42,819 bases of DNA from Lachnospiraceae bacterium (lineage in GTDB: Bacteria > Bacillota > Clostridia > Lachnospirales > Lachnospiraceae), in NCBI GenBank assembly GCA_017544835.1, contig JAFYDI010000041.1, forward strand, positions 1 through 42,819, read 5' to 3'. Position 1 is the stretch's first letter. Every line of letters starts with the position of its first letter. Below, in pieces: positions 1 through 42,819 of this stretch. The notes beneath the pieces are model-generated. The model was given only the letters and a program-made list of their open reading frames with translations, was not told where the DNA came from and searched no databases. The translations under genes and the position numbers were made by a program.

Positions 1-1179
1 CTGATTGTTGTTCTGCTCTTCGGCTGCTTTCTTGGCCGCTTCCTCGGCATCCTTTTGATTCTGTTCTGCCTGGTTGACGCTTCTTTGCTCTTTCTGACCA
101 TACTTTAAGTAATGATTGAGCATGGCTTCTTTGTCTGTTCCGAAGGCATTTCTTACGTCTTCATTCTGATTGGCATAGAAAACAGGATCGAATACTCTGC
201 CATCCGACAGCGTATAGGTTCCGTCAGCATTCTCGGTGACGCCTGCAGGAAGTGTTTTCTGAGGTTCCGGTTCAGGCTCGGGTTCGGGCTCGGGCTCAGG
301 TTCGGGCTCAGGCTCCGGTTCGGGTTCAGGTTCAGGCTCCGGTTCTTTTTCTTCCCCTGTGTTACTATCCTGTCCCGAGCTTGCGGGTGAATTATCATCG
401 CCTACACTTACAAGTGCCGGTTCAGGCTCTTCTCCCAGTATAATCGGCTTACTCCAACCGGTTGCCGCTACTACTTTATCAAGAAGTTCTTCATCTTCTC
501 TGAGTATCTGTAATACCAGGTCAGGGAGATCACGCTCTGATACGGGCTCAAGTTCGAACATAATACTGTCTACGGTTCTTTCGTTATAAAGGTACACGGT
601 TATTTTATTGCCCGCGTAAACATCTATTTCTTTGACCTCGCCCGTAACAGGATTCTTACCTACGATATGCACGACGCCGTCAGTAACGATAACCGCTTCA
701 TGCTCACCGGAATCGGCTGCTACATATCCGGATGTACCTCTGATACCTACTACCATCGTGGATGTCTTAATCTCAAAGGATTCATCCGATTCAAGTTTCT
801 TGCTGACTTCAAAGTACAGACTTCCCTTTGTAAGGTTCAGGTCGAGCTTTTTGCCCTTTTGAGAAAATTCGGCACGGCTTACCTCGTTCATCGTGACAAT
901 CTTTGTATCGTCAAGTCCGATGGCGCATAAGCTCTGCGTTTCGGTGTTGAGGGCATTACCGCTTTTAAGTCTCAGGTCTTCCTTAACGTTCTTCATCTTG
1001 CCGTTATCTTCGAGGCTGACCGTTCCTTCCATACGAAGCAGTCTCATTGTGGTAGCGCGTATTCCTTTGTTTGATAATACTATTATCAACGCAACGGCAA
1101 TAATCACTACTGCCGCAACCGCCCCGAATATAATCGTTTTTTTGCTTTTGTTATTGGTTTCTTGCTCCCTTTCTGCCAT
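1..1179 (-). CDS. FecR-domain membrane protein with Pro-Glu repeat linker (3' end outside window)
   Basis: The frame runs 393 codons from an ATG at 1179 to the window edge without a stop, so the C-terminus is missing. A ribosome binding site (AAGGGGA) lies about 8 bases upstream. Residues 1-15 are polar and cytoplasmic, and about 15-35 form one membrane segment, giving an N-in, C-out protein. Residues about 45-190 resemble a FecR domain, with the typical stretch reading VVGIRGTSGYV followed by a strand resembling VTDGVVHIVG. A linker of 13 Pro-Glu dipeptides follows, then a segment ending in an Ala/Glu/Gln-rich, probably helical run. FecR domains usually sense or scaffold at the cell surface; no sigma factor or TonB receptor is nearby, so the classical iron role does not apply. 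It is the last gene of an operon with the HD-GYP and MBL genes (38-base gap). The domain call is fairly sure; the role is unknown. Confidence 0.75.
   Translation of the reverse strand, partial: MAEREQETNNKSKKTIIFGAVAAVVIIAVALIIVLSNKGIRATTMRLLRMEGTVSLEDNGKMKNVKEDLRLKSGNALNTETQSLCAIGLDDTKIVTMNEVSRAEFSQKGKKLDLNLTKGSLYFEVSKKLESDESFEIKTSTMVVGIRGTSGYVAADSGEHEAVIVTDGVVHIVGKNPVTGEVKEIDVYAGNKITVYLYNERTVDSIMFELEPVSERDLPDLVLQILREDEELLDKVVAATGWSKPIILGEEPEPALVSVGDDNSPASSGQDSNTGEEKEPEPEPEPEPEPEPEPEPEPEPEPEPEPQKTLPAGVTENADGTYTLSDGRVFDPVFYANQNEDVRNAFGTDKEAMLNHYLKYGQKEQRSVNQAEQNQKDAEEAAKKAAEEQNNNQ
262..342 (-). repeat. Hexanucleotide repeat encoding 13 Pro-Glu dipeptides
   Basis: Twenty-seven codons read (Pro-Glu)13-Pro inside the FecR-domain gene. 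Both codons vary (CCG/CCT/CCC and GAG/GAA), so the peptide is more conserved than the DNA, which suggests selection for a stiff acidic spacer rather than a fresh slippage expansion. Such linkers often span or lie along the cell wall. Confidence 0.85.
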
Positions 1180-1217
1180 AAGTTTAGTCCCCTTCTCTTT
1201 ACAAAATCACTACGTTT

Positions 1218-2660
1218 CTAGTTCTTCTTCCAAGCTTCACTTTCTATGAACAAATCAAGCAAATGTCCGTCTATCTCTCCGTCGTCGCGCATGCTTTTTA
1301 GAATCGCAAAAGCTTTCTCCGCGGGCATCGGAGGCTTATAAGGCCTGTCTTCGGCCGTAAGCGCATCGTATACGTCTATGATTGTCAAAAGTCTTGTTTC
1401 GTTCGGTAATTCGTCGCCTTTTAATTGCTTCGGGTAACCCTTTCCGTTAAGCAATTCGTGGTGCGAGCCTGACCAGAACGGAACATTCTTGTACGTTCCT
1501 TTGAAGACCATCTTTTCAAGCATTCTGGCGGTGTAGGAAACGTGGCTTTGTACCTTCTTTCTTTCGCCGTCTGTTAGAGTGCCCTTTCGGATGGTGATGG
1601 CTTCAAGTTCTTTGTCATCTAGCAGCGGCACTTCGGTGTCTTCGGCCGTCTTACAGGTAAGCTTCGAATATTCCGTAAGCTCCGCAATCTTTTCATCGGG
1701 CAGGAAGCCTGCGGTGTTGGCAGCCTCGATTGCTTCCCATGCTTTCCTTAAGGTGTCTGCTTTCTCACGGCACTCGCTTTCCCTCTCAGGGTGTTGCAGT
1801 GAGAGAACCTGCTCCTTTAAGCATGCAATCTCGACTTTGCTCTTAAGTCCTGCTTTAAGTGTGCCCAGTCTGTCGGGCTTGTCGAGTACTTCAAGCGGAA
1901 CTATCAGCTTACCGATATCGTGGAGCCAGATGCTCATGAGGAATGCGTCCTTGGACTCCTCCGTGAACTTCCACTCATCTCCCCGCGCCTGCAGCCAGTC
2001 CACAAACTTTGAAGCGTAACCCACCATGCTTCGTGTGTGATTGGCGTTGTATGAGCTTCTTGCGTCGATAGCGTCTACCATAACTTCCACAAAGGAATGA
2101 AGCAGGATATTTACTTCTTCCGCCAATCTGTGATTGTTAAGGCTTACCGCGGCAAGCGAGCCGAGGGCCGATATTACTTCTTCGTATTCTTTTTTAAACG
2201 GAATGGTCTTTCCGTCCTTATCCTGCGCATTTATAAGTTGCAGGACTCCTATTATCTCGCCTTTTTCGTCGGCCATGGGTATTACCAGCATGGAACCGGT
2301 ACGATAATGCGTAATAGCATCGTATTTCTGAGCGCCGGAGAAATCGTACTCTGTTGACTCATATACGTCGGGTATATTAATGAGCTTGTTATCAAGCGCC
2401 GAGCATGCGCACACATTCTTGCGCCCGAGCGGAACCGGTGGCAGGTTAATATTGCTGCTCTGCTCCTCCATCGTGGTTCCTTTGGACTTGGTAAATATCG
2501 TATGGAAGTGTAAGAAATCATCCTCCAATACGTAAACCGTGCCGGCATCGCAGTTGCAGATGTCCATCGCCTCCAGAAGAATCTTCTGCATAAGGAGGTC
2601 AAAGTTCTTCTCTGCACTTAGCTCTATGGCTATCTTAATCATTCTTTTATCAAGGCTCAC
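1218..2660 (-). CDS. GAF domain / HD-GYP phosphohydrolase (probable cyclic-di-GMP phosphodiesterase)
   Basis: The protein has 480 residues. An N-terminal GAF-like sensor covers about 15-180, and a C-terminal HD-GYP domain covers about 190-475. Visible HD-GYP motifs are NHTRS near 206, the HD pair in LHDIGK near 247, SHVSYTA near 365, and HHELLNGKGYP near 400. The metal ligands and the GYP signature are intact, so hydrolysis of cyclic-di-GMP (or a related cyclic dinucleotide) is plausible. An unusual insert of about 95 mostly charged, helical-looking residues separates the KPDRLG part from the LTDGE part, which are nearly adjacent in ordinary HD-GYP domains. The start is GTG at 2660, overlapping the MBL stop (GTGA), with GGGAGG upstream; an in-frame ATG six codons later is an alternative. 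The protein is cytoplasmic, with no membrane segment seen. The overlap implies translational coupling with the MBL gene. Confidence 0.85.
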   Translation of the reverse strand: MSLDKRMIKIAIELSAEKNFDLLMQKILLEAMDICNCDAGTVYVLEDDFLHFHTIFTKSKGTTMEEQSSNINLPPVPLGRKNVCACSALDNKLINIPDVYESTEYDFSGAQKYDAITHYRTGSMLVIPMADEKGEIIGVLQLINAQDKDGKTIPFKKEYEEVISALGSLAAVSLNNHRLAEEVNILLHSFVEVMVDAIDARSSYNANHTRSMVGYASKFVDWLQARGDEWKFTEESKDAFLMSIWLHDIGKLIVPLEVLDKPDRLGTLKAGLKSKVEIACLKEQVLSLQHPERESECREKADTLRKAWEAIEAANTAGFLPDEKIAELTEYSKLTCKTAEDTEVPLLDDKELEAITIRKGTLTDGERKKVQSHVSYTARMLEKMVFKGTYKNVPFWSGSHHELLNGKGYPKQLKGDELPNETRLLTIIDVYDALTAEDRPYKPPMPAEKAFAILKSMRDDGEIDGHLLDLFIESEAWKKN

Positions 2661-3439
2661 AGCTTAATAACCTCCCCTCTCCCTGCCAAAGAAACCGTCT
2701 CGCTTTTTACTTCTTTGTCCAACTGTGTCAGGAACTCGTCGTTGTGTCTTGGGTCATGATGAACGAAGCGCAAGTTCTTGGCACCGCTTTCCTGCATTAT
2801 TTTAAGGCCCTGGCTTACGGCGGAATGACCGTAACCTTTCCTTGTGGCCAGTTCTTCTTCTGTGTACTGAGCGTCCATAAACAATAAATCTGTACCCTTG
2901 GCAAACTCTGCCAGTCGGGCGGCGCTTTTTTCCTCGTACTCATAGTCGGTTGCGCATACCACAGACTTTCCGCCTTGAGACAGTTTGAAAATTGTACTGC
3001 CACCGGGGTGGTTGGATTCAATGCCTTCTACCGATACGTCTCCGATTTGTAACGGAAGCGTCAGTTCAAGACACTTAAGGTCTGCCGGATAATCGCCAAG
3101 CGTACATGGCCAGAAAGGCGGTCCGAAAAGCTTGTTAAGTATTTCGGAAGCGTTAAGCCCCAAAAAGTTCTTTGAGTAAAAATCTATATGTCTGTTCTTT
3201 TGCGTAATATAAGGGAAAAACGGAAGCCCCAAAAGGTGATCCAAATGCGGATGCGTAAGCAAAATCGTAATGTTCTTATCACCTATGTCGGGTGCATTGA
3301 TAATACCGGTGCCGGCATCGATAAATATGGCTTCTTTCTCGGTCTCAACAAGAATACACGAAGTAGAACCTCCGAATTTAAGATACTCCTGCCCTTCTAC
3401 CGGTATGGAACCTCTTACTCCCAATACTGTTATTTTCAT
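2657..3439 (-). CDS. Metallo-beta-lactamase-fold hydrolase
   Basis: The protein has 260 residues and opens with KITVLGVRGSIPV, followed by GGSTSCILVE, typical of the cyclic-phosphodiesterase/PhnP-like branch of the MBL fold. The metal-binding motif HPHLDH (HxHxDH) lies near residue 83, with further likely ligands in SNHPGGS, CATDYEYEE, MDAQYT and HHDPRHND. A phosphodiester substrate, perhaps a cyclic nucleotide or second messenger, is inferred from the subfamily and from its coupling to an HD-GYP gene; the sequence does not name the substrate. The ATG at 3439 is preceded by a G-rich ribosome binding site (GGGGGA). It is the first gene of the operon, about 118 bases downstream of the predicted transcription start. 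Confidence 0.8.
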   Translation of the reverse strand: MKITVLGVRGSIPVEGQEYLKFGGSTSCILVETEKEAIFIDAGTGIINAPDIGDKNITILLTHPHLDHLLGLPFFPYITQKNRHIDFYSKNFLGLNASEILNKLFGPPFWPCTLGDYPADLKCLELTLPLQIGDVSVEGIESNHPGGSTIFKLSQGGKSVVCATDYEYEEKSAARLAEFAKGTDLLFMDAQYTEEELATRKGYGHSAVSQGLKIMQESGAKNLRFVHHDPRHNDEFLTQLDKEVKSETVSLAGRGEVIKL

Positions 3440-3564
3440 AATTCCCCCGCGACAGATTTGCCTGTCCTATATGTAAATCACCGTAATAGTCTTAAATGAC
3501 AGTTGATTTTGAACAATCAAGAAACAAATTTGTATTGTCAGAAAAAAGCCCTGCATTTTATTGT

Positions 3565-3573
3565 ATTATACCA
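3565..3573 (-). promoter_or_regulatory. Extended -10 promoter for the MBL/HD-GYP/FecR operon
   Basis: On the minus strand the sequence reads TGGTATAAT, a full extended -10 element. No good -35 box is seen at the right distance (TGAACA at 15 bases is the best). The leader of about 118 bases down to the MBL ATG holds a small GACAG/CTGTC hairpin just before the ribosome binding site and nothing else I recognise. Confidence 0.6.
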
Positions 3574-3589
3574 CAATTAATGAATTGTT

Positions 3590-3632
3590 CACCAAAAGAT
3601 TGAGCCCTACAACCACTTAGGCTGCAAGGCTC
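3590..3632 (-). terminator. Terminator of the nucleoside transporter operon
   Basis: A 13-bp stem (GAGCCTTGCAGCC with GGTTGTAGGGCTC, three G-U pairs) with a 5-base loop lies 29 bases after the permease stop. The T-rich tail is short (AATCTTTT), so efficiency may be moderate. Confidence 0.7.
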
Positions 3633-3661
3633 TCTAACATATTCCGTCTAAATATATTCTA

Positions 3662-4657
3662 TTATCGTTCTTCTCTGAAATATGACAATCCCAGTGAAGC
3701 CGGCGGCTGATTCTCACGCTTATTGCGCATGCTGGTAATAACAAGTACCACAAGTGTAACGATGTAAGGAATCATCTTGTAGATTTCCTTGTACTCCATG
3801 TGATCCATACCGGTGGGGATATAAAGATAAAGAATATACAAGCCACCGAAGAGAATCGACGCAAGCACGCTCACATTGGGGCGCCAGATGGTGAAGATAA
3901 CAAGCGCGATAGCAAGCCAACCTCTGTCACCGAATCCGTCGTTACTCCACACGCCGCAAGCGTAGTCCATTATGTAGTAAAGTCCGCCGAGACCCGCAAT
4001 CATACATCCGAGACACGTAGCAACGTACTTGTACTTGGTAACGCTGATACCTGCCGCATCTGCTGTTGTAGGGCTCTCACCCACCGCACGAAGATGAAGA
4101 CCCACGCGCGTACGCTTAAGGACAAAAGAAGCCACAAGCGCAATCACAATCGCAAGGTAAGCAAGGAAACCGTATGATAAGAAAATCTTACCAAACCAGT
4201 TGCTATCACCCGACACGATTGTCTTGCTGAAATAAGTACTGGTCTTTGTCAGTGCAATCGAAGGCACATCAAGACCGGAAAGCTTAATAAGCGAACCGCC
4301 GAAGAAGTTACCGAATCCTACGCCAAACGTCGTCATCGCAAGACCCGTAACATTCTGATTGGCTCTTAAAGTAATCGTTAAGAAGCTATACAACAGTCCC
4401 ATGAGAAGCGATCCTAAAAGCGAACACAACATAGGAATCGCAATCATTAAAAATCCGCTCTCCGTCGCGCCGTTTCTAATCGCCTGCTCGTAAAAGAAAG
4501 AACCGATAACACCGCTTATCGCGCCTACATACATAACACCCGGAATACCAAGGTTAAGGTTACCGGACTTCTGCGTAATAATCTCGCCCGTACTACCGTA
4601 TAAAAGAGGAATACCCTGGCCGACCGCACGAGGGATAAATGCTACCAAATCAATCAT
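3662..4657 (-). CDS. nupQ: Nucleoside ABC transporter permease, second subunit
   Basis: This 331-residue hydrophobic protein belongs to the BPD_transp_2 permease class, with about eight to nine membrane segments. It starts with MIDLVAFIPRAVGQGIPLLYGSTGEI, a start characteristic of the NupQ/YufQ-type permease paired with BmpA-like binding proteins, and contains the conserved cytoplasmic loop GLHLRAVGESPTTADAAGISV that contacts the ATPase. It works with the preceding permease and ATPase to import nucleosides. The ATG overlaps the stop of the upstream permease by four bases, and it is the last gene of the operon. The purine-nucleoside assignment rests on the guanine riboswitch upstream of the operon. 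Confidence 0.85.
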   Translation of the reverse strand: MIDLVAFIPRAVGQGIPLLYGSTGEIITQKSGNLNLGIPGVMYVGAISGVIGSFFYEQAIRNGATESGFLMIAIPMLCSLLGSLLMGLLYSFLTITLRANQNVTGLAMTTFGVGFGNFFGGSLIKLSGLDVPSIALTKTSTYFSKTIVSGDSNWFGKIFLSYGFLAYLAIVIALVASFVLKRTRVGLHLRAVGESPTTADAAGISVTKYKYVATCLGCMIAGLGGLYYIMDYACGVWSNDGFGDRGWLAIALVIFTIWRPNVSVLASILFGGLYILYLYIPTGMDHMEYKEIYKMIPYIVTLVVLVITSMRNKRENQPPASLGLSYFREER

Positions 4658-5763
4658 TTTTCTTCCTCCTTCTTATTCGATTTTCTGAAATTAATCTTAT
4701 AGTAAATAAAGAACTCGCAACCAATGATAAAGAAGAGAATAATACCCGTCAGAATATCGGAGAAAGAATGATTGAGTCCGAATCTTGTGGAAATCTCTCC
4801 GGCGCCGCGTCCCAAGAATACTATAAGAAAGCTTGTAAATACCATGGTCAAAGGATTAAACTTAGCAAGCCATGACACCATAACAGCTGTGAATCCCTGT
4901 CCACCCGCGATAGTAGTGGTAACGGTATGGTTAATACCACCCACGAGCAAAAGTCCCGCAAGACCGCAAAGGCCGCCTGACAAAAGCATGGTACGAATGA
5001 TAACCTTCTTAACCTTCATACCGACATATCTTGCCGTATTCTCACTCTCACCCACAACAGCAATCTCATAACCGTGCTTGCTGTAGTTAAGATAGATATA
5101 CATACCGGTGGTAACAATAACCGCAACAATAATGCTGAGCAAATACTTGTTACCAATCTGAGGAAGCCATCCAAGCTCGGAGCTCTGGTTAATAATACCA
5201 ATCTTGCCCGAACCCTTCGGAACTTCCCATCTTACTGTGTAGAAAGCAACCAGCTGGGTAGCGATGTAGTTCATCATAAGTGTCGCAAGCGTTTCGTTGG
5301 TATTCCACTTCGCCTTAAAGAAAGCGGGTACAAATCCCCAGAAAGCACCTGCAAGAATTGATGTTACTATCATGCAGATAATAATCATTACATTATTCAT
5401 CTTGCCCGCAAGCTGAATCATACAAGCCGCAGCCGCAAGACCGCCTATAAGCACCTGACCTTCGCCGCCGATGTTCCAAAACTTCATCTTAAACGCAGGA
5501 GTAAGTGCAAGTGAAATAATAAGCAAAATCGAAAGGTCCTGGAAAGTAACCCAGGTCTTTCTGGCGGAGCCGAAGGCCCCCTTAAAAATCGTTGCATAAA
5601 TCGACAACGGATTGTCCTTGGTAAGTACCGCAGTTATAATCGCGCATACCACAAGGGCCAGCAAAATCGCGAGTGCACGAATGCCCCAAGCCTTTCTTGC
5701 AGGGATGGCGTCGCGCTTAACTATGTGAAAAAGAGGTTCTTTGACCTTGTCCTGATTAGTCAC
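4654..5763 (-). CDS. nupP: Nucleoside ABC transporter permease, first subunit
   Basis: The 369-residue membrane protein has a short cytoplasmic N-terminus (about 25 residues), then about nine to ten hydrophobic segments, including FWNIGGEGQVLIGGLAAA and the coupling loop KHGYEIAVVGESENTARYVG. This matches NupP/YufP-type permeases. The start is GTG at 5763, overlapping the ATPase stop by eight bases, with AGGAGG 11 bases ahead. It pairs with the next permease as the membrane channel of a BmpA-type importer. Confidence 0.85.
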   Translation of the reverse strand: MTNQDKVKEPLFHIVKRDAIPARKAWGIRALAILLALVVCAIITAVLTKDNPLSIYATIFKGAFGSARKTWVTFQDLSILLIISLALTPAFKMKFWNIGGEGQVLIGGLAAAACMIQLAGKMNNVMIIICMIVTSILAGAFWGFVPAFFKAKWNTNETLATLMMNYIATQLVAFYTVRWEVPKGSGKIGIINQSSELGWLPQIGNKYLLSIIVAVIVTTGMYIYLNYSKHGYEIAVVGESENTARYVGMKVKKVIIRTMLLSGGLCGLAGLLLVGGINHTVTTTIAGGQGFTAVMVSWLAKFNPLTMVFTSFLIVFLGRGAGEISTRFGLNHSFSDILTGIILFFIIGCEFFIYYKINFRKSNKKEEEK

Positions 5764-7288
5764 TTAACTTGCCACCTCCTACTCTTGTCATCATCATGCC
5801 GACAGTGTTCTTGTCTGTGGTGCGTCCGTCCACGATACCGCTTACCTTGCCGCCGCACAGTACCAAAATCTTATCGGAAATCTCCAGCAAAACGTCCAGG
5901 TCTTCGCCGACGAATACAACTGCCACGCCCGCCTTTTTCTGCTGGTTAATCAAATCGTAAATTGTGTAGGAAGAGTTGATATCAAGTCCGCGCACCGCAT
6001 AAGCAGTAAGCAATACTGTAGGTGCGGAAGCAATCTCACGTCCTACGAGTACCTTCTGAACGTTACCGCCGGAAAGTCTTCTTACCGGGGTAGTAATACC
6101 GGGAGTTACAACCTCGAGGTCTCTCACAACATCCTCAGCAAGGTGCTTGGGCGCCTTTCTGTCGGTGAATACCGTCTTGCCTCGTCTGAAAGAACGAAGC
6201 ATCATATTGTCGGTTAAGTCCATGTTACCTACCAGACCCATACCGAGTCTGTCCTCAGGGACAAAAGAAAGCGTAACGCCCATAGCTGCTATCTTAAGAG
6301 GGTCCTTACCGAGCAATTCATCATGCTCACCGTTATCGTCAATATAGCTGATGCTTCCGGCCTCCGCAGGCTGAAGTCCCGCGATAGCCTCCAAAAGTTC
6401 CTTCTGACCGCAGCCCGAAATGCCCGCAATACCAAGAATCTCTCCGCTGTTGGCGGTAAAAGAAACATCGTCGAGCTTAACAATTCCGTCTTCATTGCGA
6501 ACCGTCAGATTCTTAACCTCTATACGAGGCTTGGGATTGACGGGGTCGGGTCTTTCTATGTTAAGGGTCACGGAGTGGCCTACCATCATGTCGGTCATCT
6601 CCTGAGCCGTTGTATCCGCTGTAATCATGTCACCCACATACTCGCCGCGACGAAGTACAGCCACTCTGTCGGAAAGGCTTTCTACCTCGTGCATCTTGTG
6701 GGTAATGATGACGATTGCCTTACCGTCATCGCGCATGTTTCTAAGCACATTAAAAAGTTTCTCAGTCTCCTGAGGTGTAAGCACCGCTGTGGGCTCATCA
6801 AGTATCAAAATATCCGCACCGCGATATAAAACTTTAACGATTTCAACCGTCTGCTTCTCTGATACGGACATATCATAAATCTTACGATTGGGGTCTACTT
6901 CAAAGCCGTAACGGTTACAGATGTCCGCAATCTTAGCGGTTGCTGCCTTTAAGTTAAGCTTACCCTCCATACCAAGAATGATATTCTCAGCCGCAGTCAG
7001 TACATCCACAAGTTTAAAGTGCTGGTGAACCATACCGATTCCGAGAGAATACGCGTCCCTGGGGGAACGAATAACTTCCTCTTTACCGTTAATGAAAATT
7101 TGTCCTTCATCGGGAAAATAAATACCGGAGAGCATGTTCATTAAAGTGGTCTTACCACTTCCGTTCTCTCCCAAAAGGGCTAAGATTTCGCCCTTGTAGA
7201 TGTCAAGATTAACCTTTGAATTGGCTACAACAGAGCCAAAGGTCTTGGTTACGTTTCTTAGCGACACTGCCGCTTGTTTCTTGTCCAA
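5756..7288 (-). CDS. nupO: Nucleoside ABC transporter ATP-binding protein with two ATPase domains
   Basis: The 510-residue protein carries two fused ABC domains, as in NupO and sugar-type importers. Domain 1 has Walker A GENGSGKTT, signature region VSEKQTVEI and Walker B ILILDEPTAVLTPQE. Domain 2 has a weakened Walker A (GISGCGQKELL), signature LSGGNVQKV and a Walker B region VLLTAYAVRGLD, which lacks the usual acidic run; such degeneracy of the second site is common in this family. It powers the two permeases encoded downstream. The start is TTG at 7288 with GAGGAG seven bases upstream. The gene lies after an intercistronic terminator, so its expression relative to the lipoprotein gene is probably reduced. 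Confidence 0.88.
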   Translation of the reverse strand: MDKKQAAVSLRNVTKTFGSVVANSKVNLDIYKGEILALLGENGSGKTTLMNMLSGIYFPDEGQIFINGKEEVIRSPRDAYSLGIGMVHQHFKLVDVLTAAENIILGMEGKLNLKAATAKIADICNRYGFEVDPNRKIYDMSVSEKQTVEIVKVLYRGADILILDEPTAVLTPQETEKLFNVLRNMRDDGKAIVIITHKMHEVESLSDRVAVLRRGEYVGDMITADTTAQEMTDMMVGHSVTLNIERPDPVNPKPRIEVKNLTVRNEDGIVKLDDVSFTANSGEILGIAGISGCGQKELLEAIAGLQPAEAGSISYIDDNGEHDELLGKDPLKIAAMGVTLSFVPEDRLGMGLVGNMDLTDNMMLRSFRRGKTVFTDRKAPKHLAEDVVRDLEVVTPGITTPVRRLSGGNVQKVLVGREIASAPTVLLTAYAVRGLDINSSYTIYDLINQQKKAGVAVVFVGEDLDVLLEISDKILVLCGGKVSGIVDGRTTDKNTVGMMMTRVGGGKLSD

Positions 7289-7314
7289 ATCCGTACTCCT
7301 CTAAACCGTAAAAA

Positions 7315-7354
7315 GAAAAAAACCAAAGGGCGGCGCGAGGTGTGCCACCCTTTG
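7315..7354 (-). terminator. Intercistronic terminator between binding protein and ATPase genes
   Basis: An 11-bp stem (CAAAGGGTGGC with GCCGCCCTTTG, one T-G pair) and a 9-base loop are followed by a T-run on the minus strand. It sits 46 bases after the lipoprotein stop and before the ATPase. Partial readthrough would give many binding proteins per transporter. Confidence 0.85.
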
Positions 7355-7400
7355 AAATTTTATCAAAAATCTATGTCACTCTTCAAGTGTTTAAGCGAAA

Positions 7401-8645
7401 TTAGAATGCGCTGTTAAGAAGGGTGATGCCGTCGATATTTAAGTTAAAGTAAGGAGCTGAACGGAATGTAGATTCTTCAAATGCTCCGTTAACGATAACT
7501 TCGTGATCGCCTTCGTAAGCTGCATCGGTGTCAACGTCTGCCATGTAAGAGGTAACTGCTGCGCCGTCTACAGTGAAGGTAGCGGTATCAAATACCTTAA
7601 GGGAACCATCTACAAGCTTAGCTTTAGCTGCGTCGATAGCTTCCTGAGTGCCTGCTGCTGCAGCGCCGCCAAGTTCGGTAAGAAGAACGGATTCGGTAGC
7701 GATTGTACCGGTCCAGTCAGCTTCGAAGGTCTCGCCTGCTGCTGCCTTGGTGATTGCATATTCAAAGTAAGGAGCCCAGTTGATTCTGGAAGATACGATG
7801 AATGTGTTGGGAGCTACGCTTGCGGTAGAACCGTTGTAAGAAACGTTGGGAACGCCTGCGGTCTCACATGCGGTGGGAGCACCCATGGAGTCAGCGTGCT
7901 GTGAAATAAGTACGCAGTTGTCAGCGATAAGGGTGTTAGCGCCTTCCTTCTCTGCTGTCTCGTCGTACCATGAACCTGTGAAGGTAACTTCCATTGTAGC
8001 GGAAGGACATACGGAACGAGCGCCGAGGAAGAAAGAAGTATAACCGGAAATAACTTCAGCGTATGTATAAGCGCCGATGTAACCGATTTTAGCCTGGTCA
8101 GCGGTAATCTTGCCGCTTTCGATCATTTCGTTAAGCTTCATACCTGCTGCGATACCTGCAAGGTAACGACCTTCATAGATAGAAGCGAAAGCGTTGTGGT
8201 AGTTAGAAAGGTTCTCGGTGTGAGCCTTGGTACCTGTAGCGTGGCAGAACTGAACGTTCTTGTATTCCTTGGCTGCCTGAATCATGAAATCTTCATGACC
8301 GAAAGAATCTGCGAATACGATGCCACATCCTTCGTCAGCAAGTTCAGCTGCTGCTTCGTAACATTCCTGACCTTCGGGAATGTTGGTCTTCATAACATAT
8401 TCGATGCCAAGCTTGTCGCAAGCTTCCTTGGCTGCAACGATAAAGTTCTTGTCGTAAGTAGAGTTCTCGTCGTGAAGGAAGATAAATCCTGCCTTAATCT
8501 TAACGGACTCGGTTGCTTCGGTCTTGTTCTCTTCGGCAGAAGCTTCTGTCTTAGTCTCGCTTGATGCGGATGTCTTGGTCTCGCCGCAAGCGCAAAGAGA
8601 AACAACCATAAGTAAAGATAACAAAAGTGCTGCAAATCTTTTCAT
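7401..8645 (-). CDS. nupN: BMP-family substrate-binding lipoprotein (purine nucleoside)
   Basis: The 414-residue lipoprotein has a signal peptide with lipobox LCAC (Cys20), followed by a Ser/Thr/Glu-rich tether to about residue 48. The BMP/PnrA fold then begins at KIKAGFIFLHDENSTYDKNF. Recognisable parts are ADEGCGIVFADSFGHEDFM, ASIYEGRYLAGIAAGMK, KIGYIGAYTYAEVISGYTSF and VLISQHADSMG. BMP proteins such as PnrA and NupN bind purine nucleosides, and the guanine riboswitch upstream supports guanosine or related ligands. It is anchored outside the membrane and feeds the permeases. The ATG at 8645 has an AGAGGAGAA-type ribosome binding site. It is the first gene of the operon. Confidence 0.9.
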   Translation of the reverse strand: MKRFAALLLSLLMVVSLCACGETKTSASSETKTEASAEENKTEATESVKIKAGFIFLHDENSTYDKNFIVAAKEACDKLGIEYVMKTNIPEGQECYEAAAELADEGCGIVFADSFGHEDFMIQAAKEYKNVQFCHATGTKAHTENLSNYHNAFASIYEGRYLAGIAAGMKLNEMIESGKITADQAKIGYIGAYTYAEVISGYTSFFLGARSVCPSATMEVTFTGSWYDETAEKEGANTLIADNCVLISQHADSMGAPTACETAGVPNVSYNGSTASVAPNTFIVSSRINWAPYFEYAITKAAAGETFEADWTGTIATESVLLTELGGAAAAGTQEAIDAAKAKLVDGSLKVFDTATFTVDGAAVTSYMADVDTDAAYEGDHEVIVNGAFEESTFRSAPYFNLNIDGITLLNSAF

Positions 8646-8701
8646 TTCTCATTCTCCTCTTCTGTGGATGTGTTATTGTTACTTAATTAGTTTCAATAAT
8701 A

Positions 8702-8742
8702 TAAAAAGAAAAATCGGCTCAGGATGAAATTCCTAAACCGAT
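8702..8742 (-). terminator. Riboswitch expression-platform terminator
   Basis: A 12-bp stem (ATCGGTTTAGGA with TCCTGAGCCGAT, two G-U pairs) and a 6-base loop are followed by TTTTTCTTTTT. It lies 53 bases downstream of the guanine aptamer and before the lipoprotein gene, so guanine binding should end transcription here. Confidence 0.9.
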
Positions 8743-8795
8743 GACGAAATACATATGACAGATCCCTAATCTTCTTCCCAATGCTGCCTATGATA

Positions 8796-8866
8796 TCTCG
8801 ATAGTCCGGTTATTTACGGTATCCGGGTAGAAACTTCAAAACCATATCTTTTGATATATATCGAAA
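8796..8866 (-). ncRNA. Guanine-sensing purine riboswitch aptamer
   Basis: The minus strand folds as a purine aptamer. P1 is TTTCGATA with TATCGAGA, P2 is CAAAA with TTTTG, L2 is GATATGG, J2/3 is AAGTTTCTACC, and P3 is CCGG with CCGG around a loop containing CCGTAAAT. The base that pairs with the ligand (position 74 of xpt numbering, complement of 8804) is C, which selects guanine or hypoxanthine over adenine. L2 and L3 keep the kissing-loop sequences. It controls the nupNOPQ operon, most likely by termination. Confidence 0.95.
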
Positions 8867-8886
8867 TTAATTATCTTTACGTTCCT

Positions 8887-8915
8887 ATTATAGGAACAGC
8901 AAATACAAAATTCAA
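8887..8915 (-). promoter_or_regulatory. Sigma-A promoter of the nucleoside transporter operon
   Basis: TTGAAT (8910-8915) and TATAAT (8887-8892) are separated by exactly 17 bases, 21 bases upstream of the aptamer. Between this promoter and the xpt stop at 9006 I see no clear terminator, only a short AACAATATTGTT palindrome, so some xpt transcripts may read into the riboswitch. Confidence 0.85.
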
Positions 8916-9005
8916 TGTCGTAAATTGATAATTTTAAAATATTTTTCCCAAGGGGTTTTGTTAACTTTGTGTTATAAATAAACAATATTGTTCTATTATG
9001 TCTAC

Positions 9006-9593
9006 CTAGTTCTGCTCACGGAACACAATCTTGCCGGTAGCGGCATCCATGCTCTCGACAATCGCAAGAGACTCAAGCTGATAGCCTAAGTTACGAATCA
9101 TCTGTCCACCGTGCTGGAAGCCTTTCTCGATTGCAATACCGATACCCTCAACGGTCGCACCCGCCTGCGAACATATCTGAATAAGTCCCTGAAGCGCACA
9201 TCCGTTGGCAAGGAAATCGTCGATTATAAGCACATGATCATCGGGTCCCAAGAAACGCTTGGACACGATTACATGGTTGATGTTCTTGTGTGTGAATGAC
9301 TCAACCTCTGCGGTAAGCATCTCACCGTCAAGGTTAATGGACTGTGATTTCTTGGCAAAAACAACCGGAACATCACCGAAATGACGGGCCACAATGCTTG
9401 CGATTCCTATGCCCGATGCTTCGATGGTAAGAATCTTATTAATGCTCTTGCCCGCAAATCTTTTTGCGTACTCCGCGCCCATTTCATCAAAAAGCTTAAC
9501 ATCCATGCAGTGATTCAAAAAGCTGTCTACCTTAAGCACGTTGCCTTCTTTGACCACTCCGTCTTTAAGAATTCTTTCTTCCAAACAGTTCAT
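9006..9593 (-). CDS. xpt: Xanthine phosphoribosyltransferase
   Basis: The 195-residue cytosolic enzyme transfers phosphoribose from PRPP to xanthine, giving XMP for GTP synthesis. It matches Xpt in length and sequence: [12 protein letters not shown] at the start, LTIEASGIG near residue 56, and the PRPP loop [13 protein letters not shown] near 120-132. GGAGGA precedes the ATG at a good distance. It follows the hybrid kinase gene by 20 bases and so probably shares that operon; no purine aptamer lies directly upstream of it. Its downstream neighbour is the riboswitch-controlled purine importer, a sensible pairing of uptake and salvage. Confidence 0.95.
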
Positions 9594-9613
9594 GTCTGTT
9601 TCCTCCGTATCTC

Positions 9614-12600
9614 TTAATCTTCTTCTCCGTATGTAGCTAAAAGCTTCTCTACCTGCTCCTTGGATGCGTAGTAATCGCCTCTCTCTATTGAGTCCTTAAG
9701 CGCATCGAAAAGAAAGGCACGCTTGTCATCATAGTCCTCGGGACGGATTTCGTCAAATAACTTTTCCGTCTCGTCCATTTCAAATTCATCAAGACACTCA
9801 AGCATACGCTGAAGTATTCCCTTGGGACCGTCACCGTCTTCAATCGGCTTCCTGCGACTAAGCTTCTTCTCCGCATACGGTGCAAGAATGATTCCGTAAT
9901 GCCTGTACTGCGAAAGAAGGTCCGGCAGATTCTTCTTGATATACGCCTCATCTTCCGCCGCCGACGCCTTCTCCATATCGGCCATGCGCTGAGACAACGC
10001 TTCCATACCCATGGTACGTGCAAGCCCCTTGATGCCGTGCACCATTACAGTGAGGTTCTTGAAGTTACCTTCCGACACGTACATTCTGATGGTCTTTTCC
10101 TTGTCCGGAATTTCGAGGGCAAAGGTTGCTATCATGTCTTCGAACATCTCAAGATTGCCGCCGGAATATTTAATCGCCTGGTCCTTGTTGATACCCTCAA
10201 TGTCGGGGAATTCGTTCTGGGTCTTGATGACTTCGGAACGTTTCTTTTTCTTCTCGAATACCAAAAGTTCCTTGGGCAGATACTTCTTAAGCGCATCCGC
10301 AAAAGAATACATGTTGGCGGGCTTAAATACGCAGCCGATCATGCCTGCCGCGAGATACTTCTCCATGGCACCCTCAACGGAGTTGGCGGTGTAGGCCACT
10401 ATCGGAACCTTGGACATATTGCCGCTCATCGCACGAATCTTCTTGGTGGTCTCGACGCCGTCCATGCCTTCCATCATGTAGTCCATGAAGATTAGGTCAT
10501 ATGATGAACCTGAGCTTACAAGGTCAAGGCACTCGTAACCGCTCTTGGCGGTATCGACGGATATGTTGAACCGTTCGAGCATGTTGCGGGCAACCGAAAG
10601 GTTAAGTGTATTGTCGTCCACTACCAGAATCTTGGCAGAAGGCGCCGCAAAGAGGTTATCGCTTGCCTTCTCATTCTCGATACGCATCTCCTGCTCGGCA
10701 AGTATACGCTGAATGGTGAGCGCGCTCAAAGGTGCTCTTACCAGAATGCTGTCATCAATCTGCTTGGGAAGCTTTCTTCCCGAAATAATGCCGACCTTAA
10801 CATAAGAATCGGCTCTCTCCGATGCCGCCACTCTTCTTGCGTACTTGTCGTAGTCATACATCAGCACGCGGTACGCTCTCGAGTCATCGGTAATCTTACG
10901 AAGCTTGGAAAGTCCTTCCGCCTCGTCGAAAGGAATGCCCAGTTCGAAGCACGAATGCCTGATTTCGTCCAAATCGTAATCGCTCTCACCAAGGAATGTA
11001 AAAGAAAGCTTCTTCGCAAATTCAAAGTCTTCGAGCGTCTTCTTATCAAGCAAAAGCGAAGGAATTGTGACGGAGTAAACGTTTCCTTTGCCCCGGAGGC
11101 TGTACATGGATACGTCGCCGTCAAGCGCCGCCGCAATTTTCTTGGCCACGGTAAGGCTGATGCCGTAGCCTGTATTGTAATCAATTCCGAGTACGTCGCC
11201 CTCGGCCACAATCTTGTCAAAATCCTCGGAAGAATTGAATACGCTCTTGCCCGTATCCTGAATAGTGTAAATGTACTTAAATCTTCCGTCCTTTAAATAT
11301 TCTCCCGACACTCTCAAGCTTACGAATCCGTCATCCGTATATCGAATCGCGCCGGTAAGTATGTTAAGAAGTACCTGTCTGATACGCCTGTCATCTCCGA
11401 TAGCATTAATCGGTATGTCCTCGGCAAAAGAAACCGACAGCTTAACATTGCTACGGTCCACTCGGTCGTTACACATTCCGACAATGTTGTCAACAAGTGT
11501 AAATACGCTGTAAGGCGCCATGTCAGTGGACTGCACCTTCTCGTAAGAAGATGACGCCGTAAGAATGTTATTGAGAATATCATCAAGGTTGATGGTTGAT
11601 ACTCTGATGTTCTCGGCGTATTGCTTGAAGTCTTCGCGTGAAATATCTTCTGAGTTAATAAGCTCCGATGCGCCGATGATAGCGTTCAAAGGAGTTCTGA
11701 TTTCATGGGAAATATTGGTAAGAAGGTTCTGTCTGGTCTTTTCATTGGCCTCCGCCTGCTTCTGCAACAGTGCGATATCGGAGATGTCGACAATCAGTAT
11801 GGTATAGCCCTGAATCTTACCTTCATTAAGAATACGGTCCGCGGTAACCTTGTAGGTAGAGCCGTTTATCTCGGTCTGGAATTCCTTACGACGGGTAATC
11901 GACCTGAAGTACTCGCTATCGCCCGAAGCCATCTCCGGAAGAACCGTATAAGCAATATCGTTACAATGCAAGACTTCAAAGGTATCGGACAGAACGACGA
12001 AACCTGCACCGATATCGTTAATCAGGCTCTTTCTTGCAAGCGTATCGTAATTAAATATGTGATATCTGAAAGAAAGAATAGAATAGATAGTCGACGTTGC
12101 CGCCCACGTAAGAGGCAGTATGCAGACTATTCTGTAATAGTTGGCTTCGTATATAAGCTGAGTAATCGCTTGAAACAGTCCTGCCACCAGGAAGAAAATT
12201 GAATTTATGAGAACTCGCCTTTCGGCACGTTTTCTTTTGTCAAAAAGAGTTCTTGTAGCGTAAACGGCTCCCCAGAGTGCGACTATCGTGATAAAACCGA
12301 TATGTGCCCAATACATGTAGCCTCTGTCGCCGACCAGAATAGACACTCCGCTTACGGATTCAAGTCGCAGGTTGTTAAGGAAAGGGTCGCCCGGGATATT
12401 TCTGCCGGCATGGGCAAAGAAACCGCCCAGAGTAATAAAGCCGGGAACCATAAGGTACCCGCCGTGCTTAATTTTGTGGATGCGACACACATAAGTAACG
12501 TAACCGCCCAGGAACAAAATACTGCCTAGCATGATAATCTTATGAAATATGATGGCATTGCCAAGCTCGGTGCTGAGTCCTATGCCGTACCAGCCCGCGG

Positions 12601-12742
12601 TAACCACAAAAACGCCGCATGTAGTGACAAAGAGATCCCTGTTGTCTTCCGCATCAAGTCGCTTGAATAATGCGATAATCAGATTGAAAACACCGATTAA
12701 CAATATGATGTTGGCAATATTGTAAGAAACGTAAAATGACAC
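9614..12742 (-). CDS. Hybrid sensor histidine kinase (7TM sensor, PAS, HisKA, HATPase, two receiver-like domains, HPt)
   Basis: I place the start at GTG 12742, because GGGAGA sits eight bases ahead; a TTG at 12757 would add five residues. The roughly 1042-residue protein has seven hydrophobic segments (about 1-230), a PAS-like region, and HisKA with phospho-acceptor [11 protein letters not shown] (His near 350). A HATPase domain (about 455-550) follows, then a receiver-like domain lacking the phospho-site (about 560-690). The true receiver has ILVVDDN, FMDYM (Asp near 757) and an AYTAN segment, and the C-terminal HPt has [12 protein letters not shown] (His near 905). The ATPase N-box reads [12 protein letters not shown], with Gly where the magnesium-binding Asn belongs, and the G1 box reads DTGKSV instead of DTGxG. 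Kinase activity may therefore be weak or absent. Ligand unknown; its operon partners are a lipoprotein and xpt. Confidence 0.88.
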
Positions 12743-12767
12743 TCTGTAATCTCCCAAAGAGCGGTTA

Positions 12768-13475
12768 TTATTTATTCTTCACAACTTTGACAATACTGAG
12801 GAGATAGTCCGAAACACCATTGTAAAGTTCTTCGTCCGAAGAATATTCAAGGCCGATTCGGTCTGCAAGCTTAATGTATATTAGCTCGTTCATGGCATCC
12901 TTGTAAGCTTCGTCCTCAAGAGAAATGCTGCTAAGTTCAAGATAGTACTCGGGAGTAATTTCATACTTCGCCGCAAGTTCCTCATGAGCTTTTATTATCT
13001 TTTCTTTGAACTTAAGTACGTACCCTTCCGGAATCTCCGCAAACTCCGCGTCGGTACGCATAACGGAAAGAGCGGCGTCGATTTTCTTGTCATCATTCTC
13101 CGCGGCAATAAAATCCTGTACAACGCCCCTTACAAATACTTTGAATTCATTAACGGTTGAAAATGCAGGAATATCAAGAAGTTTAATGGTCTGTTCGCTA
13201 AGCGGAAGAAGGTTACCTTCTTCATCGGTAAGGCCTTCTCGGTCCTGCGCAAGTCTTTCGTAGAAACGATTGATGTAATCATCAGTGAGTTCCTCCGAGA
13301 ACTCCGACTTATCGACAGTTACCTCAATCTTGCTGTATTCGGGAAGATTTATAAGATATTCATCCACGTCGGATGAATCAATATTAACCGGCTCTATAAC
13401 CTTTTCCTTCGGTCCGCAGGCAGATGCAAATATTAACATCAATGCCACCGCCCAAAGAAGAAAATGCTTCTTCAT
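12768..13475 (-). CDS. Lipoprotein resembling the trigger factor C-terminal domain
   Basis: The 235-residue protein begins MKKHFLLW with a lipobox ASAC (Cys20), so it is exported and lipid-anchored. The rest is helical and charged. The order of short motifs (YINRFYERL, FSTVNEFKVFVRGVV, AALSVMRTDAEFAEIPEGYV, followed by a long helix) resembles the SurA-like C-terminal part of trigger factor without its ribosome-binding or PPIase domains. That suggests a chaperone-like or peptide-binding role outside the cell, but this is inference. The ATG at 13475 is preceded by GAGGA; a TTG one codon earlier is possible. It is the first gene of the operon with the hybrid kinase, so it could be an accessory sensor for it. 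Confidence 0.65.
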   Translation of the reverse strand: MKKHFLLWAVALMLIFASACGPKEKVIEPVNIDSSDVDEYLINLPEYSKIEVTVDKSEFSEELTDDYINRFYERLAQDREGLTDEEGNLLPLSEQTIKLLDIPAFSTVNEFKVFVRGVVQDFIAAENDDKKIDAALSVMRTDAEFAEIPEGYVLKFKEKIIKAHEELAAKYEITPEYYLELSSISLEDEAYKDAMNELIYIKLADRIGLEYSSDEELYNGVSDYLLSIVKVVKNK

Positions 13476-13522
13476 CAAATATTCCTCACTTGCTTACATA
13501 TGCGCAAAAACTCGCTCCTTTG

Positions 13523-13551
13523 ATTATGCCACATGGGCCTCACAAATTCAA
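13523..13551 (-). promoter_or_regulatory. Promoter of the lipoprotein-kinase-xpt operon
   Basis: TTGAAT (13546-13551), a 17-base spacer ending in TGG, and CATAAT (13523-13528) give a good sigma-A promoter with an extended -10 element, 48 bases before the lipoprotein ATG. Confidence 0.75.
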
Positions 13552-13579
13552 TAATTCCGCTTTGTTTATAGAAATTTCC

Positions 13580-13608
13580 TTGTTTTTACAAATTAACAAT
13601 GTTACAAT
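13580..13608 (+). promoter_or_regulatory. Promoter of the small membrane protein gene
   Basis: TTGTTT (13580-13585), a 17-base spacer ending in TGT, and TACAAT (13603-13608) form a sigma-A promoter with an extended -10. It diverges from the lipoprotein promoter, with about 28 bases between the two -35 boxes. Confidence 0.75.
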
Positions 13609-13648
13609 GTGGTAGCATTATTTTGAAAGACACACAGGAGGTTATGAA

Positions 13649-14122
13649 ATGTCTACAGGATGGATTATAGCGATCGTCGTTTTGGTAGTATTAATCGCGT
13701 TGGTCGTTGTATTATATTTCCTCGGTAAGAAGGCAGAAAAGCGCCAGGCCGAGCAGCAGGCTCAGATTGAACAGTACAAGCAGTCGGTATCGATGCTCAT
13801 CATCGACAAGAAACGTATGAAGATAACGGAATCGGGACTTCCCCAGTCGGTTATCGAACAGACTCCAAAGCTTATGCGTCGCGCTAAGCTCCCCATCGTT
13901 AAGGCCAAGGTTGGCCCTCAGGTTATGAGCCTTGTAGCCGATGAAAAGATTTTCGATATGATTCCCGTCAAGAAGGAAGTTAAAGCCGTTGTAAGCGGTA
14001 TCTACATCACCGATGTTAAAGGTCTTCACGGCAAGATCGACATGCCCGTTAAGAAGAAAGGCAAGTTCAAAGCATGGGTTGAACGCATGCAGGAGAAAGC
14101 CGGAGCTAAGTCGGTTAAATAG
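13649..14122 (+). CDS. Small membrane-anchored protein of unknown function
   Basis: This 157-residue protein has one N-terminal membrane segment (about 5-24, rich in Ile, Val and Leu), then a charged, coiled-coil-like stretch (KKAEKRQAEQQAQIEQYKQ). A basic cytoplasmic domain with no motif I recognise follows. AGGAGG lies seven bases before the ATG at 13649, and an overlapping out-of-frame ATG at 13644 should be ignored. The pI looks high because Lys is abundant. It is monocistronic, with its own promoter and a strong palindromic terminator. I do not know its function. Confidence 0.75.
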   Translation: MSTGWIIAIVVLVVLIALVVVLYFLGKKAEKRQAEQQAQIEQYKQSVSMLIIDKKRMKITESGLPQSVIEQTPKLMRRAKLPIVKAKVGPQVMSLVADEKIFDMIPVKKEVKAVVSGIYITDVKGLHGKIDMPVKKKGKFKAWVERMQEKAGAKSVK

Positions 14123-14137
14123 TTTAATGAACTAATG

Positions 14138-14166
14138 AGCGCAGGTCACGTGACCTGCGCTTTTCT
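14138..14166 (+). terminator. Terminator after the small membrane protein
   Basis: A perfect 24-base palindrome (stem AGCGCAGGTCAC, no unpaired loop base required) is followed by TTTTCTT on the plus strand. It reaches into the stop codon of the convergent DUF1934 gene; the minus strand has no T-run. Confidence 0.85.
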
Positions 14167-14588
14167 TATACTTCCGTAAGTTTCATATCAATCGTACACC
14201 GCCCGAGGCTCTCGGAGTTAAACTCCATATCGTACTCAATGGTTACAATTAGCTCGTTGTCGAGTTCTTCCACTTCTATGCGGCGGGTGTCGATTCCTAA
14301 GAGGAATTCGCCGTAGGGGGTGTGGTAGTCGGTGTAGTATTTCTTGCCGTTTTCAAAGCTTAAACGGACACTGTATGGGCCTTTGCGGGTAATTTCAAAA
14401 GAATCCGCGTCAAACTTAACAAGGCTCTTGACGATTTGCTCTTCGTCGAAGGATTCTTCGAAGGTGACGTAATTCTTACCGCCTCTCTTGTAAAAAGAAC
14501 CTCTTGTGAGAGTCTCGACACGATTGTCGTCTTCTTCCGTTCCCGTGTACTGAAGGCCTTTTATGGATACAAGTACATCTTTATTCAC
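14166..14588 (-). CDS. DUF1934 / YwiB-family beta-barrel protein
   Basis: The 140-residue protein has the DUF1934 pattern: VLVSIKGLQYTGTEEDDNRVE, then FYKRGGKNYVTFEES, PYSVRLSFENGKKYYTDYHTPYGEFLLGIDTRRIEV and a C-terminal strand ending in ID(M)KLTEV. YwiB-type proteins form a small lipocalin-like beta-barrel; their function is not established. It overlaps the stop of the GntR gene by four bases, so it is the third gene of the ispE-gntR operon. Confidence 0.8.
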   Translation of the reverse strand: MNKDVLVSIKGLQYTGTEEDDNRVETLTRGSFYKRGGKNYVTFEESFDEEQIVKSLVKFDADSFEITRKGPYSVRLSFENGKKYYTDYHTPYGEFLLGIDTRRIEVEELDNELIVTIEYDMEFNSESLGRCTIDMKLTEV

Positions 14589-15259
14589 TTAACAACCTCC
14601 AGTTGCTTTAAGATGGATATTTCCTGATTGTCGATGTGTTCGCGGGCAACGGCTCTTGCTTTCTCTCCGTCGCCTGATGTGATTGCGTCGACGAGCATGC
14701 GGTGCTCTGCAATAAGCTTGGGATGGTTGGTCTCGTCCTTAATGTATTCAAAGCGATAGCGATACATCTGCTCGGCGAGGTTATTGATTAAAGCCACAAT
14801 ACGCTCGTTGCCGGTGGCGCCGATGATGATGTCATGAAAGTTTACGTCGGCCTTGGCGATAATGGTGGCGTCCTTGGTCTTGACGGCTTCTTCGAAAGCG
14901 GTGCAGGCTTCTTTGAGCGCTTGCTTTTCATCTTTAGTGATACGCTCGCAGGCAAGCTCGGCGCAGAATGAATCGAGGGCTCGGCGAACTTCCAAAACGT
15001 CGCGAAGTCCCTTCTGAGAAATCTCGGCCACCTGCGCGCCTTTGCGGGGCACGTTCATAACCAAGCCTTCCAGCTCAAGCTTTCTGATGGCTTCTCTTAT
15101 GGGTGTACGGCTTACGCCTATCTTCTCTGCAAGGTGAATCTCCATGAGGCGCTCGCCGGGCTTTAATTCGCCTGTCAGTATGGCTTTTCTTAATGTCTGG
15201 AATACCACGTCTCTTAAGGGCAGGTACTCATCCATGTTTAATTCAAAATTACCTTCCAA
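14585..15259 (-). CDS. GntR-family transcriptional regulator, FadR/FCD subfamily
   Basis: The 224-residue protein has an N-terminal winged helix (about 10-80: LRKAILTGELKPGERLMEIHLAEKIGVSRTPIREAIRKLELEGLV, here in two parts) and a C-terminal FCD ligand domain. The FCD domain keeps its likely metal ligands: Asp and His in DVNFH near 145-149, His in EHRML near 190, and His in REHI near 213, so it should bind a metal-dependent small organic acid. The ATG at 15259 is spaced 14 bases from the ispE stop. A palindrome of the FadR-subfamily type overlaps the operon promoter, so it probably regulates its own operon. The effector is unknown. Confidence 0.9.
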   Translation of the reverse strand: MEGNFELNMDEYLPLRDVVFQTLRKAILTGELKPGERLMEIHLAEKIGVSRTPIREAIRKLELEGLVMNVPRKGAQVAEISQKGLRDVLEVRRALDSFCAELACERITKDEKQALKEACTAFEEAVKTKDATIIAKADVNFHDIIIGATGNERIVALINNLAEQMYRYRFEYIKDETNHPKLIAEHRMLVDAITSGDGEKARAVAREHIDNQEISILKQLEVVK

Positions 15260-15273
15260 GTGGGCCTCGCTTT

Positions 15274-16170
15274 CTATTCGTATCTGTTGATAAATCCGTT
15301 GTTAAACTTTGTTGAGTGTATTTCAAAATCTTTGTATTTGTGTCTGAGAGCTTCGGCTGCTTCGTTGGCTTCTTTGACCGAGTTAAAGAGTCCGAAGACT
15401 GTGGGACCGCTTCCGCTCATTATGGAGTTAAGCGCACCGACCTCAATCATAGATTTCTCTATTTCCTTGATAATCGGGTGTACGGCGGCTGTTACGGTTT
15501 CAAGGCTGTTGCCTAACAGTCCGGGAATAGCCGGAGCATCGTATTCTTTAATCGCCGCAAGCATTGCATCTACATCCGGGTGATACGGGGCTTCAAGACT
15601 GTCATATGCTTTGTATACCGAAGGCGTCGATACAAAAATCGGCGGCTTGCATATTACGGTGGGGTAATTGGGAAGCTTTGTGAGTGGCGTAAGTATCTCA
15701 CCTATTCCCTCACAGAGGCACAGGCCTCCTTCCACGCAGAAAGGAATGTCGGCACCAAGCTTAAGGCCTATGGCTCTTAGTTCATCATAAGAAAGCCCCA
15801 ACTCGAAGAGTCTGTTAAGTCCTCTGAGTGTAGCCGCAGCGTCCGCACTTCCGCCTGCCATGCCGGCAGCGATAGGAATTCTTTTGGCAAGGGTGATGTT
15901 GACGTCGAAGGTCTTACCTGTTGCCTGCTCCAATGCTCGCGCCGCCTTAATGATGAGGTTGTCGCTCCCCTCCGACTGTTCTTTGTTAAGGACACCGCTG
16001 TCAGTTATGAGAGTGATGCCCGCGCTTTCTCCTGCCACTTCGAAAGTTAAGTCGTCGCATAGGTCTAACGTCTGCATTATCATGCGTACCAGATGGTAGC
16101 CGTCTTCGCGTCTGCCGGTAACATCAAGGGATAAATTTATCTTGGCTTTCGCCTGTTCGTATATGGTCAT
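15274..16170 (-). CDS. ispE: 4-diphosphocytidyl-2-C-methyl-D-erythritol kinase
   Basis: IspE phosphorylates CDP-methylerythritol in the MEP pathway to isoprenoids. This GHMP-family kinase shows AKAKINLSLDVTGRREDGYH at the N-terminus (catalytic Lys region), the ATP-binding glycine-rich loop IPIAAGMAGGSADAAATLRG near 95-114, and MSGSGPTVFGLF near 262. The start is ATG 16170, giving 298 residues, because AAAGGA lies nine bases ahead; a TTG ten codons earlier falls inside the operator and near the likely transcription start, so I reject it. It is the first gene of an operon with a GntR regulator and YwiB-like protein, an unusual partner set for ispE. Confidence 0.93.
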   Translation of the reverse strand: MTIYEQAKAKINLSLDVTGRREDGYHLVRMIMQTLDLCDDLTFEVAGESAGITLITDSGVLNKEQSEGSDNLIIKAARALEQATGKTFDVNITLAKRIPIAAGMAGGSADAAATLRGLNRLFELGLSYDELRAIGLKLGADIPFCVEGGLCLCEGIGEILTPLTKLPNYPTVICKPPIFVSTPSVYKAYDSLEAPYHPDVDAMLAAIKEYDAPAIPGLLGNSLETVTAAVHPIIKEIEKSMIEVGALNSIMSGSGPTVFGLFNSVKEANEAAEALRHKYKDFEIHSTKFNNGFINRYE

Positions 16171-16188
16171 AGATTGTATTCCTTTGTT

Positions 16189-16202
16189 TATTGTATACAA
16201 TA
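16189..16202. promoter_or_regulatory. Palindromic operator, likely for the GntR/FCD regulator
   Basis: A 14-bp perfect palindrome, TATTGTATACAATA, begins four bases downstream of the -10 box and covers the likely transcription start. Its core fits the FadR-subfamily pattern (T-GT-N-AC-A). Further ATTGTA half sites lie at 16173-16178 and 16217-16222. Binding would block initiation of ispE-gntR-DUF1934. Confidence 0.65.
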
Positions 16203-16205
16203 TTC

Positions 16206-16211
16206 ATTATA
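16206..16211 (-). promoter_or_regulatory. -10 box for the ispE-gntR operon
   Basis: A TATAAT sits 36 bases ahead of the ispE ATG on the minus strand. A matching -35 is poor (TTAATG at 16 bases). Position relative to the ribosome binding site is right for a short leader. Confidence 0.55.
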
Positions 16212-16269
16212 CACTATACAATCCTTGCATTAACAGTAAAATTTTTTTGAAATTTTCTATAAAAAGGGT

Positions 16270-16296
16270 TAAGTAATTAATGCAGCAAGCCGATAC
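16270..16296 (+). promoter_or_regulatory. Sigma-28 (SigD/FliA) type promoter
   Basis: TAAG (16270-16273), exactly 15 bases, then GCCGATAC (16289-16296) closely match the motility sigma factor consensus TAAA-N15-GCCGATAA/T. It is oriented toward the unknown gene starting at 16368, with a leader of roughly 65 bases. No sigma-A -35/-10 pair competes in this gap. Confidence 0.8.
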
Positions 16297-16367
16297 AAGA
16301 GATAGAAGTATACTAACAGCACATGGAAGTGCTCATGAAAATAGGGGCAACCCGGAAAGGAAAAGTC

Positions 16368-16949
16368 ATGAATGTAAACGGAATTACAGGCGTAGTTGAA
16401 CAACAGTTTTCAACCTACGCAAAGACCGAGCCTGTATCCAAGGCCGTCGATGCTTCTACGGTTATGGAGTCAACTGATAATAACGGCGTTATTTATGAGC
16501 CGAAGCTTGAAACACCCACTCAGATGTATAAGGCAAATGAAGAAGTGATTGCAAGGCTTAAAGCAGACGCTCAGGCAAGAATAGATCAGTTAAGAGATCT
16601 GGTTCAGAAACTTATCAGTAAGCAAGGCGGCGTTTTTGCAGATGCCAACAATCTTTGGAACGCTCTTCGCGAAGGAAAAGTTGAAGTCGATCCCGAGACA
16701 AAAGCTCAGGCACAGGCAGATATCGCCGAAGACGGATACTGGGGAGTAAATGCTACTTCCGACAGAATCATTGATTTCGCCAAGGCTTTGACAGGCGGCG
16801 ACCCGTCGAAACTTAACGACATGATGGAAGCGTTCAAAAAAGGCTACGAACAGGCAGAAAAGACCTGGGGCGGCAAGCTTCCCGAGATTTCTCAGCAGAC
16901 TTACGATGCAGTCATTGAGAAATTTAACTCTCTTATGGATGAAGCATAA
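16368..16949 (+). CDS. Protein of unknown function under a sigma-28 promoter
   Basis: The 193-residue soluble protein starts at ATG 16368 with AAAGGA upstream; an earlier in-frame ATG at 16323 lacks such a site and would add 15 poor residues. The first 65 residues are Thr/Val-rich and probably disordered. About 65-100 form a helix (EEVIARLKADAQARIDQLRD). The C-terminal half holds a dense conserved-looking block: EDGYWGVNATSDRIIDFAKALTGGD, then AFKKGYEQAEKTWGGKLPEIS and YDAVIEKFNSLM. I recall this kind of block from small uncharacterised proteins in Clostridia but cannot name the family. There is no signal peptide or membrane segment. The promoter suggests co-expression with flagellar and chemotaxis genes. 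It is monocistronic. Confidence 0.75.
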   Translation: MNVNGITGVVEQQFSTYAKTEPVSKAVDASTVMESTDNNGVIYEPKLETPTQMYKANEEVIARLKADAQARIDQLRDLVQKLISKQGGVFADANNLWNALREGKVEVDPETKAQAQADIAEDGYWGVNATSDRIIDFAKALTGGDPSKLNDMMEAFKKGYEQAEKTWGGKLPEISQQTYDAVIEKFNSLMDEA

Positions 16950-17021
16950 TTGTTCCTACGGAACTTAACTTCGATAAATCCGACAAAATTCCATAACGAC
17001 TATTTAATTTTACATGCAAAT

Positions 17022-17050
17022 CGGGGACGAACTAAGTTCGTCCCCGGTTT
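17022..17050. terminator. Bidirectional hairpin between the unknown gene and pyrD
   Basis: An 11-bp perfect stem (CGGGGACGAAC with GTTCGTCCCCG, 3-base loop) lies between the convergent stops at 16949 and 17065. The T-runs on both sides are poor, so efficiency is uncertain. Confidence 0.6.
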
Positions 17051-17064
17051 AATTATGTTCGTAT

Positions 17065-17967
17065 TTATCTGACAGCGCCGATTAGCTCATTGATATCGGC
17101 TACGTTCTGTCTCTTCATGTAATCTTCTATGCCGTCGATGACTTCAACGGTTGCAAAAGGATTAGTAAAGTTAGCCGCGCCAACTGCCACCATTGTGGCG
17201 CCTGCAAGAATAAACTCTATCGCATCCTCGGCACAACTGATACCGCCCATGCCGATAATCGGAATCTTAACCGCCTGAGCACATTCATAAACCATGCGAA
17301 CCGCAACGGGCTTTATGGCAGGTCCCGACATTCCGCCGGTTTTATTGGCAAGCACGAAGGTCTTGCGGTTAATGTCTATCTTCATGCCGGTAATTGTGTT
17401 GATTAAAGAAATTGCATCCGCACCCGCAGCCTCTGCCGCTCTTGCCATGTCGGCAATCTTGGTAACGTTGGGGCTTAACTTCATGATTACAGGCTGCTTG
17501 GCAACTTTCTTGATTTCTCTTGTTATGTTCTCAAGCGCCTTTGCATCCTGGCCGAAAGCAATCGCGCCTTCTTTGACGTTGGGGCAGGATACGTTTATTT
17601 CCAACATGTCTACGGGCTGCTCCGATAACTTTTCCACAACCCCCACGTATTCTTCGACGGTTTTTCCACAGACATTCACGATTATCTTCGTATCGTACTT
17701 TTTAAGAAAAGGAATGTCTCGCTCACAGAATACGTCTATGCCCGGATTCTGAAGACCGATGGCATTGAGCATGCCTCCGTATACTTCCGTAACTCGGATA
17801 GTAGGGTTGCCCTGCCAGGGTGTAAGCGCCACTCCCTTGGTGGTAACGGCACCGAGCCTCGATAAATCCACGAACTGTGAATATTCCATACCCGAGCCGA
17901 AGGTTCCCGAAGCTGTGGTTACGGGGTTCTTGAATTCAACTCCTGCGATTTTGACACTTGTATTCAT
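17065..17967 (-). CDS. pyrD: Dihydroorotate dehydrogenase B, catalytic subunit
   Basis: The 300-residue FMN enzyme oxidises dihydroorotate to orotate in UMP synthesis. Visible motifs are NPVTTASGTFGSG near 15-27, NAIGLQNPG near 67, the active-site Cys in INVSCPNVKEGAIAFGQ near 128, IMKLSPNVT near 161, and the FMN-binding C-terminal IGMGGISCAEDAIEFILAGA. The Cys (rather than Ser) and the adjacent pyrK mark it as the NAD-linked class 1B type. The ATG shares its A with the pyrK stop (TGATG), implying coupling. It is the last gene of the pyrC-pyrK-pyrD operon. Confidence 0.96.
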   Translation of the reverse strand: MNTSVKIAGVEFKNPVTTASGTFGSGMEYSQFVDLSRLGAVTTKGVALTPWQGNPTIRVTEVYGGMLNAIGLQNPGIDVFCERDIPFLKKYDTKIIVNVCGKTVEEYVGVVEKLSEQPVDMLEINVSCPNVKEGAIAFGQDAKALENITREIKKVAKQPVIMKLSPNVTKIADMARAAEAAGADAISLINTITGMKIDINRKTFVLANKTGGMSGPAIKPVAVRMVYECAQAVKIPIIGMGGISCAEDAIEFILAGATMVAVGAANFTNPFATVEVIDGIEDYMKRQNVADINELIGAVR

Positions 17968-18734
17968 CAGATTTCCACCTCGCTTGCTTCAAATACCGGG
18001 CCTTCCGTACAGACTCTTGCGTTGTTTACGTAAGAATGACTGTCCTTCTTAGTAGTCTTGCACACGCAGCCAAGGCACGCACCCACTCCGCAGGCCATAC
18101 GCTCTTCAAGAGAAATATATGCCGTAACACCGTTCTCCTCAGCGTATTTCTTAATCGCTCTGAGCATCGGCATAGGGCCGCATGCGTAGATTACGTCGCA
18201 CTTTAAGTTCTTCTCACGGATTACGTCCATGACATTGCCTTTAACGCCTACGCTTCCGTCTTCGGTGGCAATCTCAAGCGTTGCCTGTTTCTTAAAATCT
18301 TCATCAAGGAACAAATCGCTGTTGCGATATCCCGCAAGAATAGTTACGTCTTCGCCTTTTAAAGCCTTGGCAAGTTCTAAGACTGGAGGTACGCCGATAC
18401 CGCCGCCGATTAGAATTGCTTTCTTACCCTTGGCCGCTTCAACCGGGAAGCCGTTTCCGAGAGGTCCCAAAATTTTAACTGTCTCGCCTTCTTTGTACAA
18501 AGAAAACTCCCTGGTGCCTTTACCCTGTACTCGGTACACGAGTCTCAATTCGCCGTCGCTCACCTCGCAGATGCTGATGGGGCGGGGAAGTATAGTGGCG
18601 GAATCCTTGGGATATACCATCACAAACTGACCGGGCTTGGCCAAAGAAGCCACTTTTGTCTTGATATACATTTCGAATATTCCTGTAGAAAGCTCGTTAC
18701 ACTCAATAAGCTTAGCTTCTTCACATATCTGCAT
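17967..18734 (-). CDS. pyrK: Dihydroorotate dehydrogenase B, electron transfer subunit
   Basis: The 255-residue iron-sulfur flavoprotein passes electrons from PyrD to NAD. It has the FAD-binding ILPRPISICEV (RPxS) near 50, a nucleotide-binding AILIGGGIGVPPVLELA near 106, IYACGPMPMLRAI near 190, and a C-terminal [2Fe-2S] cluster site with Cys in MACGVGACLGCVC and a fourth Cys in ARVCTEGPVF. The ATG at 18734 overlaps pyrC by 14 bases, with AAGGGAG ahead inside pyrC. Confidence 0.95.
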   Translation of the reverse strand: MQICEEAKLIECNELSTGIFEMYIKTKVASLAKPGQFVMVYPKDSATILPRPISICEVSDGELRLVYRVQGKGTREFSLYKEGETVKILGPLGNGFPVEAAKGKKAILIGGGIGVPPVLELAKALKGEDVTILAGYRNSDLFLDEDFKKQATLEIATEDGSVGVKGNVMDVIREKNLKCDVIYACGPMPMLRAIKKYAEENGVTAYISLEERMACGVGACLGCVCKTTKKDSHSYVNNARVCTEGPVFEASEVEI

Positions 18735-19986
18735 AGACGATTTCTCCCTTGCAAATGGTATATTTAATCTTACCCGTAAGAGTATCGCCTAAAAACGGCG
18801 TGTTCACGGATTTGGAAAGGCTTTCTGAATAAACCCATTTTTCTTTTTCACTAAAAAGAACGAGGTCTGCGGGCGCGCCCTTGCTGATGCCGTAATTCTT
18901 GAAGCCGTAGAGCTTTCGGGGATTCACGGTAAGCATGGCGATGAACTTCTCAAGTGTGATGGCGCCGCTTAATACCAGGGCTTTGTATGCGATACTGAAG
19001 GCAGTCTCAAGACCGATGATTCCCGAAGGTGCAAGAAGGATGTCCTTACCCTTCTCCTCGGGGCTGTGGGGCGCGTGGTCGGTAGCGATAATTGAAATCG
19101 TGCCGTCCTTAACACCTTCTATAAGAGCCGCTCTGTCTCGCTTGGTACGAAGGGGCGGGTTCATCTTGGCATTGGAGCCGTACGCAATGACCGCATCCTC
19201 AGTAAGTGAAAGATGATGAGGAGTGACTTCCGCATATATCTTGTCGCTGTGTCTGCGGGCCTGACGAACGTATTCGACGCCTTCCTTGGTACTTATATGC
19301 TGGACATCAAGTGTAACTCCGGTCTCGAGAGCAATCTTTAAGTCGCGGGCTATCATACGGGCCTCTGCTTCTCTCGGTGAACCATAGATTTCGTAGTAAT
19401 CGCTGGCGGCGCCGTGATTGATACCGTTCTCTTTAATAATGCCTTTGTCTTCTTCGTGAAGGCTTATGGGAACGTTAAGCTCCGCCGCTTTTTCAAAAGC
19501 ACTTCTAAGTACATCGGTGTTCATAAGCGGGATGCCGTCGTCGGTGAAGCCTGCTGCGCCGTGTTCTTTAAGTGTCGCCATATCGGTGAGCTCTCGGCCG
19601 TCGAGGTTCTTGGTAACCGAACCGCAACTGTGAACGTTAATGGCGGTCTCGGCGCCTTTCTTAAGAACATATTCCAAAGTCTCGACATTGTCTATTGCGG
19701 GCTTGGTGTTGGCCATCATTACTACATCGGTGAAGCCGCCGCGCGCCGCGCACTTGGCACCGGTATAGATGTCTTCCTTGTGCGTCTGGCCGGGATCGCG
19801 GAAATGAACGTGTACGTCTAAAAAGCCGGGCGACAAGCACAGGCCTGTGGCATCGATGGCTCCTTCTTCGGGATTGCCTTCCGTAGGCACAACCTTCATA
19901 ATGATTCCCTTATCGATTTCTACATCGTAGTTGCCCTTAAGCTTTGTTACGGGGTCAACAATCTTTGCATTGTATATTTTGAGCAT
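18721..19986 (-). CDS. pyrC: Dihydroorotase
   Basis: The 421-residue class I dihydroorotase cyclises carbamoyl aspartate. The metal motif is DVHVHFRDPGQTHKED near 58-72; other signatures are VVMMANTKPAIDN near 88, DVQHIST near 226, and a C-terminal IIATDHAPHSPEEKG near 300. AAGGAG precedes the ATG at 19986. It leads the pyrCKD operon; pyrB, pyrE and pyrF are not in the window. The 100-base upstream gap shows no PyrR attenuator and no confident promoter for this strand. Confidence 0.95.
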   Translation of the reverse strand: MLKIYNAKIVDPVTKLKGNYDVEIDKGIIMKVVPTEGNPEEGAIDATGLCLSPGFLDVHVHFRDPGQTHKEDIYTGAKCAARGGFTDVVMMANTKPAIDNVETLEYVLKKGAETAINVHSCGSVTKNLDGRELTDMATLKEHGAAGFTDDGIPLMNTDVLRSAFEKAAELNVPISLHEEDKGIIKENGINHGAASDYYEIYGSPREAEARMIARDLKIALETGVTLDVQHISTKEGVEYVRQARRHSDKIYAEVTPHHLSLTEDAVIAYGSNAKMNPPLRTKRDRAALIEGVKDGTISIIATDHAPHSPEEKGKDILLAPSGIIGLETAFSIAYKALVLSGAITLEKFIAMLTVNPRKLYGFKNYGISKGAPADLVLFSEKEKWVYSESLSKSVNTPFLGDTLTGKIKYTICKGEIVYADM

Positions 19987-20035
19987 ATTAAAATCTCCTT
20001 GCCATATAGACTACCACAAAAAGTGCTTTTCTGTC

Positions 20036-20064
20036 TTGCGTGATTTGAATTAATTCAATATAAT
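20036..20064 (+). promoter_or_regulatory. Promoter of the plsC-like gene
   Basis: TTGCGT (20036-20041), a 17-base spacer and TATAAT (20059-20064) form a sigma-A promoter 44 bases ahead of the chosen start. The spacer contains the palindrome TTGAATTAATTCAA, which could be an operator. Confidence 0.75.
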
Positions 20065-20107
20065 TAACATAGTTTTAAAAACTACATTGCTTTACGAGGT
20101 GTTTGAG

Positions 20108-20839
20108 TTGGTAAGATTTGTTCTTTGTGCGGTATGGACCGTACTGTTTCTTATATTATCACTTCCGCTTGTGCTTATAGCGCTTATTATTCAGCTTTTC
20201 TCGCCTATGGCACGGGCTAAGTATTCGCAGGTTATCATCAGTGCGGCGTTCCGCGTAGTAACATTTCTCGCAGGCACCCGCATCGTAGTAAGCGGCAGGG
20301 AGAACATTCCCGACGGAGCTGTTCTTTATACACCCAACCACCGCAGTATATTCGACATCATCATAACCTATCCTCTCTGCAAGGGTCAGACCGGCTATGT
20401 TGCCAAGAAGGAGACCAAGAAATTCCCCATCTTTTCCTGGTGGATGAGCTTAATGAACTGCCAGTTCCTCGACAGAAAGGATTTAAGAAGCGGTCTTAAG
20501 ATGATTAACAAATGCATAGACCTTGTGAAGAAAGGCACCGGCATTTGCATCTTCCCCGAAGGCACCCGCAACAAAGGTACCGACCCGCTCCTAGAGTTCC
20601 ACTCCGGAAGCTTCAAGATTGCCGAGAAGACCGGTTGCCCCATCGTTCCTGTATGTATCATTAACTCAAATAAAGTCTTTGAAGATCAGTTCCCGAAGAT
20701 TAAGAAGACCACCGTATACGTTAATTACCTTCCCGCAATAGAAACTGCCGGAATGACAAGAGACGAGATTAAAGGTCTTACGGACAGAATTCACGGAGAG
20801 CTTGAGAAAGCTTACGTAGAAGGCACCAAGGAAGCTTAA
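20108..20839 (+). CDS. plsC: 1-acyl-sn-glycerol-3-phosphate acyltransferase
   Basis: The enzyme acylates lysophosphatidic acid to phosphatidic acid at the membrane. Motifs are NHRSIFD (the NHx4D catalytic pair) near 80, the acceptor-binding FPEGTRNKG near 155, and a VPVCI segment further on. One or two N-terminal hydrophobic segments (about 1-40) anchor it. I choose TTG at 20108 because GAGGTG lies eight bases ahead; an upstream TTG at 20087 has no site. That gives 243 residues, normal for PlsC. It is monocistronic, with its own promoter and terminator. Confidence 0.9.
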   Translation: MVRFVLCAVWTVLFLILSLPLVLIALIIQLFSPMARAKYSQVIISAAFRVVTFLAGTRIVVSGRENIPDGAVLYTPNHRSIFDIIITYPLCKGQTGYVAKKETKKFPIFSWWMSLMNCQFLDRKDLRSGLKMINKCIDLVKKGTGICIFPEGTRNKGTDPLLEFHSGSFKIAEKTGCPIVPVCIINSNKVFEDQFPKIKKTTVYVNYLPAIETAGMTRDEIKGLTDRIHGELEKAYVEGTKEA

Positions 20840-20853
20840 AGATAAGTATATTA

Positions 20854-20886
20854 AAACCGACACCAATTCGCTTGATGTCGGTTTTT
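20854..20886. terminator. Bidirectional terminator
   Basis: A 9-bp stem (AAACCGACA with TGTCGGTTT) has T-runs on both strands (TTTTTC on plus, TTTTAAT on minus). It serves the plsC-like gene and the convergent PadR operon. Confidence 0.85.
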
Positions 20887-20900
20887 CTATGGCCCAAAAT

Positions 20901-21296
20901 CTATTTAAAGCTAAAGCTTCCCGAGTGTTTGTCAGTGGAAAGCTTAATCTTCACCTTGCCCGTTACGGGTACCTCTACTGTCTGCGTATCGGTGAAGGCA
21001 TTTGAATAAATGACTTCTTTGTCCTCGTTGGTGATTTCAACGTTCAGCTCACCGGAATTTGTGGTAATCTCGATAGTTAACACGTCGCCTTTTGGGGTAA
21101 TGGATTTTGAAAAGTTTCCCATTATAGACGTGTACTTACCGGTCCAGGAATGGGGAAGCTCGTTACCAACATAACCCAACCTCACACCGCTTCTGAAAAC
21201 CGCGCCGCCGGTTGTAACGTTCATAATAACTATAGCAATCACTATCAAAAGTGCCGTTCCGACTGAAACCAGTATTTTCTTCATACCATCGCTCAT
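20901..21296 (-). CDS. Single-pass membrane protein of unknown function
   Basis: The 131-residue protein has one N-terminal membrane segment (about 7-25), then an exported domain rich in beta-strand (TIEITTNSGELNVEITN, QTVEVPVTGKVKIKL). The outside part looks like a small beta-sandwich, as in proteins that end in KHSGSFSFK. CGGAGG lies nine bases ahead of the ATG at 21296. It is the last gene of the padR-DUF2812 operon. Function unknown. Confidence 0.7.
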   Translation of the reverse strand: MSDGMKKILVSVGTALLIVIAIVIMNVTTGGAVFRSGVRLGYVGNELPHSWTGKYTSIMGNFSKSITPKGDVLTIEITTNSGELNVEITNEDKEVIYSNAFTDTQTVEVPVTGKVKIKLSTDKHSGSFSFK

Positions 21297-21297
21297 T

Positions 21298-21894
21298 TTA
21301 TATTTCCTCCGTTTTCTCCAGTTTTTTCACTTTATTGATTTCGCATAGATAAATAATAATCGGTATCAAGAACAGCGCTGCCACCGCCCCTGTAAATATA
21401 TTCATGGTAACAATGCCGAGTCCGCCGAAGAGCACCAGCAAGAACGCATACGGTGCAATCAGCTCAAGGTAGTAGTTCTTGATGTCCTCGCCTGAGGTAT
21501 GCAGCCTAAACTCTCCTTCTTCGGTCTTTCTCTCCACTATCAGAAGTTCTCTGTTGTACGCATCCAGATTCGTGACGGGCACCCACGGCTTTTTCTTAAA
21601 CGGTCTGAAGCGAACCCTTAATAAAGTGTATGTCGGGTTAATGTTCTTGTATAACACTTTGTAGCCCAGGCTTTCCAGAAAATCGTGATACTCCTGTGCT
21701 TCATCAAAGGCCTTGCTTCCCACGTAATCCACTGCATACTGATATTCGTCCGGCTCACACCGCTCAAATGTATATGTCATTATTCCGCTCTTTACAAGCC
21801 GCCACCCCTCGGCCGACTTCTTGTTAAGCCACTTTTCCTGCGCTTTTATCAGGCCGCCAAAGAAAGCGACCACCAACTTGCGTCCTTCTTTCAT
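21298..21894 (-). CDS. DUF2812 membrane protein
   Basis: The 198-residue protein has a DUF2812 domain (about 10-110) with QEKWLNKKSAEGWRLVK, YTFERCEPDEYQYAVDY and EYHDFLESLGYKVLYK, then two membrane segments near 145-185. DUF2812 genes are regularly found next to PadR regulators in Firmicutes; the function is unknown and membrane stress or efflux control is a common guess. It overlaps the PadR gene by four bases, so the two are coupled. Confidence 0.85.
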   Translation of the reverse strand: MKEGRKLVVAFFGGLIKAQEKWLNKKSAEGWRLVKSGIMTYTFERCEPDEYQYAVDYVGSKAFDEAQEYHDFLESLGYKVLYKNINPTYTLLRVRFRPFKKKPWVPVTNLDAYNRELLIVERKTEEGEFRLHTSGEDIKNYYLELIAPYAFLLVLFGGLGIVTMNIFTGAVAALFLIPIIIYLCEINKVKKLEKTEEI

Positions 21895-22226
21895 AACCCG
21901 GCACCTCCTATGATGTCCGATGCGACGCGGGTGATTTTCTCAAGTCTTTCACGTTCTCTTACCGCTATCGCCTTGCCTTCACCTGTAATCCTGTATACCT
22001 TTCTTCTGTTGTCGTCCTCGCCCGATGGCTCTATCCAACCTTTCTTCTCAAGCGTGGTGAGCGCACCGTAAAGCGTTCCTGCACCAAGCGTAAGCCTTCC
22101 GTCAGTCATCTCTTCAATAAACTGCATGACCGCATATCCATGCCGAGGCTCATATAAAGAAAGCAGTATTAAAAATGTCACTTCCGTAAGGGCTCCCCCT
22201 TTAACATTGTCCTTCGTAAGGCTCAC
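21891..22226 (-). CDS. PadR-family transcriptional regulator
   Basis: The 111-residue protein is a PadR winged helix, with LTEVTFLILLSLYEPRHGYAVMQFI, then LGAGTLYGALTTLEKKGWIE (recognition helix and wing) and RRKVYRITGEGKAIAVRERERL. It is of the short PadR class. The start is probably GTG at 22226, but the GGAGG site abuts it, so a later start is possible. It heads an operon with DUF2812 and a membrane protein, and tandem repeats in its promoter point to autorepression. Confidence 0.9.
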   Translation of the reverse strand: MSLTKDNVKGGALTEVTFLILLSLYEPRHGYAVMQFIEEMTDGRLTLGAGTLYGALTTLEKKGWIEPSGEDDNRRKVYRITGEGKAIAVRERERLEKITRVASDIIGGAGL

Positions 22227-22248
22227 CTCCGTATTACGTTTACTGTAC

Positions 22249-22282
22249 TATATCGTTAACCGTAATATATCACTAACCGTAA
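22249..22282. repeat. Two adjacent 17-bp direct repeats inside the padR promoter
   Basis: TATATCGTTAACCGTAA (22249-22265) is followed with no gap by TATATCACTAACCGTAA (22266-22282). Only two bases differ. They fill the -10 and most of the spacer of the padR promoter, a position expected for a repressor operator. Confidence 0.8.
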
Positions 22283-22292
22283 TAATTGTCAA
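22264..22292 (-). promoter_or_regulatory. Promoter of the padR operon
   Basis: A perfect -35 TTGACA (22287-22292), a 17-base spacer and TATATT (22264-22269) make one of the strongest sigma-A promoters in the window. Its strength fits a promoter that is normally repressed. Confidence 0.85.
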
Positions 22293-22310
22293 CACCCTTC
22301 TTCCGAGTGT

Positions 22311-22341
22311 ACAAAAAAAGTGCAGGACCTAAATCCTGCAC
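22311..22341 (-). terminator. Terminator of the ddl-murF operon
   Basis: An 8-bp stem (GTGCAGGA with TCCTGCAC, 6-base loop) followed by TTTTTTG on the minus strand, 20 bases after the murF stop. Confidence 0.9.
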
Positions 22342-22360
22342 CCTGCGCATTTCTGTTAAA

Positions 22361-23734
22361 TTACAGCGCTTTCAACGCTTCTACAAGCTGAGCAAAGCCC
22401 ATACCGTGAGAAGACTTAACAAGCACGTTGTCGCCTTCCTTAATCTCAATCTTAAGATTCTTAAGCAGTGAATCAAGGTCGGAATAATAACCGATTCCGA
22501 GGCTTCCGGTTCCGTTCTCGTGCATCGCCGCATTGTACATGTGCCTGCAATTCTGACCTACACACACAAGCTTGTCTATGCCCACCGTTGCCGCATAGCG
22601 ACCTACCGCCGCATGCATATTGTCGGAGTCGGGTCCGAGTTCAAACATATCGCCGAGAATCGCCACCTTGCGACCGTTGGCAAGCTTAAGCATATCCAGA
22701 GCCGCCATCATGGAAGCGGGCGAAGCGTTGTAGCAATCATCGATAATGTATCCCGTGCCCTTTGGAATAAGATTGCTGCGACCGTCTATGGTCTTAGCCG
22801 TATAAAGTCCCGCCGCAATCTGATTCTTGTCCATGCCGAGGTCGGCACCGATTGCTGTAGCCGCCATGGCATTGGATACCATGTGGTCGCCGAGCATATG
22901 AATCTCCGCATCAAACAAACTGCCGCGAAGAGAAATTCTCATCCTGGTGCCGCCGAGTCCCAAAGATTCCTTGCTCGCAGGATATACATCATTCGTATCC
23001 TTAAGGCCAAAGAAAGTGGGTACGATACCGTTAACCTCCTTGACCGTAATCAGCTTATCGTCGTCGCCGTTAAGATAAATGCGACCTTCGGGATTCATAA
23101 ATTCAAATATCTCTGACTTGGCCTTGAGAATTCCGTCTCTGTCATGTAAGAATTCAAGATGACACTGTCCGATATTGGTGATGACGCAAATGTCGGGACA
23201 CGCAATACGGCTTAACACTCTCATCTCGCCGAAATCACTGATGCCCATCTCAAGTACCGCTATCTCGGTATCCGCCTCGATTGACAGAACTGTCAGCGGT
23301 AATCCTATCTCGTTATTGTAGTTACCGATAGTCTTAAGCACGTTAAATTTCTCGGCAAGTACGGCCGCCACCATTTCCTTGGTGCTGGTCTTGCCAACAC
23401 TTCCGGTGATGCCTACCACCTTAACAGGAAGAATGCTTCTGTACCACCTTGCTATTTCCTGAAGGCCCTTAACGGTATCGGGCACCACAATGCACGGTCC
23501 CGTAATCCCCTCGGGCACATGGTCGCAGAGTACTGCCGCCGCGCCCTTTAAGAATACTTCACGCATGAAGTCATGCCCATCGACTCTCTCGCCCTTTATG
23601 GCCACAAAAAGACTTCCAAAGGTCACCTTTCGGGAATCCATGGTCACATTCTTTATTTCTCTTGTAACGTTTTCACTATTGACTGCCGTTCCGCCCGCAG
23701 CCTTCAGCGCATCCTCATAAGTAAATGCCTTCAT
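22361..23734 (-). CDS. murF: UDP-N-acetylmuramoyl-tripeptide--D-alanyl-D-alanine ligase
   Basis: MurF joins D-Ala-D-Ala to the UDP-MurNAc tripeptide in the cytosol. The 457-residue protein has an N-terminal domain with VTMDSRKVTFGSLFVAIKG, the ATP loop GITGSVGKTSTKEM near 108-121, NYNNEIGLPLT near 138, the Mur ligase ITNIGQCHLEFL near 187, and DDCYNASPASM near 332. The ATG at 23734 lies four bases after the ddl stop, so the two genes that make and use D-Ala-D-Ala are co-transcribed. Confidence 0.96.
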   Translation of the reverse strand: MKAFTYEDALKAAGGTAVNSENVTREIKNVTMDSRKVTFGSLFVAIKGERVDGHDFMREVFLKGAAAVLCDHVPEGITGPCIVVPDTVKGLQEIARWYRSILPVKVVGITGSVGKTSTKEMVAAVLAEKFNVLKTIGNYNNEIGLPLTVLSIEADTEIAVLEMGISDFGEMRVLSRIACPDICVITNIGQCHLEFLHDRDGILKAKSEIFEFMNPEGRIYLNGDDDKLITVKEVNGIVPTFFGLKDTNDVYPASKESLGLGGTRMRISLRGSLFDAEIHMLGDHMVSNAMAATAIGADLGMDKNQIAAGLYTAKTIDGRSNLIPKGTGYIIDDCYNASPASMMAALDMLKLANGRKVAILGDMFELGPDSDNMHAAVGRYAATVGIDKLVCVGQNCRHMYNAAMHENGTGSLGIGYYSDLDSLLKNLKIEIKEGDNVLVKSSHGMGFAQLVEALKAL

Positions 23735-23738
23735 AATC

Positions 23739-24767
23739 CTACTTATCCATTGCCATCTTAATAAGTTTCTCGCAAAGTTCGTTGTAGCTTACACCCACAG
23801 CCGCTGCCTCCTGGGGCATAAGCGACATGGGAGTCATGCCGGGAAGGGTATTGGCCTCGAGCGCATATATCTCTCCCGCCTTGTCCATCATTATATCAAT
23901 TCTAGCATACTGGTTAAGCCTTAACGCATTGTATACATCAACAGCCATCTTCTGCATACGTTTAGTCGTTGCATCATCAAGTACTGCGGGACAGGTCTCA
24001 ATAGTCGAGCCCTCCTGATACTTGTTCTTGTAATCGTAGAAGCCTTCCTTGGGCGCAATCTCGATAACGGGAAGCGCTTCGCCTAAGATAACGCCGCAAG
24101 AGAACTCACGTCCCTCAATAAACTGCTCCACTACAAGCTCATTGCCGTATGTGAAAGCGTCCTTCTTGGCCTTTTCATATTCAGCCTCGTTGTGCGCGAT
24201 ATATACACCTATGCTGGAGCCTCCGTCCGTAACCTTAACAACCACGGGGAACTTAACCGTATTGTTGTCGGCCTCACCTTTCTTAAGCGCAAAGCCTTCG
24301 GGAGTGGAAATTCCGTACTGTCTGAACAAATCCTTGGAAAGTGCCTTGTCCATTGCAAGTGCGGAGCTTACATAGTCGTTACCGGTGTACCTGATTCCGT
24401 GAAGGTCGAAAGCCGCCTGAACCTTACCGTTCTCACCGTTCTCACCGTGAAGTGCCATGAATACCACATCAGCCTTGCTGCATATCTCAAGCACATTAGG
24501 GCCAAAGAAAGATCTTCCTCCGTCCTTTCTTAATGCCTTAACAGCGTCAAGGTCGGGATTGTCCTGCTTAATACCTTCGATATTGCCAAGAAGCTCATCG
24601 CCTCTGTCAAAAACCGTATCGGTATCCACATCCTCAAGTCCTAAGAATACGTCAAGAAGAACACACTTATGACCGTTTTCCTTAAGCGCTTTATAAATCT
24701 TGGCGCCGGACACAAGAGATACATCTCTCTCGGTGCTGGTGCCGCCTGCCAAAACTACTATTTTCAT
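23739..24767 (-). CDS. ddl: D-alanine--D-alanine ligase
   Basis: Ddl makes the D-Ala-D-Ala dipeptide of the wall precursor. This ATP-grasp enzyme shows LAGGTSTERDVSLVSG near 7, VFMALHGENGENGKVQ near 93, MDKALSKDLFRQYGI near 124, VVVKVTDGGSSIGV near 154, EFSCGVILG near 205 and IYALEANTLPGMTPMSLMPQ near 304. The usual start is ATG at 24767 (342 residues), with GGAG eight bases ahead; GTG at 24776 would overlap that site. It is the first gene of ddl-murF. Confidence 0.95.
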   Translation of the reverse strand: MKIVVLAGGTSTERDVSLVSGAKIYKALKENGHKCVLLDVFLGLEDVDTDTVFDRGDELLGNIEGIKQDNPDLDAVKALRKDGGRSFFGPNVLEICSKADVVFMALHGENGENGKVQAAFDLHGIRYTGNDYVSSALAMDKALSKDLFRQYGISTPEGFALKKGEADNNTVKFPVVVKVTDGGSSIGVYIAHNEAEYEKAKKDAFTYGNELVVEQFIEGREFSCGVILGEALPVIEIAPKEGFYDYKNKYQEGSTIETCPAVLDDATTKRMQKMAVDVYNALRLNQYARIDIMMDKAGEIYALEANTLPGMTPMSLMPQEAAAVGVSYNELCEKLIKMAMDK

Positions 24768-24796
24768 TGTTGTCACTCCAATCTGATAATTGTCCT

Positions 24797-24802
24797 ATTA
24801 TA
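24797..24802 (-). promoter_or_regulatory. Candidate -10 box for ddl-murF
   Basis: TATAAT on the minus strand, 30 bases before the ddl ATG. The -35 at 17 bases (ATCGCC) is poor, so this is tentative. The rest of the gap to 24891 shows no clear terminator for the upstream GH9-like gene. Confidence 0.45.
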
Positions 24803-24890
24803 CATATCATGTTAGCATCGGCGATTCCTCATAAAAAGCCTCGTAAATGCTTATTATATGACCAAAAATGCTTTCTTTTGCTGAGTCTTG

Positions 24891-26375
24891 TTATTTGTCT
24901 GCGCTTGAAGCAAGTCTTGCCCCAACGGCAATGATATTGACAAGAGAATTCGGCGTATTAATCGAGTCAAAATAATTCGTCCCGGTAGCATTGCGTCCGC
25001 CCACATAGTGGAAACAATCTTCCTCACCGTTTACATACTCAATGCTTGAATTGATATAATCCACAATCGCGTATTCGTACGCTGTCCTGATAATCTCGGA
25101 AATATCCGCATCAACGGACTCAATTTCAAAGCTTGAGCCGTTCGCAAGAGCAACCTTGGACTCTTCACGCTTCATAAGATTGTCCATGAGCGCGGTACAA
25201 TAGCCTACATCCGTAGACCTTGCCGTAGAAAGATATGTAATCGCCCCGTCGAGCACAGGTCTGCTGTCGTAAGGCTTACTTGAATTGACCTTCAAAAAGT
25301 CCGTAACGACGCTCTTGTAAGTCTCCTGCCCCGTAAGCCTGTAAAGCTCCGTCGCCGCCCTGAACATCTGCCCCGAATCCACGATGTTCTTATTGGCCTC
25401 AAGACACTTCCACGCAAGCACCGATGCCTGCATAGCCTTACTCGACAAGTCTGCATCAAAGCGCTTAAAGGTAAAAGAAGCCTTCGCCATACAAGCGCAG
25501 AAATACGCCGTCGAACGGGTAGTCTCACTTCTTACCGCAAGATTGTCTCCGCTCTGAGCCTGCGCGCCCGCAGCGTAAGAAACCGAAGCGTATACGCCTC
25601 CCGTTTCCTTATTCTGCATAAGCAGCAGCCATTCAATCTCGTAAGCCGCCTCATCCAAAATATCGGGAACCCTGTTACCGCTTTCTTCTATTCCGTAATC
25701 ATCGGTGAAAAGTTTGGGATAAAACTCATAGATGGTACAAATATCCATTACCGCAAGACAGCCTTCCACAACATCCTTCTCGCCTTTATCGGATGTGTGC
25801 CAGCCGCCACCTGCATTAATAGTCTTCGAGGCGTCGCTTTCAAGCGCAACAGATGACATATGACAATTCTCGCACCTTAAGTCATGAAGCTTAATAAATG
25901 ATGCCTTATAAAGGTCTTCGTACAAATTCTCCCGAACTTTAAAAACCTTGGAACGCCCGAGAATTTCAGTCTCTATATAATAAGTTCCGACGGTATTAAG
26001 CCCCGAAAAATCAATGACTCCCGAAGATAAACCGTCTTTGCTCTCAATATCTTTTTTCTTGACACTGCCCTGATATACAACCTTGCCGGTGGCGGCATCC
26101 TTAATCTCGTAAAAAGCAGGAAGCCTCGATGCCGACAGTACTGCTTCCTTGTCCCTGCCTACCTCGTAGCCCAAAAGGTCTACGGCTATCGAAGGGTAAA
26201 CTCCCGGAAGCTCGTAATCCACCGAAGGCTCGTCGAGCATGGTACTGCGGTTACCCGAATCCTTGGTGAAAATGTTGATATTCGCCTCGGTATCGCCCGC
26301 CTTGCCGCACCCGCCGATTATAACCGTAAACAGGCTTAACAATATGAAATTGGCAAGTATTTTCCTACGTGACAT
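24891..26375 (-). CDS. GH9-fold lipoprotein, apparently lacking catalytic residues
   Basis: The 494-residue protein starts at ATG 26375 (AAGGGG six bases ahead). A signal peptide ends in lipobox IGGC (Cys23). Residues about 50-145 are an Ig-like domain of the CelD N-terminal type (PSIAVDLLGYEVGRDKEAVLS, TYYIETEILGRSKVFKV). Residues about 150-490 follow the glycoside hydrolase family 9 (alpha/alpha)6 barrel, clearest at NRVPDILDEAAYEIEWLLLMQ, near 235-255. The family base motif GGWxDAGD reads GGWHTSDKGE here, and the C-terminal Glu region (normally NEVAxxxNA) reads INTPNSLVN, with the C-terminus shorter than usual. It may be a glycan-binding pseudoenzyme or a divergent hydrolase. It is surface-anchored and divergently transcribed from an EF-hand gene. 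Confidence 0.75.
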   Translation of the reverse strand: MSRRKILANFILLSLFTVIIGGCGKAGDTEANINIFTKDSGNRSTMLDEPSVDYELPGVYPSIAVDLLGYEVGRDKEAVLSASRLPAFYEIKDAATGKVVYQGSVKKKDIESKDGLSSGVIDFSGLNTVGTYYIETEILGRSKVFKVRENLYEDLYKASFIKLHDLRCENCHMSSVALESDASKTINAGGGWHTSDKGEKDVVEGCLAVMDICTIYEFYPKLFTDDYGIEESGNRVPDILDEAAYEIEWLLLMQNKETGGVYASVSYAAGAQAQSGDNLAVRSETTRSTAYFCACMAKASFTFKRFDADLSSKAMQASVLAWKCLEANKNIVDSGQMFRAATELYRLTGQETYKSVVTDFLKVNSSKPYDSRPVLDGAITYLSTARSTDVGYCTALMDNLMKREESKVALANGSSFEIESVDADISEIIRTAYEYAIVDYINSSIEYVNGEEDCFHYVGGRNATGTNYFDSINTPNSLVNIIAVGARLASSADK

Positions 26376-26406
26376 AGCTTCCCCTTTAAGTTTCTGCACA
26401 GTCGCT

Positions 26407-26412
26407 ATTATA
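26407..26412 (-). promoter_or_regulatory. Candidate -10 box for the GH9-like gene
   Basis: TATAAT on the minus strand, 32 bases before the chosen ATG, in the same GTATAATAG context as the ddl candidate. No good -35 is seen, so support is moderate at best. Confidence 0.45.
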
Positions 26413-26437
26413 CATCGATTTTTATGAAAAAGATACT

Positions 26438-26464
26438 TAAGTATTTTTCTCCCGCCGCCGATAT
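26438..26464 (+). promoter_or_regulatory. Second sigma-28 (SigD/FliA) type promoter
   Basis: TAAG (26438-26441), exactly 15 bases, then GCCGATAT (26457-26464). It shares TTAAGTA around the -35 with the promoter at 16270. A TATAAT overlaps at 26464-26469 but has no usable -35. The predicted start near 26471 is followed at once by a long hairpin. Confidence 0.82.
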
Positions 26465-26474
26465 ATAATTTACA

Positions 26475-26516
26475 GGGACGTTTACGCGGAAAAAGAATTT
26501 TCCGGTTGAGCGTCCC
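26475..26516 (+). other. Long 5'-leader hairpin
   Basis: GGGACGTTTA pairs with TGAGCGTCCC (10 bp, two T-G pairs), then a 2x2 internal loop, then CGGAAAA pairs with TTTTCCG around an AGAA loop. There is no T-run after it, so it is not a terminator. It begins within about five bases of the predicted transcript start and ends 11 bases before the AGGAGGG site, so it may stabilise the message. Confidence 0.7.
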
Positions 26517-26546
26517 AAATTTATTATAGGAGGGTAAATAATAATT

Positions 26547-27686
26547 TTGAGAATCGATTCCGGTACTCTAGGAATGGACTCCGCAAGACTTTCAAAGTCT
26601 TCAAAATCGTTTCAGCGTAACGTTGAAACACATGTAAGCGGCGAAGGATCGAATGGCAGCCAACTTACATCTACTTTCGGCAGTTTCTTTCTACAGGAGG
26701 ACTACACCGAAATAACCGGGGATTTAACGTTCCCCGCGCTTACGGTCGATGAAGAGGATACAAATCTTGTCGACTATCTTGACTCAAACCCTATCCAAAG
26801 CTTTTTTGCGAGGCTTAATTCCGGCAAAAGAATCAATATCGATTCGTCTGTTGCACAGTCGCGCGATACTGCATCCGAATTTCAGAAGATGCATCAGAAG
26901 TTTATTCAGGATATCTTAGAGCTTCTTTTTAGAAGAAAGCCCAAGAATTCCTGCGAAGCCGATGCGAATGCTCTTCCGAGCGCAGAGCCGAGAGAGGTGG
27001 GCAGCGAGTATCAGCTTGTGGTTGAGAGCACAACAGATACCTTCTATGTCGAAACCATGGAGTATACTACCTTCTCCGCTCAGGGAATTGTTAAGACGGA
27101 CGATGGCAGAGAGATTAATGTAAACATCGATATTGCGATGTCTTCAAGGTTCTGTCAGTATACATCGCTTACCGACATTCGTTCGTACTTTCAGGCTATC
27201 GACCCGCTTGTAGTTAATCTGCACGATGCTCCTGTGGGGCTTAAAGACCTTAAGTATTTCTTTGACCTTGATTGCGACGGTACGGAAGAAGAAATTTCTA
27301 TGCTTCGCGACGGCAGCGGTTTCCTTGCTCTTGATAAGAACGGTGACGGCAAGATTAACGATGGCTCCGAGCTTTTCGGCACAAAATCCGGCGACGGGTT
27401 CAAAGACCTTGCTGAGTACGACCTCGACCATAACGGCTGGATAGATGAGAACGATGCTATCTTTGAAAAGCTTAAAATCTGGACCTTTGATGAAGACGGC
27501 AAAAGCATCCTTTATTCGCTTAAGGAGGCGGGTATCGGTGCCATAGCACTGCAGAATCGCGACACTGACTTCACGCTTAATTCTTTTGCAACAGGTAATA
27601 CCAACGGATTTGTAAGAAAGACCGGTATTTTCCTGTATGAGTCGGGCGATGTGGGCACGATTCAGCATGTGGATCTGGTAACTTAA
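26547..27686 (+). CDS. EF-hand-like calcium-binding protein under a sigma-28 promoter
   Basis: The 379-residue protein is acidic, with no signal peptide or membrane segment. The first 130 residues are Ser/Thr-rich and low in recognisable motifs. About 150-220 form a beta-rich domain (EYQLVVESTTDTFYVETMEYTTFSAQGIVKTDDGREINVNID, seen in pieces). About 240-345 carry calcium-loop-like repeats: DLDCDGTEEE, DKNGDGKINDGSE, DLDHNGWIDEND and FDEDGKS. Proteins with this block are widespread in bacteria, but no function is fixed. The start is uncertain: TTG at 26547 is 12 bases from AGGAGGG, while an in-frame ATT at 26544 is nine. Its promoter ties it to the motility regulon. Confidence 0.78.
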   Translation: MRIDSGTLGMDSARLSKSSKSFQRNVETHVSGEGSNGSQLTSTFGSFFLQEDYTEITGDLTFPALTVDEEDTNLVDYLDSNPIQSFFARLNSGKRINIDSSVAQSRDTASEFQKMHQKFIQDILELLFRRKPKNSCEADANALPSAEPREVGSEYQLVVESTTDTFYVETMEYTTFSAQGIVKTDDGREINVNIDIAMSSRFCQYTSLTDIRSYFQAIDPLVVNLHDAPVGLKDLKYFFDLDCDGTEEEISMLRDGSGFLALDKNGDGKINDGSELFGTKSGDGFKDLAEYDLDHNGWIDENDAIFEKLKIWTFDEDGKSILYSLKEAGIGAIALQNRDTDFTLNSFATGNTNGFVRKTGIFLYESGDVGTIQHVDLVT

Positions 27687-27702
27687 TAATATTATATGAC
27701 AC

Positions 27703-27734
27703 AAAAAAGCCGGTGCAGGATAATCTGCACCGGC
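27703..27734. terminator. Terminator between the EF-hand gene and the chemoreceptor
   Basis: A 10-bp perfect stem (GCCGGTGCAG with CTGCACCGGC, 6-base loop). The minus strand has TTTTTTG, so it is strong for the chemoreceptor gene; the plus tail (TGTTATTATG) is weaker. Confidence 0.88.
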
Positions 27735-27752
27735 TGTTATTATGTACGGTAA

Positions 27753-29795
27753 TTAAATCGTAAATACATCCACATCGTCCTTGATGTTCTTCGCTGTATC
27801 CGATACGCGAGCGGCAATCGATGATACGTCACCCATCATATCGTTAACGATTGTTGCCGAAGCAGAAGTTTCTTCGGTACTTGCAGCGTTTTCTTCCGCG
27901 ATGGCGGTAAGACTCGAAACTGCGTCCACAACCACATTACGAAGGTCATTAAGACGGCTGACTGTATCGGAAATTTCGTTGATTCCGTTAAGGGAAGAAT
28001 TAATTTCAACGTCAACATCTCCGAAGATTTCGCCGGTCTTTTCGATGTATTCGTTCTGCTTCTCCATGATTTCCTTAACTTCATCCATGGTAGAAACGGC
28101 ACGCTTTGAATTCTCAACCAAAGCTGCGATAACATCTTCAATCTGCTTGGCAGATGAACTTGACTGCTCGGCAAGCTGTCCGATTTCCTGAGCAACAACC
28201 GCAAATCCTTTACCCATTTCACCTGCTCTTGCAGCCTCAATCGAAGCATTAAGAGAAAGAAGGTTTGTCTGATCCGCAATCGAAGAAATAAGTGCCGTAG
28301 CCTCCTGAATCTTCTCTGCGGAAGCATTGGTTTCATTGGTCTGCTCGTAGATTACGTTAACAGATTCCTTGGTCTTATCGTTAATTTCACTTAAGTCTTT
28401 AAGAATACCCTTTGCTCTCTCGGAAGAGGTCTGCATAGATTCTGCGGCTTCTTTTAACTTATCTGTCTGATTAATGGTTTCTTCAACCATGTTACCAATC
28501 TTTACAACAGAATCGGATGCATTCTGAGTTTCGGAAGACTGATTGGTAGCACCTTCTGCGATTTCTCGTACAGCCTTGTCAATCTGTGAAAGTGAATCCA
28601 TTGTCTTTTCAGCACTTGCAGCTAACTGCTCGGAATCATCCGCAAGTGTCTCGGAACGTTCTCGCAATGCCTGCACACTGTTTCGAACCGCATAAGCAAG
28701 TTCGCCGGCTGCTTTGGCAATCATACCTACTTCATCCTTACGGTTTGCATATGCTCTTAACTTCTCTGCCTTGGTAAGGTCGAGAGTTCCGACTTCTGTA
28801 ATAATATCACCTACATTTGAAACATCTTTACCGATTCTTGAAGCAACAAAGATTGTAATTACAACCATTGCAATCAAAATTGCGATACCAAAAGAAAGAA
28901 TTACCTTTCCTACCGATGTCGCGGTAGCCATAACTTCATCCCGGGCATCGATTACTATCATTTCAAAATTCAATGAAGGAATTACATTATATGCAATAAT
29001 CAGCTTTGTTCCGCCTTCAACGGTCTCTGTGTAAACTCCTTCCTGAGAAGTTGCGCCCTTAGCCATTGCGGCAAGGTGAATACTGTTGTCAACTTCCTGA
29101 CCCTGAAGCTCTTCATCGGGCGCAAAGATATAAGTGTTTCTTGTATTATTTACAAGGTAAGCCTGGCTGGCACTTAAGCCGTTAAGTTCCATTCCGCCGA
29201 TAATGTTCTGAAGCTCGCTGATAAAGCATCCGCCGCCTAAGCAACCAAGCATCTTACCGTTACTGTCATAAATACCAACGAATACCGAAGCCACCTGCTT
29301 GCCTGTTGAGGTAGAAACCGCTACACCTCTTGACATTACGTGGTTCTCAGCCGCATCAACAGCGGAAAGTACCGAGTCAATCGTAGCCTGGTCCTTGTAT
29401 ACCACTCCGCCGATTGCCGATTTAACGGTATGGCAGATGATATTGGATTTGGTATCCATTATGAACATACCTTCCATATTGGAGTTTGTCGTAATATAGG
29501 TTTCGAGAGCTGACTGACATGCAGCAACCTTTTCGGGGTCGTCGGGATTAGCCAGAGCCTCTTTGACTACGTCCTGGATGGCCATTCCCCAGAAATATCT
29601 CTTAAGTCCGTTGAAATAATCCTCAACAACGGTTGCTCTTGCATCGGCAAGTTCCAGGAATCTGTCCTCTGCAGTCTGCTTAATACCAGAATTTAACTTA
29701 GAGTAGGAAATAAAGATTAACGCTGTAAGTCCCAGTGCCAAAAGCACGGAAATGACGAGCGATATTCTTCTTCCGATTTTCATATTGTTTAGCAT
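27753..29795 (-). CDS. Methyl-accepting chemotaxis protein
   Basis: The 680-residue membrane receptor starts at ATG 29795, with AAAGGG seven bases ahead; a longer frame to 29855 has no such site. It has a membrane segment at about 12-34, a periplasm-side (extracellular) Cache-type sensor at about 35-285 ([19 protein letters not shown] near 52, [15 protein letters not shown] near 110, GMLGCLGGG-like segment), a second membrane segment near 300-325, a HAMP-like region and a long coiled signalling domain. The hairpin tip is [15 protein letters not shown] followed by [20 protein letters not shown]. It relays a ligand to CheA. The ligand is unknown. No sigma-28 box or convincing promoter is visible in the 170 bases upstream (29796-29968). 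Confidence 0.93.
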
Positions 29796-29968
29796 ATTGT
29801 ATCCCTTTCCACAAATTATTTTGCTATTTGTCAGAATTTTTCCTAACACCAACAATTTTAGTCAGCAAAAGAAAACAATTTATTAAACAATTGACACTAA
29901 TTTCATTGAGGACAATTATTCTAAAAGTTTGTATTTTACATCATTTCTTCTTTTTAAAGAAAAATATA

Positions 29969-29997
29969 TTGACAAAAGAAATGCTCCGTGACATAAT
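29969..29997 (+). promoter_or_regulatory. trp: Promoter of the trp operon
   Basis: A perfect -35 TTGACA (29969-29974), a 17-base spacer and CATAAT (29992-29997). Transcription should start near 30005, 16 bases before the T-box Stem I. Confidence 0.9.
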
Positions 29998-30019
29998 GTG
30001 TACAATTTAATATGTTAAA

Positions 30020-30285
30020 CCGTTGAAGCGGAGATAACGGCAGTGATGCCTTCACAGAGAGCCCGGGGTGCTGAGAGCCGGGTAAGATACAAATTGTCAA
30101 ATGGACCGCTGAGGGCGCAGTCAAAGGGTTTTCCCGAGTATTCTGCGACGTTTGGGCAAGCGTCAATTGTCGGAGATATGTTGGTATCTCGCTAAGCGCA
30201 CAGGGTCGCTCCTGTGTATCAAGGTGGCACCGCGGATAGTATATTCGTCCTTGACAGATTGATAGTCTGTCGAGGACTTTTTTTA
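30020..30285 (+). ncRNA. T-box riboswitch, tRNA-Trp specific
   Basis: The leader has the T-box sequence AAGGTGGCACCGCGG at 30221-30235, with TGGC to pair with the tRNA acceptor end. Stem I begins with AGCGG, paired with CCGCT after the specifier loop. Its loop-E-like side reads AGATAA, and the distal part holds GGTGCTGAGAGCC. The specifier loop AAATGGA presents TGG (30102-30104), the Trp codon. The antiterminator/terminator pair follows. Uncharged tRNA-Trp should allow readthrough into trpE. Confidence 0.95.
30247..30285 (+). terminator. T-box terminator
   Basis: A 12-bp stem (GTCCTTGACAGA with TCTGTCGAGGAC, one T-G mismatch position) followed by a run of eight T. It lies just 3' of the T-box sequence and is exclusive with the antiterminator. 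Confidence 0.92.
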
Positions 30286-30310
30286 TTCTCGACGGCAGAA
30301 AGGAATCAGT

Positions 30311-31777
30311 ATGAAAGTATTACCTTCACTTGAAACCGTACAGAAAATTGCGGCAGAGAATAAGTATAACGTGCTTCCCGTAAGCACCGAGATTCTCTCC
30401 GATTTCACTACTCCCATCGAGACCATGCGGATTCTTAAGAATATTTCCACTCACTGCTACATGCTTGAGTCCGCAAGCGCCAATGATACCTGGGGACGAT
30501 ACACTTTCATGGGATATGACCCCAAGATGGAAATTACCTGCGTGGACGGAGAAATAAAGTTTTCCAATCTTTCTTTTAAGACCGACAAGCCTTCGGATTA
30601 TTTAAGAAAGATTCTTGCGGATTATAAGAGTCCCAGGTTTGATTATCTTCCTTCTTTTACCGGAGGATTGGTTGGGTACTTCTCCTTCGACTTTTTCGGT
30701 TACAGCGAGCCTACCGCAAGGGTTAAGGTTGAGGATTCGGAGAACTTCAAGGATATCGACCTGATGCTTTTTGATAAGGTAATTGCTTTTGACCATATCA
30801 AGCAAAAGATAATTCTTATGGTGAACATGAACCTCTCAGATGTGACCACGGGCTACAACAAAGCGGTCATGGAGCTTGAGAACCTTGTAAACCTCTTAAA
30901 GCACGGTACGAAGAGCGATGAGCCCGGCGGACACCTTACAGGTGAGGTTACTCCTCTCTTCTCCAAAGAAGAATTCATGAACATGGTAGAGCGCGGTAAG
31001 GCGTACATTCGTGAAGGAGATATCTTCCAGGTGGTGTTATCGAACCGTTTGAGTGCTCCGTTCGAGGGAAGTCTTCTCAATACTTACAGGGTGCTTAGGA
31101 CGATTAACCCGTCCCCGTATATGTTTTATTTTGCGGGAACCGATGTAGAGGTTGCGGGTGCTTCACCCGAGACGCTGGTTAAGCTTGAAAACGGTGTAGT
31201 TCATACCTTCCCGCTTGCAGGCACTCGTCCCCGTGGTAAGACAGATGAGGAAGACAAAGCCCTTGAAGCAGAACTTTTGGCGGATGAGAAGGAGCTTGCC
31301 GAGCACAACATGTTAGTGGACCTTGGTCGTAACGATCTCGGACGCATCAGTAAGTTCGGCACCGTAGAAGTTGAGAAGCTTCACTCCATCGAGCGTTTCT
31401 CACACGTAATGCACATCGGTTCCACCGTTCGCGGAATTATTAAAGATGACAAGGATGCTCTTGATGCCATCGAAGCTGTTCTTCCCGCAGGAACGCTCTC
31501 CGGCGCTCCCAAGATTCGCGCCTGTCAGATAATCGGCGAGCTTGAGAACAACAAACGCGGCATCTACGGCGGAGCCATCGGCTACATCGATTTCACCGGC
31601 AACATGGATACCTGCATAGCCATCCGCGTAGCCTACAAAAAGAACGGTAAAGTCTTCGTACGAAGCGGCGCCGGCATCGTGGCCGACTCGGTACCGGAAA
31701 AAGAATACGAAGAGTGCTTAAACAAAGCAAAAGCTTCCCTCAGGGCTTTGGAAATAGCCGGAACGGAGGAATTATGA
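30311..31777 (+). CDS. trpE: Anthranilate synthase component I
   Basis: The 488-residue enzyme makes anthranilate from chorismate with ammonia from TrpG. The Trp feedback element is MLESASANDTWGRYTFMGYDP near 51-71 (LLES type), so it should be inhibited by Trp. The catalytic chorismate-binding core includes GSTVRGIIKDDKDALDAIEAVLPAGTLSGAPK near 375-405 and GGAIGYIDFTGNMDTCIAIR near 415. AAAGGA lies ahead of the ATG at 30311. It is the first gene of trpEGDCFBA. Confidence 0.96.
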   Translation: MKVLPSLETVQKIAAENKYNVLPVSTEILSDFTTPIETMRILKNISTHCYMLESASANDTWGRYTFMGYDPKMEITCVDGEIKFSNLSFKTDKPSDYLRKILADYKSPRFDYLPSFTGGLVGYFSFDFFGYSEPTARVKVEDSENFKDIDLMLFDKVIAFDHIKQKIILMVNMNLSDVTTGYNKAVMELENLVNLLKHGTKSDEPGGHLTGEVTPLFSKEEFMNMVERGKAYIREGDIFQVVLSNRLSAPFEGSLLNTYRVLRTINPSPYMFYFAGTDVEVAGASPETLVKLENGVVHTFPLAGTRPRGKTDEEDKALEAELLADEKELAEHNMLVDLGRNDLGRISKFGTVEVEKLHSIERFSHVMHIGSTVRGIIKDDKDALDAIEAVLPAGTLSGAPKIRACQIIGELENNKRGIYGGAIGYIDFTGNMDTCIAIRVAYKKNGKVFVRSGAGIVADSVPEKEYEECLNKAKASLRALEIAGTEEL

Positions 31778-32352
31778 TACTTCTCATCGACAATTACGAC
31801 AGTTTTTCCTACAACCTCTACCAGTTCATCGGGGAGATTGACGACAACATAAAGGTTATCCGAAATGACGAACTTACGGTAAAAGAAATCGATGCTCTGA
31901 AGCCCTCGTGCATCATTCTTTCACCGGGACCCGGTAAACCTTCCGACGCAGGTGTCATCATTGACGTGGTTAAGGAACTCGGTGACAAATACCCTATCTT
32001 AGGTGTCTGCCTCGGTCACCAGGCCATCTGCGAAGCCTTCGGTGCTACAGTCACTTACGCAAGCAGGCTGATGCACGGCAAACAATCGGAGGTAACTTTC
32101 GACAAGGACTCGAAGCTTTTCAAGGGAGTTCCCGAAAAGGCTTTGGTAGCAAGATATCACTCGCTTGCCGCCGACCCCGCTACTATTCCCGCAGAGCTTA
32201 AGATTACCGCCGAAACGGATCAAAAGGAAATCATGGCGGTTGAACATGTGAAATACCCGATTTACGGGGTACAGTTCCATCCCGAGTCCATCATGACTCC
32301 CGACGGAAAAACAATGCTTAAAAACTTTATTAAAAACATCGCAAAAATGTAA
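31774..32352 (+). CDS. trpG: Anthranilate synthase component II (glutamine amidotransferase)
   Basis: The 192-residue class I amidotransferase supplies ammonia to TrpE. It opens [19 protein letters not shown], with the nucleophile Cys in [10 protein letters not shown] near 80 and the His/Glu pair in [15 protein letters not shown] near 170. ATG at 31774 overlaps the trpE stop (ATGA) with GGAGG upstream; a longer in-frame start inside trpE has no ribosome site. It is not fused to TrpD or TrpE. Confidence 0.96.
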
Positions 32353-32371
32353 TGGTACGGAGGATACGAAA

Positions 32372-33400
32372 ATGATTAAAGAAGCTATTGTAAAGATTGT
32401 TAACAAGGAAGATTTAACTTATGATGAAGCGTATAGCGTAATGAACGAAATTATGAGCGGTGAAACCACTCCCACTCAGAATGCGGCATTTCTCGCTTCA
32501 CTTTCCACCAAGAGCGCCAGAGCCGAGACTACCGATGAAATCGCAGGCTGTGCCGCTGCCATGAGAGACCACGCCACCAAGGTTGAAACCGGCATGGATA
32601 TCTTTGAAATAGTGGGAACCGGTGGTGACAATGCTCACAGTTTTAACATTTCCACCACTTCAGCCATTGTAGCCGCAGCCGGCGGAGTCAAAGTAGCCAA
32701 GCACGGTAACCGCGCCGCTTCTTCCAAGTGCGGTACCGCAGACTGTCTCGAAGCTTTGGGTGTCAACATCAACCAGAGCCCCAAGCGTTGTGTTGAATTG
32801 TTAAAAGAAGCCGGAATGTGCTTCTTCTTTGCACAGAAATACCATACTTCCATGAAGTACGTTGGCGCCATCAGAAAAGAACTCGGCTTCAGAACCGTAT
32901 TCAACATACTCGGCCCCCTTACCAACCCAGGCTCACCCAAGATGCAGCTTCTCGGCGTATACGATGATTATCTTGTAGAGCCCCTTGCTCAGGTTCTTTG
33001 TAACTTAGGTATCAACCGCGGCATGGTGGTATACGGTATGGACAAGCTCGATGAAATTTCCATGAGCGCTCCCACCAAGGTTTGCGAAATTCGTGACGGG
33101 TGGTTCAAGACTTACTCCATCGCTCCCGAAGACTTCGGCTTCACCCGTTGCACCAAAGAAGACCTTGTAGGCGGCACTCCCGAAGAAAACGCCAAGATTA
33201 CTCTCGATATCCTTGCAGGTGCCAAAGGACCCAAGCGCGACGCTGTTTTGATGAACGCAGGCGCTTCACTCTACATCGCAGGTAAGGCAGACACATTTAA
33301 AGACGGTATCGCTCTTGCGGCTGAGCTTATCGACTCAGGCAAGGCTGCCGAAACCCTTAAGAAGATTATTGAAGTAAGCAATCGCCCGGAGGAAGAATAA
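32372..33400 (+). CDS. trpD: Anthranilate phosphoribosyltransferase
   Basis: The 342-residue enzyme transfers phosphoribose from PRPP to anthranilate. Signatures are [18 protein letters not shown] near 82-99 (PRPP loop), [23 protein letters not shown] near 107-129, and [14 protein letters not shown] near 172. GGAGG precedes the ATG at 32372, 19 bases after trpG. Confidence 0.96.
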
Positions 33401-34179
33401 TGACCATCCTTGATGAACTTGCGGCTCATGCCCGCGAGCGTGTGGCAGCGGCTCAGTTAAGGCTCCCGCTTGCGGAGTTAAAGAGCATGACAGGCAGCCT
33501 TAAAACAGCCGATTTTCCTTTTGAGAAGGCTCTGGCCAAAGAAGGACTTTCTTTTATCTGCGAGTGCAAGAAGGCTTCACCGTCAAAAGGCCTCATCGCT
33601 CCCGATTTTCCCTATCTGCAGATTGCCCGTGAATACGAGGCGGCAGGTGCGGACTGTATATCGGTTCTGACGGAGCCCAAGTGGTTTCTCGGAAGTAACG
33701 ACTATCTTCGTGAGATAGCTTCAAACGTTAAAATTCCCTGTCTTCGCAAGGACTTTACGGTTGATGAATATATGTTGTACGAAGCCAGGGTTTTGGGGGC
33801 TTCGGCTGCACTGCTGATCTGCTCCATTCTTTCTTTTGAGCAGATCAAAGAGTACATCGGTATCTGCGACGAACTCGGACTCTCCGCTTTGGTGGAGGCT
33901 CACGATGAGGCGGAAGTCGAGACAGCCGTTAAGGCAGGTGCCAGAATTATAGGCGTCAACAACCGTAACCTCAAGGATTTTACCGTTGATACGAGTAATG
34001 CTCGCCGGCTTCGTGATATGATTCCTTTGAATATTCTTTTTGTATCGGAGTCGGGCGTGAAGGGGCATCAGGATATCGCTGATGCTATAGACATGGGCGC
34101 CGATGCGGTACTCGTAGGTGAAGCTCTCATGAGGGCTTCAGACAAAAATGCCAAGCTTCGTGAATTGAAAGGACTGTAA
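33400..34179 (+). CDS. trpC: Indole-3-glycerol phosphate synthase
   Basis: The 259-residue TIM-barrel enzyme closes the indole ring. Motifs are FICECKKASPSKG near 51 (catalytic Lys), ISVLTEPKWFLGS near 87, LRKDFTVDEYML near 113, IIGVNNRNLKDF near 184 and VSESGVKGH near 214. The ATG overlaps the trpD stop by one base (TAATG), with GGAGGA ahead. Confidence 0.96.
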   Translation: MTILDELAAHARERVAAAQLRLPLAELKSMTGSLKTADFPFEKALAKEGLSFICECKKASPSKGLIAPDFPYLQIAREYEAAGADCISVLTEPKWFLGSNDYLREIASNVKIPCLRKDFTVDEYMLYEARVLGASAALLICSILSFEQIKEYIGICDELGLSALVEAHDEAEVETAVKAGARIIGVNNRNLKDFTVDTSNARRLRDMIPLNILFVSESGVKGHQDIADAIDMGADAVLVGEALMRASDKNAKLRELKGL

Positions 34180-34779
34180 ATGACACAGATTAAATTATGC
34201 GGACTCAGGCGTCCCGAGGATATTGAGGCCGCCAATCGTCTTAAACCCGAATACATCGGTTTCGTGTTTGCCCGCAAAAGCAAACGATACGTGGACCGGG
34301 AGACGGCGCTTTCTTTGAAAAAGTCTCTGTCACCCGATATTAAGGCTGTCGGCGTATTCGTCAACGAAGAGCTGTCGGTGGTGACAGACCTTCTTAACAG
34401 AGACATCATCGATGTGGCCCAGCTCCACGGAAGCGAGTCCGAGGAATATATCACTGAGCTAAAGAAAGCGACGGGAAAGCCCGTTATAAGAGCCTTCAAG
34501 GTAGCCACTCCCGAAGATGTGGAGGTGGCAGTCGGAAGTTCTGCGGACCATATTCTTTTGGATGCGGGGGCAGGCGACGGGGTTGCTTTTGACTGGAGCA
34601 TTGTAAAGAATGTTGACAGACCCTTCTTTCTCGCAGGCGGACTTAATCCTCTGAATGTGGCGGAGGCTGTCGAAGCGGTTCATCCTTTTGCGGTGGACGT
34701 AAGCTCCGGCATAGAGACAGACGGTTTTAAAGATATTGACAAAATGGCGGCATTTATGAAGGCCGTAAGAAAGGACTGA
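34180..34779 (+). CDS. trpF: Phosphoribosylanthranilate isomerase
   Basis: The 199-residue TIM-barrel isomerase acts between TrpD and TrpC. It has the start [16 protein letters not shown] (catalytic Cys at 7), [26 protein letters not shown] near 72, [16 protein letters not shown] near 122 (catalytic Asp) and [10 protein letters not shown] near 151. It begins immediately after the trpC stop and is a separate protein, not a TrpC-F fusion. Confidence 0.95.
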
Positions 34780-34781
34780 AT

Positions 34782-35972
34782 ATGAGCAATCAAAACGGAC
34801 GCTTCGGCATACACGGCGGACAATACATCCCCGAAACCCTTATGAATGCCGTTATCGAGCTTGAAGAAGCTTACAATAAATACAAAAACGACCCGGAATT
34901 CAATCGTGAATTGAAAGAGCTTTTGAACGAATACGCAGGTCGTCCTTCCCGCCTGTATTATGCGGAGAAAATGACCAAGGACCTCGGAGGTGCCAGGATT
35001 TACCTTAAGCGCGAGGATTTAAACCATACAGGTTCTCACAAGATTAACAACGTCCTCGGTCAGGCACTTTTAGCCAAGAAAATGGGTAAGACCCGCCTCA
35101 TCGCCGAGACCGGTGCCGGCCAGCACGGTGTTGCAACCGCTACTGCCGCAGCTCTTATGAATATGGAATGCGTTGTTTTTATGGGCGAAGAAGACACCAT
35201 CCGTCAGGCTTTAAACGTATACCGTATGAGACTTTTGGGTGCTACCGTAGTGCCTGTTAAATCCGGCACGGCTACCCTTAAGGATGCCGTATCCGAGGCC
35301 ATGCGCGAATGGACCTCAAGAATCGACGACACCCACTACTGCCTCGGTTCCGTAATGGGTCCCCATCCCTTCCCCACTATCGTGCGCGACTTCCAGTCCG
35401 TTATATCCAAAGAAATCAAAGAGCAGATTCTTGAAAAAGAAGGCCGTCTTCCCGATGCGGTGCTTGCCTGCGTAGGCGGCGGCTCCAACGCAATCGGAAC
35501 CTTCTACAATTTCATAGAGGACAAAGGTGTCCGCCTCATTGGCTGTGAGGCTGCGGGACGCGGAATCGATACTTTCGAAACCGCTGCCACAATCGCTACA
35601 GGTCGCCTTGGTATCTTCCATGGTATGAAGTCTTACTTTTGCCAGGACAAATACGGCCAGATAGCTCCCGTATACTCAATTTCAGCAGGTCTTGACTATC
35701 CCGGAATCGGTCCCGAGCATGCGCATCTTCACGATATCGGTCGTGCCGAATACGTTCCCGTTACCGACGAAGAAGCGGTTTGTGCTTTTGAATATCTTTC
35801 AAGAACCGAGGGTATCATCCCTGCCATCGAATCCGCTCATGCGGTTGCACACGCCATCAAGCTTGCGCCTACCATGAGCAAAGATCAGATTATCGTAATT
35901 ACCATCTCCGGCCGCGGCGACAAAGACTGTGCCGCCATCGCCCGTTACAGAGGGGAGGACCTTCATGACTAG
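34782..35972 (+). CDS. trpB: Tryptophan synthase beta subunit
   Basis: The 396-residue PLP enzyme joins indole to serine. The PLP lysine is in [14 protein letters not shown] near 84, followed by [14 protein letters not shown] near 109-122 (catalytic Glu), [10 protein letters not shown] near 229 and [14 protein letters not shown] near 301. It is of the TrpB1 type that works with TrpA. It starts two bases after trpF and overlaps trpA by eight bases. Confidence 0.96.
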
Positions 35973-36732
35973 AATTGCAGATGCTTTTAACAATAATAAG
36001 GCTTTCATCGCCTTCATAACCTGCGGCGACCCGGACCTTGAGACCACCGGTGCGGCTGTACGCGAAGCGGTTCGTAACGGCGCCGATTTAATCGAGCTCG
36101 GTATTCCTTTCTCGGACCCCACCGCAGAAGGCCCCGTCATTCAGGGTGCCAATCTTCGTGCGCTCACAGGCGGTGTAACCACCGACAAGATTTTTGATTT
36201 TGTCCGCGACCTCCGCAAGGACGTTTCGGTGCCCCTGGTATTTATGACCTACGCCAACGTAGTCTTCTCCTACGGAACCGAGCAGTTTATCAAAACCTGC
36301 AGCGAAATCGGCATCGACGGAATCATCCTTCCCGATGTTCCATTCGAGGAAAAAGAAGACTTCGCTCCCACCTGTCGCAAATATGGTGTAGCCTTCATCT
36401 CCCTCATCGCTCCCACCTCAGGCGAGCGTATAGCCATGATAGCCCGGGAGGCCGAAGGATTTATCTATGTCGTATCCAGCCTCGGCGTAACAGGCACCAG
36501 AAGCGAAATAAAGACCGATTTAAAATCCATCGTTGATGTTATCCGCGGTGTCACCGATGTTCCTTGTGCCATCGGCTTCGGAATCTCCACTCCCGAGCAG
36601 GCTGCCAAGATGTCTTCTTTGTCCGACGGCGCCATCGTAGGCTCCGCCATCATCAAATATCTTGAAAAGTACGGAACAGAGGCGCCTAAATATATCGGCG
36701 AGTATGTAAAGTCCATGAAAGATGCTATGTAA
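35965..36732 (+). CDS. trpA: Tryptophan synthase alpha subunit
   Basis: The 255-residue TIM-barrel enzyme cleaves indole-3-glycerol phosphate and passes indole to TrpB. The catalytic Glu is E44 in [17 protein letters not shown]; the second acidic residue, Asp60 of the Salmonella enzyme, is Glu (E55) here. Other motifs are [14 protein letters not shown] near 123, [13 protein letters not shown] near 170 and [12 protein letters not shown] near 207. I choose ATG 35965, with GGGAGGA eight bases ahead; a longer frame inside trpB has no site. It is the last gene of the operon. Confidence 0.95.
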
Positions 36733-36746
36733 CCCTCCTTTAAGTT

Positions 36747-36780
36747 GCCGGCGCCTCCAAGCGCCGGCTTTTTCTTTTCT
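36747..36780 (+). terminator. Terminator of the trp operon
   Basis: An 8-bp GC stem (GCCGGCGC with GCGCCGGC, 6-base loop) followed by a 12-base T-rich run. It lies 14 bases after the trpA stop. Confidence 0.93.
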
Positions 36781-36801
36781 ATCCCTGCTTTATCCGTCCG
36801 T

Positions 36802-37030
36802 TTATCGCAATAGCAATAACAAGCCTATTCTGCGATAAATATCCTTCGAATTTGGGCCATAATTTGCCCTTTTTATCGCAATACTGGATTTGTTTCAAAT
36901 TGCGATAAGAATTTAGTGTTTTTTTATCGCAATTCTTCATTTTTTCGATATTGCGATAGATGAACATAAAATGGGTTCTGAAATCACCTTTCTTTATCGC
37001 AGTTAAGGCTCTTTTCTCGTATTGCGATAA
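36802..37030. repeat. Mirror-symmetric array of eight TTATCGCAAT / ATTGCGATAA motifs
   Basis: Eight copies of one 10-base motif alternate in orientation. Forward copies (TTATCGCAAT) start at 36802, 36873, 36924 and 36994 (the last ends CAGT). Reverse copies (ATTGCGATAA) start at 36829 (TCTGCGATAA), 36899, 36950 (ends ATAG) and 37021. The start-to-start steps are 27, 44, 26, 25, 26, 44 and 27, which read the same from both ends. Each forward/reverse pair could form a 10-bp hairpin with a 16-17-base loop whose sequence differs each time. The stretch lies between the trp terminator and the XRE gene and has no convincing gene. The loops and linkers are T-rich. Function unknown: protein-binding array, tandem hairpins, or a mobile palindromic repeat. 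Confidence 0.9.
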
Positions 37031-37107
37031 CCAATCCTCTACCATCCGTTGAATCAACCCGCCGAATAGTTTGTTCTTATTTCTATCCGCAGCCCTTACA
37101 CTTACGC

Positions 37108-37113
37108 TATAAT
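37108..37113 (+). promoter_or_regulatory. -10 box for the XRE regulator gene
   Basis: TATAAT sits 21 bases before the chosen ATG. No good -35 is present at 16-18 bases, so an activator or a weak promoter is possible. The repeat array ends 77 bases upstream. Confidence 0.55.
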
Positions 37114-37134
37114 ATGATAGAAAGGAATTTAGAA

Positions 37135-37809
37135 ATGGACTTAGGAAACAATCTTAAAACACTCCGCAAAAGCAAGAATCTTACACAAGAAGAACTGGCT
37201 GAATGCCTGAACCTTTCTCCTCAGACAATCAGTAAGTGGGAGAACAATCTTTCAATGCCCGACATCTCCATGTTGCCAATTCTTGCAGACTACTTCGGAA
37301 TCTCGGTTGACAGTCTTCTGTCTTATAATGTCAAAGAACGTGAAGCCGACAAGAAAGAATTGGCTCAAAGGATTCACGCTCTAGTCAATGGTGGCAATAC
37401 GGAACTTGCCTACAATGAGCTAAACAATTCCATGTGTAAATGGTCTCTTTCTGCCTCAATGAATCATCTGATGGCATGGGTTGCTTACACGCTCTCCAAG
37501 GACAAAGAAACCGAAGCTCGTCAATCTCTTCTTGAAGAAGCCATCATGTATGCCGATCGCAGTATCAGCCTTGACGGCGGAGAAACTTCAAAAACAGCGC
37601 AAGCAAAAATGACTAAATGCTTCTGCCTCGTTGACTTAGACCGAAAGGCAGAGGCAGTTAAGATAGCTAATCTATTACCTTCCATGTACACCTCAAGAGA
37701 GCGGGTACTGGCCAAGATAACCGAAGGTTCCGAGCAAAAGAAAAATATAGATACAATGCTTCAATTTATTGAAGAGCTCAAAGATGAAATGAATACACTC
37801 TTAAAATAG
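37135..37809 (+). CDS. XRE-family transcriptional regulator with helical C-terminal domain
   Basis: The 224-residue protein has an N-terminal HTH (about 4-58: LRKSKNLTQEELAECLNLSPQTISKWENNLSMPDISMLPILADYFGI, in parts), which is typical of stand-alone XRE regulators in Clostridia. About 70-220 are helices with a tetratricopeptide-like character (AYNELNNSM, SLLEEAIMYADRSISLD, EAVKIANLLPSMY). I place the start at ATG 37135, with AAAGGA eight bases ahead, because the ATG at 37114 would overlap the predicted transcript start. It stands alone, with its own terminator. The symmetric repeat array just upstream is a candidate binding site, but nothing shows that directly. Confidence 0.85.
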   Translation: MDLGNNLKTLRKSKNLTQEELAECLNLSPQTISKWENNLSMPDISMLPILADYFGISVDSLLSYNVKEREADKKELAQRIHALVNGGNTELAYNELNNSMCKWSLSASMNHLMAWVAYTLSKDKETEARQSLLEEAIMYADRSISLDGGETSKTAQAKMTKCFCLVDLDRKAEAVKIANLLPSMYTSRERVLAKITEGSEQKKNIDTMLQFIEELKDEMNTLLK

Positions 37810-37819
37810 ACTCAAACCA

Positions 37820-37850
37820 AAAACTCCGAAGCCCATGCTTCGGAGTTTTA
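37820..37850. terminator. Bidirectional terminator between the XRE gene and the hydratase gene
   Basis: A 13-bp perfect stem (AAAACTCCGAAGC with GCTTCGGAGTTTT, CCAT loop). The A/T ends of the stem supply T-runs on both strands, so it can serve both convergent genes. Confidence 0.9.
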
Positions 37851-37863
37851 TTATTGTCGCTTA

Positions 37864-40146
37864 TTAAACTGCATTGTAGTTAATCAAGCATCCCTTAAGA
37901 ATTATCTCTCTTTCCTCATCAGTTAAATCGCCTAAGTGAAGAGTGAATTCCTTAAGGCCGTCTGCCTTAACTGCGTAGGCTTTGATATCGTTGTTCTTCT
38001 CAACAACCGCCTTCTTAATCTCGGGGATATAAATGTAATCGCCCTTGGTAAAAGGAAGGTCGCCCTTGTCAATTACGAAAGGAAGCATGCCCCAGTTGAT
38101 GAGGTTGGAGCGGTAACGCTTGGTAGCGTATTCATGAGCAATGTTAGCCCATCCGCCGAGAACCTTCTGACAGGAAGCTGCCTGCTCACGAGCGGAGCCG
38201 TCGCCGGGTTTAACGGCGAAAATGGTGGAACCGATACCGAAATTGGTGTGATTAGCGTCAGGGAATACCTTTCTGACCTTATCCATAACTTCATGGAGCT
38301 CAGGAAGCGCCTGGCAGGGCTTTTCTGAAGCATCACCGGCTAATACTGCTTCACGGGCTTTCTCGGCCTTCTGAACCTCTTTTGCGAGGCCTACGTACTC
38401 GGGATCCTTACGGGAGAGAGTAAACTCTGCAAGTCCCAAAGGATTGGAGCGGTAAGAAGAGGTCTCACCGGAAGGAATCAGCTCGTCTGTGGTGGTAACA
38501 GGGTCGTGAATCTCAGACACTACTTTCAAAAGAAGATTGTCCGTAAGGGCTACCATCTTGGGCCAATCCTTAATGTTGGGACCCATCTTAATCTCCTGAT
38601 TGGGGTCTGCCACACCATGGGAGTCAAAAACACGGTTAGCATATATTGAAGAGTCAAAGAAGTATTTGTACTTCTTGAGTTCTTTGTCAATTTCCGTTGC
38701 GGGTGTTAAGAAGCCTTTGTTGGCTGCAGTGGCTGCGATGGAGCGGGCGTCCATAAGTGCAACCGACGCAATCTGACCGTTCTGAATCTTGGAGCCTTCG
38801 CGGTTAGGGAAGTTTCTGGTAGAGTGACGGATAGAGAATGCGTTATTGGAAGGAGTGTCGCCTGCACCGAAGCAAGGTCCGCAGAAAGCGGTCTTCACTA
38901 CACCGCCGGCCTTAATAAGCTTGGTAACGGCTCCGTTCTTGACAAGTTCCATATAAATGGGCATGGATGCGGGATAAACGCTCAAGGTAAACTCATCATT
39001 GCCGATGCATGCATCCTCAAGGATGTCTGCTGCCGCACAGATATTCTCAAATCCGCCGCCGGCACAGCCTGCGATGATACCCTGGTCCACATAGAGCTTG
39101 CCGTCACGAATCTTGTCCTGAAGGGAATACTGAACCTTCTCACCGAAGCTGACCTTGGCACGCTCTTCCACTTCGTGAAGCACATCCTTAAGGTTTTTAT
39201 TGACCTCTTCGATGGTGTAAACGTTTGAAGGGTGGAAAGGCATTGCAATCATGGGTTTAATCTTGGAAAGGTCAACCTCAATCATGCCATCGTAATAAGC
39301 CACTTCTTCGGGAGCGAGTTCTTTGTACGCGCTCTTACGTCCGTGAATCTCGTAGAACTCTTCAATCTTCTCATCGGTAGTCCAGATGGAAGAAAGACAG
39401 GTGGTCTCGGTGGTCATTACGTCGATACCGATACGGAAGTCTGCGGAAAGGTTCTTGACGCCGGGTCCCACAAACTCCATAACTTTATTGTTAACATAGC
39501 CGTTGGCAAATACCGCACCGATAATGGCAAGTGCCACGTCCTGAGGGCCAACACCGGGTACGGGCTCACCTTTAAGGTAAACGCCTACTACGCCGGGAAG
39601 CTTAATGTCGTATGTCTGCGAAAGAAGCTGCTTAACAAGTTCGGGACCGCCTTCGCCCACTGCCATGGTACCTAAAGCACCGTAACGGGTGTGTGAATCG
39701 GAACCGAGTATCATGCCGCCTGCTTCTGCCAGCATTTCACGTGCAAACTGATGGATAACCGCCTGGTGAGGGGGTACATAGATACCGCCGTATTTCTTGG
39801 CACAGGTAAGGCCAAACATGTGGTCATCTTCATTGATGGTACCGCCTACCGCGCAAAGAGAGTTGTGGCAGTTGGTAAGTACGTAAGGGATAGGGAACTT
39901 TGTAAGTCCCGAAGCTCTTGCGGTCTGGATAATACCTACGAAGGTAATGTCGTGGGAGGTAAGCTTGTCAAACTTAATCTTAAGCTTCTCCATATTGCCT
40001 GAGGTATTGTGGGCCTCTAAGATACGATAGGCCATTGTGCCTTTTCTGGCGCCTGATGCAGAATAAGCTTTTGCACCTTCGGCGTTCTCGGGTACTATCT
40101 CAACTCCGCCTACCAAAAATGCACCGTTCTCATGTAATTTAATCAT
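37864..40146 (-). CDS. Aconitase-superfamily hydratase (YbhJ-like)
   Basis: The 760-residue protein is an aconitase-type [4Fe-4S] hydratase. It has [14 protein letters not shown] near 89, [19 protein letters not shown] near 149-167, [13 protein letters not shown] near 360 and [11 protein letters not shown] near 420-430; the three Cys in GCAGG and CGPC match the cluster ligands. A C-terminal swivel domain holds [13 protein letters not shown] near 682. The overall sequence, starting [20 protein letters not shown], seems closer to the YbhJ hydratase branch than to AcnA/AcnB, so citrate as substrate is likely but not certain. Start ATG 40146 overlaps the glgP stop by eight bases, with AAGGGG ahead, so it is coupled to glycogen breakdown. 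There is no citrate synthase or isocitrate dehydrogenase gene nearby. Confidence 0.85.
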
Positions 40147-42619
40147 TTACTTTCCCCTTCTTAGAGTCAGTCACCTTTTTAAGGTGCCAAATGTCATCCA
40201 CATATTCCTGAATGGTTCTGTCAGATGAGAACTTGCCCACGTGAGCCACATTCAGAATAGCCGACCTTGCCCAGGCATCCTTATCACAGTACTTGCGGGC
40301 AAGTGCCTCTCTTGCATCGTGATAAGACCTGAAGTCCTTCAAAATAAAGTATCTGTCAGCTCTGTCGGATTCTTTTGTATTAAGCAACGAGTTGTAAAGG
40401 GACCTGAATTCCTCTGTATTGGTGGATTCGTAGGTACCGTCTACAAGCTGTTCCAAAACCTTTTTAACATCGGGGTCGGAGTTGTAGATCTCCATGGGCA
40501 TATAGCCGCCGTAATTCTCAAAGTTAATAACCTGCTCAGCTGAAAGACCGAATATCTGAGCATTCTCCTCGCCCACTTCTTCAACGATTTCCACGTTGGC
40601 GCCGTCCATGGTACCAAGGGTAATGGCGCCGTTTAACATAAACTTCATGTTACCTGTACCGGAAGCTTCCTTGGAAGCCGTAGAAATCTGTTCGGATACA
40701 TCCGATGCCGCAAAAATAAGCTCGGCATTGGATACGCGATAGTTCTCTATGAAGATAACCTTTATTTTGCCTTTAATGGATGCGTCGTTGTTGATAACGT
40801 CCGCAACGCTGTTAATAAGCTTAATGGTCTGTTTGGCTGTATGATAACCTGCTGCAGCCTTCGCACCGAAGATAAAGGTACGCGGGTAGAAATCCATGTC
40901 GGGGTTTTCTTTTAACAGGTTGTATAAGTACATAATGTCAAGGATATTGAGAAGCTGACGTTTGTACTCGTGAAGTCTCTTAACCTGAACGTCGAAGATG
41001 GAATCAGGGTCTACATCGACTCCGTTGTGAGCCTTGATGTATTTGGCCAGACGCACTTTGTTGAGACGCTTAATCTCCATAAATTCCTTGCGGGCTTCCG
41101 CATCGTCGGCATATTTGGCAATGCCTTCTATAACGGAAAGGTCCGTTACCCACTTATCGGACTTAAGTTTGTCCGTAACCCAGTCAGCAAGAAGAGGGTT
41201 GGCATGCAAAAGAAAACGTCTCTGGGTAATACCGTTGGTCTTGTTATTAAACTTCTCGGGGAACATTTCGTAGAAGTCTTTAAGCTCCTGCTTCTTAAGA
41301 ATCTCCGTGTGAAGTCTTGCAACACCGTTGACGGAATAGCCGGCTGCAATGGCGAGATTGGCCATGCGCACCTGACCGTCCCAAAGAATGGCCATCTTAC
41401 GAACCTTTTCTTTGTTGCCGGGATACTTGGCTTCTATGTCGGCCACGAAACGTCTGTTAATCTCTTCCACTATCTGATAGATACGGGGAAGGAGTCTTGA
41501 GAAAAGGTCGATGGGCCATTTTTCAAGAGCTTCGGACATTATGGTGTGGTTGGTATAAGCACATGTTTTGGAAGTAACTTCCCAGGCCTCTTCCCATGTG
41601 AGATTGTGCTCATCAAGAAGAATACGCATAAGCTCGGGAACCGCAACCGTGGGGTGTGTATCATTTAACTGGAAAGCAACCTTCTCGTGGAACTTAAGAA
41701 GGTCTTTATGAGTACGCAGATACTTGTCAACCGCTTCCTGAACGGATGCGGATATAAAGAAGTACTGCTGTTTAAGACGTAATTCTTTGCCTGCGTAGTG
41801 ATTGTCGTTGGGATATAAGACTTCAACGATGTTGCGGGCAAGATTCTCCTGTTCAACCGCCTTCTGGTAATCTCCCTTGTCAAAAGAATCAAGCTTGAAA
41901 ACCTCCATGGGCTGAGCATCCCAGATTCTTAAAGTATTAACCATGCCGTTACCGTAGCCTAAGATGGGCAGATCGTAAGGCACTGCATTGACAGACTGGT
42001 AGCCTACCTGTCTGTAGTGATTGCGCCCGAAGGCGTCCGTATCAAATTCGGTATAGCCGCCGAACTTAACTTCTTTGGTATACTCGGGGCGTCTTAATTC
42101 AAAGGGGTTACCGTTTTCAAGCCAGTTATCAGGCACTTCCACCTGATAACCGTCCTTGATAACCTGTTTGAACATACCGTAGCGGTATCTTATGCCGCAA
42201 CCGTAAGCGGGATAGCCAAGGGTTGCAAGCGAATCAAGAAAGCATGCGGCAAGTCTTCCGAGACCGCCGTTACCGAGAGCTGCGTCGGGTTCTTCATCTT
42301 CCACTACGTCGATGTTGAGTCCCAGCTCTTCCAAAGCTTCCGCAACTTCTTTGTACGCTTTCATATTTATGAGGTTGTTGCCAAGTGCACGGCCCATCAA
42401 AAACTCCATGGACATGTAGTAAACGATCTTGGCATCCTGTTCCTCTATGGCCTTCTGCGTATCCATCCAGGAATCGATTATCTGATCCTTGATGGCATAG
42501 CAGACTGCCTGGAATATCTGTTGATCGGTGGCCTCCTCTAAGGTCTTTCTGTAGGTCGTCTTTACGTTGTAGACTACGCTTCTTTTGAATAATTCTTTAT
42601 CAAAAACAGGTTCCTTCAT
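40139..42619 (-). CDS. glgP: Glycogen/maltodextrin phosphorylase
   Basis: The 826-residue GT35 enzyme releases glucose-1-phosphate from alpha-1,4-glucans. Signatures are [17 protein letters not shown] near 68, [19 protein letters not shown] near 113-131, [17 protein letters not shown] near 316, [12 protein letters not shown] near 456, [12 protein letters not shown] near 540 and the PLP-lysine site [14 protein letters not shown] near 650-663. The length is typical of bacterial GlgP. AAGGAGG is about 10 bases before the ATG. An upstream gene ends 35 bases ahead, so glgP is probably internal to an operon. The N-terminal allosteric region seems short, as in bacterial enzymes. Confidence 0.96.
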
Positions 42620-42654
42620 AGAAATAAAGCCTCCTTAAGCTAAGGTGTTTTCCC

Positions 42655-42819
42655 TTAAACCCTCTCAACGCCTATTGTAACATTTTCACCATTAACGTTC
42701 CATTCTTTCATGTTGGAAAGGGTTCCGTTATCTGAAATGTCAACAGCCAAAACCTTTGTGGAGATGGCTTCTTTATTCTTAAGAACTACTTTTGAAACTA
42801 CATCGCTTCCGGTTACCAC
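42655..42819 (-). CDS. C-terminal tail of an upstream gene (5' part outside window)
   Basis: Fifty-four codons are open from the window edge to TAA at 42655-42657 on the minus strand. The peptide reads as beta-strand-rich (SKVVLKNKEAISTKVLAVDI, GENVTIGVERV), like the C-terminal sandwich of many sugar-active enzymes. It lies 35 bases upstream of glgP in the same direction, so a role in glucan metabolism is a guess from position alone. I cannot name it. Confidence 0.6.
   Translation of the reverse strand: MVTGSDVVSKVVLKNKEAISTKVLAVDISDNGTLSNMKEWNVNGENVTIGVERV

Follow-up and report, generated by a model that had tools for sequence, protein, structure and literature searches.

Dyad-symmetric intergenic arrays with conserved half-sites and spacing in a genus of Lachnospiraceae

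One genus of Lachnospiraceae carries a dispersed family of intergenic elements that is constrained and apparently undescribed. The family is present in 6 of 18 genomes of the genus, and one copy is an element of about 230 bp at 36802..37030 of the window (the whole stretch of 42,819 nucleotides that we analyzed). Across species, the half-sites and the lengths of the spacers are kept while the sequences of the spacers drift. We give about an even chance to the idea that these genus-limited, intergenic elements are assembly sites for a dyad-symmetric protein complex. We call the family undescribed because we found no account of such an element in the titles and abstract openings of open-licence papers, and because the only match at the Rfam gathering score, in a search of the window, lies away from the array. 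(This match is a purine riboswitch aptamer at 8782-8883 on the minus strand, with 77 bits vs. a gathering score of 37.) An earlier sequence-only reading of the window had likewise known of no element with this motif and spacing.

The array in the window and its relatives

The element comprises eight 10-bp half-sites, which start at 36802 (-), 36829 (+), 36873 (-), 36899 (+), 36924 (-), 36950 (+), 36994 (-), and 37021 (+). The steps between them (27, 44, 26, 25, 26, 44, and 27) form a palindromic series around a dyad center near 36916. These positions, alternating orientations, and steps are just as the sequence-only reading gave them. It had also taken the eight motifs to be identical, but only 5 of the 8 are exact copies of ATTGCGATAA. 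Two have one mismatch (36950, ATTGCGATAG, and 36994, ACTGCGATAA on the minus strand) and one has two mismatches (36829, TCTGCGATAA).

The half-sites form four units, which is the architecture of the 43 copies that we parsed (see below). Unit 1 (outer left, 36802..36838) has an outward half-site at 36802-36811 (TTATCGCAAT) and an inward half-site at 36829-36838. In unit 2 (inner left, 36873..36908), the outward half-site is at 36873-36882 and the inward one is at 36899-36908. The dyad lies in a central spacer of 15 bp (36909..36923), where the gap from half-site to half-site is 25. On the other side, unit 3 (inner right, 36924..36959) has its inward half-site at 36924-36933 and its outward half-site at 36950-36959, while unit 4 (outer right, 36994..37030) has an inward half-site at 36994-37003 (TTATCGCAGT) and an outward half-site at 37021-37030. 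The outer spacers, at 36839..36872 on the left and 36960..36993 on the right, are 34 bp each; across the family, the length of this spacer is mostly kept and its sequence drifts. The right outer spacer begins with ATGAACATAAAA, which is a degenerate form of a motif, GGTTTACATAAC, that is found here in other copies.

We searched for relatives with covariance models. The first model, which described the two central units, found many further copies with other half-sites. We then counted distinct places at E ≤ 0.01 with a second model. This gave 12 places in the window's own genome (G000; G and L numbers are our labels for genomes and for the loci that we examined), 13 and one weak match in the Lachnospiraceae MAG RGIG7866 (G200), 12 in Lachnospiraceae bacterium YSD2013 (G212), 12 in G210 (two of these are near contig ends and might be one region), 3 in G215, and 2 and one weak match in G216. 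In other words, four genomes have 12-13 copies each and two more have 2-3. These counts include orthologs, so not all of the copies are independent, and the models that find most copies include the central gap, so copies with another center would be under-found. The assemblies of G000, G200, and G212 are drafts, with 121, 30, and 50 contigs. Copies or pieces of a Y1 (IS200-like) transposase lie at the ends of seven contigs of G212 (C9, C17, C20, C24, C39, C47, and C51), so this insertion sequence probably gives rise to breaks in the assembly.

At the same threshold (E ≤ 0.01), the covariance model found nothing in the remaining 12 genomes of this genus; among these, G205 alone is at least 90% complete. 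In a search of 299 genomes that represent 298 genera of the family, the only matches were in the two genomes from the genus itself, and the element was not detected in the 297 genomes of other genera. That search had limited sensitivity: it applied strict filters, scored 14 candidates in each genome, and recovered 8 of the 12 places in G000 and missed the window's. A simpler pattern for pairs of half-sites matched 37 of 200 genomes of the family, with more than two matches only in G000; the reversed control also matched widely. Three stretches of viral contigs each had a single pair of half-sites, and none had an array. Single pairs also matched in Bacteroidota, Thauera, and others. In four Bacteroidota records (L105, L110, L118, and L125, from Bacteroidales, Muribaculaceae, Bacteroides, and Paramuribaculum), TTATCGCAAT-N19-ATTGCGATAA occurs twice, about 1.55-1.95 kb apart. 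This is probably a different repeat.

The half-site of the window is not the usual one. The commonest half-site across the family, and also in G000, is TTATCCCAAT. Arrays of the exact half-site number one in G000, nine in G200, and one in G212, and G216 has one array with the GTATCGCAAT variant. We had considered the window's array to be unique in G000, and rejected this when the covariance model found further copies: the class with this exact half-site is merely rare there. The sequence-only reading had proposed a search of related genomes, on the reasoning that motif pairs at random positions with no conserved spacing would be a dispersed repeat whose symmetry here is chance. Instead, the element occurs genome-wide with a conserved spacing; an adjacent XRE gene is not conserved.

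Constraint on spacing and half-sites

We were able to parse 43 of 45 candidate places (L213 and L215 were dropped): 13 in G200, 12 in G212, 10 in G000, 4 in G210, and 2 each in G215 and G216. Of these copies, 41 have a central gap of 25, one has 26, and another has 35. The outer gaps are 44 (41 times), 45 (41), 43 (3), or 34 (3), and the steps within units are 26 (109), 27 (60), or 28 (5). There are two units on each side in 32 of the 43 copies, and the distances from unit to unit are 51-52, 61, or 69-72. G200 also has shortened remnants, with only two units at L206 and just one at a place where G212 and G000 have four. The rarer gaps are off by about 10 bp, or one helical turn (34 vs. 44, and 35 vs. 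25). Our parser sought outer units only near the expected distances. Scans that were free of any assumption about spacing gave the same peaks, for 11 arrays with up to two mismatches and for 37 elements with up to one mismatch. In the 37 elements, the R-to-L distances between neighbors were 25 (32 times), 26, 35, and 43 (once each), 44 (25), and 45 (33), as well as 113 and 123 where sites were missed; the L-to-R distances were 26 (87), 27 (38), 28 (2), and 78 (1). Gaps of 34 appear only in the scan of 11 arrays, because the neighboring half-site has two mismatches.

Comparison of flanking sequences identified thirteen orthologous places (one of these, L192/L150, is backed by one side only). 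In ten orthologous pairs of the same class, 771 of 800 half-site positions are identical (96%), as compared to 419 of 590 spacer positions (71%), 394 of 464 in the loops, and 108 of 135 in the centers; we excluded from these counts any blocks that differ in length between the two copies (11 of 40 loops, 3 of 20 spacers, and 1 of 10 centers). The length of the spacer changed in just 3 of 20 cases. That half-sites and distances are kept amid drift points to a function that is read from geometry.

The half-sites mostly agree within a copy, but outward and inward kinds differ, and this difference is mirrored across the dyad. In 12 elements, outward half-sites tend to TATTGCGATAA and inward half-sites to A[AT]YTGCGATAA, on both sides. 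In G210 and G215, outward half-sites are TGGGCCAATA or TGCTCCGTATA and inward half-sites are TACTCCCAAT or TACTCCGAAT. The exceptions are L187, which mixes the CGC and CCC classes, and L236, which has mixed outward classes. A single genome can have several classes: there are at least four in G210 and three in G000.

Many copies have another motif, [GA]TTATGT[ACT]AAC or its complement, beside the outward half-sites. There are 45 instances in the 11.7 kb of elements, as against 10 in 350 kb of flanking sequence, which makes the motif about 130 times denser in the elements (the flanks are 30-fold longer, and the counts include orthologs). Most of these motifs (43/45) are 3-5 bp outside an outward half-site, with 33 at exactly 3 bp; the other two are at 14 bp. 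By this pattern, 32 of the 43 parsed copies have the motif and 11 do not; the window's copy has a degenerate form that does not fit the pattern. The motif (GTTATGTAAACC) is the XerD arm, TTATGTNAA, of the dif site of Bacillus subtilis. (We take the right arm of dif to be the XerD side.) A lone XerD-arm-like motif, with a hairpin-like sequence after it, is also conserved about 2.7 kb from the element at one orthologous place in three species (L185 at 1150, L197 at 1164, and L205 at 1230).

The elements are also rich in runs of A or T. In 38 elements, there are 311 runs of at least 4, as compared to a mean of 164 if loops and spacers are shuffled. The runs are phased at 10.25 bp (R = 0.594), and none of 300 controls was as high (the control maximum was 0.180). 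A second peak, near 11.75 bp, is a little higher (R = 0.612). Periods of 8 and 12 likewise surpass every control, and the flanks have R = 0.28-0.30 at 10.25 bp. Among controls for just the three class-3 copies, 22 of 300 were as high. The phasing is consistent with curved DNA, but does not prove it.

Assembly site or something else?

The 10-mers of a unit are complementary, and the sequence-only reading had offered four tandem RNA hairpins as one explanation. More broadly, the element might act as a folded RNA or a folded single strand of DNA, forming either four hairpins or a single long, irregular one that is centered on the dyad. RNAalifold chooses the dyad fold, and two-sided changes that preserve dyad pairs are frequent: 34 cells covary in set A2 (25 sequences) and 28 in A3 (the divergent set, with 16 sequences, two of them from G000), and 0 of 500 column shuffles reach these counts (which is not a probability). 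Local hairpins exceed the column shuffles as well, with 21 and 13 covarying cells. However, dyad pairing fits 94.8% of cells in A2 and 87.5% in A3, vs. 91.0% and just 70.9% for local hairpins. What weakens dyad covariation as a sign of pairing is that half-sites in tandem, which are unable to pair, match just as well. In 47 copies, matching across the dyad was 315/329 (L2-R3) and 308/329 (L1-R4), which is above all of 2,000 draws in which the partner came from another copy in the same genome. Matching in tandem was 314/329 (L1-L2) and 313/329 (R3-R4), with 0 of 2,000 draws as high for each, and for inward tandem pairs it was 292/329 and 291/329 (5 and 0 of 2,000 draws). The 12 most divergent copies gave 77/84 for L1-L2, 76/84 for R3-R4, 77/84 for L2-R3, and 74/84 for L1-R4 (4, 43, 5, and 13 of 2,000 draws were as high), vs. 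64-66/84 for local pairs. Thus, matching follows the type of position. Recognition by a protein, or homogenization between units, is the simpler explanation, as pairing alone would not produce this pattern, and the equal matching in tandem and across the dyad favors a DNA-protein assembly site over RNA hairpins. Also, private changes in a close trio of copies look mostly uncompensated (judged by eye and uncounted), three copies are asymmetric, with a spacing of 34 bp to one side and 44-45 to the other, 11 of 25 places have a terminator-like hairpin no more than about 75 bp away on one or both sides, and the window's array matches no Rfam family at the gathering score. Overall, we think that a folded strand is improbable.

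We take more seriously, while still considering it unlikely, that the family is a non-autonomous mobile element (MITE- or REPIN-like) whose half-sites are recognized by a transposase that is encoded elsewhere. The classes would then correspond to different transposases, and the spacing would be kept since only correctly spaced copies move. As in MITEs, the outermost half-sites are terminal inverted repeats and the similarity between copies ends there. The flanks are unrelated, except for the orthologous window and L154 and for L150 and L151, which have a flanking gene in common. (Each of these last two copies, from G200, lies about 30 bp after a 256-aa gene, at 3474-4244 of L150 or 3542-4312 of L151. 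The two genes are paralogous, with about 77% identical DNA, and have no match in Pfam; the L150 gene also has none in NCBIfam.) L152 and L156 share 86% identity, and their flanks are unrelated. Presence also varies between close species: the window's place is occupied in G200 and not in G212, and L199 of G212 is empty in G200. At four orthologous places, G200 has the CGC class and G212 has the CCC class (as does G000 at two of them); whole copies seem to have been replaced there, as the loops are poorly conserved. On the other hand, four genomes keep 12-13 copies, many at orthologous places, and the contrast between half-sites and spacers is unlike that of a passive relic. The one pair of occupied and empty sites (L199 in G212, 342 bp, vs. 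L232 in G200, 39 bp) has no clean target duplication, judged by eye. Pfam finds no transposase among 10 proteins that neighbor nine copies (two of these proteins matched nothing), and we saw no recurrent type of gene among the neighbors examined. Finally, the Y1 transposase family (PF01797, which includes RAYT), the one family searched for in whole genomes, is absent from three carriers of the element (G000, G210, and G215).

Regulation of an adjacent gene is very unlikely. In the window, the array begins 70 bp after the stop codon of trpA (35929..36732, plus strand; TIGR00262, E = 1.3e-82 for 35965-36729), and a terminator scan found an intrinsic-terminator-like hairpin with a T run between them, at about 36747-36779. 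On the right, and outside the element, an XRE-type HTH regulator (37114..37809, plus strand; PF01381, E = 1.3e-16) starts 84 bp after the array, and the sequence-only reading had named this regulator as the first candidate partner. Comparison with relatives does not support this. The closest relatives in the genus, by identity of TrpA, are G200 (96%) and G212 (93%). G200 has a six-unit array at this place with no XRE gene beside it, and similarity resumes 831 bp to the right, past the XRE gene. In G212, trpA is followed by a short terminator-like stretch and then by the end of a convergent aconitase-family gene (the copies in the window and in G200 match PF00330); the array and the XRE gene are both absent. 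Conversely, across 60 genomes (including its own), the XRE protein has a single close ortholog. This is in G210, with 64% identity, and its gene lacks an array just upstream. Using tblastn, 48 of 53 element loci have no relative of the XRE protein at E ≤ 0.001, and the other five have weak matches at the level of the HTH. Two of the five share an orthologous place and lie about 1 kb from the element (L196 5087-5290 and L204 2993-2790; 49% over 68 aa), two are at another, about 110 bp away (L208 654-833 and L210 3815-3630; 31-33% over 60-62 aa), and the last, in L161, is over 1 kb away. These could be chance: XRE-type genes are common, with 15 matches in G000. Nor do the neighbors point to some other local switch. 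Using crude ORF calls at 25 places, the neighboring genes are co-directional at 15, convergent at 4, divergent at 2, and undetermined at 4. As for chance or a by-product of protein coding, we give this virtually no credence. A 92-aa minus-strand ORF (36779-37057) does cover the window's array, and short ORFs cross L149 and L158; once such ORFs are set aside, the copies sit between predicted genes. As the sequence-only reading had pointed out, the half-sites are in different reading frames (spacings of 26, 27, 44, and 25 shift the frame), and with frames that shift along it, the 92-aa ORF is probably not a gene. The window has 11 matches to the half-site at up to one mismatch, with 7 inside the 229-bp array, while 100 dinucleotide shuffles of the window gave a mean of 4.0 (standard deviation 1.8, largest 9). 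The exact 10-mer occurs 18 times in G000, with 5 of these in the window's array. Above all, the arrangement is not chance, and the coding explanation is refuted too, because the spacing code recurs at many other places.

We return to the assembly-site explanation, which agrees with the nucleoprotein structure of the sequence-only reading; we infer binding from the matching of tandem half-sites. Each unit of about 36-38 bp would offer one outward-facing and one inward-facing half-site. Usually two, and at most four, units would lie head-to-tail on each side of the central dyad, with the two sides inverted. The distances between units, near 51, 61, and 71 bp, correspond to about 5, 6, and 7 turns of the helix. 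Bound units would thus be aligned on one face of the DNA, which they could bend or bridge. The XerD-arm-like motif beside the outward half-sites suggests the involvement of XerD or of a related protein, which makes XerD a testable candidate for the bound protein, and it also suggests a possible role in chromosome organization rather than in control of neighboring genes. Some observations weigh against the assembly-site explanation: it is not obvious that one protein with a specific sequence preference would accept the several half-site classes of a genome, dyad covariation would also be expected from a folded strand, with local hairpins exceeding the column shuffles too, and a good XerD-arm motif is missing from some copies, including the window's. 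A bolder proposal, which we consider quite improbable, is a new class of chromosome architecture. About a dozen dyad-symmetric, helically phased sites of about 230 bp per genome would be bound by XerD, on half-dif arms, and by a second DNA-binding protein of variable specificity; together these would bridge DNA or would stop or unload SMC, and the specificity of the half-sites would drift copy by copy via concerted evolution. If the link to XerD is true, it would tie dif-type recombination arms to chromosome organization in Clostridia of the rumen and gut. Dozens of natural variants, along with class switches at orthologous sites, remnants, and an empty site, allow a search for the minimal working unit and for the protein that binds it.

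Comparison with known systems

The sequence-only reading had also suggested a BIME-like repeat. In a loose sense this is right, as REP, BIME, and REPIN sequences are dispersed, extragenic, and of alternating orientation. REPINs are described as inverted doublets of two matching REPs, in which the length of the spacer matters (PMC3116915, PMC3733652, PMC2817692, as far as the excerpts available to us go). In stricter terms, the likeness breaks down. Those repeats have over 100 copies per genome, vs. about 12 for this family, which has a fixed four-unit dyad architecture. REP tags are rare within 6 bp of the 348 half-sites in 43 copies (GTAG 8, CTAC 9, CGTC 1, and GACG 4, or 22 at most), and there is no conserved position for a GTAG or CGTC tag in 12 elements. 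We also rejected a link to RAYT: besides the carriers that lack PF01797, it is present in the element-free G204. (The other matches are in G216 and, as 160-aa frames that are IS200-like by length, in G200 and G212.)

The second likeness is to dif/XerCD and to XDS (SMC-unloading sites to which XerD binds), which resemble half of dif. The side motif of the family equals the XerD arm of dif in B. subtilis, but these arms accompany an unrelated array of half-sites. No complete dif-like site (with a XerC arm and a 6-bp core) was found in the loci searched with one strict pattern, which a diverged arm could escape. As printed in PMC3025954, B. subtilis dif is ACTTCCTAGAATATATATTATGTAAACT, with TTATGTAAAC in its right arm, and the right arm of Escherichia coli dif is TTATGTTAAAT; the side motif varies at the base where these two differ. 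According to passages in two papers, XerD unloads SMC in the terminus region when it occupies its sites (PMC12322038, PMC10945525, both citing Karaboja 2021).

The modest number of short, dyad-symmetric sites per genome is reminiscent of sites of the matS and parS type. Those are single short palindromes, with one sequence per species, whereas each member of this family is an array of about 230 bp, and several classes of half-sites share a genome.
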